Shown here: positions 1 to 64,000 of the stretch, piece by piece
Layout: every line of letters begins with the position of its first letter
Position numbering within the stretch: the first letter of the stretch is position 1
Source: Picochlorum sp. 'celeri'
Lineage: Eukaryota; Chlorophyta; Trebouxiophyceae
NCBI GenBank assembly: GCA_010909725.1
Contig: JAACMV010000011.1
Coordinates: forward strand, 1,115,436-1,179,435
DNA length: 64,000 bases
Reading direction: 5' to 3'
The notes under the pieces: model-generated
Seen by the model: only the letters and a program-made list of their open reading frames with translations
Databases searched by the model: none
Told to the model about the DNA's origin: nothing
Made by a program: the position numbers and the translations under genes

Positions 1-590
1 TGCTATCATCCCAAGGATATCCAAGATCGGGCTGCCCCCGATGAGCACAGAAAACGCCATCAATACCCACGGCAAGTAAGCTGCTCCAAAGGTGAAAATC
101 CCCAGGAACGACAATGGAACATTAGGATGCCGCCGAGCCCACACATACACAAGCATAAAGTTAAGGGATGTTCCTAAGAATTGTACCTTGGCAACGGGGG
201 CCATTGCCGTGAGCATGATTCCCCCAAAGACGAGCATCCATAAGAAGTCTGCACTCTTGTTCCTAAAGGACCCCTCCTCCAAGGACTTGGAGTATCGTAT
301 CAGGAAGAATAGGTGGAATATGAAATCTATGCCAATATTTCCAAAGTATAGAAAGTTTGTCAGCAATCGCCAGTACTCGTGCTTGTATAGGATCAGTTTT
401 GAGTTGAAATACAAGTAAAATGGAGAGATCACCTGCGGCATTGTCCATGTCAGAGTGCCATTCTTTCATGCCAGGTCACATATAAGTAGATACGTACATC
501 TAAAGCACACAGAGCAGAGGTTATGACCACGAGTGTCACATACACTCGAGTCACGACTGGTAAGGAATTGTATCCGTCTACCACATCCAT
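1..590 (-). CDS. Derlin (DER1-like ERAD membrane protein), 3' end cut by the window
   Basis: The start codon is at 590-588. Exon 1 (498-590) encodes 31 residues, beginning MDVVDGYNSLPVVTRVY, which matches the derlin N-terminus. A 65-nt intron (433-497, GTACGT...GCAG, phase 0) separates it from exon 2 (432-1), which continues as VISPFYLYFN, then YEYW-like and RLLTNF motifs, several hydrophobic segments and the WxxR-like surface region of the rhomboid-like fold. Derlins are ER membrane pseudoproteases that help retrotranslocate misfolded proteins to the cytosol for degradation. The C-terminus lies outside the window, so length cannot be compared. The N-terminal exon was found by translating across the intron; it is not visible as one open frame. 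Family assignment is strong; which derlin paralogue it is remains open. Confidence 0.9.
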
Positions 591-656
591 TTGTCCTCTC
601 CTGTGTTTCACATACAACTATATTTTCTAGGATTATTGTTATTTTATTTAGTCTCG

Positions 657-1606
657 TCACATCGGTGACGCTAGTCGCTCATACAGAATCAGGCAGAGAT
701 TGGACACAATCACTAGGCTGGACCCACAGATGGAGAGCAGGTTTGGGGCCATACCGAACACAATATAGTCTATGAGTATTGACCACACGATGCCGAGGTA
801 GCTAATTGACATGACAGAGGCAGTATTGCTGCGTTTTAATGCCAGCGTGGCAGTGAATTGGACGAGGCATGCACAGACTCCAACCCCAAGGAGGAACAGT
901 AACTCAAGTGGGTCATGTGGGAATTTCCAATTCAAGAGCGACCCAAAGGAACTTCCCATGCACGACACCAGAGCCATACTCATGATGATGTGAGCAGTAG
1001 GCTCGCTCTTGCCCAAGAAAGAGACAGAAAGCTTGGCGACGCTTGCAGTGATTGCCTGGCTGCTGCCAATCAAGAAGTTCTTCAGAGACATGCCTCCTTC
1101 CTGGCCACCGAATATCGCAGGAGGCTGTGCAACAAGAATAACTCCTGCAAATGCAACTGGTATGGAGAAGAAGACTGCTTTGTTCACTGGTTGCCCGAGA
1201 ATGAAGGGACTTGCTAGAGCCACAAGGCAGGGTGACAGAAACATCAACACTGTTGCGTCCTGCAGCGGCATGACATGCACTGACCAGTAGACAGATGTCA
1301 CTGTCAGGAATCCAAATATCCCTCGAACGAGCAAGAGAAGCTTTCTGCAGGCACTGAATACGTTATTAAAACCAGTTGGTCAGAAGACAAGACAAGAAGG
1401 GGGAAAATGGCGAACCTTTCGGATCTGAATGGGTTCTTTGCATTCACCCATGTCAAATACATGGCAAAGTTTAATAAGATGATACTCCGACAGAATACAG
1501 TCTGGAGAACGCTGAACCCTCTGGCACTGAGCAATTTGGCCTGAGTTTGCATTATTGCTTGGAACAGCGTGCTCATTGACTGCAATAGCAGTCCATTCAA
1601 TCTCAT
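657..1606 (-). CDS. EamA/DMT-superfamily membrane transporter (SLC35G-like)
   Basis: Two exons, 1416-1606 and 657-1344, flank a 71-nt intron (GTTCGC...CTGCAG) and give a 292-residue protein. About eight to ten hydrophobic segments and the duplicated EamA pattern are visible: a first half with a QTQAKLLSARG...FCRSIIL segment and a second half with MPLQDATVLMFLSPCLVAL and ASVMSISYLGIVWSILID. This fits the drug/metabolite transporter superfamily, which includes SLC35G1-like and acyl-malonyl condensing-enzyme-like carriers. Substrate cannot be read from the sequence. The gene is about 66 bp from the derlin start on the same strand, so its 3' UTR runs into the derlin promoter. Confidence 0.85.
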
Positions 1607-1650
1607 TCTACATTTTTTAATTATAATTTATGTTTAAGAATAGCACATTG

Positions 1651-2727
1651 TCAGTGCTCTGATTTCTGTGGGTGGAATGCATCCACCAGGACTACTTTCG
1701 GTTTCAGCATCGATTGGTCTTGGTACGAATACGAAAAGTTCCAGTTGCCAACGCTTGTCGCTCCTATTTCCCTCGTCCTGGCGTCAAATGCGACGACAGC
1801 GCCCTGGAATCCGGTATCATGCCCAATGACGCTGACGATTCTGGCCATGGCATCGTCTGTTGCCTGTTGGACATGCATACCATTCCTCATGTTCATGTAC
1901 ACATGAAAGCACGGAAGGAATCTCAGATGCGTATCACCATCACCCGTGGCAGCGCAAGCTCCGATTTTTGAATCGGCATATGCAGATCCCCCTGGAACAG
2001 CAGCGTCCCCGACTCGTCCAGGAATTTTGTACTTGAGCCCATTTGTGGATGAGCCGGCTACAATGGAATTCTTTCCATCCACAGCAATCATCGAAATGGT
2101 GTCATGACCTCCAGGTTGCGATTGGTATTGATTGCTATATGATTTTGACACGGACACCTTGTGATTGTGATACGGCCCACAATGCGTTGCAGGATCTGGA
2201 ACAAGGCCTGCATCCTTCTTCCAAAAATTTGGCTGGCAGTTGTGTGCTTTCCACTCCTGGGATTCCCTTTTCGATTCATCAGTCGCCAATGTATCATACA
2301 CCTTGATTCCAAACTGAGAGGCAAAGGCCGTGGCTTCCTCTCCCGCGAGAATGGAATGATGTGTCTTCTCTAAAACTGCCCTGGCAGTTTTTATCGCATC
2401 CCTCACTCGTCTCAAATTTGCCACTGCACCAACATTCAATGTATCCCCATCCACCAATAAAGCATCCAAACTCGTCTCACCACTCTCATCTGGGCTACCC
2501 CCAAAACCCACCGTGTGATCGCATTGGTCCTTTTCGCAACGAGTGCATCCGTCAACCACCGCATCCAAGGCTGACCCGCCCTTCTTGGAGAGAGTCTCGA
2601 ACGCCGTTGCCGTCGCCACCGTGAAGGGCCAAGTGTTTATGACAATGGGCCCAGCATCAGTCGATTTTCCAATCACCAGAGAGATGATGGCAATGCCAAT
2701 GATGATGCTGTAGCGCAGGCTATACAT
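1651..2727 (-). CDS. AGA: Aspartylglucosaminidase (N4-(beta-N-acetylglucosaminyl)-L-asparaginase)
   Basis: A single-exon 358-residue protein with an N-terminal hydrophobic signal segment (about residues 5-20). It shows the Ntn-hydrolase asparaginase-2 pattern: INTWPFTVAT near residue 30, VGFGGSPDESG near 73, and GGHDTISMIAVD where Thr210 is the expected autocatalytic cleavage point and N-terminal nucleophile of the beta subunit. Downstream PGRVGDAAVPGGSAYAD and CAATGDGD motifs complete the active site. The family removes Asn from N-linked glycan remnants in lysosomes or vacuoles. Length matches the family (about 340-350). The signal segment implies vacuolar or secretory targeting. The short upstream region is shared with the facing part of the next gene's 3' end. 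Confidence 0.93.
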   Translation of the reverse strand: MYSLRYSIIIGIAIISLVIGKSTDAGPIVINTWPFTVATATAFETLSKKGGSALDAVVDGCTRCEKDQCDHTVGFGGSPDESGETSLDALLVDGDTLNVGAVANLRRVRDAIKTARAVLEKTHHSILAGEEATAFASQFGIKVYDTLATDESKRESQEWKAHNCQPNFWKKDAGLVPDPATHCGPYHNHKVSVSKSYSNQYQSQPGGHDTISMIAVDGKNSIVAGSSTNGLKYKIPGRVGDAAVPGGSAYADSKIGACAATGDGDTHLRFLPCFHVYMNMRNGMHVQQATDDAMARIVSVIGHDTGFQGAVVAFDARTREIGATSVGNWNFSYSYQDQSMLKPKVVLVDAFHPQKSEH

Positions 2728-2827
2728 TGTATACCGTCGGTGCTACACTACCGATACGAAACTACTACTGTCGATACGATATCATCACTCTGAGACGTTG
2801 CATTCTAGGTCTTTATCAATCAACAGA

Positions 2828-4453
2828 TTATGAATCAGGGCGTGAGAAAGTTGATTGCTTCGGGTTCATGCGGAGCATTGATCTGGTCACCACATGTCGT
2901 TTTGACGACATGGCACCGAATTCGGGACCCATGTCGACGGGAGGGAGACGACCATTCTTTCCATGCGATGCTACATACCTTGGCATTGACTGTGCATCGT
3001 CAGTGTCATCTACCATCCCCTGCGCATGGTGTGGACGAAGTACTTGTTCTGAGAAGGCCCTTCTTCCAGCAGGGCACAAGGGACGCCTTGTAGGAATGAG
3101 GTCTCTTGTTTGCCCCATTCGCTCGTGTGACAGGGATCTCCCCCATCTGAAGGAAAGATTTGATTGCCTCAACCACACGTAGAATACGATGGCTCCTGCT
3201 AGTTTTCGGATTGCAGTCTTGACAAATTGCTGAGAGCAGGCCCACTGGGGAAGGATGATACCTTGAAGCCAATCTGAAATGATACCATACTTGGTGTAGA
3301 ATCCCAAATTATATTTGAATATATCCGAGAGATTCATGATAGATCGTTCCAGGATGAGCGATATGCCGAGCCATAGACAGACATAGGCCCTTGTCTCCAA
3401 GGATATTCCAAGAGACCCCATGGCAACGACCATAAGAATTCCAAACCCAAAAAACAATCCGTCCTGAAGACTGTACGATGAACCCAAAATTTTAGATAAT
3501 GCTCTATCTGTTCTTCTTTGATAGTCATGCATCGATTGAAAGAGTGATCCTATGGTAGTTGTGGACTCTTGAATGACTTTCAAATCATGCTTGATGGCCT
3601 CCTGCGCCATTGCCGCTTCGCTCGCTTCTTCTCTGATGGCTTGAAAGGTCCCATGAATTTTATTCGATGAACTTTCCATCATGTACTCTAATCGTTCCGT
3701 GGATTCTTGCACCAGTCTCATGGAATGGGAATATATTGAGGACATTGCTTGCATGACAACCTTTTGCCTCTGGAAATACTGTTCCATCATCTCGATCCCT
3801 GTCGACATATTTCGATACATGTTTTTATGCATATCTCGTTGATGACGAATGGTATCCCGAATGATGCCAAGATCCTTTTCAATATCTGTCATCCGCTGGG
3901 CAACTGCATGAGAGCCCCGGACAATTTTGTTGAGCATGTGCTCAGCAAACTTTTCAAAATCCTGGTTCTGAATGTACAGACACATCGTATCAATATGAGT
4001 CAGCATTTCTACATACATTGAATGTTCCCGATCGCTGAGCCGATTGACGCAAACCTTGAGCAGGTCACCCTGCCTGCATGTGAGCCTCTCTGCAGCTTCA
4101 TGATGCTCCTGAACATGAACGAGCTGGCAGAACAAGAGCATGAGTGCCAGTCTCGACTTCTCCGTAGGTCTTAAATCTCTACATTCTTTTTTAAGCGCGG
4201 ACAGCGCTTTACTATGACAATTTGTACCCCACAGATAATCCATCATGGTCTCCTGGTTTGAGGCTCTCTGGATGCCATCCAAAAACCCTCTTCCTCTCCT
4301 TTGTATGTCCACATCTGTCGATTTACAACTACTATACATACCACAAGATCCAGAGGAAAATGTGGGCAAGTATTCCACGGGTGTCTGAGAGTCAAAGGCA
4401 TTGTGAGAGGCCAGACACCCCAAAAATAACAGTATGACTGCCAACACACCCAT
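2828..4453 (-). CDS. GEX1/brambleberry/KAR5-like nuclear fusion (karyogamy) protein
   Basis: A 541-residue protein with signal peptide (residues 1-15), a Cys-rich N-terminal domain (the spaced CHSKALSALKKEC and LMLLFCQLV motifs, then THIDTMCLYIQNQDFEKFA), long coiled-coil stretches (about 170-320), and two or three hydrophobic segments (about 335-400 and 425-440), then a basic C-terminal tail. This order is that of the KAR5/brambleberry/GEX1 family, nuclear-envelope proteins needed for fusion of gamete nuclei in yeast, fish and plants. The assignment rests on the Cys pattern and architecture, not an alignment. No introns are seen. The last ~100 residues are low-similarity and could be affected by an unrecognised intron. 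It indicates that the lineage keeps a karyogamy gene. Confidence 0.75.
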   Translation of the reverse strand: MGVLAVILLFLGCLASHNAFDSQTPVEYLPTFSSGSCGMYSSCKSTDVDIQRRGRGFLDGIQRASNQETMMDYLWGTNCHSKALSALKKECRDLRPTEKSRLALMLLFCQLVHVQEHHEAAERLTCRQGDLLKVCVNRLSDREHSMYVEMLTHIDTMCLYIQNQDFEKFAEHMLNKIVRGSHAVAQRMTDIEKDLGIIRDTIRHQRDMHKNMYRNMSTGIEMMEQYFQRQKVVMQAMSSIYSHSMRLVQESTERLEYMMESSSNKIHGTFQAIREEASEAAMAQEAIKHDLKVIQESTTTIGSLFQSMHDYQRRTDRALSKILGSSYSLQDGLFFGFGILMVVAMGSLGISLETRAYVCLWLGISLILERSIMNLSDIFKYNLGFYTKYGIISDWLQGIILPQWACSQQFVKTAIRKLAGAIVFYVWLRQSNLSFRWGRSLSHERMGQTRDLIPTRRPLCPAGRRAFSEQVLRPHHAQGMVDDTDDAQSMPRYVASHGKNGRLPPVDMGPEFGAMSSKRHVVTRSMLRMNPKQSTFSRPDS

Positions 4454-4870
4454 GATTTGACATTCTATACATATTCTATAGACTCTGTATCAACTCAAAT
4501 ACCAACCGTAAGGCATCCCTCGTACATCAGGCGACTGTCTCCCAGTGGTCATAATGCCTGAATCTTCTGCTGCTTGCTGAATTTGTAAAGGCCATGCCCC
4601 AAGTTGACCGAGGATTTCAGAGACGCATATACCAACTATAGATTCCGAAATATTTTGTTATATGTTTTTATCATTCATCTGCAAATAGATGTATCCATAG
4701 TGCGTTGTTGTCATTGATTTTCCCAACCTCCAAGAAGCAATCACGGTGGTTGGTTCTGTTCCGAGGTTGAAACGGACACTTTCACCATTTCCACAGAATC
4801 TTTGCAGGTATACGCATTTACAATTTAAAAACTAGTATCTTTGAAAAGGAAGAACCCCTCAAGAGTCGCG
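4454..4870. promoter_or_regulatory. Divergent intergenic region between karyogamy-like and dynein light chain genes
   Basis: About 417 bp separates the two start codons, so both promoters must lie here. No open frame, tRNA or repeat is visible. The stretch is A+T-rich in its middle (around 4640-4700). No specific binding site can be supported. Confidence 0.4.
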
Positions 4871-5234
4871 ATGCAACAGCCAGCTTCAAACAGTCACTCC
4901 TCCGGAGCGAAATACGCCGTCAAAGCTAGTGATATGAGTGATGAAATGCAAAAAGATGCCATTGATATGGCTATAGAGGTACGTTTGTTGGTATCGATGC
5001 GGTAAAGAAGCTCAGCTGGTCCCAACTGGTGGTTGGTGTGTGCAGAGTACAAGCAAGTGGGACACAGAACGGGATATTGCCGCGAGTCTGAAGAAGGACT
5101 TTGACGCAAAATATGGCCCAACATGGCACTGCATCGTAGGATCCAACTTTGGGTCGTATGTGACGCATGAAAGTAGGCATTTCATTTACTTTTATTTGAA
5201 CAAACTGGCTATACTGCTGTACAAGAGCGGATGA
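4871..5234 (+). CDS. Dynein light chain LC8 type
   Basis: Exon 1 (4871-4978, 36 codons) and exon 2 (5046-5234) are joined across a 67-nt phase-0 intron (GTACGT...TGCAG) to give 98 residues. Exon 2 carries the LC8 signature almost unchanged: [20 protein letters not shown], then [13 protein letters not shown] and [18 protein letters not shown] at the C-terminus. LC8 is a dimeric hub that binds short peptide motifs in dynein intermediate chains and many other partners; it occurs in cells with and without flagella, so it does not by itself show motility. The first ~15 residues are a Ser/Gln-rich extension. A TGTAA motif (5250-5254) lies 16 nt after the stop. The gene converges on kinesin-13 with 42 bp between stop codons. 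Confidence 0.95.
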
Positions 5235-5249
5235 ATGCATGAAGTAGAT

Positions 5250-5254
5250 TGTAA
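5250..5254 (+). terminator. TGTAA poly(A) signal candidate for the dynein light chain gene
   Basis: TGTAA is the usual chlorophyte polyadenylation motif. It sits 16 nt after the stop codon. Assignment is by motif and position only. Confidence 0.45.
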
Positions 5255-5276
5255 CATGAAAAAACGTGCGCAACTT

Positions 5277-7490
5277 TTATTGTTTCAATGATTTCAAATG
5301 CTTTTTGTACAATGAGACCTTTTGTTGGAGAGATGCAATTGCTGCGGCTCTTTCAATCAGAACATTTCCCAGTTCTTCCACATACTCGTCCATGCCGATT
5401 GTGCTGTTGGTTGTTGGATCCGTCTTGGCCAACAAATCCATTTCCTGCCTGAGTCCAGCCATCATATTTTCAATATGCTGTCTATGGGCACATGCCAAAT
5501 CGTCTTCGTACAAGAGTCCACTGTCAACGTTTGAGTCCAAGGGAGAGCAGTTCTCCGGTGTGCTATCAGAATAGGTTGGCTCAACAGGGTGCGTCGTCAA
5601 CATGGACGGCCTTCCCCTGGAACTCTTGGGTATGACATCGTCTCTTCCGTGAGTGATCGCAATGCTCTTTCGTGTCGATTTGCTGCGACTTCTTGACGTC
5701 TTTGGAGCCGTATCATCTGGGGGGACAATGCTTGATCTTCTGCTCGTTCGAGCAGTTCGAGATCCATCACTGTTGGCATTTCCCCTGGTCGCTGTCGTGT
5801 TCACCGCAGGCACATCTGGCGCAGGGAGTTTCACCAATAATTTGGAAACCGCATCCGGCGAGGTGGGCTTACTCCTGGCAGAAGGCTTTGCTTCCTTCTT
5901 CATCTCCTTCACCCGATCAGCGTACCGAAGTGTGTTCAATGTGTGCTCACAAGAGCTCGAACTGGGGGAGATGTTTGCAATCATGACAGTTCGTGCATTC
6001 TTTCCGATGAATGAATCTCTTAGCACAGAAGTTAATTTTGATCCTCTGAAAGGAACATGGCCAGCATCCATATCCAGTGCCCGAATGCATTCTTTCAGTG
6101 CCAGCAAGCTCTTGTTGATTTCTGCCCCCTCAATCCGCGTCTGCTTATCGTTCTCGTATGTATCGGCCCCTCGCTCACTTCCAGCAAGATCAATAAATGA
6201 GAGCTTCCCTACAGTCTTCATTGGCACATTGTCGCTCTCCCCACCATACCTGGCACTAATTTTCCTATTATTCTTGGCGGCAATGGTCTCTTCTTTGGGT
6301 ACGCGTATGGAAAATGTCATGATTGAATGCGATCTTGAGGATTCATCATTCGCTCCAGTGGATCCAGTGGATCTAGAGCAAGCAGCATGATCACAAAGCT
6401 TGGACAGATCCTCCAGAGTATCGACATGTATCTCCTTCAAGCCCACAACCTGCACCCGTCGCTTGGCATCTTCCCGCACTTCCAGTCGTTGCCTATCATT
6501 CAGCAAATCGAAGACTTTTCCACCATAAATCTCGTAGCACGCAATATGTAAAGATGCATCCTGAAACTCTGGAACAGTGCGAGAGATTTGGAAGATATCA
6601 ACAGCTGCCCTCAAGGGCAGAGGCTGCATCGTATATGTCTTCCCAGACCCAGTCTGTCCATATGCAAAGCAAGTACCCCTACCATACTTGAATACGGTCG
6701 CGATCAATGGCCTCACCGTCTGAGCGTAGAGCGAGTCGTTGTCCACATCAGTATCAAACACATCGTCAAACCGAAACTGATGCGTCTCAATATACTTTGT
6801 CATATCTACCTTGGTCTTTGGCTCATACACAGTCAGTACGGCACCATCCGAGTCACATTGAATCACATCAATATCTCCCTTTTCGGCCTCTTTGTCATTC
6901 AGAGGTCTCTTCCTCACAATCACGCGAATCCGCGGAGGGTCAGTGATATGAGAGAGATTCAATAATGGTGCACCCACAACGTCGTGCTGGTACTCACGAC
7001 CCATCCTGTCTGGAGACGACGACAACAGTTCATCCCCTCGAACATCATCCATCAACGCCCCAGCTTCATTCACAATGGTATTCAAACCTCCGTTATCATC
7101 ATCCAGCAGAAACGAAGGATCCACGCTCAGATCAACCAAATCCACTCCATCCAAATCCTCCTCTTCCTCCTCCGACACCACCTCCCCACCATCCACAGCG
7201 CGAGTAGCCACGACCTCGTCGTCCTTTTCCTCCTGTACAGCATCGCCATCACCATGTCGTGCCTGCTCCACGTGCAGGTCCACATACGTGTCCAGGTCCT
7301 TGACCACTTTGAACAACGCCTGTTTATCCTCGATATCATACACCCCATACTTCTCATAGTCCTGAATCATCAATCCTCGAAATCGTTCGACATCCACCCC
7401 ACGGAATCCCTCCCTCAGGTGCTCCAACCCAGCTTCCGCCAAGACCCCTTGCACAACGCCACAGGTGCTTGACCTCTCTCCCATCGTCAT
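5277..7490 (-). CDS. Kinesin-13 family microtubule depolymerase
   Basis: The ATG at 7490-7488 is chosen because the protein then begins with the conserved short alpha-helical N-terminal segment (GLEHLREGFRGV, LMIQDYEKYGV) used by kinesin-13s; an in-frame extension to 7622 starts without ATG and lacks similarity. The product is about 737 residues. An acidic region (residues 80-170) precedes an internal motor domain (about 183-525): IRVIVRKRPL, the class-specific KVD in loop 2 (227-229), P-loop GQTGSGKT (278-285), switch I SSRSHS, switch II DLAGSERG, and NKSLLALKECIRAL. Kinesin-13s depolymerise microtubule ends in spindles and flagella. The tail has Ser/Arg-rich low-complexity sequence then a short coiled coil. 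No introns seen. Confidence 0.95.
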   Translation of the reverse strand: MTMGERSSTCGVVQGVLAEAGLEHLREGFRGVDVERFRGLMIQDYEKYGVYDIEDKQALFKVVKDLDTYVDLHVEQARHGDGDAVQEEKDDEVVATRAVDGGEVVSEEEEEDLDGVDLVDLSVDPSFLLDDDNGGLNTIVNEAGALMDDVRGDELLSSSPDRMGREYQHDVVGAPLLNLSHITDPPRIRVIVRKRPLNDKEAEKGDIDVIQCDSDGAVLTVYEPKTKVDMTKYIETHQFRFDDVFDTDVDNDSLYAQTVRPLIATVFKYGRGTCFAYGQTGSGKTYTMQPLPLRAAVDIFQISRTVPEFQDASLHIACYEIYGGKVFDLLNDRQRLEVREDAKRRVQVVGLKEIHVDTLEDLSKLCDHAACSRSTGSTGANDESSRSHSIMTFSIRVPKEETIAAKNNRKISARYGGESDNVPMKTVGKLSFIDLAGSERGADTYENDKQTRIEGAEINKSLLALKECIRALDMDAGHVPFRGSKLTSVLRDSFIGKNARTVMIANISPSSSSCEHTLNTLRYADRVKEMKKEAKPSARSKPTSPDAVSKLLVKLPAPDVPAVNTTATRGNANSDGSRTARTSRRSSIVPPDDTAPKTSRSRSKSTRKSIAITHGRDDVIPKSSRGRPSMLTTHPVEPTYSDSTPENCSPLDSNVDSGLLYEDDLACAHRQHIENMMAGLRQEMDLLAKTDPTTNSTIGMDEYVEELGNVLIERAAAIASLQQKVSLYKKHLKSLKQ

Positions 7491-7875
7491 TTTTAGGCTA
7501 TTGGATAGGATACATGAACTAATATATACACTATGAATCAACGAATCGACGCCTGCGTCCTCTCCCACAGGTAAACCGATGAATCTCCAACCGTCAACCC
7601 AAATCACGACCTTTGCCAACACAGCTGTTCACGTGGATTTTTAATGCTCGTTGGTATCTAAAATATATTTATAGTACACAGGAGGTACCAATGGGCCGGG
7701 GTACTTGTCTCTCATGGCATGAGAAGGATTCCTCAAGAATTGAACAAGCTTCAATCTCTCATGATGAGATTGCCATGAGACCCTGTCTTCGGTTCGACAT
7801 AAACCATAGGTGACTGATACGTGTGTTACATGGAATATGCAAAGCATTGATCTTTGCGAAACACATCTATAATGA

Positions 7876-8449
7876 TTACATGGCAATAGCAACCATGGCT
7901 CCAACAACAGCAACCAAGGCCCCCTTCAACAACTGAGCAGAAGATGCAGCAGCCTCGGAATCAGACACTGGCTCTGGACTGGTGGTTGTCGTTGAAGAAG
8001 AGGTGGATGATGAGGACTCGCTCGTCTCTTCAGAAGAAGAGGAAGAAGAAGACTCTTCTGAAATGACAGAGGCAGTGTCCTCTGGCGTAGATACTTCAGT
8101 GGTCTTGATATAATCAGCAAAGGTGGCTTCCTTTCCATCAATCTGCATGTCACACATATTCAGTCATTAGTATGATGATCTAGCCTCACACCAAAGGTGT
8201 CGTCACCCTTCTCAATCTCATAACATCATCGTGACGTACCGTAACGAGACACTCCTTTCCTCCAGGGCATGAGCATGACATTCCATCGCCAACAAAGTTC
8301 TCGGTCACTCCTGATCCATCAGCGCAGTAGATGCACACTGGCTTTCCGTCTTGGGTGGTGGCCGTGTTGCTGCCTTTTGGGCACGCGGCAAGGGCAGATC
8401 CGAGACACACGGCAGTTGCCAGGAGGAAGAGTAGTGCGTATTTGGCCAT
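7876..8449 (-). CDS. Secreted Cys-containing, Ser/Thr-rich cell-surface protein with hydrophobic C-terminus
   Basis: Exon 1 (8240-8449, 70 codons) and exon 2 (7876-8142) are joined over a 97-nt phase-0 intron (GTACGT...TGCAG), giving 158 residues. Residues 1-21 form a clear signal peptide ending in ALA. A Cys-rich patch follows (CIYCADGSG, SCSCPGGKECLV), then a long Ser/Thr/Glu/Pro-rich stretch likely to be O-glycosylated, and a final hydrophobic run (LLKGALVAVVGAMVAIAM) ending the protein, as in GPI-anchor signals. A small residue cluster (AAASSAQ) before it would suit an omega site. No recognised family. Likely a cell-wall or surface glycoprotein; that function is inference from composition. 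Confidence 0.75.
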
Positions 8450-8596
8450 GATGTTCTTGAAAAATACTAGTTCAATTGAGTTTTAGGAATATATTCAGAA
8501 AAGATATGTGTCATCGAGCATCTGATGAAGATTGGAGATTAGGTTGGCTTTGTCATCGATTGATGACATCATCTGTTAATTAAAACATTCGAATAC

Positions 8597-11204
8597 TTAC
8601 TTGGTCAACAAATGAGACAAGAATTCGGTACATAATGTTGTCATTGGAGGAAGTGCGTGTGATGGAGCATCAAAAAGTTTGGTGTGGGCAGGGAGAGTGG
8701 CACCCTTGAGCACAGGGCTGCTGTCGGTGGTGTGATGGCGTGCCTGTGAACCAAAAATCTGCTCATACCCGCTCTGCCTGGCACCTCCCGCCTCTGCTGG
8801 GGGAGCTGCTGCGATCCCGTGATCTGCCAGAGATTGTACAATTTCTTCTATGTCAGTGATCTCTGGGGATATGGCCAAGCTGAACTCTCTGTCCTGAGAG
8901 AAGACAAGGAGGGGACTGCACCCTGGAATGGAGAGTGGCCTTGCATGCTCGTATGGCCGCGTCTTTGGTGGGACGAAGGCTATTTCTGTTCTGCATCTAG
9001 ATACATTTGGCTGATCACAGGCTGATCGAATGGATCGGTGGTCCTTTGGTGTGGAGGCTGGATTCAAGACTGCTGGCTTTTCCAGTGAGCTGTGCTGCCT
9101 GCGAATCATCCATGCTGCCCTTGGGTGGTCATCCTCTCCATGGAACAGTAGCACTGCGCCAGAAGCATACTGTTCCTTCGCCATGGGCCCTTTACATACG
9201 TCATTTCCCATGACGATGGCCCAGTGTTGTGAATATGGGTCGGGGGCGACCGTGCAGATGTTGCTGATATCTGCTGACCACACAATGCTCATGGACAGGA
9301 CATTGTACACTGCAATGCCATGCTGGCAGACAAACACGAGTGTCGGTGAGTCTGGCAGAAAGAATAATGAGTCCCGCTGTAAGGAGTTGGATTTTTCTGG
9401 CGCATCGTGACAAGCAAAGGCAGGAGGAAGTTCCCCAATGAAGGCGCATGTTGCCGTGTCCCAGAGAGACACGCCTCCTGATGCGTGTTGTGCACCAGAC
9501 ACTGCGACCACGGTGCCGTCCATGGAGAATGCAATACTCGTCAGGGGATCTCCTCTATGTCCTGGAATCATTGCTATTTTTCTCCATGCACGAATGCGCC
9601 CCTGTCCAGAAGACTCTGTCTCATGAGTGCCCCATAGTGCAAACTCCCCAGAGCTGCTCGAGGTGCCAACGATATCCAGGCTTGGGTTGATCGCCACGCC
9701 AGTGATGGCATGCGTGCCTGAAGATGATCTATGTGGATTTTCTGATATGGTGTTCAATGTGTATGGGGCGCCATACTGCCTGGACTCGTCGGGCACCCTG
9801 TCCCAGAATTTCATGATATTAGCAGTGCTCGATGCTCCAGACGCATCGGGCTTGCTTTCTACTGTCACAAGAAGACTGGCATCCTGGCTAAATGCAAGGC
9901 ACTGTACATCCGCGTCCATGGATGTCAAACTCAACTCTTTCTCATGGCTTTCCGACATGGAGACGATATTTCTCCTTGATAGCTGCAATCTATCAACATG
10001 GACGTCTTTGTACACATCATAAAACTGCAACACAGCATGAGGGCCCACAACCACAGCATTCCCGGTATGGGATTCAAAAACAGCTGCAGGGTGTCCAGGT
10101 ACATCTGGCAAGGGACGCACACCGTGAATCGACGAGTCGATGACCATGGAAGCAGTATTGACAATGCGGATGGTGTTATCCAACTGGCGGAGGCAGTACT
10201 TTGCTGGATCCATCCTGCAGGAAGAGATACCAGTCAGTGGACCTCCAAGCCTTGGTAAATATGCCCTCGATCCCGAACGGACGTCCCACAGCACCAGGAC
10301 TGCCTCTTGTCCGCCAGAAAGGATGTATTTTCCATCCATACTAAAGGACACGCAACCCACCGGATGGGCATGCCAATGCACCGTGGCTGCAGGAGGCTCC
10401 ACATATGCCCATGGCCTCTCGTCATTTTCCTCCTCTTCACCTTGCATACTTCGGAGCGTCAAAGCCTCTTGCACATCATGCCAAATCAGAATCCTTCCGC
10501 TCACATCCCCCGCAGCAACCTTGGTCCCATCAGGGCTCACAGCAACACATGTGAATGCCTTGGTATGATGCAGAGCCAGGGGCGACTTGCTCCCAAACGA
10601 CTTTGTATCCCATACAAGAATAGTATGTCTATCATGTGTCGCTATGATTGGATTCTGTGCAGAACTATGAGAAGACACCACTTGCCTTGGTGTCGACAGT
10701 TTTACCCTCACCTCCTTGGCCTCCCCCTCCACAAAATCAAACGCAAGAGCCCTACCAGCCTCCTCTCCCCTCCAAAAACAACTCATATACGCCATATCCC
10801 CCACCACAGTCATACTCTCTATCGGAAGGTGGTGAGGAATTTCCCAAGAGGAAGAGCATGTCCCGTCGTCTAGATTCCACAGCTTGACCGTCCCATCCCT
10901 CGAGCAGGAATATACCTATATATAATATTACGAGTTCATCATTAAGAACGGCACAGATCAGCCATCGATGCAATGATACACCCCCGAATGCATGTTTGTT
11001 CCGCACCTTGTCATCTACATATGGATGCATGCACACCCCAGTCACCTCATCTGCATGTCCTTTCATCTCAAAAACAAATTCTCCAGTCAATGCACTGTAT
11101 ACTCGTATTCGTTCGGCGTTACAGACGACCACCAACTCTCCACTGTGGGTCAGAGTGTTGGGTCGCCTGGTAAGCTGTCCACCACCTATCCGAGGCAATA
11201 CCAT
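8597..11204 (-). CDS. UTP17/WDR75-like WD40 protein of the small-subunit processome
   Basis: Exon 1 (11007-11204, 66 codons) opens with GGGQLTRRPNTLTHSGELVVVCNAERIRVYSALTGEFVFEMKGH in short blocks matching the N-terminus of UTP17/WDR75/Nan1. A 91-nt intron (GTGCGG...TATAG, phase 0) leads to exon 2 (8597-10915), which resumes with a VYSCSRDGTVKLW repeat. The product is about 838 residues with many WD40-type repeats across most of its length. UTP17 is part of the t-UTP/UTP-A complex that links rRNA transcription to early pre-rRNA processing in the nucleolus. Another t-UTP gene (UTP5-like) lies at 48.3-50.3 kb. WD40 identity is certain; the UTP17 name rests on the N-terminal motif and length. 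Confidence 0.8.
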
Positions 11205-11428
11205 GTTATTTCTACTTTATTATGAAATATAGAGTCTTCACGGGACAGTTTCTTGCCAACATCACCCACTGAATGGGCCGCAGCATGCAACTTGTTTCTT
11301 ATTTCGAATGCAAAAATTGAAGAATGCCATTTGTTGCTCAAATACTCCATGCCTTGTTCCATTATTGCATAGAATTTTTTCTTAAAATTTCAGGACAATT
11401 GTATTGGCATTCATTCGTGCGCTGCGTC

Positions 11429-13575
11429 ATGGTTGCCAGAGGAAGAAGACGTAAATCTGCAAATACGGCAAGGTACGGACTGTTTCAGTGCTTGCATGCT
11501 TCTCCATTCGAATGGTATCATTTAATATGTTTGACACATGGTGCAGCTCCCTGTTTCGGTGGGGTCCAATTCCGGAAGCCGGGCAGCAGGTGAAGGCCGA
11601 GTCTGTCGTGAACGCGGAAGACCGGGGCCGGAAGCGTAAGAAGAAGCGTAAATCTCGATGGGAGCCTATTGAAGAAAGTAATGATGCAGCGAGTACTGGT
11701 GGACAGGCGAATGGGAAGGAAATTATGCTGTTTCCTGGTGAGATTGTGCTCTCAAATGGGATCAAGGTTGTTCTTCCGCCTGCTCTGACGGGGCGCCATG
11801 TATCTGGGGATCCAGAAATAGTGCGTATGCACCAAGAGTTGGCAGAGATTGATAGGAAAATTAGGCAAGGGGTGGAGGATACGAGGCCAGAGCATGAGCG
11901 GTCGCCAAGTCCTCCTCCAATTTATGACTCTCAGGGTGTGCGGTTGAATACGAGGGAGGTGCGGATGAAGGAGAAGCTTACGAGAAAGCGTAATGAGATG
12001 ATTGAAGAGCTTTTGAAACGGGATGAGACATTTAAACCGCCAGCAGACTACAGACCAGAGAAGAAATCTCGGAAAATATTCATTCCATACAAAGAATACC
12101 CTGATGCGAATTTTATTGGATTGATCATCGGTCCTCGAGGTAACACGCAAAAGAGGATGCAAGAAGAGACGAATACCAGAATCGCCATTCGCGGAAAGGG
12201 AAGTGTGAAGGATGGAGCATCTAGGGCTCAAAAGTACTCGAGTCAGGATGATGAAGAGTTGCATGTTCTCATCACAGGAGATCGACAGGAGGATGTCGAC
12301 AAGGCTGCAGAAATGATTGAGAAATTGTTAGTTCCTGTAGATGAAGAGCTCAACGAGCATAAAAAGGCTCAGTTGAGAGAGCTGGCACTGATCAATGGAA
12401 CTCTGAAAGAAGACACGGGCTGTCATTTATGTGGAGATCCTGGACACAGGCAGATAGACTGCCCACAGAAGCAACTGGACGTTTATAGATTACCTGATGC
12501 TATTCAAGAAAAGGTTGAAGAGCAATATGCTCGAGATTTGGCTCGAATGAATCCTGGGGAGGCTCTGAAAAATGACGAAGAGTATAAGAGCTTTATGGAG
12601 TCTCTAGGAGGCACCGACCCTCGAGCCCAAACGACAGGAGCGAATCGCGTTGGATTAGGATATAATAATAAAAATCATGGGCCCGATACTTTGAAAGTTT
12701 GGATTGGCAATCTATCTCCCAGTGTTGACGATGCCACCTTGAAAGCCATGTTTGAACCATTTGGCACTGTGACTCTTGCTCAAGTGAAGCAGGACTCGTC
12801 AGGCGGGGATAGATGTTTTGGCTTTGTTCACTTCACTGAAGAGAGTATGGCTGCCAAGGCTGTCGAGGCGATGAATGGCAAAATGGTCCATGATAGACAG
12901 ATTGCTGTTAGACAAAAGGGAGTTTTTGAGAAGAGGAGAAGGCAGCCAGAAGATGACCATCCTCCTGATTGCAAGTTGTTTGTTTCTGGTATTCCACCTC
13001 ATATTGATGGTGTTACACTACAGAGAGAATTTGAACGATGCGGGCAGGTCTTATCGGCAAAAGTTGTGTATGATAGGGAGACTCATGCCTCCAAGGGATT
13101 TGGATTTGTAGTCATGGGGGATCCAAGACAGGCAATGGCTGCCATCGCTAATATGAACGGTTTTCTTGGATTTGATCCCATGGGACGTCCACTCGTAGTC
13201 AGGCTAGCAGACAATAGAGACCGTTCGTCCTCTGGACGTGCAGCGTTTGGCAGAGAGCCTCAAGGTGGATACCATGCAGTGCCCCCACAACAACCCGTAT
13301 ATGGAGGGTATGGGCAACCAGGATACCCTGTGTCTGGCTATGCTCCTCAGCAAACGTACATGGCGGATCAGTACCAATATGGCCAGTACTACGAGCAGCC
13401 TCCACCCCTGCCTGAGGAAGAATTGCCCCCACCACCACCAATGCCAGAGGAGGAACCTCCGCCATTGCCAGAGGAGGAGCCACCTCCTCCGCCTCCTCCA
13501 GAGGAAGGGGGGCCAAATGAAAGTAACGTTCAAAGTGAGTACGAAAAGTTCATGGCAGAAATGGGAGGAAATTAA
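11429..13575 (+). CDS. SF1: Splicing factor 1/branch-point-binding protein with two RRMs
   Basis: A 44-nt first exon (11429-11472) and exon 2 (11547-13575) join over a 74-nt intron (GTACGG...TGCAG, phase 2), giving 690 residues. Order: basic linker RKRKKKRKSRWEP, helix-hairpin region with RLNTREVRMKEKLTRKRNEM, KH-QUA2 domain with IGLIIGPRGNTQKRMQ, a CCHC zinc knuckle (CHLCGDPGHRQIDC), then two RRMs (VWIGNLSPSV...CFGFVHF, and LFVSGIPPHI...GFGFVVM), and a Tyr/Gln/Pro/Glu-rich tail. SF1 recognises the intron branch point early in spliceosome assembly. Plant SF1 usually has a single RRM after the knuckle, so the second RRM is unusual. Its stop lies 17 bp from that of the convergent lipid kinase gene. 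Confidence 0.93.
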
Positions 13576-13592
13576 TTGCATTGTTGTTGTTT

Positions 13593-15621
13593 TTAAATAT
13601 GTTCTACCCCTCTTGCAAAAACTTGAATCACGCCGCGGTGCGTTTCCGCCACAATACCATTTGATTTCATCAATTCGCCATCAATGTTCCATGTGCTGTT
13701 CTCCTCTGTATTTCGCGAATGCGTGATCTTCACTGCAACAGCATGCACAACATCAACAAACTCACTGCTTGTTCCAGCCTCCAGCCCGTTGGAGGATAAG
13801 CTCATCAAAAACCTCAAATATTGCCATCGCGAGCACCTCTTCACCATCACAAGGTGAATATTACCGTCGCTCAAGTGGCCATACTTGGCAACTCCCTTGG
13901 ACGACTTTTCGGATCGGCATGGCATGATGACCAGCATGATTCCAGCATAATCTCCTTCAACTACCTTCCACTCCTCGGGCAGTCGGGTCAGACTTTCTTT
14001 TGCGTGATATGAAAAACTCTTATTTGCCGAGTTTAGTCTACTATGTGAGGATTGAGAGCAAATCAAGCAGTTGCTTGTGCACACACGAGATGATAGGCTT
14101 GGGTGATCCTGCATTGAGCAACGACACAAAAGTTTGATAACATACCTCTCCTAGTATTGAGAGACATCTCACAACGTACCTCTGGGGCTGGAAGATATTC
14201 TATTCGCGCATGGTATGACCTATTAGCCGCCAACATTCTGGCACCAACAATCTCATACCGCACAGGACCCATCCACCTCACCTTCTCACTGGCTTCCATC
14301 AGATCACCCATGAAACCGTAACTAGCCATACTAACCGCAAATTCTGTCTTTCCTTCCTCTGAGTCTATTCGAAGAACATCCAACGGCACACCGTCCCCAA
14401 GGGCAACATGCATGGCTGCAGTGAATGCAGATCGTGTCCCATTGAGCGTGCATGCAACTGCATCCGTTGACCCCGCTGGAATATGGCCGACTCGTATCTT
14501 GCTTGCAACATGAGACGAGTCCCCTTGTCTCGATCGAATTTCTAACAATGCATTCACTATTTCATGAAATAAACCATCCCCGCCCACAGCAACAATGCCA
14601 TCCAATTGCTCCAACTCTGGTATTGACAAATTTGCAATCGTTTCCCGAGCATCTCCACTGCATTTCGTGACCAAAGGAGATGCCTTTATCCCAGCTCTAG
14701 TAAACACCGGGGCCACTACCTCATCATACACGGAGGAGGCCTTCTTCTTCCCACCAAAGGGATTTATCAATACCAACAACACCTTTGGGCGGCGATCAGA
14801 AACTTTGGCGAGAGACTCGTCGATTCCCTGCTTCCACGATTCAATCAATTTCTCGGCTGGGCTAGAAAACACTATCGTCCTAGGCAGCCACACAGATGGC
14901 TTGCTTGCTGCCCGTGCAAATGAATACACGTGCAGTTCATAGACATTCTCTGCAAATGGAGATCCCAACCATTTCGACTTTCGCTGCCCCTTCAACTCTG
15001 TAGAGACAATCTCGCTAAATGGAATATCCTCGTTCCCAACCCCCAAACAGCACGACACCAATGAACCATTGCCATTGTACTTGATAAACACAGACTCGCT
15101 CGTCAGACTCACACTTGCAGCTCTCCCATCCACACACATCTTCACACCCCCTCTGAAAGAAATACCAGAAGATTTCTGCACAGAAAGTGTCCCAATTGGA
15201 GACCCCAAGGTGCATGCATCGTCATGTGACTGGGAAGTGGGAGACAGGCCATCCAATCTTCCCCCAGGACCATGCTCGGAACCGGGCTCAGGCAAGCTCT
15301 TCGCCTCTGACCTACATGTATGAAGTAAACCCATTCCAATTAAGAACGACCACGGAACGCAACACCCACCCACGTGCGACACAAGAAAACATTGTAGACA
15401 AAATGGACGTACAAATGTGTCTGTATCCTCTGAGACCGTCTCGTCAACAGTTTTTGGGGTGAAATAAAATATGAATTCGTATCCGAGTCCCCAGGAAGCA
15501 ATAAGGACGGACTTGATGCGCTATTCACGCTCTTCATCGGAGACCCGACAACCTGCTGGTCATCGCTCGGCAGATCTTCTTCGTTAATCAAAGGAACTAA
15601 CGAAGCCTTTTTCTTATGCAT
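13593..15621 (-). CDS. Ceramide kinase-like / sphingosine kinase-type lipid kinase
   Basis: Three exons: 15413-15621, 14180-15311 and 13593-14108. Introns of 101 nt (phase 2) and 71 nt (phase 0) both start GTACGT. The product is 618 residues. A PH-like N-terminal half is followed by the diacylglycerol kinase catalytic domain with LLVLINPFGGKKKA, the nucleotide-binding VAVGGDGLFHEIVNAL, and GHIPAGSTDAVACTLNG. After the second intron comes the Cys cluster CTSNCLICSQS typical of ceramide kinases, then GHLSDGNIHLVMVKRCSRWQYLRFL and a terminal DGE motif. Ceramide kinases phosphorylate ceramide in sphingolipid signalling and turnover. The Cys cluster favours CERK over plain sphingosine kinase. An in-frame GTG-led extension at 15382 is intron sequence, not the start. 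Confidence 0.9.
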
Positions 15622-15649
15622 TATTCATTTCTTAAACCAATAAATATTT

Positions 15650-16864
15650 TTAGAATGCGAGTGACCACGCCTTCGAGGCTCCTGAATCCGCCTCTTCTCG
15701 GAGGGCGTCCTCTGATGCCCTCAAAAAGCAAGGGCCGTAGACATTGGCCACTTCCAGTCTCGCTTTGGCCGTTGCCCCGATGATGGGGTCGGATTGAGTT
15801 CTCTTCATAGTTTGGATCTGAGGGGCTTTACTACATACTGCCGGAGACCACCCCAAGGCATTGCAAGATTCTCGTTGCAAGAGCAGTGTTTGCTTCACAG
15901 TATCATATGTGTTCACGGCAGTGGAGTGAAATCCTTGTTCTAATCTCGCCATGAGAGCCCGTCTCGTAGATTCATATGGCACTCGAGACTTGAATATATC
16001 AGGAGGCCGATCTATCATCAAATTTCGTATCGCAGCCCTCTCCTCCATTGCCTTGGCAATGCCAGGAGCATTCTTATAGCTCTCTGGGCAGACATCTAAA
16101 ATGTGCGCTCCTGGACCGTCCACCCCCCTCACCGCCAACTCCCTCATCTCCTGATGACTGGAGCAATAAAAGCAGAAGAAATGTACGAGGAAATCGTCAA
16201 TGCCCGGGGGTAAGCAAAACGCTGATGGCAGTTGATACCTCCTCCTGAGCTTTTCCCTCGAGTGACACGAGTACCAAGCGCCGAAATTGCAGCCTAAATT
16301 TCCACACAGGCTGAACACCTGACCTATCCCACAGGAAAGCACGCAGGACATGCCGCAGTACAGCCCAAACAGAGCCCTGATATCAGATAGATACCCATGG
16401 CGACCAACCTCATACACTGGCATAACATACTCCTTCCCTAGTGCCCCAGAGTACGTCGCTCTAGCCCAGCGCATCTGCCTAAAACCCGTAAACAAGCACT
16501 CATTCCACGTCCTCCCGAACCACACACCTCGCCATGCGAACGGATTCAGCCTGAACGAGTCCCAACAAGGAACATGCACAGCATGTTTCACATACTTTGC
16601 CTTCGGATTCCACATCTCCAACAACCCAAACGTCCACCTCTTCTCTTTAACGTGCGATTTGTATGCTTCCACAACATCATCAATCGATGGAGGCGTTGAA
16701 TCCCTGAAATCACTGTGCCTCTTTGGAAATTTCTTCCTCAACTCTGGTTCAGGACTCCAATAGCTGATCCATGACGACGTCACCACCCCCAGAATAGAGT
16801 CCCATATCCATTCACCAATAGTAGGTGCTGTCGTAGCAGCAGTTTCCCCATCCGTTTCGGACAT
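15650..16864 (-). CDS. PLAC8-domain Cys-rich protein
   Basis: A single-exon 404-residue protein starting with ATG at 16864. The central region (about residues 165-250) has the Cys-rich PLAC8 pattern: GQVFSLCGNLGCNFGAWYSC, LRRRYQLP, then LVHFFCFYCSSHQEMREL, which matches the conserved HFFC..CS..QE.REL ending of the domain. Several Trp-rich hydrophobic segments lie in the first 150 residues. PLAC8 proteins include plant cell-number and fruit-weight regulators and PCR-type cadmium/calcium-related membrane proteins; specific function is unknown here. The protein is longer than most PLAC8 members, with unrecognised N- and C-terminal extensions. Confidence 0.82.
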   Translation of the reverse strand: MSETDGETAATTAPTIGEWIWDSILGVVTSSWISYWSPEPELRKKFPKRHSDFRDSTPPSIDDVVEAYKSHVKEKRWTFGLLEMWNPKAKYVKHAVHVPCWDSFRLNPFAWRGVWFGRTWNECLFTGFRQMRWARATYSGALGKEYVMPVYEVGRHGYLSDIRALFGLYCGMSCVLSCGIGQVFSLCGNLGCNFGAWYSCHSREKLRRRYQLPSAFCLPPGIDDFLVHFFCFYCSSHQEMRELAVRGVDGPGAHILDVCPESYKNAPGIAKAMEERAAIRNLMIDRPPDIFKSRVPYESTRRALMARLEQGFHSTAVNTYDTVKQTLLLQRESCNALGWSPAVCSKAPQIQTMKRTQSDPIIGATAKARLEVANVYGPCFLRASEDALREEADSGASKAWSLAF

Positions 16865-17145
16865 GGCGTAACTGACTCTCGTCTAGTCTCAATCGCACTT
16901 TATTCTGCACATGGGCATCCATCCATCTCTTTGTCTCAATATATTTAAAATTTCGAATGAAATGTACGGGTCTATGCTAGAGCAATGTCAGCCCAGATCT
17001 GGGCAGAGCCAATCTCTGGGGGCTTTCCATCGCAAGCAAGGCCTGCTGACGGCATTTCTTTTGTTTTATTTATTCCTGAAACATGGCATGTCAGCATTGG
17101 CAGGGTTCTGTTCACGTATATATTATATAGTCATATAATATTGCC

Positions 17146-17688
17146 ATGGGAGGGATAGCTGCCCTATGGTTGTTGGGTATTCTATTGCCCTTTGGTTGGA
17201 GGAACAAGGGGGGGCTGGTGACGGAGTGTTTGGCACAGGGTGTCGATATAAAAGTGCCGCTTCCAATCATTGATGATATTTTGGGGGATGATGAAGAGGA
17301 TCTAGAGCATCGATGGTGGTTTTGGGTTGTGATTGGTATCATCGGGAGCTTTTTTATTGTGGCAGTGTTTTTCACTTGGAGAGGGTTTCGTCGGTATAGA
17401 CTGCACCAGAAGAGAGAGATGGAGCATCAACAGACACAGAGTCACGAGGGGATGCTGGGCTCACGGTTTAGTGCGTCGTTTATAAAACGGGCGTCGCAGG
17501 GTATTGTCGGGGCGAGTGCGAGGCCGATCGTTGTGGTTGATCTAGAAGAGGATTCTTGTACAGCCAAGCAAGACTTGGCTCGGCGCTCTGCCATGGTGGG
17601 CCCCAAAGGGTCCGACATCGGTGTTTCTGCGAACGTGACGAAATCGTTGAAGAAAATTAATCCTAGATATGCTGTTACTGATAATTAA
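17146..17688 (+). CDS. Orphan membrane protein with signal/anchor and one central transmembrane segment
   Basis: A 180-residue open frame starting at an ATG in a good context (GCCATGG). It has an N-terminal hydrophobic stretch (residues 1-18), a short acidic loop (DDILGDDEEDLEH), and a strong transmembrane helix (WWFWVVIGIIGSFFIVAVFF, about 63-82) followed at once by a basic stop-transfer cluster (RGFRRYRLHQKRE). The C-terminal half is polar and probably cytosolic. No family is recognised. The gene converges on KAS II with 28 bp between stops. Coding is supported by length, architecture and gene density, not by homology. Confidence 0.6.
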   Translation: MGGIAALWLLGILLPFGWRNKGGLVTECLAQGVDIKVPLPIIDDILGDDEEDLEHRWWFWVVIGIIGSFFIVAVFFTWRGFRRYRLHQKREMEHQQTQSHEGMLGSRFSASFIKRASQGIVGASARPIVVVDLEEDSCTAKQDLARRSAMVGPKGSDIGVSANVTKSLKKINPRYAVTDN

Positions 17689-17716
17689 TTACATTTAGTT
17701 AAGAAGAGTAATGATT

Positions 17717-19372
17717 CTACTCGCGGAATGGAGCGAATGCGACTACAGAGTTGTGTCCTCCGAATCCAAAGGAGTTGGAGATGCCCACATTGATCTCGTG
17801 CTGGGCCTTGGCATTTGGTACAACGTCCATGTCATGCACTTCTTCGATTGGAGACTCGTGGTTGATGGTTGGATGGACGTATCCTGTTCGGATTGCCTGG
17901 ATGGTGGCAATGGCTTCCATGCCTCCTGCAGCTCCAAGGCAGTGTCCAATCATACTCTTCGTGGCATTCAGTTTGGTGTTCTTGAGCTGGTCTGGAGAGA
18001 ATACCTTCTTAATTGCCTTGATTTCGGCTTTATCTCCTACAAGAGTCGATGTCGCATGAGCGTTGATGTAGTTGACAGCATCCTTGTCAATGTTGCCATC
18101 CTTGAGAGCCAACTCGATGCAGGTTGACACTCCCAGACCATCTGGGTGGGGGTCTGTCATGTGATGTGCATCGCAGGTCAAGGCCCCTCCGAGGTATTCT
18201 GCCAAGATTGTAGCTCCACGGGCCTGTGCGTGCTCCAAGCTCTCCAAGACCAACACTCCAGCTCCCTCACCCATGACAAATCCATCACGGTCATTGTCCC
18301 ATGGTCTGGAAGCACGCTGTGGCTCGTCGCAGCGCTGGGAGAGAGCACGGCATGCCACGAATCCTCCCAATCCAATTGGGATGACTGGAGCCTCGGAACC
18401 ACCAGCGACAATGACATCTGCATCTCCGTTACGGATGTGGTTTGCTGCTGCCACAAAGGCATAGTTGGCAGTGGCACAGGCAGTGGAGATGGAGTAATTT
18501 GGACCCATCAGCCCTTGATCGATGGCCAGCAATCCTCCACCCATGTTAGTGATGGCATATGGGATAAAGAAAGGACTCATCTTCTTATATCCTTTCTGCA
18601 CCAGGTTGGTCACTCCGTCCTGGAGAACTTGGAGTCCTCCCATACCGGAACCGATGAGCACGCCGACTCTCGACTTGTCAAGCTTCTCGTACCCTTCTGG
18701 ATTTCCTTCCTTCTCAATACCAGCGTCACGGAGAGCCTTCTTACCGGCCACCATGGTGTATGAGAGGCAGTCATCATATCGACGAGCATTCTTCTTGTCA
18801 ATCAGACCCTCGTTGTCAAAATCCTTGATCTGGGCGGCGAAGTTGGTTGGGAATTCCGATGCATCAAAGCGAGTAATGTGATCCACACCAGATACACCTT
18901 CAAGCAACTGATTGTAATAGGTGTCATAGTCATTTCCAAACACTGAAGCAATGCCCATTCCTGTCACCACCACCCTCTTCTTTGGATCAGCCTGTGCGGC
19001 AGCGCGAACAACACACACTTTTCTTCCTGAAGTATATAAAACCATTTATCTTGTTAGGCGTGAGTTTGATAAGCCGCAAGGCCTCGCACGGGGAGGCAAA
19101 ATCAAAACAACAGATTCCAGGATGTGTCGACGACCGCTCCGAGACAAATTTCCACATATTGTGGCACATTTGGTATCGAAAGCGATTTTATGTAATTTAA
19201 AATCATTTGAGATGCACAGCAGCAGCAATATTCACCGCGTCGCCAGAGGACAGCCAGAGTGGAAGTTCGCTGAGCATGTGACTGCACACGTACCTTTTGC
19301 CGCATTGACTCTTTGACCTCTTGAAGAGGCAAATGAAGCTTTGTTTGTCACTTTACTGGTTGTCAATTGCAT
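17717..19372 (-). CDS. Plastid 3-oxoacyl-ACP synthase II (KAS II / FabF)
   Basis: Exon 1 (19294-19372) encodes a transit-type leader MQLTTSKVTNKASFASSRG, then a 267-nt intron (GTACGT...TTCAG, phase 1) and exon 2 (17717-19026) complete a 462-residue protein. The mature part starts near KKRVVVTGMG. The thiolase-fold active site is intact: nucleophile Cys in SISTACATANYAF, His in NAHATSTLVGD, and Lys/His in NATKSMIGHCLGAAGG. KAS II elongates acyl-ACP in plastid fatty-acid synthesis, notably C16 to C18. An ATG also occurs at 19045 inside the intron, but using it gives a poor leader, so the upstream exon is preferred. Confidence 0.92.
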
Positions 19373-19965
19373 TTTGAATGATGAAATTGCCTAAATGCTC
19401 TCAGATAACTATGTTTCTTCCGTCAAGCTGACTGTTTCAATCGCCAGGGACCTATCTAACAGACAATGCCAGAAGTGCGTATCAAAAATTTTAAAAAGTG
19501 CATTCAGAATCACGGAGAATGCAATCGAACAGCATCCAGCAGGCGCAACGAGTTTCCTGGGTATTATCGCGTCACAATTCAACCCTCCCATCAATGAAAT
19601 GAAGAGTGGGAAGATCTGATCAGAATGCCGATAGAATCACGGTTCTCCCACACAGTCACCCATGTGATGGGACATGACTATCGATTTCGATTATTCGATC
19701 AGACAGCATCATCCGGATAGCGTTGGTGGATAAGATGGTCTATATTGCCTGCTGTGCCCGCATTCTCCAATGGTTTGATAGTAAATTTTCTCTTTAGGCT
19801 TCACATTAAGGTATGGGGTATCGGCTGTGCACAATGCGGCTGTCTGAGGTGTAGACAAGCAATGTTTTATCTGAGCGGCTGGGTTCTTTGTTGGGGTGTG
19901 TTCCCCAAAGCTGTATGTTGAGGCAGTACCTAAGTGTGCTATTATTTTTATTGCAGAATATTGAA
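19373..19965. promoter_or_regulatory. Divergent promoter region between KAS II and LIL3 genes
   Basis: These 593 bp separate two plastid-related genes transcribed outward. No convincing open frame is seen. A pyrimidine-rich run ending in TTGCAG at 19947-19956 lies just before the LIL3 ATG and could be a 5' UTR splice acceptor. No other site can be supported. Confidence 0.4.
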
Positions 19966-20718
19966 ATGCAGCGATCCATTGCGTTGAAGGGGGCACCAAG
20001 CCACCAGAGAGTTGTCCGTGTGACTGGTTCCAGAGTGAACCGCGTCATTGTGCGCGCTGATGCGGATGACAATGGCAACACCGCCGTGAAAGAGCGCAAA
20101 CCTTCTCCACTGGAACGAGGAGGAACCCTTTCTGGAGCTGCCGCTGCAGGTAAGGATGCCTCTGACAAGTTCAAGGCCATGGCTGAGGGTGTAGAGATCT
20201 CTGGACCAGTCATGCAGATCACTGAAGATGGAAAATTCAGAGATTACAGATGGTCTAACGGAAGATGGGATTTGAAGAGTGCCGCATTCAAAGGATCTGA
20301 CGGTGAAATTGATTGGGACCTTGTGATTGATGCCGAGATGGCTCGTAGGAAGCTCTTAGAAGACACCCCAATTCCTTCCACCAACGAGGAGCCAGTTCTG
20401 TTCGATACAGCTGAGATTCCATGGTGGGCATGGGTGAGACGTTTCCATCTCCCAGAGGCTGAAAAGCTCAACGGAAGGGCTGCCATGTTGGGATATGTGT
20501 TGGCTATCTTTGTCGACAAGTTGACAGGTGCTGGGTTGATTGATCAGCAGGAGAGTTTCTTGGGCAAGATTGCCCTTCACATTTGCGTCTTTGGAGTGCT
20601 GTTTGTCAGAAATGTTGCTGATATTGATTCGATCAAGAATTTGATCGACGAGGCAACATTCTACGATAAACAGTGGACCGCTACCTGGGAGAACCAGGAA
20701 AGGCCAGATGAAGAGTAA
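19966..20718 (+). CDS. LIL3: LIL3-type light-harvesting-like protein
   Basis: The ATG at 19966 opens a 250-residue protein with a basic, Ser/Val-rich plastid transit leader (MQRSIALKGAPSHQR...). The C-terminal domain carries the LHC-like helix EAEKLNGRAAMLGYVLA (ExxNGR chlorophyll-binding pattern), a second hydrophobic helix (IALHICVFGVLFVRN), and the LIL3-specific ending with NLIDEATFYDKQWTATWE. In plants LIL3 stabilises geranylgeranyl reductase and protochlorophyllide oxidoreductase at the thylakoid, and so supports chlorophyll and tocopherol synthesis. Length and architecture fit LIL3. A TGTAA motif at 20733-20737 lies just after the stop. It converges on the threonyl-tRNA synthetase gene with 22 bp between stops. 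Confidence 0.92.
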   Translation: MQRSIALKGAPSHQRVVRVTGSRVNRVIVRADADDNGNTAVKERKPSPLERGGTLSGAAAAGKDASDKFKAMAEGVEISGPVMQITEDGKFRDYRWSNGRWDLKSAAFKGSDGEIDWDLVIDAEMARRKLLEDTPIPSTNEEPVLFDTAEIPWWAWVRRFHLPEAEKLNGRAAMLGYVLAIFVDKLTGAGLIDQQESFLGKIALHICVFGVLFVRNVADIDSIKNLIDEATFYDKQWTATWENQERPDEE

Positions 20719-20740
20719 TGTTTCGTTATACCTGTAAATT

Positions 20741-22822
20741 CTAAAATTCTATTTGCGTCCTGTCATGTGCGGCCTTGGCGACTTTTTCCCTGACAGCATC
20801 AGCTGGCATGGTTCCTATCTCACCATTGGCATACGTTCTCACAGACAAGGTGTTTCCTTCTGCTTCCCTCTCTCCGATCACACACATGACGGGTATTTTT
20901 GCCTTCTCTGCATTTCTAATTGCTTTACCTATGGACATTCCTCCAACTGTCTCCACTCGAATTCCATCTTCCCTCATTTTTTTCGCTACATCTTCTACAT
21001 ATGGCATGACTGCATCGGTGACAGCAAGCAAGGACACTTGGACTGGGGCAAGCCATGCAGGGAAAGCACCTGCATAGTTCTCGATCAAAATTCCCATAAA
21101 TCTCTCTAAAGACCCAAGGATTGCCCTGTGAATCATTATGGGTCTTTCTTTCGTATTCTCTGGTGTAATATATGACATGTCAAAGCGCTCTGGAAGATTG
21201 AAATCCAGCTGCACGGTTGAGCATTGCCATTGCCTGCCAAGCGCGTCTCGTATCTTGATATCAATCTTCGGGCCATAGAATGCACCTCCCCCGTTATCGA
21301 TGGTATATCCCCAGCCTTTAGTATCCAGAGCCTGGATGAGGGCAGCCTCTGCCTTGTCCCAAATTTCATCAGATCCTACACTCTTTTCTGGCCTTGTTGA
21401 TAAATTCACCTCATACTCGGAGAAACCAAACGTGGACAACAGCTCCTCAATTAAATCCAATACACCAACAATTTCCGGAGCAATTTGATCCGGGAGACAG
21501 AAAATATGCGCATCATCCTGCGTAAAACCTCGGACCCTGAACAAGCCATGCATCGTGCCACTTCGCTCATACCTGTACACTGTCCCCAGTTCTGCCCATC
21601 GAAGAGGAAGGTCTCTGTACGAATAATAACCATCTTTATAAATTGCAACATGGAATGGGCAATTCATAGGTTTAAGCTGGTATTCTTCGTCCTCGACATC
21701 CATTTGATCAAACATTGATTCGCTGTAAAAATCAAAGTGACCAGATGTTTTCCAAAGATCCACCTTGGCAATATGAGGCGTATATAACAATTGATAGCCC
21801 TGCTTCAAATGAATTTCTTTCCAAAACTGCTCCAGAGTGTGACGAATCATGGCTCCTTTGGGGTGCCAAAATACCAAACCACCCCCTACGTCATCTGTGA
21901 TGGAGAACAGATCCAACTCCTTTCCTAGTTGCCTGTGATCCCTCTTCGCAGCCTCTTCCCTAATCTTATGATACGCTTCCAGCTCTGTAGCATTCGAAAA
22001 TGCACAACCGTATATTCTCTGCAGCTGGGCGTTGTCCTCATCCCCCCTCCAATAAGCACCTGCTACATCATCCAGACTAATTGCATTGGGGTCAATGTCG
22101 CCCGTGTTCTCCACATGAGGACCCGCACAAAGATCCCACCATGATCCCTTTTCTCCAGGCTCTCCAATGTGGTAAATCGTGATCGGCGCATTTGGATCCC
22201 TGGCCACAATCGAGTCTAAAATCTCCAACTTGTACGTCTCTCCAATTTCTTCAATCCTTGCACGAGCCTCCTCAACAGACACCTCCTCCTTAACGAATGG
22301 GAGTTTCTTCTTAATAATCTTTTGCATCTCCTTCTTGATTCTTGGCAGAGATTTTCTGGTCAGTGGCTCTTCCATGGCAAAGTCATAGTAGAACCCATGA
22401 TCAATCCATGGACCAATGGTGCACTGTGCTCCCCTGAACAATTTCTGCACGGCCATGGCCATGATATGGGCACAACTGTGACGTACTCTAAGCATCGTAT
22501 CGCTTTCGTCACTCGTTGGCAGATCTTGCAGGGTCAACATGGGCGCTTCTTCCTCTGCCACAACTTCAGCCTCAGCTGTGGGGGTCTGAGCTGCACAACC
22601 TCGCACAGAGCAGAAACGCCCCATATGTCCCTTATTTTTTAGCATGAACCCAATTAAATTGTTATATGATCCTTTGCAATGCAAAAAAGTTCTCTCACAG
22701 ACTCTCGCGGTCCCTTTGCTGCTGGTCCTGTTGCAGGCACCGGAGCCCACCAGGCTGCACAGGCTTCTATGGTGGCGATACAGGCTCATTGTGCTCCTTA
22801 CTTGTAATGTTGATTTCATCAT
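20741..22822 (-). CDS. Threonyl-tRNA synthetase, probably organellar or dual-targeted
   Basis: A 693-residue single-exon protein. The first ~95 residues are basic, Ser/Arg-rich and lack acidic residues at the start, as expected of an organelle-targeting leader. The body has the editing-domain HSCAHIM motif, class II core with motif 2 RYERSGTMHGLFRVRGFTQDD, motif 3 GSLERFMGILIENYAGAFP, and a C-terminal anticodon-binding domain (APVQVSLLAVTDAV). The N-terminal TGS domain is absent, as is usual for some organellar or bacterial-type ThrRS. Leader plus bacterial-like core point to plastid and/or mitochondrial use; a separate cytosolic enzyme would be expected elsewhere. Confidence 0.93.
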   Translation of the reverse strand: MMKSTLQVRSTMSLYRHHRSLCSLVGSGACNRTSSKGTARVCERTFLHCKGSYNNLIGFMLKNKGHMGRFCSVRGCAAQTPTAEAEVVAEEEAPMLTLQDLPTSDESDTMLRVRHSCAHIMAMAVQKLFRGAQCTIGPWIDHGFYYDFAMEEPLTRKSLPRIKKEMQKIIKKKLPFVKEEVSVEEARARIEEIGETYKLEILDSIVARDPNAPITIYHIGEPGEKGSWWDLCAGPHVENTGDIDPNAISLDDVAGAYWRGDEDNAQLQRIYGCAFSNATELEAYHKIREEAAKRDHRQLGKELDLFSITDDVGGGLVFWHPKGAMIRHTLEQFWKEIHLKQGYQLLYTPHIAKVDLWKTSGHFDFYSESMFDQMDVEDEEYQLKPMNCPFHVAIYKDGYYSYRDLPLRWAELGTVYRYERSGTMHGLFRVRGFTQDDAHIFCLPDQIAPEIVGVLDLIEELLSTFGFSEYEVNLSTRPEKSVGSDEIWDKAEAALIQALDTKGWGYTIDNGGGAFYGPKIDIKIRDALGRQWQCSTVQLDFNLPERFDMSYITPENTKERPIMIHRAILGSLERFMGILIENYAGAFPAWLAPVQVSLLAVTDAVMPYVEDVAKKMREDGIRVETVGGMSIGKAIRNAEKAKIPVMCVIGEREAEGNTLSVRTYANGEIGTMPADAVREKVAKAAHDRTQIEF

Positions 22823-23165
22823 TCTTATCAGTAAGGAAAGAGTCCTTGTTCTTCGTTCTTGGCGAGAATCCTATCGCAAATTCTCGCTTCCTCCCACAGA
22901 AGTTCTTCTCTGCTCAAAACGGACAATGTGGCCTCAAATTCTGGGAAAATAGCTTTTAAAATAGCACTTGGAACCGGAATTGCCGTACATAAGGGCCTAT
23001 AATCACCGTCTCCCAAAAGAGGGAGGAATCCTCGCATGCGAGGCCTGCCTGGCCATGGCCAGGAACGATGGAGATTTTTTCTCCACATGGAGACTGGCAG
23101 CTCCAGAGTGTGGTGCGATAGGCGAGTAGAAAATCATTACAGTACATACATATATTCAGAAAAGG
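22823..23165 (-). other. Intergenic stretch with a possible unrecognised small coding segment
   Basis: These 343 bp lie between the ThrRS start and the CBF5 stop. On the minus strand, frames covering 22828-23147 read as reasonably protein-like (for example REELLWEEARICDRILAKN near 22850-22910). The stop at 22828 is only 5 bp from the ThrRS ATG. No family is recognised and no single frame carries an ATG across it all, so a spliced small gene, an upstream ThrRS leader or chance are all possible. Confidence 0.25.
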
Positions 23166-24673
23166 TTACTCGCTGCTGTCCTTCTTCTTCTTCTTCTTCT
23201 TTTCCTTCTTCTCTGAGCCAGGAGTATCGGCATCTTTCCTCTTCTTTTCCTTCTTCTCGGATTTCTTCTCCTTCTTCTCCTTCTTCTTCTTTTTGTCACT
23301 TGCGGGAGTCACAGGCTCATCACTATCTTCACTAGAGACTTTTGCAGGCGTCGCCTGCTCTGGCTCAGCCATGGAACGCAAATATTCTTTGGGCGTCTTT
23401 TCATTTGGCTTGCCATGCTTGCTCAACAGCCCCTCGGCAATGAGCTGCTTCTTCTTCAAAGCCTGAGGGCCCAAGCCCCACCTTCTAGGATATGTGTCTC
23501 TCTCCATGATGACTCTCTTGATTTTTGCAACGACGCCGTGATCGCAAGAGGCCATGGTTGCTGTTGTCATCTGCGCAATACCGATGGCAACAGCCTCTCC
23601 CTTTGTGGTCATGATCACAATCTCCTCGTCGACTTCTATACCGTCCTCGAAACGGAGCAAACCAGGAATCATCAGTTTTGCTCCATAACATACAGCATTG
23701 ATGGCAGAATCCTTCAGAACCAAGCGCTTGTAGTTGGTCAACAACGTCTCCAGAGGCATAATCACACGTCGAAGGTATTCTTCATCCTTGTGATTATCAT
23801 GCACCCACTGAGCATCCAATATATCATGCATTGTCACCATATTATCCTTCTCTCCCAGGATTCCAGAACGGACACGGCGAAGCTCTTGCATGTGTCCTCC
23901 CACTCCAAGCAACAAACCCAAATGGACACACAACGTCCTCACATATGTTCCAGCCTCACACGAAATCCAAAAGACTGCCAGGTGGCGCTCGTCATCGTAT
24001 TCGTGCAACTTTGCCTTGTAAATAGTTCGGATACGGAGCTGCCTCTTCACAGCTGAGATGAGAGGTGGTCGCTGAAAGAGGGCCCCAGTCAGTTGCTCAA
24101 GCGCTCTTGATACACGCTGGGCACCCCCCTCAACGGCGGAATGGAACCTGGCGATGCACACGTACTCTTTTCCTGCTCCTTGCTGACTTTTCACCAAACG
24201 AGTAGCGCGATCTACGCAAACAATCAGGTTTCCTGTAACCTTTGGATCCAGAGTTCCCGAATGCCCAGTCTTCTCAACCCTCAAAATTCTCTTGATCCAA
24301 GCCACCACCTCGTGTGAACTCGGATTGCTAGGCTTATCAAGATTAATCACCCCATACCTAACATACTCCTGGATTGGCCGCCTCAAAGGCGTGTTTCCCG
24401 ATGGAATCGGGGTATAGTGCCCCGTGCGAATATGCAGGGACGAATAGTTCTTCAACAAGAGCGGCCATTTAGAGGTATCCAAAGGAGGAGTCGTTGATTG
24501 TGGCTTGATAACTAAATCTGCATCCAAAAATACCACACGTGTCATCTGTAGTCCGCACACCCAACCAGAACCTGCAACGTATGCGCTCGCATGCACAATG
24601 GCCACGACCGAAATCTTCACGCACCCTCCCCACCATCTTTCTGTTTATCACTCTTTTTAGAAGAGGAACCCAT
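23166..24673 (-). CDS. CBF5: CBF5/dyskerin, catalytic subunit of H/ACA pseudouridine synthase RNPs
   Basis: Exon 1 (24625-24673) encodes [16 protein letters not shown]; a 107-nt intron (GTGCGT...TGCAG, phase 1) leads to exon 2 (23166-24517). The product is 466 residues. It has the dyskerin N-terminal lead-in ([19 protein letters not shown]), the TruB catalytic block with [17 protein letters not shown] (catalytic Asp after TL), [14 protein letters not shown], a PUA domain (about 280-360), and a highly basic Lys/Glu-rich nucleolar tail. CBF5 isomerises uridines in rRNA and snRNA guided by H/ACA RNAs. Its partner GAR1 is encoded at 50.4-51.1 kb. The open frame extending to 24620 is intron read-through. 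Confidence 0.96.
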
Positions 24674-25051
24674 TTGACAATAGCACCCACGATCGAGAAC
24701 GAAACCAATTCGTAGCACTGGCGGAGGCCGATGGCTGAATACAAGAAAACCGCCTCACAGGTTTCGATAGGAATTCGCTATCGCAAAATACACTAGCGAT
24801 AGTCAGATTAATCACGTGTAGCAATATTTAAATGATTGTATGTGTGATAATATGCTGACATGTTCTCCTTCAATGCATGCAGCACAGGCTGCATTCATTC
24901 CTGTCAAAGGCGACATGTGACCGATCCTGAGGCAATTGCCTTACGCTGGCTTGCAAGCCAAAGTTGGCTGAATACTCTTTATCAATAATTATTACATGTT
25001 TAGGTACCTGTCTTCGTGAACAAAGTATAGATTGATTCTACACATCAGCGT
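24674..25051. other. Intergenic region between CBF5 and RPL29
   Basis: About 378 bp with the CBF5 promoter and the 3' end of RPL29. No open frame of note, no tRNA and no repeat was seen. An A+T-rich stretch with several TGCATG/CATGCA-like words (24870-24900) is the only visible texture. Confidence 0.35.
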
Positions 25052-25656
25052 TTACTCTGATTTGGAAGCCTTGCAGTTCTTCTGAGCAAACTTTTGGTTT
25101 CTCAGAAACTTTGGGTCCATACCCTTCCTGGAAGAGTATCTCTGCTTCTTTGGCTTCTTGATCCCATTTCTGTGGGCCTTCCTAGTCTGATTATGAGCTG
25201 TATGGTTCTGCAGGATACATATACGAACGGGTGAGCAGACCAGATACCCCCAGTGGCAACCATGACGTTGCTCTCTCCACCTCCACCACCGCCGGCAGAC
25301 CGAGCCAAACCACGCTGGAAGGATCGCTTCGCACCCACATAGCCCACACATCTCAATCTCAAGCATTTTAAGACATATTAGATGATCGATACGAGGGCCT
25401 TTGCGGCTACATACGCGACTCTGAGTCAAACAAAAGCAGACGGCGGCACTCGACCGCAATCTCCCAAGAGCAGGGTATCACGCCGATACATGGGCAGTTG
25501 TGTGCTTTCATATTGACCTAAAGTAATATATTTTCCTGTATCACGGCCCCATCGACCTGATAGGCCGTGCAACGTGTGTCCTCGGTCCGCTTCGTGGTAC
25601 GTGGAGGTTCTTTCCCTGCGACATTGAGATTGCAACCGCACCTTTGACTTTGCCAT
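25052..25656 (-). CDS. RPL29: 60S ribosomal protein L29 (eL29)
   Basis: Exon 1 is only 15 nt (25642-25656, MAKSK). A 434-nt phase-0 intron (25208-25641, GTGCGG...TGCAG) precedes exon 2 (25052-25207) encoding [18 protein letters not shown]..., [20 protein letters not shown]. The joined 56-residue protein is a near-canonical eL29, a small basic protein of the large ribosomal subunit. Splitting after MAKSK is common for this gene. The intron is the longest in the window. The gene is transcribed away from PRMT1, sharing a ~240-bp promoter region. Confidence 0.94.
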
Positions 25657-25894
25657 TGTGAATGTATATATCTAAAAATGTATGTAGGGGTACCAGGAAT
25701 GGACGAGACAAAGTAGTGCGCCTCTCGAATGGAGGGGCCCATCCGGCCTCATCCTTCTCCCATCAAATCTGCTGTTGAAAGGCCATCTGTAAAATTGCAC
25801 TGGACTGTGCGAAGAATGGTCTTCAGGGGACCGCTTGTGCATAGATCAAACCATTTTCACGCAATAAAACTAATTATTGGGGATCAACGTAACC

Positions 25895-26896
25895 ATGGGT
25901 GATGCATCGAACGTAGAAGAGCTCACTGCTGCTGACTATTACGCAGATTCCTATGGGCATTTCGGAATTCACGAGGAGATGCTCAAAGATGAAGTTAGAA
26001 CGAAGACATACATGAACTCAATTCTCAACAATAGTCACATATTTAAGGATAAAGTTGTTTTGGATGTTGGGTGCGGGACAGGGATCCTGAGCCTGTTTGC
26101 ATCCAAAGCAGGGGCCAGGCACGTCTATGGCATAGATATGTCTGCCATCGCGGACTCTGCCAAAGAAATTGTGAGGAACAACGGGTATGAAGATAGAGTG
26201 ACAATCATCAAGGGGAAAATGGAGGACGTCAGTCTCCCGGAGAAGGTTGATATTATCATATCAGAGTGGATGGGATACTTTCTGCTGTACGAAAGCATGT
26301 TGGACACGGTAATTTACGCCAGAGACAAGTGGCTCAAGCCAGATGGACTCGTATTTCCTGATACAGCAGTTTTGCACATGGTCGCCATCGAAGATGGGGA
26401 GTACAAGAATGAGAAGATTGATTGGTGGAGCAATGTATATGGTTTTAATATGGACTGCATCGGAAAAGTTGCCATGATGGAGCCCCTCGTGGACATTGTG
26501 GAGCCGAATCAAATTTGCTCACAACCAGCGGTCATGGCCAGATTCGATATCAAGACAATGAAGAAGGAGGATGCAGCATTCACGTCGTCTTTCAGGATTC
26601 CAGTAACGAGGAAGGACTACGTTCATGCGTTCGTAGCATACTTTGATGTGATATTCAATGACTGTCACAAGCCTATTGGATTTTCAACGTCGCCGAGAGC
26701 GACATCCACGCACTGGAAGCAGACTGTTTTCTACTTGAAGGACACCCTGATCGTCAACCCAGGGGATTCCATCATGGTCACTCTGTCTTCAGGCCCAAAT
26801 CAGAAGAACCCAAGGGATCTAGACATCAATATCGAATACCAGCTATCGAATGGAGAGGGATCGTGGCATGGTAAGCAGGAGTACAAGCTTCGATGA
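25895..26896 (+). CDS. PRMT1: Protein arginine N-methyltransferase 1 (type I PRMT)
   Basis: The ATG at 25895 is used; the frame is open slightly upstream but only from a non-ATG codon. The 333-residue protein matches PRMT1 closely: YYADSYGHFGIHEEMLKDEVRT, motif I VLDVGCGTGILSLFA, the double-E loop with SEWMGYFLLYESM, and the THW loop STHWKQTVFYL. Type I PRMTs make asymmetric dimethylarginine, with RGG-rich nucleolar and RNA-binding proteins (such as the GAR1 in this window) as classic substrates. No introns. It converges on the Fanzor gene with 75 bp between stop codons. Confidence 0.97.
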   Translation: MGDASNVEELTAADYYADSYGHFGIHEEMLKDEVRTKTYMNSILNNSHIFKDKVVLDVGCGTGILSLFASKAGARHVYGIDMSAIADSAKEIVRNNGYEDRVTIIKGKMEDVSLPEKVDIIISEWMGYFLLYESMLDTVIYARDKWLKPDGLVFPDTAVLHMVAIEDGEYKNEKIDWWSNVYGFNMDCIGKVAMMEPLVDIVEPNQICSQPAVMARFDIKTMKKEDAAFTSSFRIPVTRKDYVHAFVAYFDVIFNDCHKPIGFSTSPRATSTHWKQTVFYLKDTLIVNPGDSIMVTLSSGPNQKNPRDLDINIEYQLSNGEGSWHGKQEYKLR

Positions 26897-26971
26897 TGAG
26901 CAAGCTCTATAATAGTACTTATTCGTACATCATATGCATATAGCTATGTGACTGTAGTGTTTTCCGTTGTA
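26897..26971 (-). ncRNA. Candidate omega-RNA 3' segment beyond the Fanzor stop
   Basis: In TnpB and Fanzor loci the guide RNA scaffold usually overlaps or follows the nuclease 3' end and ends in the guide. Only 75 bp separate the Fanzor stop from the PRMT1 stop, so any guide RNA must lie in the Fanzor 3' coding end, in this gap, and possibly in antisense PRMT1 sequence. This is placement by analogy; no conserved fold could be confirmed by eye. Confidence 0.2.
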
Positions 26972-29900
26972 TCACACGTCGGGGATGTCCTCCTCTGCTC
27001 GTGTCCGAGGCCTTTGGAAGACTGTTGGTTTCTCCTCGCCGTTGAGTTCCAACAGGAAAAACTTGGCGAGATTGATGGCTGCATTCACGTCTCGTTGCCA
27101 GAAAGCACGCTCACATCCATTGTTCATACAACGGCGTACTTTCCAGCGCTTGTGAAGCCCCACCGCGGGGGGGTCCTCCAATTTGGCATGGCAGGCACAG
27201 CAGTACTGGCTACTTCGGAACTCGCCAATCTCGATGAAACAGCACCTCTGCCGCAGCAGGTCCTTGAGGGCCCGAAAGCAGACCCTCTGTTTTCCGTGCT
27301 TCCCCGAGTTGATCGAGGCGTCCCCAAATACAACGACGGTCTTGCTCTGAGCCTCCCTGTCCTTCGTCCCGCAGATCCGTTCAACCATGGAGTCCAGCAT
27401 TCGTTGCGTCCTCGTGTACACAGAGAACCTTTGCCTCCGGAAACAGTTCTGGGAATAAAATCCATACACCGTGTTCAGGTGGCTATTGGTCGTTCTGCAG
27501 AACGCCAACATATCCCTTGCTGTTCCGACCTTTCTGGTGGGTGCCTCCTGTTTCCATGCCCCGATGCCTGGCCTGGCCTGGGACCACGCCCGTTCCAGCG
27601 CCTTTCGCTTGAGGATGCCCGCACGCGATTGCATCTCGTGGTTGGTCAGGCTCATCGTCTCGAACGGTTCGTAGTCCCCGTGTCGCTTGTTCTCCTGGCA
27701 GAGCTCCCTCATCTTGCCCTGCTCCAGCCTGATGCCCACGTGGCCATCGGGCCCTGGATCGAAGACCCATGCGTTGTCGGGCGATGCGGCCAGCAGGTCT
27801 TTTGCTCTGTCCAGATTCCCTCGACTGGAGACATTCGAGGACTGCGGGGTGCCTGGCCCCGCCCTACTCGTTCGTTTTCGCTTCCTCGGCTTTCCTGTCG
27901 AAGACCCCGTCGCCTTCTCCGCCGCCCTGGCCTTTATCCTTTCCTTTTCCTCCTCGTCGGCACGAATTTCGTCTTCCGTCTTCAGACGATAATACTGCAT
28001 CGACACGTCGACACCGTCCGTGGACAGCTGCCCTCCAAACAGCCACTGGTGTCCGTTTTGGCACCTTCTGACTTTGATATTGAACAGGGCCGTCCAACAG
28101 CACTCTTGATACCGCAACGCAGCCTTTTCCACTTCTTCTCGAGCATCCAAGTACTCTTGACTGCCATTCAATAACGCGTTCTTCCTGTCTGTCACTTCCT
28201 TGCACAGCTTCTTTTCCTTGTCAGACTTCTTGTACCGGTGCCGCTTTCCAGTCGGGGTCTGCTCAAATTCGAGCTTGCTTTTTTTCTTATTCTCGTCAAG
28301 TTCCTGTTTAACCTTCTGTTGCTCGTCGGTCAACCAGTTTTCTTTGTCCATGTCCACGATTCTCGACTCGATTGACTTCACCCTTTGTCGTGCCTCGCGC
28401 AGTGTCTCCCTGGGGCCGTGTATCGCTTCAGCAATGTCACTACACTCCAGTGCCAGGCCCTCTGCGAGGTCGGTGATAGCCACATTCGGAATGCTGATAT
28501 GACAGGCCCTCTTCTTTGCCAGGGGGAGGACGGACGGCACCTGGATTCGCTTTCCCCATGGGGCCTTTGCATCGTTGCCTCTCCTCGGAGCAACGAACAA
28601 GAACGACGAGCGGAGCTTGGGCAGAATGACCCTCTCCATATAGTCGGCAAAATCATTCTTGGTCATGTCGTAGTCGGCCAAGGACGAAGGGAGGCGCAGT
28701 TCAGACGAGATGCCATCGATCCAACCCACTTGGTCTTGGCTCAGGAATTCGGCACCACCCTTCTGACTCTGGTACAGAATCCTCTCCGACAGAAGGCACA
28801 AAATTTGTCCCCGATACCTGTCGTTTCGGTCCACGACACGTTGTCCGTTGTCCCCACTCCGGAATCCCTGGTCCGTGCGGGTGGTGAACACGTCTGGACC
28901 AGAACACTGTCGGAATATGTCCAGCGCATGCTTCACGTGGTGGACAAACTCCTTCTTAGTGAGCGATCCTTTCCTCAAATCTCGCTCAATGGCCACCGCC
29001 AGTTTTTCTCCTACACACATATTCACTAACTCGATGGCCTGCGGTGGGCTCCCCGGGCCGGACTGCTCAGAACGGTGGCGGTTGTATTCCATCACCTCAC
29101 CCGCAACGAAGTGCACGAATTCCATCATCTTGGCATTTTCCTTTCGGCCTTCCTGATCCGGGAATTTCTCCCGAATAGGGTTGACGATCGCCTCCTGGAT
29201 GTCTCGGACCTCTTCCTCGGTTAGATTCTTCAATCTGTCGTACCCTTCCTTCACACCACGGAAATCCACGTCCTCCCACACAGCGGCGGCAACGGCAGAC
29301 ACCAAAGAACGAAAGTCATCCGCGTACCGTGCCCCAAAGGTGCGTGCAAGCCGAACCTTGACAATCTTGCAAAGGTTGTGATACGCATTGTGGTGCAGAA
29401 TAATGTGCAAATTCTGAGCCTTTGCATCCGCCGCAGCTTTGAGGCAATGCCGACGCCAGGTCTTGTGACCGTCGACGTCCCATCTCAGAGACTCGCCTGC
29501 CTGAGGTAGTGGAGCCTCTTCTGCATACTGTCGGAGCGAGTCGTACAGGGGTGTCCTGATGTCCTGTTTGAGGCCGTCCCCATACCTGAGGTCTTTGATG
29601 GCATCAAAGATGTAGTTCCAAAAATTGTTGTAATCCATCTTCCCCAGATCAATACCTTCCTCGAGGCATCGGTACACGTGGTAGTGAGCAGCTTGGGTGG
29701 CTTCGACGGATATGTGGCCCACCATCGTGGCCGTGTCATACAGAAGCTCTTTGGTTCTGGATGTGCGAGCAATACCCCTCCACTGTCCCTTGTTCTTTCG
29801 GTTGTGGTCTTGATACCCGCCCAGAGATCCAGGTTTTATCACCTTCCTCACTTCTTGCGCGTATTTACTCTGTTTTCCCCGTGTTTTTCTATAGAGACCT

Positions 29901-30046
29901 AACTTTTCAGTCCTGAATTTTGCCTCTTTCCTGTGGTCTCCTGTAGGTCTGGACCCTGTTGGGGCATCACACACCATGTGGGGAGCCTCCCCTCCAGGCG
30001 TCGATGTTGCGACGGTAGGACCTTGATTAACGAACCCTTTTTCCAT
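26972..30046 (-). CDS. Fanzor: eukaryotic TnpB-like RNA-guided DNA nuclease
   Basis: A 1024-residue intronless frame from the ATG at 30046 (an upstream in-frame GTG is ignored). The C-terminal third shows the OrfB/TnpB RuvC fold: RuvC-I WVFDPGPDGH (Asp about 763), a central strand VVVFGDAS, then IEIGEFRSSQYCCACH, in which the Glu before FRSS (about 942) matches the relocated Fanzor catalytic Glu, a zinc finger (CxxC about 949-952 and CMNNGC about 973-978), and RuvC-III WQRDVNAAINLAKF (Asp about 986). The N-terminal two thirds is basic with Lys/Arg clusters; KPRKRKRTSR (about 730) looks like a nuclear localisation signal. Base composition is much GC-richer than the neighbours. Likely mobile-element derived. 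The nuclease class is clear; activity, guide RNA and Fanzor subgroup are inferred or unknown. Confidence 0.93.
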   Translation of the reverse strand: MEKGFVNQGPTVATSTPGGEAPHMVCDAPTGSRPTGDHRKEAKFRTEKLGLYRKTRGKQSKYAQEVRKVIKPGSLGGYQDHNRKNKGQWRGIARTSRTKELLYDTATMVGHISVEATQAAHYHVYRCLEEGIDLGKMDYNNFWNYIFDAIKDLRYGDGLKQDIRTPLYDSLRQYAEEAPLPQAGESLRWDVDGHKTWRRHCLKAAADAKAQNLHIILHHNAYHNLCKIVKVRLARTFGARYADDFRSLVSAVAAAVWEDVDFRGVKEGYDRLKNLTEEEVRDIQEAIVNPIREKFPDQEGRKENAKMMEFVHFVAGEVMEYNRHRSEQSGPGSPPQAIELVNMCVGEKLAVAIERDLRKGSLTKKEFVHHVKHALDIFRQCSGPDVFTTRTDQGFRSGDNGQRVVDRNDRYRGQILCLLSERILYQSQKGGAEFLSQDQVGWIDGISSELRLPSSLADYDMTKNDFADYMERVILPKLRSSFLFVAPRRGNDAKAPWGKRIQVPSVLPLAKKRACHISIPNVAITDLAEGLALECSDIAEAIHGPRETLREARQRVKSIESRIVDMDKENWLTDEQQKVKQELDENKKKSKLEFEQTPTGKRHRYKKSDKEKKLCKEVTDRKNALLNGSQEYLDAREEVEKAALRYQECCWTALFNIKVRRCQNGHQWLFGGQLSTDGVDVSMQYYRLKTEDEIRADEEEKERIKARAAEKATGSSTGKPRKRKRTSRAGPGTPQSSNVSSRGNLDRAKDLLAASPDNAWVFDPGPDGHVGIRLEQGKMRELCQENKRHGDYEPFETMSLTNHEMQSRAGILKRKALERAWSQARPGIGAWKQEAPTRKVGTARDMLAFCRTTNSHLNTVYGFYSQNCFRRQRFSVYTRTQRMLDSMVERICGTKDREAQSKTVVVFGDASINSGKHGKQRVCFRALKDLLRQRCCFIEIGEFRSSQYCCACHAKLEDPPAVGLHKRWKVRRCMNNGCERAFWQRDVNAAINLAKFFLLELNGEEKPTVFQRPRTRAEEDIPDV

Positions 30047-30935
30047 TGGCACTACCGTATTTTTATCTCTTCCTCCTCACACACGCGCCACGGTCCTTTT
30101 GTCACCTACACAAGGAAACTGATCGTAACTCCCCTGCTATCAAACGTGGTCCTTCATGTCTGTATGGGATTCGTACCTTGTGTGTGCAATAGTTGTCTCT
30201 GTAACCGTCCGAACAGGCTCGGCTGATCAGCGCGCGGCCTCCATGGGCGTTGATCAGAGCTGCTGGGTCAACGCCCGTGCAAAAAACTAACAACAACAAC
30301 TGGTATTCAACTCAACAACCAACCGCACGCCCAGCAACAACAGCACCGGCGGTCCTTTTATGGAACTGTAATTCGTATATAAACTCTACTACTTTGATAA
30401 TACGAGACGACGAGACCAAGGGTCGGAAACGCACGACCACGCCAGTCGTCGTCCGAGTCTGTACTATCGTTACTGTAGTAGCCTACCCCAGCGAAGCTAT
30501 GTTTCTTCGCGAGATGCCGTTGACAGACGTCAGTTTGGGACGAGATAATTCTCACAAAAAAAAAAAAAAAACAACCGAGTCTGACAGGAATTGTCACAGC
30601 ATATCAACTCCATGCATCGCCATGAGGCCTCATGGCACGAGTCGGATGTCATCACTAGGCTTGGGGCAGTGCTATCCGCAACAATTCCACCCTCCCCAAT
30701 CGAAGTTTTTCGTGTTTCAAGGAAGAACCCTTGCCTAGTTTGAGGGAGTTCCGCCTCTTTTCCTCTGAGATGAGACTCAAAAGCTGCAATTCTTTCTGCC
30801 TCTAGTTCATTGGTGTGTTCTTTGGCACGAAGACCTCCTTTTCCCTGGATAAAAGTTTTCTTTTAAACTGTTGGTTACACGTGCATGGTAAGAACAAAAA
30901 GAAAGAAAAAGAAAAAAGAAAATCAAAAATGAAAT
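30047..30935. other. Fanzor upstream region rich in inverted repeats
   Basis: About 889 bp between the Fanzor ATG and the phytoene synthase stop. No open frame is credible. Visible structure includes GGGCGTTGA/TCAACGCCC (30245-30253 and 30268-30276), an overlapping near-perfect 11-bp pair CTGATCAGCGC/GCGTTGATCAG (30223-30233 and 30247-30257), ACGACGA/TCGTCGT arms around 30406-30450, and a 17-A run near 30556-30572. The composition shifts from Fanzor-like GC-rich sequence to A+T-rich host-like sequence within this stretch, so one insertion border may lie here. Confidence 0.5.
30245..30276. repeat. Perfect 9-bp inverted repeat with 14-nt loop upstream of Fanzor
   Basis: GGGCGTTGA at 30245-30253 pairs with TCAACGCCC at 30268-30276. 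It could form a hairpin in RNA or mark an element subterminal repeat. Its role is unknown. Confidence 0.6.
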
Positions 30936-32180
30936 CTACTTTGACACTTTGATCGGCACTCTGGCAGCCATGAGTGCCAGAGGTAAACTGGCCAACTTTC
31001 TCCACTTTGGAACATAGGCTCTCTTTGTGAAATTATTGTATTCGTTGGCTTCTATACCATCCAGAATTTGGCGATACAATATCAGGGCTGACCATACTGG
31101 CCACCGAGCATCAGCGTCGAGCAGGTTCACTCCTGCCTCAGCCTCCGCAAAGTAATCTCGAGCTCTCTGGATCTGGAACTGCATGAATGCACGCCATCTA
31201 TCGTCTATCTTCCCAGTTGTTGGTGCAAACATGCCACGCAATACTTCGTCCTCTGAGATGCCAAACTTGTCCAGTTCATCCAGAGGGAGATACACTCTAG
31301 ACCTGGTCATGGCATCCTCTCCAACATCTCGAAGAATATTTGTCAGCTGGTTTGCTGTCCCTAACGCTAATGCCGCCTTATAAACTGGCTCTAATGGTCC
31401 CTTGTACGTAGGATCGACTCCCATGACTGGTGTGCTCATCAAGGCCACAGTTCCTGCCACGCGATAGCAATATTCGTATAATTCATCATAGTTTTCGTAT
31501 CTGTTCTTGTATAGATCCATTCTCATTCCTCCGATCATATCACGGAAAGGCTGGATATCCACGGGGAATTTGGTCAATGTGTCCGTAAGTGTGGCATCTA
31601 GGGAGTCATATGGGCGCCCATCAAACAGGGCTTCCAGCCTCTCCTCCCACCTGTCCAGTGCTGCGGGGGTGATTCTCGCGGAATTTGGCCCATCAACCAA
31701 TTCGTCTGTTCTCCTGCACCAGACGTAGATCGCCCAAATAGCACGCGCTTTCTCTGGTGTCATGAGTTGTGTTCCTAGGTAAAATGTCTTTGCATATTCA
31801 GAGGTTACCTCTCCTGACCTCGAGTAGGCCTCCTCCAACATCTGCCCCGACCATTTATGTGAAACTGGCAATCCATTTGGAAAAGCTTTGTGCAACTCGA
31901 TCTGAGACCTCGTGGCTGCAGCCTCAATTTCATGCCCAGACATTGGTTGTGCCACTGGAACTTTCCCACTGCTTGCAGGTGACGAAGGTGTGCTCGACGA
32001 TACTTTGGCTGCTGCTGCTGATGTCTTGCGAGTTTGGGAATCTTTCGAGCCACTCCCACCCACCGATGCAGATGCGCATTGGACTCTCCTTCCCACAAGG
32101 GCACACGACCTGCTGGTGAAGCCGGGTCTACAGTCTAGAGCCCCGTGCATAGACATCGATATCGGCAATGCATGTGCCAT
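30936..32180 (-). CDS. PSY: Phytoene synthase, plastid
   Basis: A single-exon 414-residue protein. Residues 1-70 form a Ser/Ala/Arg-rich plastid transit peptide. The squalene/phytoene synthase fold has both Asp-rich motifs, DELVD (159-163) and the later DVGED in [10 protein letters not shown], plus [32 protein letters not shown] and RVYLPLDEL. It condenses two geranylgeranyl diphosphates into phytoene, the first committed step of carotenoid synthesis. Length fits plant and algal PSY. Its stop is close to the inverted-repeat-rich Fanzor upstream region, so the Fanzor insertion sits downstream of PSY without breaking it. Confidence 0.97.
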
Positions 32181-32579
32181 CCTCCTATTAAATAGTCTCT
32201 AGACGCAGATGGATAGTGCCAAATCCCGTTTCAGGACAGAAATCCAGAACCTGTTATCCTGTTCTGACGGACTCACTCCTTGAGGCTTCGACGCGTATCT
32301 TCTGCAAAACGACATGAGACTGGTGAGTTGACGCACATTGTATTCCACATAGATGAAATAATATTTCTAAGAGGGTGCATCGGACAATGGGCAAAGACGA
32401 GCCAGGTACGTCACCGTTGGGGGCGGTGCAAACGTTACTCGAGTGCACGAGGTAGGCCTCTTTTACATACCTAATGATACCTCTCAAATACGAAATGAAA
32501 ATAAAACCTCGATAATTGGTTCTAAGCCAACGCCATCGATCAATCAATTCTCAAGTCACTGGATCGGTCAATCAATCAA

Positions 32580-32644
32580 GCAGACTGGTTTGCATCCACC
32601 ACCTCTGGGAATGAGGCATTTTCATCCCTTCAAAGGGTCCCTTT
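32580..32644 (+). repeat. 65-bp direct repeat, copy 1, upstream of aldolase
   Basis: Starts GCAGACTGGTTTGCATCCAC and ends AAAGGGTCCCTTT. It is identical by eye to 32798-32862, 218 bp downstream. The core GGGAATGAGGCATTTTCATC is itself a near-palindrome. A duplicated promoter element is the simplest reading. Confidence 0.9.
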
Positions 32645-32797
32645 CATTTTTCTTGTTTTGCTTCTGTAATTGCATTTTGACCATGCACTTGTAATATAAA
32701 GAAGTATCAGTATTTTTCGACTGACCGAGGTCTCTCTCTTTCTTCTCAAGAAGCTTCTGCCGCCAATAGATGTGGGTATCCCACAATGGCCTCCAAT

Positions 32798-32862
32798 GCA
32801 GACTGGTTTGCATCCACCACCTCTGGGAATGAGGCATTTTCATCCCTTCAAAGGGTCCCTTT
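32798..32862 (+). repeat. 65-bp direct repeat, copy 2, upstream of aldolase
   Basis: Second copy of the block at 32580-32644. It ends about 142 bp before the aldolase ATG. Sequence identity between copies drops abruptly at both edges. Confidence 0.9.
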
Positions 32863-33004
32863 GATAGGAGACAGTCGTAGAATTTTCGACAGCATGCCCT
32901 GGATGCGAGGACAAAGGCGTCGATGCCAGCCATGATGGCCCTCTGATAAATCAGTAAAATTGCACAGACTCATCAATTTGTATAAGTTCTTCAAGATAAC
33001 AAAA

Positions 33005-34390
33005 ATGGCCCAGCAAATGACCATGTTCTCTAAGGCTGCCACTGCCAACTTCACCGCTGTCCGCCCATCTAAGGCTCAGCGCAACTCCGCTGTCGTCGTG
33101 CGCGCTGGAGCATACGATGAGGAGCTTGTTCAGACTGCTGTACGTACATTTTGCATATTGTTTACTTTGCTGATTGTTGTGGGGACTGCACCGGTGATGC
33201 CGATGCCGTGGTAGGAACCTCGTTTGTGGGCGTCTTATCCAGATGACCGAGGATAAGGTCCACAAACGAATGCTGCACCGCTCCATGCTTGATCAATCCA
33301 AAAAACTGGAATGTATCGGTTATATGCGATTATTTTGACCAACAAATGATGACAATGTGCGTTGCAGAACAAGATTGCCTCCGCCGGCAAGGGTATTCTC
33401 GCCATGGACGAGTCCAACGCCACCTGCGGAAAGCGTTTGGAATCTATTGGCCTGGAGAACACCGAGTTGAACCGTCAGAGATACCGTGAGCTCCTTGTGA
33501 CCACCCCAGGACTCGGAGAGTACATCTCTGGAGCTATCCTCTTCGAGGAGACCCTCTACCAGGAGACCCGTACCCCAGGAAAGACCATGGTGGACTGCTT
33601 GAACGAGCAGGGAATTGTCCCAGGAATCAAGGTTGACAAGGGTCTTCACCCACTTGCCAACTCCAACGGAGAGTCTTGGTGCTCTGGACTCGATGGACTC
33701 GCCCAGAGATGCGCTGACTACTACAAGGCTGGAGCTCGTTTCGCCAAGTGGAGATCTGTTGTTTCCATCCCAGCTGGACCATCCACCATCGCTGTGCGTG
33801 ACTGCGCTTATGGACTTGCTCGCTATGCTGCCATTGCCCAGAACGCTGGACTTGTGCCAATTGTTGAGCCAGAGATTCTCCTCGATGGAGACCACGACAT
33901 TGACCGCACCCTCGAGGTTGCTGAGATGACCTGGGCTGAGACCTTCAAGTACATGGCCGACAACGGAGTCATGTTCGAGGGTATTCTCCTCAAGCCATCT
34001 ATGGTTACCCCAGGAGCTGAGTGCAGCCGCAGGGCTGGAGCTGAGGAGGTTGCTGAGTACACTCTCAAGATGCTCAACCGCCGTGTGCCACCAGCTGTTC
34101 CAGGAATCATGTTCTTGTCTGGAGGACAGTCTGAGCTCGAGGCTACCATGAACCTCAACGCCATGAACCAGTCACCAAACCCATGGCACGTGTCCTTCTC
34201 CTATGCCCGTGCTCTCCAGAACTCTGTTCTCAAGACCTGGAAGGGAGAGGATGCCAACGCAGCTGCTGCCCAGGAGGCTCTCATCAAGCGTGCCCAGGCC
34301 AACTCTGCTGCTCAGCTCGGAAAGTACACCGCCGATGGAGAGTCCGCAGAGGCCGCCAAGGGTATGTTCGAGAAGGGTTACACCTACTAA
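33005..34390 (+). CDS. FBA: Plastid class I fructose-bisphosphate aldolase
   Basis: Exon 1 (33005-33139, 45 codons) encodes a transit leader ending near VVVRAGAYDEELVQTA. A 228-nt phase-0 intron (GTACGT...TTGCAG) precedes exon 2 (33368-34390). The 385-residue protein has NKIASAGKGILAMDESNAT, PGIKVDKGL, FAKWRSVVSI, the Schiff-base Lys in GILLKPSMVTPG, and FLSGGQSELEAT. It interconverts fructose-1,6-bisphosphate with triose phosphates in the Calvin cycle and plastid glycolysis. Codon use is extremely biased (almost only GGA for Gly, CCA for Pro, CTC for Leu, AAG for Lys), as expected of a very highly expressed gene. TGTAA occurs at 34499-34503. Confidence 0.97.
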
Positions 34391-34498
34391 ATTCTCTCCT
34401 CTTTCCAAGTCTCAGACCTGTGTGCTGACTGGAAATTTATAGGTTTTTGTGTGGACAGGCTTGGCCTAACGCCAATTTATTCCATTGAGATTCTTATG

Positions 34499-34503
34499 TG
34501 TAA
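34499..34503 (+). terminator. TGTAA poly(A) signal candidate for aldolase
   Basis: TGTAA lies 109 nt after the aldolase stop and just before A-rich runs. It is also near the 3' end of the convergent protease gene. Confidence 0.45.
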
Positions 34504-34536
34504 CTTTTAAAAAACACTTTTAAAAAACTAGAAACA

Positions 34537-35685
34537 TTAATCGACGACCTCGCCAGTGTGGCAGTGGTCAGAAACAAGTTTGCTCACAAATCCGCTTGAT
34601 GACATTGAGCATCGCCCCGTACCAAATTCCCACTGCCAACTTCGGCAGCTTGACTCGTCGCGGCAATAGGACGCGCATGCTCCGACTGAATCTGTGATCG
34701 CCCTAGATAACAGATTTTCTGCTCCATTCATGTCCCAACATGTTTTGAAATCTGGTTGGATCAGTCTCGAAGGCTTGGATTCCCCTTCCATATTGTACAA
34801 AACCATTGTGTCATTTATCCATGGATACCAGTATTCAACACTCGTATATACTCCAGTTGAATTCACCCGGCCACATTTGGAATCAAATGACCCGTAGCTC
34901 GTCAGGCCAACGAGATGGCTGTCTCCTTCCAGCAGTGGACCACCTGAATCCCCACGACACGTGTCTGCTCCTGTTGACATATCACCAGCGCAGAAATGAT
35001 CCACAGGCCGCTGACCTAGATTTTTTGTCGTGTGAAACTGGTCGCATACCTCATCTGATAGCTTTGTCAGCAGGGTATGCTGCAACCAAGTTGACAAGAC
35101 CCCATTCTCTGATGTGTAACCCCATCCCACTGCGGTCAGAATGCTCTCGTCGATGGGCTCTTTGGAAATGATTGCTTCCGTCTTGTTCACACTTTTTGAT
35201 AACTCCAACAGAGCAATATCTCCGAGAAATCCGTTTTGTTCAAGATTGAAAATCTCTGGCACCACAACCTGGTCAACCAAATACTCACTCCCCTCTCCTC
35301 GCTCCGTGTTGCCTACATACACGGCCATGGTCCTTGGCCTTCTCAGGGTGTTGTCCTGGAAATTAGTCACACAATGTGCGGCTGTCAACACAACTTTGAA
35401 GTCCACCAAAACAGCCCCACATGCATGAACACCATTTATGTATAACGACGCAGCAAAAGGAAACTGATCGGCGACAGCCGGACTTCCTTGAGCTAGTTTC
35501 ATCTGTTTAATAGCATCTTCTATCTCGCCATGAGGCTTTAAACGTGGTGGCCTGGCATTGTAATACGCCATTGTCATTTGGTCAAGCTCTCTGTTTGTAC
35601 CTCCTGCCAGGAGCTCTGCACCTGCCGTGCACAAGCCGAGGAACAGCCAAATGATGGCGATTTCGTAATATAATTTGTACAGCAT
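34537..35685 (-). CDS. Secreted trypsin-like S1 serine protease with C-terminal PAN/apple-like domain
   Basis: A 382-residue single-exon protein with a hydrophobic signal segment (about residues 8-25). A propeptide-like region precedes the S1 domain: FPFAASLYINGVHACGAVLV, His in VVLTAAHCV, Asp in GDIALLELS, and Ser in DTCRGDSGGPLL. All three catalytic residues are present. The last ~60 residues hold six or more cysteines (FKTCWDMNG, ACASYCRDESSCRSWQW, RCSMS, DHCHTG) in a PAN/apple-like spacing used for protein or glycan binding. Chymotrypsin-fold proteases of this animal-like type are uncommon in green algae. It may act in the periplasm or on cell-wall proteins; that is inference. Confidence 0.9.
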   Translation of the reverse strand: MLYKLYYEIAIIWLFLGLCTAGAELLAGGTNRELDQMTMAYYNARPPRLKPHGEIEDAIKQMKLAQGSPAVADQFPFAASLYINGVHACGAVLVDFKVVLTAAHCVTNFQDNTLRRPRTMAVYVGNTERGEGSEYLVDQVVVPEIFNLEQNGFLGDIALLELSKSVNKTEAIISKEPIDESILTAVGWGYTSENGVLSTWLQHTLLTKLSDEVCDQFHTTKNLGQRPVDHFCAGDMSTGADTCRGDSGGPLLEGDSHLVGLTSYGSFDSKCGRVNSTGVYTSVEYWYPWINDTMVLYNMEGESKPSRLIQPDFKTCWDMNGAENLLSRAITDSVGACASYCRDESSCRSWQWEFGTGRCSMSSSGFVSKLVSDHCHTGEVVD

Positions 35686-35821
35686 TGCGTGCGATTACAT
35701 GCGCTAGTTCATATCGTCACGTGACAACGTCAAGTTGCCGTTGAGATTGTTCCTGTGGATCTAAGCAGGACAGACCAACAGATCTCGGATATGTATCCAA
35801 TGCGTTCCTCTGAAAATCTTA

Positions 35822-37629
35822 TTATTTGATTTTATTGGATTTTTCAAAGACGTTTGGGATGATATTGCTGCGGCTTTTGCGCCAAGTGCCAAGTGGGGTA
35901 TTGGGTGGCCACCGGTGGCGCCTTGACAGCAGCAAGCCCCAAAAGAACGAGATGAGCCCCACGGCTATGACTGAGCCCACATAGCCTGCTGTAAACAACG
36001 CAAACAGGCACCCAAAAGGAGTTTTAACACATAGTGACGTGATCTGCTTGTGCATCACAAACTGATTCCAGTAAAAGATAACTGGATGGATGAGGTAAAC
36101 ACCATACGAACACTGCATCCACAAGAAGAAGTTGATACAGATGAAATACATGGAACACTTTATGTGACGGACCTTGCTCAAATACTGCACCCACAACGCT
36201 ATGTTGGAACGCCAGGAGACTTCCTTTACCCGCCTGTCCGCAGTGACAGTGAGAAAGGTGACAAGTGCGAAAACAACTGAAAGCATAGGAGAGCCATGCA
36301 GCACCCATGCTGCCCAGGCGTTCGAAAGCTTCCATTCACTCATCTCCATCCCGTCATATTTAATTGAAACAATCAAAGCCCTATATGCGGCGAGCGCTGC
36401 TGCAAGAATTGCTGTCACCAACACGTGCACGGTTTGTCTCCCTTTCCTGGATGCTGTCATCTCCCGATACTTGGAAGACTGCAAAAAGGAGGCGAGCAGT
36501 ACTCCTGCGAAAAAGTTGCACAAACGAGATGGAGTAGCAAAGTACAGGGTGTGATAGAAGTAAAATGCTCTATCTTTCAGACGTGATGAAAGATTTGAAT
36601 GGTCAAATGCAGGCAAGGGCACAGCCGTCCCGATGAAGAATGACAAACAAACCCTTATCGCGGCACCCAGAAGAAATACGCAAGAAGCAGCAGCAATCAT
36701 TCTAGAAGATCTGCTTGTCAAACATACTGATCAGCAATGCTTGTGGAACATATGCGGTGCAAGTACATACGCACCTTGGGGCAAATAGTTTGACCAGCAC
36801 ACCAAAGATCACAAACAGGTGCATTTGCACAGCGACACTCCATAGATGCTGCAGTACACAGAACGTTGGTAGATACGTCGATAACACCCGATATAAATAA
36901 AAACGCACGACTCCACAGCCCCCAAAGCCCACAAAATTATTCAGCAGGACAAAGGACAAAGGCATGGTTTGCTGACAGTGTGAAAACATGACATCATATG
37001 ATGCTTTCATTCTCTCTGGAATTTCCTGCATCGGATGTGAAGCTGTCATGACATGAAATCGATGTACGTGTTAAGACATCATTTCAGACCTGTTGTTCTG
37101 GGAGCATGAAATGGATCGCCACAAGGGTAGCAAAGTATGGTACCAGCAATCTTTTGCACCGACCCCTGCGAGACAAGTAAACGTTGAGTTGGCACACAAG
37201 ATCTCGAGTATGGATCAAACAAACTCACCATAGATACGATATTACTGAAAACCGGGCAGAATTCGATGGTGATTTGAATAAAGGCTGTACGTGCCACGCT
37301 GCTAAGAACCCAGATATGGTTATAAACAGGTCGACAGCGAAATTTCCATGAGCAATCAATTTGAGGATGCTGTGACGGTTCATTTCCTGTGCAAAGACAA
37401 AGGTATCTTGATCAAGCTATTACATATCAAACTTTAATCATAAAATTACCTCGATGGCGTCTTCCAAAGGAAACAAGACGGCCCAATAGAGGAGACTATG
37501 GAACAGGACAACACACAAACTTCCGAAGACCCTCAGGACATTAATCTTCTCCAAACTGACGGAATATGCTTCTTCCTCTTTATTCATGACGCTTCTACCA
37601 TTATCACAGGGATGGATCACCTGTGCCAT
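35822..37629 (-). CDS. Acyltransferase-3 (NRF-6/OafA-like) multi-pass membrane protein
   Basis: Six exons (37450-37629, 37229-37386, 37090-37165, 36775-37025, 36173-36710, 35822-36112) joined by five introns of 60-64 nt give a continuous 497-residue frame. Motifs are INVLRVFGSLCVVLFHSLLYW near the start, the AT3 pattern HGNFAVDLFITISGFLAAW, YLWGRCKRLLVPYFATL, and CSYGVYLIHPVIFYW near the end, with about ten hydrophobic segments. This family moves acyl groups to extracellular or lumenal glycans, lipids or proteins. All five splice junctions were placed by frame and by the conserved motifs they restore. The substrate is unknown. Confidence 0.85.
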
Positions 37630-37742
37630 GATTTTTCAGATTAAATTGAACAGTCATCCACAAGAGACTGTCCCCTCGGTCAATGCCCCAACACTTGTGA
37701 CCAGTCGCTCCAGGCCTTTCGTCCGTTTTTCTTCCCGAGAGT

Positions 37743-38423
37743 CTACAGAAGAGGTTCCACCTTATTTGAGATGAAATCTGATGCGTCTTTCACGCTATCC
37801 GCAAGCACTAAGAATCCGTGTCCACGCCTGATGAAGCACTGATTTGCAGGATATGGGTGGTGCTCAAACAAGTTTTCCAACTCCACAAGATCATCGGGAG
37901 TCGAAAACAACGTCTCTCGATCGGATATGGGAAACCCACTCCGTTTCGCTGCATCAAGACCCTCTCCATCTGCCAAAGCGTGCCCGTGAACAACAACATT
38001 GGGGAGCCTTGGCCAACAGGAGGTGGACTCGCTCCCTTGACCAAGGAGGGCTGCCACATGGAGAGGCAAATCTGAGGTGGGCTTTCGAGTCTCGCAAAAT
38101 GATCTGAATTCACAACACCACCCTGTGCGATCAAAATTTTCAATCTCTACGAAATCTCTGCCCTGGAGCTCCATGAGAGGTTCTTTCCCAGAAGGTGAAA
38201 CAAAAACACCTGTCTGAGATTTGAGTGAACAATTTCCCCCCACTAGACCATCATCCAGAATAGGGACAACACCGATCTCTTCCAAGTGACGCTGCAAAGC
38301 TCCCAACTCTTGTAATTGGGATATCAGCGATGGATCGGTCAACCGAGGCTTTCCAACTCGCGTCGCTCCAAACTTCACTCGAGGGAGGTCCTTCGAGATA
38401 ACTTCACCCTTGCCGATGGACAT
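37743..38423 (-). CDS. Class II aldolase/adducin-domain protein
   Basis: A 226-residue protein from the ATG at 38423. The second half fits the class II aldolase/adducin fold: VVVHGHALADGEG gives the first two zinc His ligands (HxH), PISDRETLFSTPDDL and HPYPANQCFIRRGHGFLVLADSVKDA give the third His in the RRGHG motif common to the family. Members include methylthioribulose-1-phosphate dehydratase and fuculose or ribulose phosphate aldolases. The N-terminal half is less conserved. Which reaction it carries out cannot be told from the motifs. Confidence 0.7.
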   Translation of the reverse strand: MSIGKGEVISKDLPRVKFGATRVGKPRLTDPSLISQLQELGALQRHLEEIGVVPILDDGLVGGNCSLKSQTGVFVSPSGKEPLMELQGRDFVEIENFDRTGWCCEFRSFCETRKPTSDLPLHVAALLGQGSESTSCWPRLPNVVVHGHALADGEGLDAAKRSGFPISDRETLFSTPDDLVELENLFEHHPYPANQCFIRRGHGFLVLADSVKDASDFISNKVEPLL

Positions 38424-38580
38424 TGATTACGACATCTAGTACTATGAATTGTTATCGAATATTTGTGAAAAAGACCTCCACAAATACATGTAATTACGTT
38501 GCATTCTGCTAGTCAATAGTATTGTCTGATACATTACATGGAAAGAATAAAAATCCAATGAAAATAATAAAATGTACATG

Positions 38581-39327
38581 TCAATCAGTGATAACTTCGC
38601 TTGCATACTCGTCAGATGCCAGGAGGCGCTCATCTTCATCAGGCCTCTTGCCAAACAACAGATTTCGTAAACCAATTCGGCCTCCTGCATTGCCTGGAGT
38701 TGCCAATGTCTGAAGGGTTTCCATCAATGCCGCCTCACCTTTATTAGCCTTGTGATTGAATAAAGATCTCGATAGGAGTATTCCTCCGCCGCATGCCGTA
38801 CATTTATGCAGTCGCCTGCCCAGGCACATGGGACAAGGCTCTCTGTGAGCCATCTTGCCCTCCCAATCTATAGTACCTTTGCCTGAACAAAGCCGGCATC
38901 TTTGAACCCCGTATCCTTGGCACACGGTACATTCTCGGACAGATTTTATTTTACTTCTAATAGCGGCGATCACGGCCGTCCCAACTGTGATGCTGATGAC
39001 CACAGCAGAGGATATTGCCGGAGCCAATGGGCGGGTGCCTCCTCCACCTGGGGCAGCAGAACTTCCTAGACCCATAGATCCACGCGACACTCGCATAGAC
39101 TGCGATCCTATTACTGCCCCAGATTGATACATTGCTCTGGATAGCGATGCCATGGGCGCTCCTTCAACCGAGTCGAGTGTCTCGCTCTCCACTACAGGCA
39201 GCTCTTCTGGGTAAGACACGGCTCTCACTGGACTGACAGAAGGCCTCCGTCGCTTTCCATAAACAACTAAAACCCCTTTCCGGCTAGCCCCAGCACCGGG
39301 TAACACAGATCCATACACACAAGCCAT
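38581..39327 (-). CDS. Plastid DnaJ-type zinc-finger membrane protein (LQY1/BSD2-like)
   Basis: A 248-residue protein with an Arg/Ser/Val-rich transit-type N-terminus, one transmembrane segment (PAISSAVVISITVGTAVIAA, about 104-123) and then a Cys-rich zinc finger: CTVCQGYGVQRCRLCSGKG and CPMCLGRRLHKCTACGGG, i.e. four CxxC units of the DnaJ type without a J domain. This order matches LQY1-type thylakoid proteins, which assist photosystem II repair, and related BSD2 chaperones. The C-terminal tail is polar. LQY1-like is the best label; orthology is not proven. Confidence 0.78.
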   Translation of the reverse strand: MACVYGSVLPGAGASRKGVLVVYGKRRRPSVSPVRAVSYPEELPVVESETLDSVEGAPMASLSRAMYQSGAVIGSQSMRVSRGSMGLGSSAAPGGGGTRPLAPAISSAVVISITVGTAVIAAIRSKIKSVRECTVCQGYGVQRCRLCSGKGTIDWEGKMAHREPCPMCLGRRLHKCTACGGGILLSRSLFNHKANKGEAALMETLQTLATPGNAGGRIGLRNLLFGKRPDEDERLLASDEYASEVITD

Positions 39328-39965
39328 GCAGACCTTGTCAATGTTGACCTTACAGCTCGTCGAGGTCTCTCAGAAAAATAGCGTTCCTAGTGAAGGAATA
39401 TACTCATCCAATCAAAAATGATCCACCAGAATAAATGAATTTGAATCCTGGGTTGTGTGAAAGTAAAGCCGCTCGCCTGCCAGAAACCGCCCCCTTTGTT
39501 TCCTTCAGTTAGTATTGTACTGCAATTCTCGATAAATCAATCCCCAACCAAAACAAATATGAAATAAGACTGGTATTAGAATAGGTAGGTTCGCGTCCAA
39601 TCGCCCCTGTATTCGCCACTACACAGAAAATTTTGCATTCACGAGTGAACGAGTGAAATTGTGAGTGTACAAAACAGTGAGCGACTGACGAAAGTGCTGA
39701 GTCGAATATCCTACCGAGGTCGGCGGTTTCAATGGTTTGCCCGAATTAGAAGTGCGACCTGAGCAGTCTGACGAGAACAGGTGGTCGAGCAATAGGTCAC
39801 GCATCCTCTTGCAAGAGCCTCGATTGGCCCCCATCGCAGAGCCTTGGCCATGGGAACAAAAGTCAGCGCCACAGAACCAAGCCTCTACCACGGCATCCAA
39901 AGCACCACAGATAAAGTTCACCATGCTCTCGGCTCCATCCAGATTATTGACTTCACAGTAGGAAA
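39328..39965. promoter_or_regulatory. Divergent promoter region between LQY1-like and bS21c genes
   Basis: About 638 bp between two outward-facing genes for plastid proteins. A CACAG immediately precedes the bS21c leader (39955-39959), so a spliced 5' UTR is possible. No credible coding frame or repeat was found. Confidence 0.4.
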
Positions 39966-40557
39966 ATGCAGTTAATCCAGACCAAGAGTAGCTTTATCGC
40001 ACCCCTGGGTGGTGCTAGAAGAGTGGCGGTGGTGTCTAACGCTACTGAGCGTAGGTTGTCCATGAAAGGAAAGCAGAGCTACCAAGTGGACGTACGTGAT
40101 ACATTTCGAATATATAGGTGGATCCGCGAATGAGTCTCTCATCTGCTTCCGAGGATGCTGGGAGCGGACCCTCGTGGGACACTGCGAGGCTGCCGGTTGG
40201 GAACTCCCTTATTCCGGCTCAATCTTCGGAGCATTGTCTTACGGTGATATTGTTTGTGATCTGCAGATTGTGGTTGGTCCAGATGAACCTCAGGATAGTG
40301 CTATGAAGAGATTTAGAAGAGAGGTCATGTCTGCTGGACTTGTGCAGGAAGTTCGCCGTCGCCGCTACTTTGAAAACTCTGTGGATGCCAGGAAGAGAAA
40401 AGAAAAAGACTGCAGAATCAAGACCCGTCGTGATAGGAAGTTCCCTCCACGCACGTATAGCCAGACCATGGCACCAGAGCCTTCTCCCTTCAACGACATG
40501 TTCGGAACTCCAGATGACCTGTTTGCAGATGTTCTTGGCGACGAAGGACAGCAATAA
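39966..40557 (+). CDS. Plastid ribosomal protein bS21c
   Basis: Exon 1 (39966-40091, 42 codons) is a transit leader (MQLIQTKSSFIAPLGGARRV...) ending YQVD. A 175-nt phase-0 intron (GTACGT...CTGCAG) precedes exon 2 (40267-40557), starting IVVGPDEPQDSAMKRFRREV, then VQEVRRRRYFE and a basic region, the bS21 pattern. The joined product is 138 residues. bS21 binds the small subunit near the anti-Shine-Dalgarno region. The C-terminal acidic tail (MFGTPDDLFADVLGDEG) extends past the bacterial length, as in other plastid S21 proteins. TGTAA lies at 40607-40611. Confidence 0.9.
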
Positions 40558-40606
40558 GCATTGTGCGAGTGGCTACTTTTCAAATTTATTCTGTAGACGA
40601 TTTGCT

Positions 40607-40611
40607 TGTAA
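40607..40611 (+). terminator. TGTAA poly(A) signal candidate for bS21c
   Basis: TGTAA sits 50 nt after the bS21c stop. It is followed at 40681-40704 by overlapping palindromes (CCCACCGGTGGG and GTGGG...CCCAC). Confidence 0.45.
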
Positions 40612-40776
40612 CGTACCCCTATACGTCCTCTGTGTATGATCAACAATCAACTTGCATTGGCAATCTGCAGTGTCCAGCAGCCCACCGGTGGGTTCGGCAC
40701 CCACACATTGATACCACGTCGGCTGACCCAGCGATAGTGCTCAGCAATTTTTTTAAATAGAGTATGAGGTATTAAA

Positions 40777-42810
40777 ATGGGAGAGACTCGGAGCAATGCG
40801 CTGAGCTCCGTCATTGAACGGCTCGAGTCCATGGCAGAAGCGGTTCGTCGTGGCGATTTTCAAAAGGCAGAGGACATTGGAGGCGTCCATGAGACAAAAG
40901 GTCCTGATGGAGAACTTCGTGTGCCTTTGGCTGTACGAAAGCAAGATATTGAGTACGATGGCGTCGTGTCGGAAGGTTCACAGGCCTCTGTTTCAAGAGG
41001 GGCGTGGTCTGGCAAGTCGATTGCCATCAAGCGGGGGATCATTCGGGAATCTGAAGATCTGATTCGGTTTCGGAGGGAAGTAGGCCTGATTGCAGGACTT
41101 GACCATGAAAACATTGTGGGTTTTGTGGGTGCCAGGATGCTCCCGCCTGACTACATGCTGCTGATGGAGTACTACCCCACCAGTGCAGGTTCTGCACTGT
41201 ACCAGGGAGGATGGATACCTTCTTTGAGTGATATCCTCCAAATTGGCGCCCAAATAGCTTTAGGATTGGACTATTTACACTCTCATGGAATTGTTCACCG
41301 AGATGTGAAACCTGGAAACATCTTGATGGCAGACGGCCCCGATCAATCCATCAAAGCATGCATTGCAGATTTTGGATTGGCTGCTTCGAGGGAAGAGATC
41401 GATTCCGATTTTTACGGCAACAAATCAGGGAAAAGTCCGAGTGGGGGCTTTCATAAGGCCAAAATGCTCGGCACATTGGAGTATATGGCGCCGGAAATTT
41501 TGATGAAGAGTGCACCAGCCTCTCCTGCCTCTGATGTCTTTGCGTTAAGTGTTGCTATAAACGAGATGCTGACAAAGACCGTGCCATACTCAGATTGCAC
41601 CAGAGATAATCCTCTAGCCCATACGATTCTTGAAATGGGATACGGTCGCCATGAGCTGGCGGTGGCCGTGGCTGCAGAGGGACTGCGGCCGTCCATACCT
41701 GCTCTGACACCCCCAGAGATCTGTGCGCTTCTCAGATCTGGTTGGCATGTTGACCCAGCGCAGAGGCCCTCTGCAGCAAGCATGGCGAGACAATTTTGTC
41801 TCTTGGCCGCTTCATTCGCCACGCCATCGACTGAGGAAGATGCGCGAGGTGTGGAAAGAGTGATTCAGCGCATCCTTGCTCGGGCAGAGTCCAAAGTTGT
41901 AAGCCAAGAGACATCAGGGTCATGGAGCATTCCTGATCCACCCCCGTGGGCTTTGATGGGGCTTCCAACCACTGGCATTCCCATAGGAGTTTTTGCGACC
42001 GCTGGTCGACGAGGAGAGGACAGTATGGAGGACAGAAGCATCATCTTACGGCAGCCATTTGGTGCCCAGAATGTCTTGGTGTCCGCCGTCTTCGATGGCC
42101 ACAGAGGGCCAGAGGCATCCACATACCTGGCATCTAATTTAGAACGCTTACTAAAAAAGTTTTGGACCAAAAGCGAGAGTCCTTCCCATCTTCTGGTAGC
42201 AGCACTGAGAGAGGCTGAGAAGGAATTTGAGACTGTGTGCAACAAGCAGAACATATCTGCACCAAAAGCGAGGTTTCCGGGCAGCACAGCACTGTGTATG
42301 ATTCTCTGCAATAATAACCTTACCATTGCCAATATTGGAGATAGCCGAGCCATTCTTTGTCGCGATGGGAAACCATATGCCCTCACATCAGACCAGGTGG
42401 CAGACAGGGTGGACGAGAGGGCAAGGATTCAGGCATCTGGTCACACCCTCAAGCAACATGAGGGAGAGTGGAGAGTTGGATCGGTTGGACTCGCGGTCAC
42501 TCGCAGCATTGGAGACATAGATATGAAGCAGCAGGGTGTCATTGCTGAACCAGAGATGAGTGACACCCAGATATGCCCCCAGTCTGACTCCTTTGCAGTC
42601 ATTGCCACTGATGGAGTCTGGGACACCTTGACTGGAGCGGATGTCATACAGATAGTACAACAAACTGTGAAACAGCCGGCAATGTGCGCCCAAAGGATTG
42701 TAACCGAGGCTCTGACACGAGGAAGCGATGATAATGCCTCTGCCATCGTTGTCTTCCTGGCAAAGGTCACCACAGCAGAGCGGGTCTTTGGTTCTTCTTC
42801 GACAGAGTAA
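40777..42810 (+). CDS. Protein kinase-PP2C phosphatase fusion protein
   Basis: A 677-residue single-exon protein. Residues about 60-345 form a protein kinase: SEGSQASVSRG glycine-loop variant, Lys85 in SIAIKRG, VHRDVKPGN (Asp176), ADFGLA (Asp198) and GTLEYMAPEIL. Residues about 400-665 form a PP2C phosphatase: EDSMEDR, VFDGHRGPE, GDSRAILCRDG, ATDGVWD and SDDNASAIVV, which include the metal-binding Asp residues. Plants have a matching kinase plus PP2C-like protein, so the fusion is a known green-lineage architecture. Both active sites look complete. It probably acts as a self-limiting signalling switch; the pathway is unknown. Confidence 0.93.
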   Translation: MGETRSNALSSVIERLESMAEAVRRGDFQKAEDIGGVHETKGPDGELRVPLAVRKQDIEYDGVVSEGSQASVSRGAWSGKSIAIKRGIIRESEDLIRFRREVGLIAGLDHENIVGFVGARMLPPDYMLLMEYYPTSAGSALYQGGWIPSLSDILQIGAQIALGLDYLHSHGIVHRDVKPGNILMADGPDQSIKACIADFGLAASREEIDSDFYGNKSGKSPSGGFHKAKMLGTLEYMAPEILMKSAPASPASDVFALSVAINEMLTKTVPYSDCTRDNPLAHTILEMGYGRHELAVAVAAEGLRPSIPALTPPEICALLRSGWHVDPAQRPSAASMARQFCLLAASFATPSTEEDARGVERVIQRILARAESKVVSQETSGSWSIPDPPPWALMGLPTTGIPIGVFATAGRRGEDSMEDRSIILRQPFGAQNVLVSAVFDGHRGPEASTYLASNLERLLKKFWTKSESPSHLLVAALREAEKEFETVCNKQNISAPKARFPGSTALCMILCNNNLTIANIGDSRAILCRDGKPYALTSDQVADRVDERARIQASGHTLKQHEGEWRVGSVGLAVTRSIGDIDMKQQGVIAEPEMSDTQICPQSDSFAVIATDGVWDTLTGADVIQIVQQTVKQPAMCAQRIVTEALTRGSDDNASAIVVFLAKVTTAERVFGSSSTE

Positions 42811-42892
42811 TACTAGTATTTATTCATTTCTTTATTCGCTTATTTAATAATAAGAGGAAGCTAATGCATTGTTTATAGACACGAAATTTCGA

Positions 42893-43669
42893 ATGCCCAA
42901 AGTGAAAACAGGGGGAGTTGCCTCCTCTCGAGCGCACTTTTCAGTATCCCCTTGGATGTGCAAGGAAGATTTTCAGACCAAGTCGGATGGGACTCCCTCG
43001 CCGCACATGGTCGTGGAAGAACCGCTGGTCCTGACCAGACAGCCCCAGGTGGAGGAAGACTTGGTGAACCCTCTTTGTAGCAGATTGGAGAGCCAAGACC
43101 AGGAGAGGATGCGCGCATGTGCAGATACCACATCTTCTGATGCATTATACCATGTCCAGAGCGGTTGCATCATCTCGGTGCAAGAGGATGGCTCTCTGTC
43201 AGGGAGGCTGATCAAGGACGGGCCCACTGGCACCAAGGAGCCAGAATGTTTCACAGGCACCCTGCTTGAAACGTATCGCGATTGCACCAGGGATGCTTCT
43301 TGGAATGTCGCTTTGCTCTGCTTCCGGTCTGCAGGATCCAAGCATTTGTTTGTGCTTTGTGAGGTTTCCGGGGGAGATGAACTCAACTTGAAATCTCCTG
43401 TGGCATTAACAGATGAAGGAGTCAAGAGCATCTCTTCCTGTCTGGGAGAAGTGTCCGGACTCGACCTTGAGCTCCCCATGAGTTTTAGATGTGAACTTTT
43501 GATAGACATGGAGGGTTGCAGCACGTTGGAATGCCAAAAGAAACTTTCCACTGCACCTGTGAATCCGGAATTTTCACGCGCTCTACAGTCTCTCGTACTG
43601 AATACAGACAAGATAGCCCATATTAATATTGGCGAGATGCATTTGGCGAGATGCAGCGATCGCAGATGA
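42893..43669 (+). CDS. Orphan protein of unknown function
   Basis: A 258-residue frame from the ATG at 42893 (an in-frame TTG further upstream is ignored). No family is recognised. The protein is soluble in appearance, without a signal peptide or membrane segment. The middle has hydrophobic beta-like stretches (ASWNVALLCFRS, HLFVLCEVSGG), suggesting a small folded domain. The reverse strand is also open over most of this interval, which weakens the coding call, but the plus-strand frame is longer, has a good start and shares direction with the upstream gene. Confidence 0.5.
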   Translation: MPKVKTGGVASSRAHFSVSPWMCKEDFQTKSDGTPSPHMVVEEPLVLTRQPQVEEDLVNPLCSRLESQDQERMRACADTTSSDALYHVQSGCIISVQEDGSLSGRLIKDGPTGTKEPECFTGTLLETYRDCTRDASWNVALLCFRSAGSKHLFVLCEVSGGDELNLKSPVALTDEGVKSISSCLGEVSGLDLELPMSFRCELLIDMEGCSTLECQKKLSTAPVNPEFSRALQSLVLNTDKIAHINIGEMHLARCSDRR

Positions 43670-43891
43670 GGCTCATCTGAGATGAGTAATCGACAAGGTA
43701 GCAATGATGATATTTCCAGCTCATGCAGTCTGTTTCCCTCATACTGAATTTTGAAACTTTAATTATTTCTTGTGGATATCCTTCACAAAGATACACATAT
43801 CGTATCCGACACCGCGTTGGACGTACCACTGTGATCACAAGTCTACGCGTGTGAGACAAGCGGCGTCTTCTTGTCTTCGTTCCCCTGTACA

Positions 43892-46863
43892 ATGACAGCA
43901 CCAAGAGATGGATGGCTCAGAGGAGTTGTGAAAGAGGTCATCAGTGGCGATACACTCGTCGTCATGGCTGCGGTGAAGGCTGGGATCCCTCCCGAGAAAC
44001 GGCTGACTCTGTCTTCTCTGATGGCGCCGAAACTGGTACGCTTGTGTCGATGGCTTTGTGAACATGTGAATTGATTCCTGGTGAGATCGGATGAGGCTGA
44101 TGAGTTGCAACATTGGTTGATCTTGATCGCTTCAACGAATACCGGCCCAGGTTGATCTGTCCATGTTCGACCCCTCGTCTCCTTTTGCGTGCTGACTGAT
44201 TTTTCTCTTTTCTAATACTTCTGTAGGGAAGAAGGGATGGCACCACTCGGGACGAGCCTTTCGCCTGGCAGTCGAAAGAGTTTTTGAGAAAGCTTGCTGT
44301 TGGCAAGCCTTGCGTTTTCCGAGTGGATTACAAGCTGGACATTTCGGGCGGGAAAGAATTTGGAACCGTGTTTGTGAACGACAAGGAAAATGTCTCGATG
44401 GCTGTCGTTACCGCCGGGTGGGCGGCCGTGAGAGAGAGTGGGGCTCAACAAAGCCCATTCTATGACCAACTGCTGCAGGCACAGCAACAGGCCAAAGCGA
44501 AAGGTCTTGGAGTTCATAATGACGACCCAAAGGCTCTTCAAGAAGCTGTTCGAGAAGATACTGTGGAGGAGGATGCCACGAGTCTCCTCTCGGCTCATGG
44601 CAAGGGGACAATGATTGGCGCTATTGTTGACGGTTTCATTTCTGGCTCTCTACTGAGGGTGACGCTGACACCCTCCAAGAGACCCCAGACCGTGATGGTC
44701 GCGGGAATTCAATGCCCAAGCATGGGAAAGAAAGCTCAAGCAGACGGGGCCGAAGTAAATGAAGGCCCAGAGCCCTTTGCAAGGGAGGGTCGCCATCTTG
44801 CAGAGTCGCTCTGTCTGAATAGGGATGTCAAACTCGTTATCGAGGGCGTGAACCAATACGGAGGACTTATTGCAAGTTTAAAATATCCTTTGCAAGGCGA
44901 GAACGGAGTGGATGGAGAAGTTGGAGATTTGGGGCTGGCTTTAGTCACTGCTGGGATGGCCAGGTGTGCTGAATGGAGCCTGAATATGATGACAACTGGT
45001 TCATTCAAATTGAGAGAGGCAGAGAGAGCAGCTAGAGCAGCTCGTCGGGGCATTTGGCACAACCATGTTCCTCAGACGGGCAATTCGGCCAAGTTACAGG
45101 ACACATTCTCGGGCAAGGTGATGGAAATTGTGTCTGGAGACTGCCTGATCATCATGGATCGCGCCAATGGCACGGAGAGACGTGTAATGCTTTCTTCCAT
45201 ACGGGCTCCCCGACCTGCTACGAGAGACAAGCCGGCCGAGCCTTGGGGTACAGAGGCAAAGGAATTCCTTCGCCAGCGGCTGATCGGCAAGGTTGTTGCA
45301 GTCAACATGGACTATTCTAGGAAGATTCCTGCAGCACCGGCATCAACTCAATCCAATACTGAAGAGAGAGTAATGAATTTTGGTACGGTTCAAATAACTG
45401 AGAAGAGCAAAGATGGAGAAAAGGTGAATAATGTTGCAGAGCTGCTCCTTGTCAGAGGCCTTGCCACAACTGTGAGGCATAGAGGAGACGAGGAACGGAG
45501 CGCGTTCTTTGAAAACTTAGTCAACGCGGAGGAGGTTGGTAAGAAAGGAAAGAAGGGTTTACATAGCGCCAAGGAAGCACCGGTAACCAGAGTCAATGAC
45601 TTGAGTGTACCAGGTTCCTCTGCCAAGGCTCGGCAGCACTTGCCATTCTTGCAGCGTGCTGGCAAGGTATCTGGAGTGTGTGAGTTTGTCATGAGTGGCA
45701 GCAGGTTGAAGATTTTTGTACCAAAACAGAGTGTTTCAATCGCATTCTCCCCAAGTGGAGTCAAATGTCCCGGGAAAGACGAGGAATTTTCAGCTGACGC
45801 CATTGCATTCACGAGATCCAAGGCTCTTCAAAGGAATGTTGAGATCACTGTCGAAAACGTGGATAAAATCGGAACGTTTTTAGGAAGCATCACCATTGAA
45901 AGTGGTGGCACCAAGATTGATTTAGGAGAGTCGTTGCTTGAATCTGGTTTGGCAAAACTGCACCAGATGACGGAACTGCCGAATGGACAAGCTCTCGCAG
46001 CAGCCCAGGAGAAAGCGCAGGCTAGGAAGATTGGAATTTGGAGCAAGGAGCAAGAGGCACGCCCTGAGCCCCAGGCGAGCAAAGCAAGTCCTGTTGCTCG
46101 CGAGGAGGTGTCAGTGGTCATCACAGAGATGGTGGATGCCAACACATTTTATGTCCAGTACACGAATGAGCCTAGAGCACAATGGATTGCAGATCAATTG
46201 AAATCGTTGGATCTGGATGCTTCTCCATCACCACAGGGCAATTTGAAGCCTGGAGCATTGTGCCTTGCCAAATTTGATGTTGACAATCAGTGGTACAGAG
46301 CCAAAATACGCCACGTCGACCTTGCAGATCCTACCACTCCAAAGTATGATGTCTTTTTCATGGATTTCGGAAATAAAGGTAGAGCGACAAATGACACACT
46401 GCGGGTAATGCCGCAGGCACTGTCTGCTGTTCCTCCTCAGGCCCATGCCGCAACTCTGGCCTTTACACATGTACCAGTGGAGCTGCGGGACGATGTCGGT
46501 TTCGCAGCGATGAATAAAATCGCTATGCTCACGAATAATGGTTCTAAAGAGCTGAGTGGATTCAAGGAAGCGGAATCAAGATCAATGGAGACCGAGACTG
46601 CAGCCTGGGGATCCAAGGCTGCCCAGAGTGCAACAACAGTGCTCCAACTGACCCTGTTTCCCGGTGAGATCAAGGACGACATATCAGTCTCGATAAACGG
46701 CCAAATTGTGGCCGACGGGTTGGGGAAAGTAAAAGGTACAAAAGAGCCGCTGTCCAGTGAATCTAAAAGGGCGCTTGAGGACCTTGGAAAGGTGGAAAAG
46801 CTTGCCCGACAAGACCACGTGGGTATTTGGGAATACGGAGACATTGACGATGATGAAGATTAA
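43892..46863 (+). CDS. Tudor-SN / SND1 staphylococcal nuclease-like protein
   Basis: Exon 1 (43892-44035, 48 codons) and exon 2 (44227-46863) join over a 191-nt phase-0 intron (GTACGC...TGTAG), giving 926 residues. Four SNase-like repeats are visible: GVVKEVISGDTLVV (start), GAIVDGFISGSLLRV (about 170), GKVMEIVSGDCLIIM (about 330) and GVCEFVMSGSRLKIF (about 520). A Tudor domain follows (LKPGALCLAKFDVDNQWYRA, about 690) and a partial fifth SNase repeat at the C-terminus. Tudor-SN acts in RNA processing, stress granules and decay of edited or selected RNAs. Architecture and length match plant TSN. Confidence 0.95.
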
Positions 46864-46906
46864 ATACCTTTTTATAATTCCCTTTGTTTATTATTGTATC
46901 AATCAA

Positions 46907-47992
46907 TCAGTTGTCTTCGTCCTCTGACTCATGCATAGGTTCAGCGCTGGGCTTGTTCAGTGCTGCATCCAAGTCAACCTCATACAGGGAAGCAATCCTC
47001 AATCTGGCCACGTCATCCTCAGTCGCCCCAAAAATATCCCTCAAATCTACATTCTTTCTATGGTCCACATCCAATACATCGTCACATTCTACAAGATACA
47101 ACATCTTTGAAAACAGAGCCCTAGAAGTTGCCTTCCTCTCCACCCCAGCTGGACTCATGCCCGAGGTGTCCAGCATGACCGTTCCGTACTTTTCAAAGAT
47201 TCTCGACGCCCTTTCCTTGAGAGCCTCGGCAACTTCTTCATCAGAAAGTTTAAGGCACGCTTTGAGCTCGATCACATCAGCTAGGGCATCATTGTCAAAC
47301 TTCCTTTCCCTGAGCAGGTACCACAAATACTTTCTGAATATTTCCGTCGGTGTAAAGCCTGTGCGCAGACGAATCCCTGTGATGGAATTTCCCTTTAGGT
47401 TTTCGCGGTCCTCGGGAAGAAATTTGTTCAATTCCTGAATCACAAGCTTGTTCTTGTTGACTGTCTTTGTTCTCCTCCCCTTCTTGCCAAACCCTTTGGC
47501 TGCAGTCTTTACCACGGCTATGACAAATGTAATTCCCAAAAACCCAGCTATTCCCATAATCGAATACCCTGCAATGGGATTCGAATGAACAAACTCCCGA
47601 GCCTTCATGACAGGCCCAGAAGCCTCTGGCACCGTCTCCACTTCTGGGTCCCCGACCAGCACCTCCTCCTCCTGCTGACCCTCCACTGTCGACTCTTCCA
47701 CTTCTGCCACAGCCTCAAGATTACTCTTGTCCTCTATCCTGTCCTCTGAAGCAGGGGATTCGCCCCCATCCCCAGCAGCATTGCTGCCATCTGCCGAGAT
47801 ATCGTCACCGGCTCTGACGATGGTCCGAATCGACAGAACTGGCCTCCGATGGTGAAATCCTACGACATCAAATACAAAATGGTGATACATACCGCGTGCA
47901 GAAAATGGGCGTGCACATTGTGACATACCGACGAGGGGACCGTGGGCCCTGACTCCAGCACCCGGTATGCGTGTCAACTGAATCTGATGCAT
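46907..47992 (-). CDS. Plastid-type membrane protein of unknown function
   Basis: An open 361-residue frame from ATG 47992. A 69-nt in-frame segment (47860-47928, GTATGT...GTCGTAG) is very probably an intron; without it the protein is 338 residues and has a cleaner leader (VRAHGPLVGFHHRRPVLSIR). An acidic stretch follows, then one transmembrane helix (IAGYSIMGIAGFLGITFVIAVV, here given as positions about 120-141), a basic patch, and a mainly helical C-terminal domain ending RIASLYEVDLDAAL. The helical part faintly recalls Tic110-type helical repeats, but this is not established. Function is unknown. Confidence 0.65.
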   Translation of the reverse strand: MHQIQLTRIPGAGVRAHGPLVGMSQCARPFSARGMYHHFVFDVVGFHHRRPVLSIRTIVRAGDDISADGSNAAGDGGESPASEDRIEDKSNLEAVAEVEESTVEGQQEEEVLVGDPEVETVPEASGPVMKAREFVHSNPIAGYSIMGIAGFLGITFVIAVVKTAAKGFGKKGRRTKTVNKNKLVIQELNKFLPEDRENLKGNSITGIRLRTGFTPTEIFRKYLWYLLRERKFDNDALADVIELKACLKLSDEEVAEALKERASRIFEKYGTVMLDTSGMSPAGVERKATSRALFSKMLYLVECDDVLDVDHRKNVDLRDIFGATEDDVARLRIASLYEVDLDAALNKPSAEPMHESEDEDN

Positions 47993-48323
47993 CCTATCTC
48001 CTACTATTCCAATGAATTCATATACGAGTGAATCGAGATCGGGCGTGCATTCCTTTAAAAATCACAATGGAGCATGATCCAGATGGCCATGTTGCTGCTT
48101 GCAGGCCTTCGAAGGCTGAGATCTCAGTAGGGAATTCTGCAAGGAGATCCCAGTCTCCACTGGTGCACCACTGCTGTTCAAAAATCCAAGCATGCCATAT
48201 CAAAAATAATTAATACTATATATCGGTGCCTTGCACTGTTCATATCGAGATTCCATTGCTGACTGCATTGCTGCCTCCAGCGAGTTGGGCAACTCTTGCA
48301 AGCAACACCGCCAAGAGCCCTCA
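47993..48323. promoter_or_regulatory. Divergent promoter region with two abutting 12-bp palindromes
   Basis: This ~331-bp region serves outward-facing genes. GCCTTCGAAGGC (48105-48116) and CTGAGATCTCAG (48116-48127) are both perfect palindromes and share one base. TATATAT-type sequence lies at 48215-48222. The palindromes are candidate binding sites for dimeric regulators; no factor is known. Confidence 0.5.
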
Positions 48324-50330
48324 ATGACCATGACAAGTGCAGTCAATATAGAATCCATTCAACCCTGTTTTGATTGCTCTGCATCAAAATTGGCATGGGT
48401 AACAGCTGATGGAAAAGTGCGAATATTTTACATTGACTCTGGTTCGACTCGAGTGAAGGATATCACGAGTCAATTAGCCGAGGGAAGCATACAAGAAGGA
48501 CAGATATCACATTCTATATATTCATGCGTCAATTGGTGTCCAAAGGTGCGTCAGACGGGGTTGTCTTGCCATGCATGACATGTATGTTTGATATTTGACA
48601 GAAGCTCTGGGGCGATGGGAGACACATTTGTGATACATGAAGTTCAATTTCCTATTTTAATACTACAGGGGCCATATGAGAATGTGATGGTTGCCGGAGC
48701 GGTTGATGGGTCGGTGATTGCCTACGATGCGAGTAGAATGGCTGTCGTATGGAGGGCATCGAGGCGAGAGGGGGCGATTACAGGCATGGTGAACATCCAT
48801 GGTTCGAAGAGTGTGTTGGTGATGACAAAGTCGAGCAAAGCGTTTGTGTTGGACATGAAGTCTGGTAATGAGCTGGCCAGTTGGTCTGCCCCCACAAAGT
48901 TTGATGTGACAAAGATGGCGTCGTTGCCCGATGGGCGCATATTACTGGCTGGAAGTGCCATTACTATGGTGGATAGCACGACAGGAGCTCGCCTTGGTAA
49001 GTGGACAGGGCATGCAACGCCCGTGATTGACTTGACAGCAGCAGAGCAGTACTTTTGTTCAGCGGCTACTGGCGATAGAACTATTGCTGTGTGGAGCGCG
49101 AAGACAACTCCTGCTGGTAAGCTGTGTACAAAGGCGGCGATTGCCCAAACAAGTCTAAACCACCCAGTTGCACAGGTGCACATGGCAAGAGTGTCGCCTT
49201 CATTATTCCATGTGGTGGCTGTCACATTGTCAGGGGATATTCATGTTTGCCGGTGCAGAGCTTCGGAAAATAAGACGAAATCGTCAGCGATTGATGTAGT
49301 AGAAATTCAGGAATGGGCGGCGTCGGAGAGTGGAGGCCCCTCCGTGGCACAGGTTGCGATTGATAATGCAGATGAGGATAGTCTGCAGTTGACAATTGCC
49401 TTTGGCACTGTGGTCAAACCTCGTGTCACGAGAATGAAAATCACAGCACCACAAGATGGTTCTATTTTAGAGATAGTAAAAGCAGATGAGACGGATGATG
49501 ATATATTGATGAAAGGAACCTCAACGGCAGGCAATCAGACTAGCAACAAGTCTGCCCACGTTCCCTTGGCGGTTGCCGAGGAGAATGAAACTGTGGTCCT
49601 CCACCCACCCTCTGAAAAAGTTGAAGAAGAGGAGGACTTTGACCACGTAGATGAAATGAGTGATGACGAGGACCCTGAGAGAAACTTGACCTTTGCGGAA
49701 AGAATAGGAGCCCTGAAGCAGAAGGACCAGCATGCTCCAGCACCCCAGGAGCCTGAGGAGGACTTCACGCAACCAAAAGCGGATTCACTCGCTGTCTTGC
49801 TGGGCCAAGCGATAGCCAACGAAGATAAGGGGCTCTTGGAGAAATGTTTGAGTGTCAGGAATGCAAAGACAATTGGCAAAACTGCCAGGAATTTGCAGCC
49901 TGGTGATGCCACGGTCCTCGTGAAGATGCTGGTTCAAAAGCTGCAAGCAGCTCCTCGGCGAGGAACACAACTGGCCTCGTGGATTAGAGCCATCTTGATC
50001 CATCATGCGGGATATTTTGCTGGAACAGGTGCTTGCAAAGAGTATTTGGGAAATTTACACCAAATTATCGAATCACGGCTTGCATCATATCAATCCTTGG
50101 TGGCATTGAGCGGTAGACTGGATGTTGTGCTGTCTAGCGCCAAATTCGCTGGTCAGTATTCTAGCAACGGGGTCGATGCTCCATTAGTGACAGTGGATAT
50201 TGATGATTCGGGCGCCCTTGAAGTCCAGGACGCAGCTGCGGCGATTGGTTTTGAGTCAGATAGCGAGGAAGACGAAGAAGAAAGTGAGGAAGAGAGTGAT
50301 CAGGATGACCTCATGGAGGAAGATGATTGA
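48324..50330 (+). CDS. UTP5/WDR43-like t-UTP component
   Basis: Exon 1 (48324-48545, 74 codons) covers the first WD-like segment (SKLAWVTADGKVRIFYI ... CVNWCPK). A 123-nt phase-0 intron (48546-48668, GTGCGT...CTACAG) leads to exon 2 (48669-50330), resuming GPYENVMVAGAVDGSVIAYD. The product is 627 residues: WD40 repeats (LLAGSAITMVDSTTG, TGHATPVIDL, CSAATGDRTIAVW), an acidic linker, and a C-terminal UTP12-type helical domain (LVKMLVQKLQAAPRRGTQLA, WIRAILIHHAGYF) with acidic tail. WDR43/UTP5 works in early pre-rRNA processing. A small middle exon inside the assumed intron cannot be excluded. It converges on GAR1 with 49 bp between stops. Confidence 0.85.
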
Positions 50331-50379
50331 TAAATTACCTAACATTATCATTATTATTATTATCATTATTGGAACGCTA

Positions 50380-51129
50380 TCAACCCCTTCCTCTTCCCCC
50401 TCTAAAACCGCCACGTCCAAAACCTCGACCTCCACCCCCACGGCCCCCAAAACCACCACGACCTCCCCCTCCACGACCTCCAAAGCCTCCACGACCTCCA
50501 AAGCCTCCACGGCCTCCTCCTCGACCTCCAAATCCGCCACGACCGCCGCCGCGGCCTCCTCCACGACCTCCTCCACGACCTTTGGGTGCCCCTTTCGGTT
50601 TCGGTAAGAACCTCTCTAGTGGCAACAGCTTGTTGGGATCAATGAAGAACTTGTCCCCTGAGGAATACGATGTGGCAACCACCCCTTCAGACATCTTTAT
50701 TGTAAAATACACTGAATTAATCGGGCCAAAAACCTCCTCCACTTTGCCAATCTGTGTTTTATTCTCCAAAAATATGGGGGCATTGAAATACGGGATCATT
50801 GTGTTGGTCAGCTTGCACACCGCTTCACCTTCACAGGGGTGTTCAAACATGCCTGCCTCTACTACCTGGGCTGGTGGTCCCTGCGGCTCGAATCCCCCTC
50901 TTCCACGCCCACCACGAAATCCACCGCGATCTCCTGCACAAAAGATAACGAAAGCCCTCGTCAGATACGACATGCTTCTCCGACAACCAACATGCATGCC
51001 CAACCCACACCACCGACACCACCCTATACCCCCAGCGATGGGAACAAATCGCGTTCATGAATCATTTATATACTTTTTAAACCCCTCCGTACCGCGACCA
51101 AAGCCGCCCCTTCCTCTCGGGGGCCTCAT
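50380..51129 (-). CDS. GAR1: GAR1, H/ACA ribonucleoprotein subunit
   Basis: A 37-nt exon 1 (51093-51129, [12 protein letters not shown]) and exon 2 (50380-50933) join over a 159-nt intron (GTACGG...TGCAG, phase 1), giving 196 residues. The central GAR1 domain reads [54 protein letters not shown] and [18 protein letters not shown]. Both ends are Gly/Arg-rich; the C-terminal RGG tail is a long repetitive block that is likely methylated by PRMT1-type enzymes. GAR1 joins CBF5, NOP10 and NHP2 in rRNA pseudouridylation. The opposite strand is open across the repeat as a proline-rich shadow. Confidence 0.95.
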
Positions 51130-51432
51130 GAGTACGCAGGCTGGACCTCTATCAGTCGCACGTAGAAACAATTGAACGGTCGAGCTCACTCGTGCAAATA
51201 CTGCTGATGCTCGTTTATCTTTTTTACTCTCTGAATGCCATTCGATCGCTCAGATGGGACAAAGTCCGCAGAGGCATTGATGGGAACTCGATCAATCAGC
51301 GATACCCAATCAAAGGCTCGCTTGGAACGGTGATCACTCCTGAGAGAGCATTGCGTTGCACTCCCACAGGAAACAAGCACCCAGGCACTGCCTCACACCG
51401 CTGTGCACTTTTATCCAATAAGTACAATAAAA
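51130..51432. promoter_or_regulatory. Divergent promoter region between GAR1 and RPL10
   Basis: About 303 bp between two ribosome-related genes facing outward; shared regulation is plausible. No coding frame or distinct site is supported. Confidence 0.4.
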
Positions 51433-52394
51433 ATGGGAAGACGTACGTTCATATTGAATTGGAGTGGTGGTTATGCAATGCGTTCCGCCAGAGGTGTCCT
51501 TGGTCTCCGCCGGCGCGTTCGAGGAGCCAGGGCCGAGGCGTTTCAAAGTGTGGTAGACTAACAAGCATTCGTATCCTTATTGCAGGTCCATTCAAGTGTT
51601 ATAGGCAGATTAAGGATAAGCCTTATCCAAAGTCTCGCTACTGCCGTGGTGTGCCAGACCCAAAAATTCGTATCTATGATGCCGGCGCCAAGAAGACTGG
51701 CGTCGATGTGTTCCCACACTGCGTCCATCTTGTGAGGTATGTTTACGTGTTTTAATTTTTTGCCGAGGGCCTCGCGGAGGCTTTTCCGTGTCCACCCGCG
51801 ACCGGGTTGTGTGCGGCGGTCCTTCTTTCTGCCTCACCAGGTGACTGACCATGGTATGTGATGTGCTGCAGTTGGGAGAAGGAAAATATTTCCTCAGAAT
51901 CTCTTGAGGCTGCTCGTATTGCTGCTAACAAGTACATGGTGACCAAGGCTGGAAAGGAATCTTTCCATCTCCGTGTGCGTGTGCATCCATATCACGTGCT
52001 TCGTATCAACAAGATGCTTTCATGTGCTGGAGCTGATAGACTCCAGACTGGAATGCGTGGTGCTTTCGGAAAGCCATACGGACTCTGCGCTCGTGTGTCC
52101 ATCGGAAAGATCCTCATGTCCATCAGATGCCGTGATGCACATGCCCATTTAGCCGAGGAAGCTCTTCGCCGTGCCAAGTTCAAGTTCCCAGGACGCCAAA
52201 AGGTGGTTGCCTCAAGAAACTGGGGCTTCACTCCATTCACTCGTGAGGAGTACCTCCACCTGAAGAAGTCTGGGCGCCTCCTGAACGAGGGAATCCATGT
52301 GCAGCTCTTGAATGCCCATGGATCCCTGGAGAAGCGCAAGCCAGAGCACGTTTTCGAGGGAAAGAGCCGTCATTATCACACCGTTGCCGTTTGA
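51433..52394 (+). CDS. RPL10: 60S ribosomal protein L10 (uL16)
   Basis: Three exons: a 10-nt exon 1 (51433-51442, MGR plus one base), exon 2 (51586-51736) and exon 3 (51872-52394), with introns of 143 and 135 nt (GTACGT/GTATGT to TGCAG). The 227-residue product begins [20 protein letters not shown] and includes [36 protein letters not shown] and GRVxx-like [12 protein letters not shown]. uL16 helps form the peptidyl-transferase and tRNA-binding region and is a late joining factor in 60S maturation. Codon bias is strong, like the aldolase gene. The exon after the second intron resumes TGG GAG AAG to restore [12 protein letters not shown]. Confidence 0.97.
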
Positions 52395-52480
52395 TTGAAT
52401 AGACTCTAATATTTAGTAGTAGCCCAGTCACAAGGGCAATGTTATTACATTAGTATGTGTGAAATGAAATAGAAAGCCTT

Positions 52481-53160
52481 CTAATCGAGCAAAAACAGCC
52501 TGCTGCCAGCATCCCTAATCAGCCAGTCAAAGGCATTGTCCAGCCCTTGCCCTGTGACGGCACTGCTCCCGTAAATCGCCCAGTGCCTCTTGGCATCCAG
52601 TGTATCTAATTTCAGTTCTGCTTTTTCTATGTCACTCACACTCAAGCTCCCCTTCATGTCCTGCTTATTCGCCAACACAAGGAGTGTGGCCCCAGACAGC
52701 CTCTCCTCCTTCAACAACTTGTGCAGTTCCTCCTCGCAATCCCTCATCCGCACCACATCAGCACTGTCTACCACCCAAATCAGCGCGTCTGTCTTTTCGA
52801 AATAATTCCTCCAATACGAACGCAACGACTTTTGACCGCCAATATCCCAAATATTAAGTGCATACCCACCCCTGTGGACTGTTTTGATCTGAAAGCCCAG
52901 CGTCGGGCTGACGGTCGAAATATCTTCTCCACATAATTTCTTTACTATTGTCGTCTTACCAGCATTATCTAAACCCCTGCAGCCCATGAGAAAACACCCC
53001 TCACATACTACATTCAAAGCAACCAACCAACAGGTTTGGACAAAAATAAACCAGGTGCCATTCTGAGAACAACGACAGGCACACAAACAACGCACACCAA
53101 CAATATGCGTATTTCTCTCTCATTCCTCTTCACCTTGCGTATGATTGTCAGCAGCCCCAT
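52481..53160 (-). CDS. ARL2: ARL2-type small GTPase
   Basis: Exon 1 (53096-53160) encodes [20 protein letters not shown] and exon 2 (52481-52976) the rest; the 119-nt intron (GTGCGT...CTGCAG) is phase 2 and restores [17 protein letters not shown]. The 186-residue protein has the P-loop GLDNAGKT, switch I with SPTLGF, DIGGQ switch II, NKQD and SAVTG motifs. It matches ARL2 (TITAN5 in plants), which acts with tubulin cofactors and in mitochondria and microtubule assembly. Gly2 is present although ARL2 proteins are generally not myristoylated. Confidence 0.95.
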
Positions 53161-53569
53161 CCCACTCTGTCCAACAGAGTCAGTCGGTAGACTTTGTTGC
53201 TGTCTTGTCTCGCAGTACAGACAGCTCTGGTAATCTCGCAGTATCCCAAGCAACCATATGACTAGTATTATGAATGATCTGAGATCCGTTGGGTCATCCA
53301 TATGTCAGCCAGACCGCTCTGGATCATTCGAGCCATGCATCGCCAATGGCACCACCCTGGTCAAATTCGGGCACTTGTTCCTGAGTGGCGTCAGTGCGTA
53401 CCATAAATTAATAATTAAGAAATATTGATACCAGGTTTGGGTGGTGCTGATTGCGATTTCGACATTGGGTGGGTTTGAATGGCCTACCAGGCCACGGAAC
53501 GATATCTGCTGAGAGAGAGATAGAGAGATACCGCTGATCATGCGCATGAGTATTGTGAATACGTAAGAT
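53161..53569. promoter_or_regulatory. Divergent promoter region between ARL2 and presenilin
   Basis: About 409 bp. A short AGAGAGAGATAGAGAGATA purine run lies at 53511-53530. An ATG-led frame upstream of presenilin could be an extra exon but shows no similarity, so none is called. Confidence 0.4.
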
Positions 53570-54664
53570 ATGGAGAATCTGGGAGAGGGGGTGACGGGAT
53601 TGTGCTTCCCTGTGTCTGTCTGCATGTTGCTCACAGTCTTCCTGGTCAAGACGCTCAACCCTGTTGGAAGGAGCAACGCTGATGCGGTGTACATTGCATC
53701 GATTTACTACCATGAGGATGCCTCGGATTCAATTTGGACGAAATTTGAAGGGTCCATGATCAATGCCATGGCGTTTGTGGTGATTGTTGCTGCCATGACC
53801 TACGGGCTTGTCCTGCTGCTCGAGCATGGGTATACCAAGTGGATTTTTTACTACTTGGGATTCTCGGGGTTTACGACATTTTTTGTGATTTCTGGTGCTA
53901 TCATTTTAGAACTGTTACAAAGGGCTGAGATTGGTGTGGACTGGGTTTCTTTCGTCATCCTCCTCACAAACTTTGCACTTGTTGGCGGCGTCACTCTCTT
54001 TGCCATGCCAGCACCCTTGCTGCTCAAACAGACATATTTGATCGTCCTTTCTTGCTCCGTGGCCTACATTTTCACCTTTATACCAGAATGGACGGCATGG
54101 GTTCTATTGCTGGGTATGTCTGCGTATGACTTGTTTGCTGTTCTGGTGGATGTGGGCCCACTGAAAAAGTTGGTGGAGCTTGCGGAGGAGAGGGACGAGG
54201 ACATTCCAGCGCTTGTGTATCAATCAAGGCCTTCCACATCGAAGAATGTGTCTCGAGAACGAATAGAAACTGACCATGCTGTTGTGCCAGAGCAGGAAGG
54301 CGCGGGAATGTCGAGCCCTCGGCCACAGGAGGGCGGAGAAGAAGACAGCGAGCCTCTTGTTCAGGTAGAAGAGGCCGATGGCCATGAACACTCGCTGAGT
54401 GGCATCAAATTGGGCCTCGGAGATTTCATTTTCTATTCAGTTTTGGTTGGTCGAGCAGCAATGTTCGATGCACTCACGACGGCTGCATGTTTTGTCGCCA
54501 TCTTGGCTGGCCTGGGGTGCACCCTCTTGTGGCTCTCAATCTCGAGAAGGGCCCTCCCAGCGTTGCCAATCAGTGTGGCTCTTGCCACGCTGTTCTACTT
54601 CTTGTCTAGATTTGCCTTGGAACCTGTAATTATGCCTATGGTGTGTAACATGGTATATTTTTAA
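53570..54664 (+). CDS. Presenilin, catalytic subunit of gamma-secretase-type protease
   Basis: A 364-residue single-exon protein with nine predicted hydrophobic segments. Both catalytic aspartates are in place: Asp187 in MSAYDLFAVL (TM6) and Asp285 in GLGDFIFYS (TM7), and the PAL motif is intact in RALPALPISVALATLFYF (330-333). A hydrophilic loop between TM6 and TM7 (residues about 198-275, Glu/Ser-rich) is where endoproteolysis occurs in animals. The N-terminus begins close to TM1 and lacks the long animal extension. Presenilins are known in green plants and algae, where roles beyond intramembrane cleavage have been proposed. It converges on the spinster-like gene with 17 bp between stops. 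Confidence 0.93.
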   Translation: MENLGEGVTGLCFPVSVCMLLTVFLVKTLNPVGRSNADAVYIASIYYHEDASDSIWTKFEGSMINAMAFVVIVAAMTYGLVLLLEHGYTKWIFYYLGFSGFTTFFVISGAIILELLQRAEIGVDWVSFVILLTNFALVGGVTLFAMPAPLLLKQTYLIVLSCSVAYIFTFIPEWTAWVLLLGMSAYDLFAVLVDVGPLKKLVELAEERDEDIPALVYQSRPSTSKNVSRERIETDHAVVPEQEGAGMSSPRPQEGGEEDSEPLVQVEEADGHEHSLSGIKLGLGDFIFYSVLVGRAAMFDALTTAACFVAILAGLGCTLLWLSISRRALPALPISVALATLFYFLSRFALEPVIMPMVCNMVYF

Positions 54665-54681
54665 AAAAAATCTGTAGGAAT

Positions 54682-56145
54682 TCATTCATTGAGAGACTCC
54701 ATTTCCAAGACGTGTGGGGCATCCTGCTCCGACAAGCCTCGCTGCAGCCGGTGTTGCATTGCTCTTTCGTCATCTTCTAAGAATCGAAATATGACAATCA
54801 GCATAAGACCACATGGGATCCATCCAGCTGTGGCCCAGAAAAAAGCGCTCTCTCTCCCAAGGCCTGAAATCATGAATGCGACAATGGCTGGTCCAAGCCC
54901 TTTTCCAAGGTCATCCAGTGTGGTCTGCAAGGCCAATGCAACACCTCTCGTTTCGGGCTCATTCACATTCATGATCATCGCCCTTACGTTTGGTCCGACG
55001 GTACTGCTCAACATGCCACTCAGCAGGGCGAAGAAAAAGGACATGCTATAGTGCTGCTTCACATCCCCTTTGACAAGATACCACATGGGAAAGGTTCCCA
55101 TCACAGTGGATGACCCGATGAATACTGGCATCAATCGCGGGCTTTTATTGTACAGAAACTGTCCCATTGCACCGCCTCCAATAACGCCGAACGCACCCCC
55201 AATCCCAATGGCCAAAACGAGGGAGGTGGCTGAGGACACTGACAGCCCCTTCTCTTGGGCAAGATAGTCATTCAGAAAGGTCAGAAGCATTCCCCAGGGA
55301 AGGCACCCAAAGAGTCCTTGCCCTATAGAATAGATATTCGTTCGGATAGACATTAAAATCCCAATCTTTTTCATACTGAGCTCGGCATCGTACGAGTAGT
55401 GGTGCTTCTTGTCCCGATTCTCCCTCTGAAATGCCTCCTCTGTGGCCCCTCGCTCTGGTTCCTGGGTCGTCGCGTACATCAACAGCGCTGACACGATAGC
55501 CGGCACAGCCACGATAACAAAGGGCCACCTCCACCCCAACGCCGGGCCAACATATCCCGCCACGCCCTGCCCAGCAGCGATTCCCGCCCCCACAGCAACC
55601 TGCACGACAGCAGACACCAGAGACCTATGCCTGTGCACATACATGTCACTCAGCAGGCTGAATATGAGAGGCAAGCAGCCTCCAATTGAGATACCCGTCA
55701 AAAGCCGTAGGATGAATAATTGCCAGTACTGTGACACAAATATCGTCAACAGACAGGGGCCTTCCCCAAGCAGCACAGCAACCAGAAAGAGCAAGCGCCT
55801 GCTCATAAAGTGGGACAAATACCCAAACACCAGGGCAGCTGGAGCACCAAAAATATAAAATGCAGCGCCAATATAGCCCCCTAGATATTTGTCCCTCTCG
55901 TGATCATCGAATCCAAACGATTTGGCAATCTCAGTCAGGTTGGGAGCCATCAAATTCTGGTCCGCAAACAGCAGGGCCGACGTGATGCAGAATATCGCCA
56001 CCGGATAGATTGAAGAGAATTCCCAGGAAAATGACACGCATCTCTCCTCCTGCAGCGCAGCGTCAGACGCCTGCACCTGGCCAAGAGAAGAAGACCCAAT
56101 CAGCGGAGCGCTTTCGCCCGAGCTCTTCCTAGTGCCTATTCTCAT
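54682..56145 (-). CDS. MFS transporter, spinster-like (SPNS family)
   Basis: A 487-residue single-exon protein with twelve hydrophobic segments. Motifs fit spinster-like MFS: LLFADQNLMAPNL in TM1, GYIGAAFYIFGAPAALVFGYL, RLLTGISIGGCLPLIFSLLSD and WRWPFVIVAVPAIVSALL in the first half, and GMLSSTVGPNVRAMIMNVNEPETRG in the second. Spinster proteins export sphingosine-1-phosphate, lysophospholipids or sugars from lysosomes or the plasma membrane. The substrate here is unknown. An N-terminal Ser-rich cytosolic tail (about 50 residues) may be regulatory. Confidence 0.9.
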   Translation of the reverse strand: MRIGTRKSSGESAPLIGSSSLGQVQASDAALQEERCVSFSWEFSSIYPVAIFCITSALLFADQNLMAPNLTEIAKSFGFDDHERDKYLGGYIGAAFYIFGAPAALVFGYLSHFMSRRLLFLVAVLLGEGPCLLTIFVSQYWQLFILRLLTGISIGGCLPLIFSLLSDMYVHRHRSLVSAVVQVAVGAGIAAGQGVAGYVGPALGWRWPFVIVAVPAIVSALLMYATTQEPERGATEEAFQRENRDKKHHYSYDAELSMKKIGILMSIRTNIYSIGQGLFGCLPWGMLLTFLNDYLAQEKGLSVSSATSLVLAIGIGGAFGVIGGGAMGQFLYNKSPRLMPVFIGSSTVMGTFPMWYLVKGDVKQHYSMSFFFALLSGMLSSTVGPNVRAMIMNVNEPETRGVALALQTTLDDLGKGLGPAIVAFMISGLGRESAFFWATAGWIPCGLMLIVIFRFLEDDERAMQHRLQRGLSEQDAPHVLEMESLNE

Positions 56146-56416
56146 GGCGCCCGCACCATAGTATCACGATGAAAAAATTCCGATGCGTCGTTCGTATTAC
56201 CACTACTGCTGCTGCTGCTGCTGCTACCCTTACGAGAACAGACGAGCTTCCGAGGAAAATGTTAGTTATTGTCCCATACCGTCGTTCGTTACTATGTTTC
56301 TTTCACTATGTTTGATTTTAGTTGTTACACAAGAGTCCATTTTGTCAAGAAAGAAAACCAACTAGATGCCATTCGAGGAGATGTCAGCACAGCAGTGAAA
56401 AGAAAAAAGAACCAAC

Positions 56417-56927
56417 TCATTCCAGGCCATCCAGAAAGTCAAATCTCGTCCGTATCAGCCCCTTCATCTTGTCTGCCTCCTGCTCAGCTTTCCTTGCCTG
56501 CTTAATCTCCGCCTCGGAGACTCGTTGCAGGCTTGGCGGGGGGTCTCTCTCCTGGTCTACCTCTCCAAGCAGAACCACATTCTCCCCTCGAATCAAATGC
56601 ACTCCGAGTTCTATCTCACCAAACTGGTTGCCTACTATTATTCTTTCTTTTGCACCTACACGTATATGTGACGATATATGCGTCAGAAAATCAGGTCTGA
56701 GATGAAAACAGCGCGTTTCTCTTTAGTAGGATTGCGTATTGCGAATGTGAAATTCGTGGCTCACCTTCCAGCACTATGTTGGCAAACTGATCGAAAGATC
56801 TCATTACCCCAATAACTTTTCTACCATCTCGAAGCTGGACCATAAGAAGCTTGTCGAGTTCCTCTACGAGCCCCATGCCTGGGGGAGGAACGTCGTCAAT
56901 GGACGGTGGCAGCACTATTTGATCCAT
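56417..56927 (-). CDS. LSM1: LSM1, subunit of the cytoplasmic LSM1-7 mRNA decay complex
   Basis: Exon 1 (56765-56927) and exon 2 (56417-56655) join over a 109-nt phase-1 intron (GTGAGC...TGTAG), giving 133 residues. Sm1: [39 protein letters not shown]; Sm2: [17 protein letters not shown], with the terminal IRGEN characteristic of LSM1. A charged C-terminal extension ([18 protein letters not shown]) is also typical of LSM1. It binds oligoadenylated 3' ends and promotes decapping. The last coding gene before the repeat-rich tail. Confidence 0.95.
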
Positions 56928-57037
56928 TATTCATCCTCTGATACGTATATATATGCGAGATGGAAATACATAATAACTCCAATGAGTATGATTGGGTTGT
57001 TGTCTATCACGTGCAATTTCCTTGACAACTTAATTGA

Positions 57038-57128
57038 ACACAATAAAAATCATGACCCATGGCCGGTGTGCCGGTGTGCCGGTGTGCCGGTGTGCCGGTG
57101 TGCCGGTGGTCGCCTGTTTTTATTGTGT
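57038..57128. repeat. Short inverted-repeat element (A) enclosing a CCGGTGTG minisatellite
   Basis: Left arm ACACAATAAAAATCATGACC (57038-57057) is the imperfect reverse complement of the right arm ending TTTTTATTGTGT (57108-57128). Between them lie five and a half copies of CCGGTGTG (57063-57108). A related element with a different internal minisatellite occurs at 58056-58133. Confidence 0.75.
57063..57108. repeat. CCGGTGTG tandem repeat
   Basis: Five complete 8-bp units and a partial sixth. The array lies inside the inverted-repeat element 57038-57128. Confidence 0.95.
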
Positions 57129-57138
57129 CTGTTTACGG

Positions 57139-57141
<3 letters not shown>

Positions 57142-57177
<36 letters not shown>
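57142..57177. repeat. (GA)18 microsatellite
   Basis: An uninterrupted GA dinucleotide run that begins 13 bp past the right arm of element A. Confidence 0.95.
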
Positions 57178-57178
<1 letters not shown>

Positions 57179-57973
57179 GACGAGAGAAAAGTACTATGCG
57201 TGATATCTCCGGTCGAGTGGATGGCAGGAGCGGACACTGTCAGATAGCTATCTGACATCTTGGTCTATAGACCAACCAACACACAGACTCTCCTCTACTC
57301 CGCTCCCATCAAGTACTCCTCCTCCTCTTGAGAGTAATAAACACCAGGATTAACCTGTTACATGGTTTATGTGTCCACAATTTTGCGAGCCAACCACAGA
57401 TACTCCTCTCAACAAGCAGCGTGGCATTAGTTGTTGGCACTCGTGCCAACACACACACACGCAACCATTCGCTTCCTTGAGCTTTGGAGTAGTCTGCCGT
57501 CTCCTTGATTTGATTCAGAGGGGTTGGAATGAAAATCAATGAGCGATTCGTACAGAAACCCACCATAAGAAGGTCCTGGACGTCGGGGCATGTTGCTAAG
57601 GCAATGCTGTGGAACGGTCAAGGACACCACTCTCTCGCTCTCGCTCGCTCTCTGGAAGTAGCCATACATGGGTGGTATAATTGGTTTAGTATGAATCATA
57701 TGAATGGCCCTTCCTGCCCATGGGTGACAGCTCTGCAGGCCCCTCCTCCTCCTCCCAACTTATGTGAACAGAATTGACGACGACCACCCACACAGGCTGT
57801 GTTTTTAATAGGGACTTTCATTCGTCGCGGTGTCAACAGGACGTTTATGCAAGTATAATCCCATGTTCAATGCAATTGAACACTCTAGTAGACTGATCGA
57901 CACACATTCCCAGTACCCAAGAGTTTTTCTGCTGTAATTGAACACAATAAAAAATCGCGACCTTTCAGATTTA

Positions 57974-58023
57974 ATGACAATTTTAACGACAATTTTAACG
58001 ACAATTTTAACGACAATTTTAAC
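57974..58023. repeat. GACAATTTTAAC 12-bp tandem repeat
   Basis: Four consecutive units just after a left-arm copy (57941-57961) that lacks its own right arm. The inside of each arm copy holds a different tandem repeat. Confidence 0.9.
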
Positions 58024-58049
58024 GATTTCAACCGAGTGCTTTTTGCTGT

Positions 58050-58595
58050 AATTGAACACAATAAAAAATCGTGACCTTGCCAAACTTGCCAAACTTGTCA
58101 AACTTGTCGCGTGGTCGCATTTTTTTATTGTGTCTTTTTTACGGCATTATAATACGACGATCGTTGTTGAAATTGTGTCTCCGGTCGAATGGATGACAGG
58201 AGCGGACACAGTTCAGTGAGACCCACAGGGTTGAACAAGCTAGCGTGCTCTTGGCACAACACACTCACTGCCACCCTCCTGCTTGGTTTTCTTTCTTCTG
58301 TCGTCTCGTTGACTTGATTCGATACTATTTTTAGATGGTGGACTGACAATCAACGATAAATACTGAAACCCACCAGGAGAAGAGGTTCCTCGACGTCGTG
58401 GCATGTTGCCGTGGCTTTGTCGTGAACGGTTGGGGGGCACAGTTTTCTCCCTCTGTAGTCATGCGCTGGTGTTATACTATCAAAATTGATTTATTATTAT
58501 GAATACATGAATCGTATTCATGGCTCTTCTTTTTCTTATCCCCCTGGGGAGCGACTCCCAAATGCTGCGCTGCGAGTGGAATTGACGACGACATG
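58050..58595. repeat. Diverged ~0.75-kb repeat family, copy 2
   Basis: It shares block order with 57032-57783, including the arm AATTGAACACAATAAAAAAT, the TCTCCGGTCGAATGGATGAC block and the final GAATTGACGACGA. Between copies 1 and 2 a third arm-only copy is present at 57921-57962. Confidence 0.65.
58056..58133. repeat. Short inverted-repeat element (B) enclosing a CTTGCCAAA-type minisatellite
   Basis: Left arm ACACAATAAAAAATCGTGACC (58056-58076) pairs with right arm GGTCGCATTTTTTTATTGTGT (58113-58133). The middle holds CTTGCCAAA/CTTGTCAAA units. Arms match element A closely while the cores are unrelated. Confidence 0.75.
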
Positions 58596-59750
58596 TCTAT
58601 AGTAGAACATTAGCTCATGTCACGATGCCAAATTTTTGATGCGTCGAATGTTGCGGTCCCTTGCGTGATGAGGTCCCAGATACAGTGGTGGCAATAACGC
58701 ATGGGTGACGCATGCTTGTTCCAAATTCACGGACTGATTTCGCATCACGAGGTATGATGACGCATCCTGTGAGGTATGCTGTGCCTCGTCCAAGTTGGGG
58801 GCAGTGACGGCAATATTGAGAGGGGCATTGAATTATATATAGATCTTACCAGGCGATAATTTGCCCCTAGTATGGACAGTACATGTTGTAGGCCAGTGGT
58901 TGTGGGATGCACCTCTGGGCCTCTTGTGGTGAAACTACCCCTTTGTTTGTCGCCGAACGTTGCACTTTCCCTCTGTGCTTTCCGCTCTTAATTTTTCTTT
59001 TCTTTTTCGAACAGATGGATCGATTTGTCCTGCGAGCCTGGCGCGTGGCTTGTTTTTTTTCTTCTCTTGCCTCGGTTTCGGGCTGTGCCTGCTGTTGCAA
59101 TCATCTTTTCAACTCCTTTTCTTGTTGCTTGGCAGCCTTTTGTACCTCGACTATTCGACACGGTGTCAAATACTAGTGGAGCCCCATTCATTAACCAACC
59201 TATTGGTGAGGGTGAGCTCACCTCCTTTCTTGTCACAGGCTCTTTTTGTATTGTTGTTCCAATCAATGTTGATGACTGGTAAACAAACGCATGGAAATAC
59301 ATTCTATTTGTTCTTTGTTTTCGTTTTGTTTGTTGTTGTGTAGCAGAGAAGCCTTTTTTTTTTTCTTCTGTAGTTGTAGCTCCTACATTCATTCATCCAG
59401 GTCAGAGCAGCTCTTGTGATGGCCACATTCGCTAGTCTATTGGTGGACAGGCAACACCTATCATTTCAATCAAAACCAGATTGATTCTACTACTATATAT
59501 CTTTTGTTCTGTTCATTTTGTACAAGGATACGACATACTACTAGAAATACTGCTCAAAAAGCAGTCGCGTGTCAGGACAGCAGGGTGTGTTGCATGATTC
59601 CCCCAACAGATCTCTCTGCAGCAGATGTGTGTGTGTCCACCTCCATCCTATATTCACACGTTGTTCTACTTACCATACGATAGAATAGATGGATTAGAAC
59701 ATATTTTTTGATTATTCGTGTTATTGTTGTGTTTTCTGAATCCACGAATC
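58596..59750. other. Gene-poor intergenic stretch
   Basis: About 1.15 kb without recognisable genes. Short open frames around 58867-59343 are Cys/Phe/Ser-rich, differ between frames and show no family, so they are not called. Direct ACGCATG.TGACGCAT words occur around 58700-58760. T-rich composition begins near 58980. Confidence 0.5.
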
Positions 59751-62700
59751 AGTGTGTGTATGGATCTGTTTTGCTGTTTTGTTGGTTCTGTGGACGGTGG
59801 GTGAGCACACATTGTGTGCTATTGCTATTGCTACTACTACTCTCTTCGTTGTGTTTCTACTTCTCGGGCAATAGCACTGATTATTGATGAAGAACAAAAG
59901 GTGTAGTAGAGTAGTAGAGCTTTTCTTTCTTCCAAGGTCTCCCTCTCATAGGGAGGGTAGATGGACTTAAGGCATCGGCCCGACGTGGTATTGGAATCGA
60001 TCGGTGAGGTCGGGCTTCTAATTTTTTTCAGGCGTGTCCGTCCGTCAATGAGGACAATAAAAAAGGGCGACCATGAGACCGCTCGGCCACACTCGTCGTG
60101 CTTTTTGGTGGCATGTTTTTCATTCTTCTTCCCATCCCATCACACAAGAGGTTTGACCGAGGATACCTGTATCTACTGGGTTTCTGCCCGGTGGCTCCCC
60201 TTGAAAAATTAGTCGACTGATGCATCCGGTCCAGGCACCCCTCTGACCGGTCACCAGGACTGGCTAAGCCTGCTTTCTTTGCAGCAAAATAAACACGACG
60301 AGATCTCCCTCATTCAAAGAAGCGTCGCAGTTGTATCCTACTAATCTAATTGCAACTCCTCATGAAGTAAGACCATGTGATACTTCCTCCAGCATTGGTG
60401 CAAGGCTACTCCAGTGCTTGCCACAGCTTGCTTGTTGTTGTTGTTGTTGTGAAGACGACGATTTGTTTCCATTTCATTCTTGTTTCATGATGTCTTTTCC
60501 TTATTTATTCATTTCACAGGTATTATTATAACTCTTTCTCTAGAGAATCTCACATGTTGTCTCTGTAGGGTCGCTCCGGGTTGTTCTTCTACTTGTGTGC
60601 ATGAGACTTGTGTGCTTTGTTCTGTCCTGTTATTATTGGTTGGTATTATTGCTTGTGTGGATTGTTGTACATGTTATTATTATTACTACTACTACTACTA
60701 TTATGAGATATTTACTTTCTTCTTCTTTTGACTGCTTTGCTTCTTTGTTGGTGTGTTGTCTCGTGTTGTAGCAGCAGCAATAGTAGCAATAGCAGATCTT
60801 GTGGTGTGTGGTGTCCGAGGAGGAGTTGTTTCACGTGGTGTGCGACGCTTTGATGAGTACTGTTTTTTAATTATACAACACACCCTTCTTTTGATTGGTT
60901 TGGTTGGTATATTTTTGGTGGTGGTCCCAGTTAAGTCAAGGAAGGGGTGGTGATGGGAAGATCGCCATTCTTCTTCTTGTTGGGAGAAGCTCTCCCTCTC
61001 TTCTTCAGACATGTGGCAGCAGACCTCTTTGTTGTTTTGCACTGGGTGTGCGACGTTTTTTTCAATTATGGTGTGTATTATTATTATTTTTATTGGTATT
61101 CTTCTTCTTCTTGTTCTTACTTACTTACTCGTACCTTAATATTGTGTCCTTCTGTTGTTGTTGTTGTTGTGAAGAAGAAGAAGAAGAAGAAGAAGAAGAA
61201 GAAGATGACAGAGATTCTTCTCATTCATGCATAGCCTAGTATAGATTGTCGTTGTGTCATTATCATACCATAATGAGATTTTTATCTTTTGATTTTGCTT
61301 TGCTTTTGTGTTAGTCTTTCTTCTTCTTTGCTGTACTGTAACCCAACGAGGTCTTCCATTTTTTTCCAAAGTAGCGTCGCAATTGTGTATATATCTTATC
61401 CTCATTGCGACTCCTCATGAAGTCGACGTTCAAGTAAGTACGTACGTACGTACGCGTGCCTTCTTGTATGATAAGATATTGAAATACTCCAAAACCAACG
61501 GTGTGAGGTTGGTTCCTCTAGTAGTGCTTGTTGTTGTTGTTGTTGTGAAACAAAGACAATACGTTTTTCATTCTTTCTCGTTTCATGATTTTTTCATGTC
61601 TTTTATTTATTTATTTATTTTTTTCATATATACTACTACTACTACTACTACTACTATTATTGCACCACTTACTCTCTCTATCTCTCAGATGTTGTCTGTG
61701 AGTGTATCCTATCTCTCTCCAGGTTGTTCTTCTTGTCGTGTGTTTCATCGTGTCGTGTCGTGTCGTGTTATTCTTGGTGGTGTGGATTATTGTTGTGCAT
61801 GTTATTGTTGTCATTATCAATGAAGAGGAGTATTATGAGCTATTTTGTTGTTATTTTTGGTTGGTGTGTTTTTTTTGGTTAGGGTATTTTGGTGTGTGTG
61901 TGTGTGGAGATATGTATGGAGCTGCTTTGCTGTTTTGTTGGTTGACTCTGTGGATGGTGGGTGAGCACACATTGTGTGCTATTGCGACTACTACTCCCTT
62001 CGTTCTTTTCTACCTCTCGAGCAGCTACAGCAGTAATTATTGTTGTTGTTTTTAGTAGTAAACCAACAATAATAGTTGTAGAGAAGAAGAAGAACAAAAG
62101 GTGTAGCTCTTCTTCAAAGGTCTTTTTTATCCATCTTCTTATGGAGAGGGTAGATAGACTGAAGGCATCGGTCCGACATGGTATTGGACCGATCGGTGAA
62201 GTCGACCTTTTTTCTTTTTTTTTTCAGGCGTGTCCGTCCGTAAATGAGGATAATAAAAAATGACGACCATGAAACCACACGCTTTTACCCGCTCGGCCAC
62301 ACTCAGCGTGCTTTTTTCATCTCCCATCACAAGGAAAATTTGACCGGGGATAATGATGGTAGTTTCTTTTTCCGTTGTTCTTTTTCGTCTTCCTCCTATC
62401 GAAGACCTCTTCTGATGGGAGCGCCTGGATATGTGGAGCACACAGCAGTCAGGAGGAGAGAGTCTCTCTTTGCTGGGTAAAAACACGACGAGATCTTCCC
62501 CATTCAAAGACGCTGCGCAGTTGCATACTACTATTACTATCCTGATTGCAACTCATCAAGTCTATGTAAGTAAGTAAGTAAGTAAGTACGCGTGCCTTGC
62601 ATGATAAGATACTGAAATACTCAACTATGGGTGTGACATACCTCCAGTGCTTGCCACAGCTTACTTCTTGTTGTTGTTGTTGTTGTGAAGCAGACGATTT

Positions 62701-63790
62701 GTTTTCATTCCATTCTTGTTTCATGATGTCTTTTCCTTATTTATTCATTTCACAGGTATTGTTATAACTCTTTCTCTAGAGAATCTCACATGTTGTCTGT
62801 GTAGGGTAGCTCCTGGTTCTGCTTGTGCATGCATGAGACTTGTGTGCTTTGTTCTGTTCTGTTCTGTTATTATTGGTTGGTATTATTGTTCGTGTAGATT
62901 GTTGTGCATGTTGTTATCATTACTACTACTACTACTACTACTATTATGAGATATCTACTTTCTCCTCTTGATTGCTCTGCTTCTTTGGTTGGTTGGTGTG
63001 TGTTGTCTAGTGTTGTAGCAGCAGTAGCAGAGCTCGTCGTGTGTGGTGCCCGAGTTGTTGTTTCACGTAGTGTGCAACGCTTTGATGAGTGCTTTTTTTT
63101 TTGTTGGTTACAACACCCTTTTGATTGGTTTGGTTGGTATATTTTTGGTGGTCCCAGTCAAGTCAAGGGGGTGATGGGAAGATCGCCATTCTTCTTCTTG
63201 TTCCGAGAAGCTCCCTCTTCTTCAGACATGTGGCAGCAGACCACTGTTTGTTGTTTTGCCCTGGGTGTGCGACGGTTTTTTTTTTATGATGGGTGTTTAT
63301 TATTATTATTCTTTAAAATTGGTATTCTTCTTATCTTCTTACTCTTACTTACTATTGTGTCCTTCTGTTGTTGTTGTTGTTGTTGTGAAGAAGAAGACAG
63401 ATATTCTTTTCATTCACGCATCGCATAGCATAGTATAGATTGTTGTTGTGTCATTATCATTCTTATTATGAGATTTTTATCTTTTGATTTTTTCTTTGGA
63501 TTTTGTGTTGGTTGTTGTTGTTGTTGTCTCTTGTAGTAGGAGGAGGAGTAGGAGGAGGAGGAGCAGCAGTAGTAGTAGCAGAGCTTGTGGTGTGCCGTGT
63601 CTTTTGTTGCTGTTGTTGTTGTTGTCTCGTGTAGTAGTAGTAGGAGGAGGAGGAGGAGGAGCAGCAGTAGTAGCAGAGCTTGTGGTGTGCCGTGTCTTTT
63701 GCTGGTGTGGATTATTGTTGTCATTATCAATGAAGAGGAGTATTATGAGCTATTTTTTTGTTATTTTGGCGTGTTTTTTGGTTGGCGTGT
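59751..63790. repeat. T/G-rich higher-order repeat array (units of about 1-2.2 kb)
   Basis: Several blocks recur in the same order. TTTCATGATGTCTTTTCCTT...CTCACATGTTGTC is at 60483 and 62719. The block with AGACATGTGGCAGCAGACC is at 61004 and 63223. GGCATCGG.CCGAC.TGGTATTGG...GGCGTGTCCGTCCG is at 59970 and 62163. AAGAGGAGTATTATGAGCTATTT is at 61823 and 63731, and GTGGGTGAGCACACATTGTG is at 59799 and 61949. Most blocks repeat at an offset of about 2.2 kb (1.9 kb near the end). The plus strand is strongly T-rich with TTG, TAC and GAA microsatellites. No gene is supported. Confidence 0.75.
61171..61203. repeat. (GAA)11 microsatellite
   Basis: An uninterrupted GAA/AGA run directly after a TTG run (61154-61170), inside the higher-order array. 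Confidence 0.95.
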
Positions 63791-64000
63791 GTTTTTTGGT
63801 TAGGGTATTTTGGTCTTTTTGGTGTGTTTTTTCTTGGCTTAATTTTTGATTTTTGTGATGTTTTCTTCTTTTTGGGTAGTTTATTATTTTTTTTTTAGAA
63901 ATTGTGTTAATTTTTGTTTGTGTGGCGGAGTGGGTGCTAGTACTGCGTTATTTACCCTCATTACCCTTGGCCCGGGAGAACGACGTAGGCACAGGGTATA
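63791..64000. other. Window end, no gene identified
   Basis: T-rich sequence gives way after 63960 to a more balanced stretch with GGCCCGGGAGAACGACG. It may be the start of another unit or gene; nothing can be called. Confidence 0.4.

What the first reader, a model, noticed from the sequence alone, without database searches (positions are those of the whole stretch)
26972..30046. Complete-looking Fanzor nuclease gene in a green-algal-type genome
The frame is intact over 1024 codons and keeps all elements expected for cleavage: RuvC-I DPG (about 763), the relocated Glu before FRSS (about 942), a four-Cys zinc finger and RuvC-III RDVNAAINL (about 986). In canonical TnpB the catalytic Glu sits on the central strand, but here that strand reads VVVFGDAS without Glu, which fits the rearranged Fanzor active site. 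The protein is larger than most TnpB and has a Lys/Arg NLS-like cluster. No transposase lies beside it. This is the best candidate in the window for an RNA-guided system not described in this organism.
Basis: partly seen in the sequence, partly recalled or inferred. Interest (0 to 1): 0.88.

Follow-up and report, generated by a model that had tools for sequence, protein, structure and literature searches.

The report
Fanzor1 nuclease gene in green alga
A tiny marine green alga carries an intact-looking gene for Fanzor1, a eukaryotic relative of CRISPR nucleases, in a repeated element whose 3' end may also encode the guide RNA; it is a real but not fundamentally new kind of system.

The parts
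26972..30046 (-). Fanzor1 coding sequence, 1024 aa (stop 26972-26974)
26908..30624 (-). repeated element carrying the gene: extent of homology between the C11 copy and the copies on C10/C16 (ends uncertain by about 15 bp)
   Evidence: homology with C19 on the left-end side stops at 30614
30589..30614 (-). left-end motif CATGGAGTTGATATGCTGTGACAATT: 4 places in the genome with up to 3 mismatches, reversed-pattern control 0
26929..26952 (-). right-end motif GTCACATNGCTACATGCATATGAT: 13 places in the genome with up to 3 mismatches, reversed-pattern control 0
26908..27166 (-). candidate omega-RNA scaffold: last 64 codons with synonymous constraint plus the 3' UTR to the right end (inferred function)
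27098..27146 (-). 49-nt hairpin inside the CDS; same predicted fold in the 5 copies with a (near) full-length frame
28013..28021 (-). TDG motif of the Fanzor1 WED domain (T676-G678)
   Evidence: motif named in PMC10711439
27872..27886 (-). RKRKR basic cluster (721-725), NLS-like
   Evidence: function inferred
27758..27760 (-). D763, RuvC-I (DPG)
27221..27223 (-). E942, glutamate at the alternative position
27113..27202 (-). C4 zinc finger C949/C952/C973/C978
27089..27091 (-). D986, RuvC-III (RDVNAAINL)

Best explanation
The gene encodes a Fanzor1, an RNA-guided DNA endonuclease of a mobile element. Shown here by sequence and models: a Fanzor1-type REC/WED lobe and a RuvC domain with a complete D-E-D triad in the Fanzor arrangement, plus a C4 zinc finger, in a multi-copy element. 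Inferred: the 3' end of the transcript (last ~64 codons plus ~60 nt to the right end) is processed into an omega-RNA whose guide is the host sequence just beyond the right end; the nuclease cuts the matching empty site next to a TAM, and repair from a copy-bearing chromosome keeps or restores the element. No transposase was detected in the element, so moves would need one supplied in trans.
Against: No RNA or activity data. Left and right ends share only a weak inverted repeat (p 0.02 with the C10 ends; p 0.75 and 0.25 under two scorings with the window's ends) and I saw no target-site duplication, so mobility rests on copy number. Another segment of the gene (codons -270 to -204 from the end) folds more stably than the 3' end relative to its own control in C11 (z -2.5) and C10 (z -3.0), though not in C14 (-0.2), so the folding signal is not specific in two of three copies. 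The C11 and C14 3' blocks may share a short gene-conversion tract. Full-length model confidence is low (pLDDT 57.9). PF07282 scores below its cut-off (23.1 against 26.3 bits). The confidence was lowered from 0.87 to 0.82 on re-checking.
Confidence: 0.82

Rival explanations
1. A Fanzor1 protein that is no longer active: a relic of a mobile element whose frame has not yet broken.
For: No transposase found, left-end motif at only 4 places, decayed 3' fragments, a degenerate C18 allele of the C14 copy, only moderate dN/dS.
Against: The catalytic residues are kept and the frame is open in C11, C19 and C14; the C14 relative is 96% identical over 748 residues to a protein of another Picochlorum strain, so such frames persist.
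Confidence: 0.25
2. A domesticated host gene rather than a mobile element, kept for a cellular use such as defence or gene regulation.
For: Present on both homologues at two sites; in the window it lies between PRMT1-like and phytoene synthase genes.
Against: Copies 95-96% identical at an unlinked site plus fragments with a shared right end look like a mobile repeat.
Confidence: 0.08
3. The 3' synonymous constraint reflects DNA sites needed for transposition, or a gene-conversion tract, not an omega-RNA.
For: The right-end motif is conserved at 13 places and would be needed by a transposase; C11 and C14 are 59 of 60 identical over one block (codons 965-984); the folding signal is not unique in C11 and C10.
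Against: The block lies about 190-240 nt inside the element and folds into a hairpin with the same predicted fold in 5 of 5 (near) full-length copies; of 6 fragment loci tested (C27, C4 and the pairs C18b/C14b, C3/C23) it is clearly weaker in 5 and slightly changed in C27 (-18.2 against -20.0 kcal/mol). The omega-RNA of GtFz1 overlaps C-terminal codons (PMC10432273 passages).
Confidence: 0.3

Closest known systems
SpuFz1 (Spizellomyces punctatus Fanzor1)
   Same: RuvC fold and aligned D-E-D triad, REC/WED fold; single-ORF locus (PMC10432273 passages)
   Different: SpuFz1 is smaller (its residue numbers run to 633) and its locus has well-conserved inverted repeats; here the ends are not clear inverted repeats and the candidate RNA overlaps the coding sequence
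GtFz1 (Guillardia theta Fanzor1)
   Same: the only PDB hit of the six-sequence family profile; omega-RNA overlaps 17 C-terminal codons
   Different: the overlap suggested here is about 64 codons
Fanzor of Chlamydomonas, Volvox, Chlorella (PMC3627910 passages) and Auxenochlorella (PMC12633428 passages)
   Same: Fanzor genes or repeats in green algae
   Different: no sequence comparison made here
Picochlorum sp. BPE23 hypothetical proteins M9434_000408 (P0003) and M9434_003399 (P0010)
   Same: P0003 is 96% identical to the C14 relative over 748 residues and 53% to the window protein over 757; P0010 is 99% identical over 731 residues to the Fanzor beside a transposase on C20
   Different: named hypothetical protein in the source; P0003 as annotated ends shortly after the DPG motif

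Membership tests
Fanzor1 | DPG motif in RuvC-I | tested here: met
   D763-P764-G765; D763 and G765 invariant, P764 at 90% or more in 60 rows
Fanzor1 | catalytic Glu at the alternative position, none on the central strand | tested here: met
   VVVFGDAS without Glu; E942 aligned with SpuFz1 E541 (E541 named)
Fanzor1 | RuvC-III Asp and C4 zinc finger | tested here: met
   D986, C949/C952/C973/C978; PF07282 at 8e-5 but below its gathering score
Fanzor1 | TDG motif in the WED domain | tested here: met
   T676-D677-G678; D677 and G678 invariant, T676 at 90% or more in 60 rows
Fanzor1 | Fanzor1 REC/WED and RuvC folds | tested here: met
Fanzor1 | carried by a eukaryotic transposon with TIRs/TSDs | tested here: inconclusive
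   repeated element, but weak TIR and no TSD seen
Fanzor1 | omega-RNA from the right end | tested here: inconclusive
   synonymous constraint and stable fold at the 3' end, the latter not unique in the gene; no Rfam match; no RNA data
Fanzor1 | RNA-guided DNA cleavage | not testable with these tools
   needs protein and RNA
Fanzor2 | association with an IS607 TnpA and closer match to Fanzor2 structures | tested here: inconclusive

The most novel reading that the evidence does not exclude
The element spreads between homologous chromosomes of a diploid alga by RNA-guided homing: its Fanzor, guided by an omega-RNA that largely overlaps the coding sequence, cuts the empty allele and the element is copied across. 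The C10/C16 pair, with 7 SNPs in 3731 bases inside against 48 in 6114 outside and a low-divergence tract that ends near the element borders, would be a footprint of such an event.
Probability: 0.12. Interest if true: 0.75.

Novelty: new member of a known kind. Interest (0 to 1): 0.42.

Why it matters
What Fanzors do for their elements or hosts in nature is, to my knowledge, still open. P. celeri has a phased diploid genome and Cas9 editing has been reported in it (titles in the listing; passages), so a native Fanzor1 with a predicted guide RNA and defined allelic sites would make the role of a eukaryotic RNA-guided nuclease directly testable. It also adds a branch about 30% identical to eight unnamed database proteins (P0001, P0002, P0004-P0009) for enzyme mining.

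Tried and rejected
Full-length AlphaFold2 with 10 sequences gave a poor RuvC region, so the RuvC part was modelled alone with 50 sequences. The single-sequence PDB search was nearly blind (9cer at E 4.5). NCBIfam and PADLOC gave nothing; Rfam nothing. The search for a clean empty site failed: the C18 allele of the C14 copy holds a degenerate relative. Terminal inverted repeats: weak. A homing test on the second Fanzor family was uninformative: at C8/C17 the element scores equal and the 2581-base flank loses only 12 bits; at C2/C22 the element loses 8 bits and the 2390-base flank 17 bits, so flanks there are nearly identical too. I could not tell how often 3.7-kb tracts are as poor in SNPs as the C10/C16 element, and the C11/C19 pair (27 of 3703 inside, 26 of 3328 outside) does not show the effect. 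A paper search for Fanzor with homing or homologous chromosome (248 papers hold two of three terms, 10 listed, one of which holds Fanzor) gave no report of Fanzor homing in the listing; a preprint on RNA-guided gene drive of insertion sequences in plasmids is in the listing (not read), so homing by such nucleases is not a new idea as such. Canonical TnpB and Fanzor2 were considered less likely for the reasons in the membership table.

Full report
OBSERVATION. The ORF is on the minus strand, 26972-30052 from a GTG and 30046 from the first ATG, giving 1024 aa. A 1026-codon open frame with this motif content is not a chance ORF: related frames are open in copies 99%, 95-96% and 58% identical, and relatives of about 30% identity exist in the protein database (in one search only the 7993 candidates sharing most words were scored).

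HOST. The window is C11:1115436-1179435 of a 27,412,692-base, 30-contig genome and ends at the contig end. The Picochlorum celeri paper gives 27.43 Mbp in two sets of 15 scaffolds (PMC7225527, part 1 of 2 of the text read). Picochlorum sp. BPE23 holds the named relatives. I infer P. celeri.

ELEMENT. Homology between the window copy and the C10/C16 copies covers about 26908-30624. The 45 scored matches (of 56 candidates) include five (near) full-length frames of this family: C11 and C19 (allelic, open), C10 and C16 (allelic, each with one 1-base insertion in a homopolymer run) and C14 (58%, open). The assembly was polished with long reads only, so the two insertions may be consensus errors. 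The other members of the family seen are fragments, mostly of the 3' end and many near contig ends. The right-end motif occurs at 13 places and the left-end motif at 4, with 0 in the reversed-pattern control, so I found no partner element with the same left end. The ends share at best a weak inverted repeat. Of 22 other window ORFs scanned with Pfam none is a transposase, though 4 had no family; the flanks are a PRMT1-like gene and phytoene synthase.

CANDIDATE GUIDE RNA. Between the C11 and C14 copies, 4-fold sites agree at 0.36 overall (222 sites) but 0.70 (20 sites) in codons 961-1024. Among same-residue codons 32 of 46 are identical after codon 960 and 215 of 502 before (Fisher 4e-4 for one of eight cuts tried; a scan permutation gives 0.005). 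The 271 nt at the 3' end fold at z -3.56 against dinucleotide shuffles (1 of 200 as stable), and the last 67 codon positions fold better than codon-usage-matched versions at z -2.3 (C11), -2.3 (C10) and -3.0 (C14). Against this, of four further segments tested per gene one (codons -270 to -204 from the end) gives z -2.5 in C11 and -3.0 in C10, as strong as the 3' end or stronger; in C14 none stands out. A 49-nt hairpin has the same predicted fold in all five (near) full-length copies; in six fragment loci that reach it (of the 18 places; the other seven were not tested) it is clearly weaker in five and slightly changed in the sixth. Published omega-RNAs come from the transposon right end, and that of GtFz1 overlaps 17 codons (PMC10432273 passages). 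I therefore propose that the omega-RNA runs from about 27166 or 27146 to the right end and takes its guide from the flank. The copies are related, so they are not independent tests, and a gene-conversion tract remains possible.

SELECTION AND HOMING. dN/dS is 0.0048/0.0125 for C11/C19, 0.0203/0.0567 for C11/C10 and 0.0210/0.0653 for C11/C16 (open parts only for C10 and C16); for C11/C14 dS is saturated. C10/C16 differ at 7 of 3731 sites inside the element and 48 of 6114 outside (Fisher 6e-5, sites treated as independent), the SNP-poor tract running from 2470 to 6614 of L011 with the element at 2844-6575. C11/C19 show no such contrast: 27 of 3703 inside, 26 of 3328 outside. Two sites of the second Fanzor family could not test the idea because their flanks are also nearly identical; that also shows that SNP-poor stretches occur elsewhere. 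Homing is thus a possibility, not a result.

KNOWN OR NEW. PMC3627910 (passages) lists Fanzor in Volvox, Chlamydomonas and Chlorella; PMC12633428 (passages) reports a Fanzor repeat in Auxenochlorella. Searches for Picochlorum with Fanzor (3 papers, 2 listed) and with TnpB (2 papers, 1 listed) gave no description of a Picochlorum Fanzor in the passages I read. So the protein is a new member of a known kind. Interest is moderate: a native system in a tractable diploid host, with a concrete RNA prediction.

Noticed in passing
L021:3889-6464 (C8) and 19 further places: A second Fanzor1 family (about 800 aa) in a 2.58-kb element with mariner-like inverted ends (TTACAGTAAAATTTT...; superfamily recalled, not tested): 20 long copies among 23 rows, 18 of them 99-100% and 2 at 98% identical to the query, many near contig ends.
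   Followed up: partly
L020:3629-9507 (C20): A relative of that second family (50% aa identity) lies next to a DDE_1 transposase ORF (PF03184), and a left-end stretch matches the second family's at 83% over 53 bases: a possible autonomous partner.
   Followed up: partly
window 30614-32570, compared with C19 (L010): On C19 a 1.7-kb segment carrying the phytoene synthase gene is inverted, with one breakpoint at the left end of the Fanzor element (window 30614).
   Followed up: partly
L051:987-1021 (C2), matching motif on C22; C8:512482 and C17:513387: Right-end remnants: on C2 a 36-bp stretch of the right end without Fanzor coding sequence in the 1.2 kb read, and on C8/C17 a decayed 3' fragment with the motif.
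   Followed up: partly
L049:4465-5965 and L050 (C18): The allele of the open C14 copy is a degenerate relative: its 3' end is 97% identical over 74 bases, part of the 5' region 70%, and the frame between is lost.
   Followed up: yes
window 58000-64000: GC falls to about 0.40-0.44 with a negative AT skew toward the contig end, with a 98-base tandem repeat at 63513-63722.
   Followed up: no
P0003 (BPE23 M9434_000408): The annotated BPE23 protein stops shortly after the DPG motif with an unrelated tail, perhaps a gene-model error; not tested.
   Followed up: no
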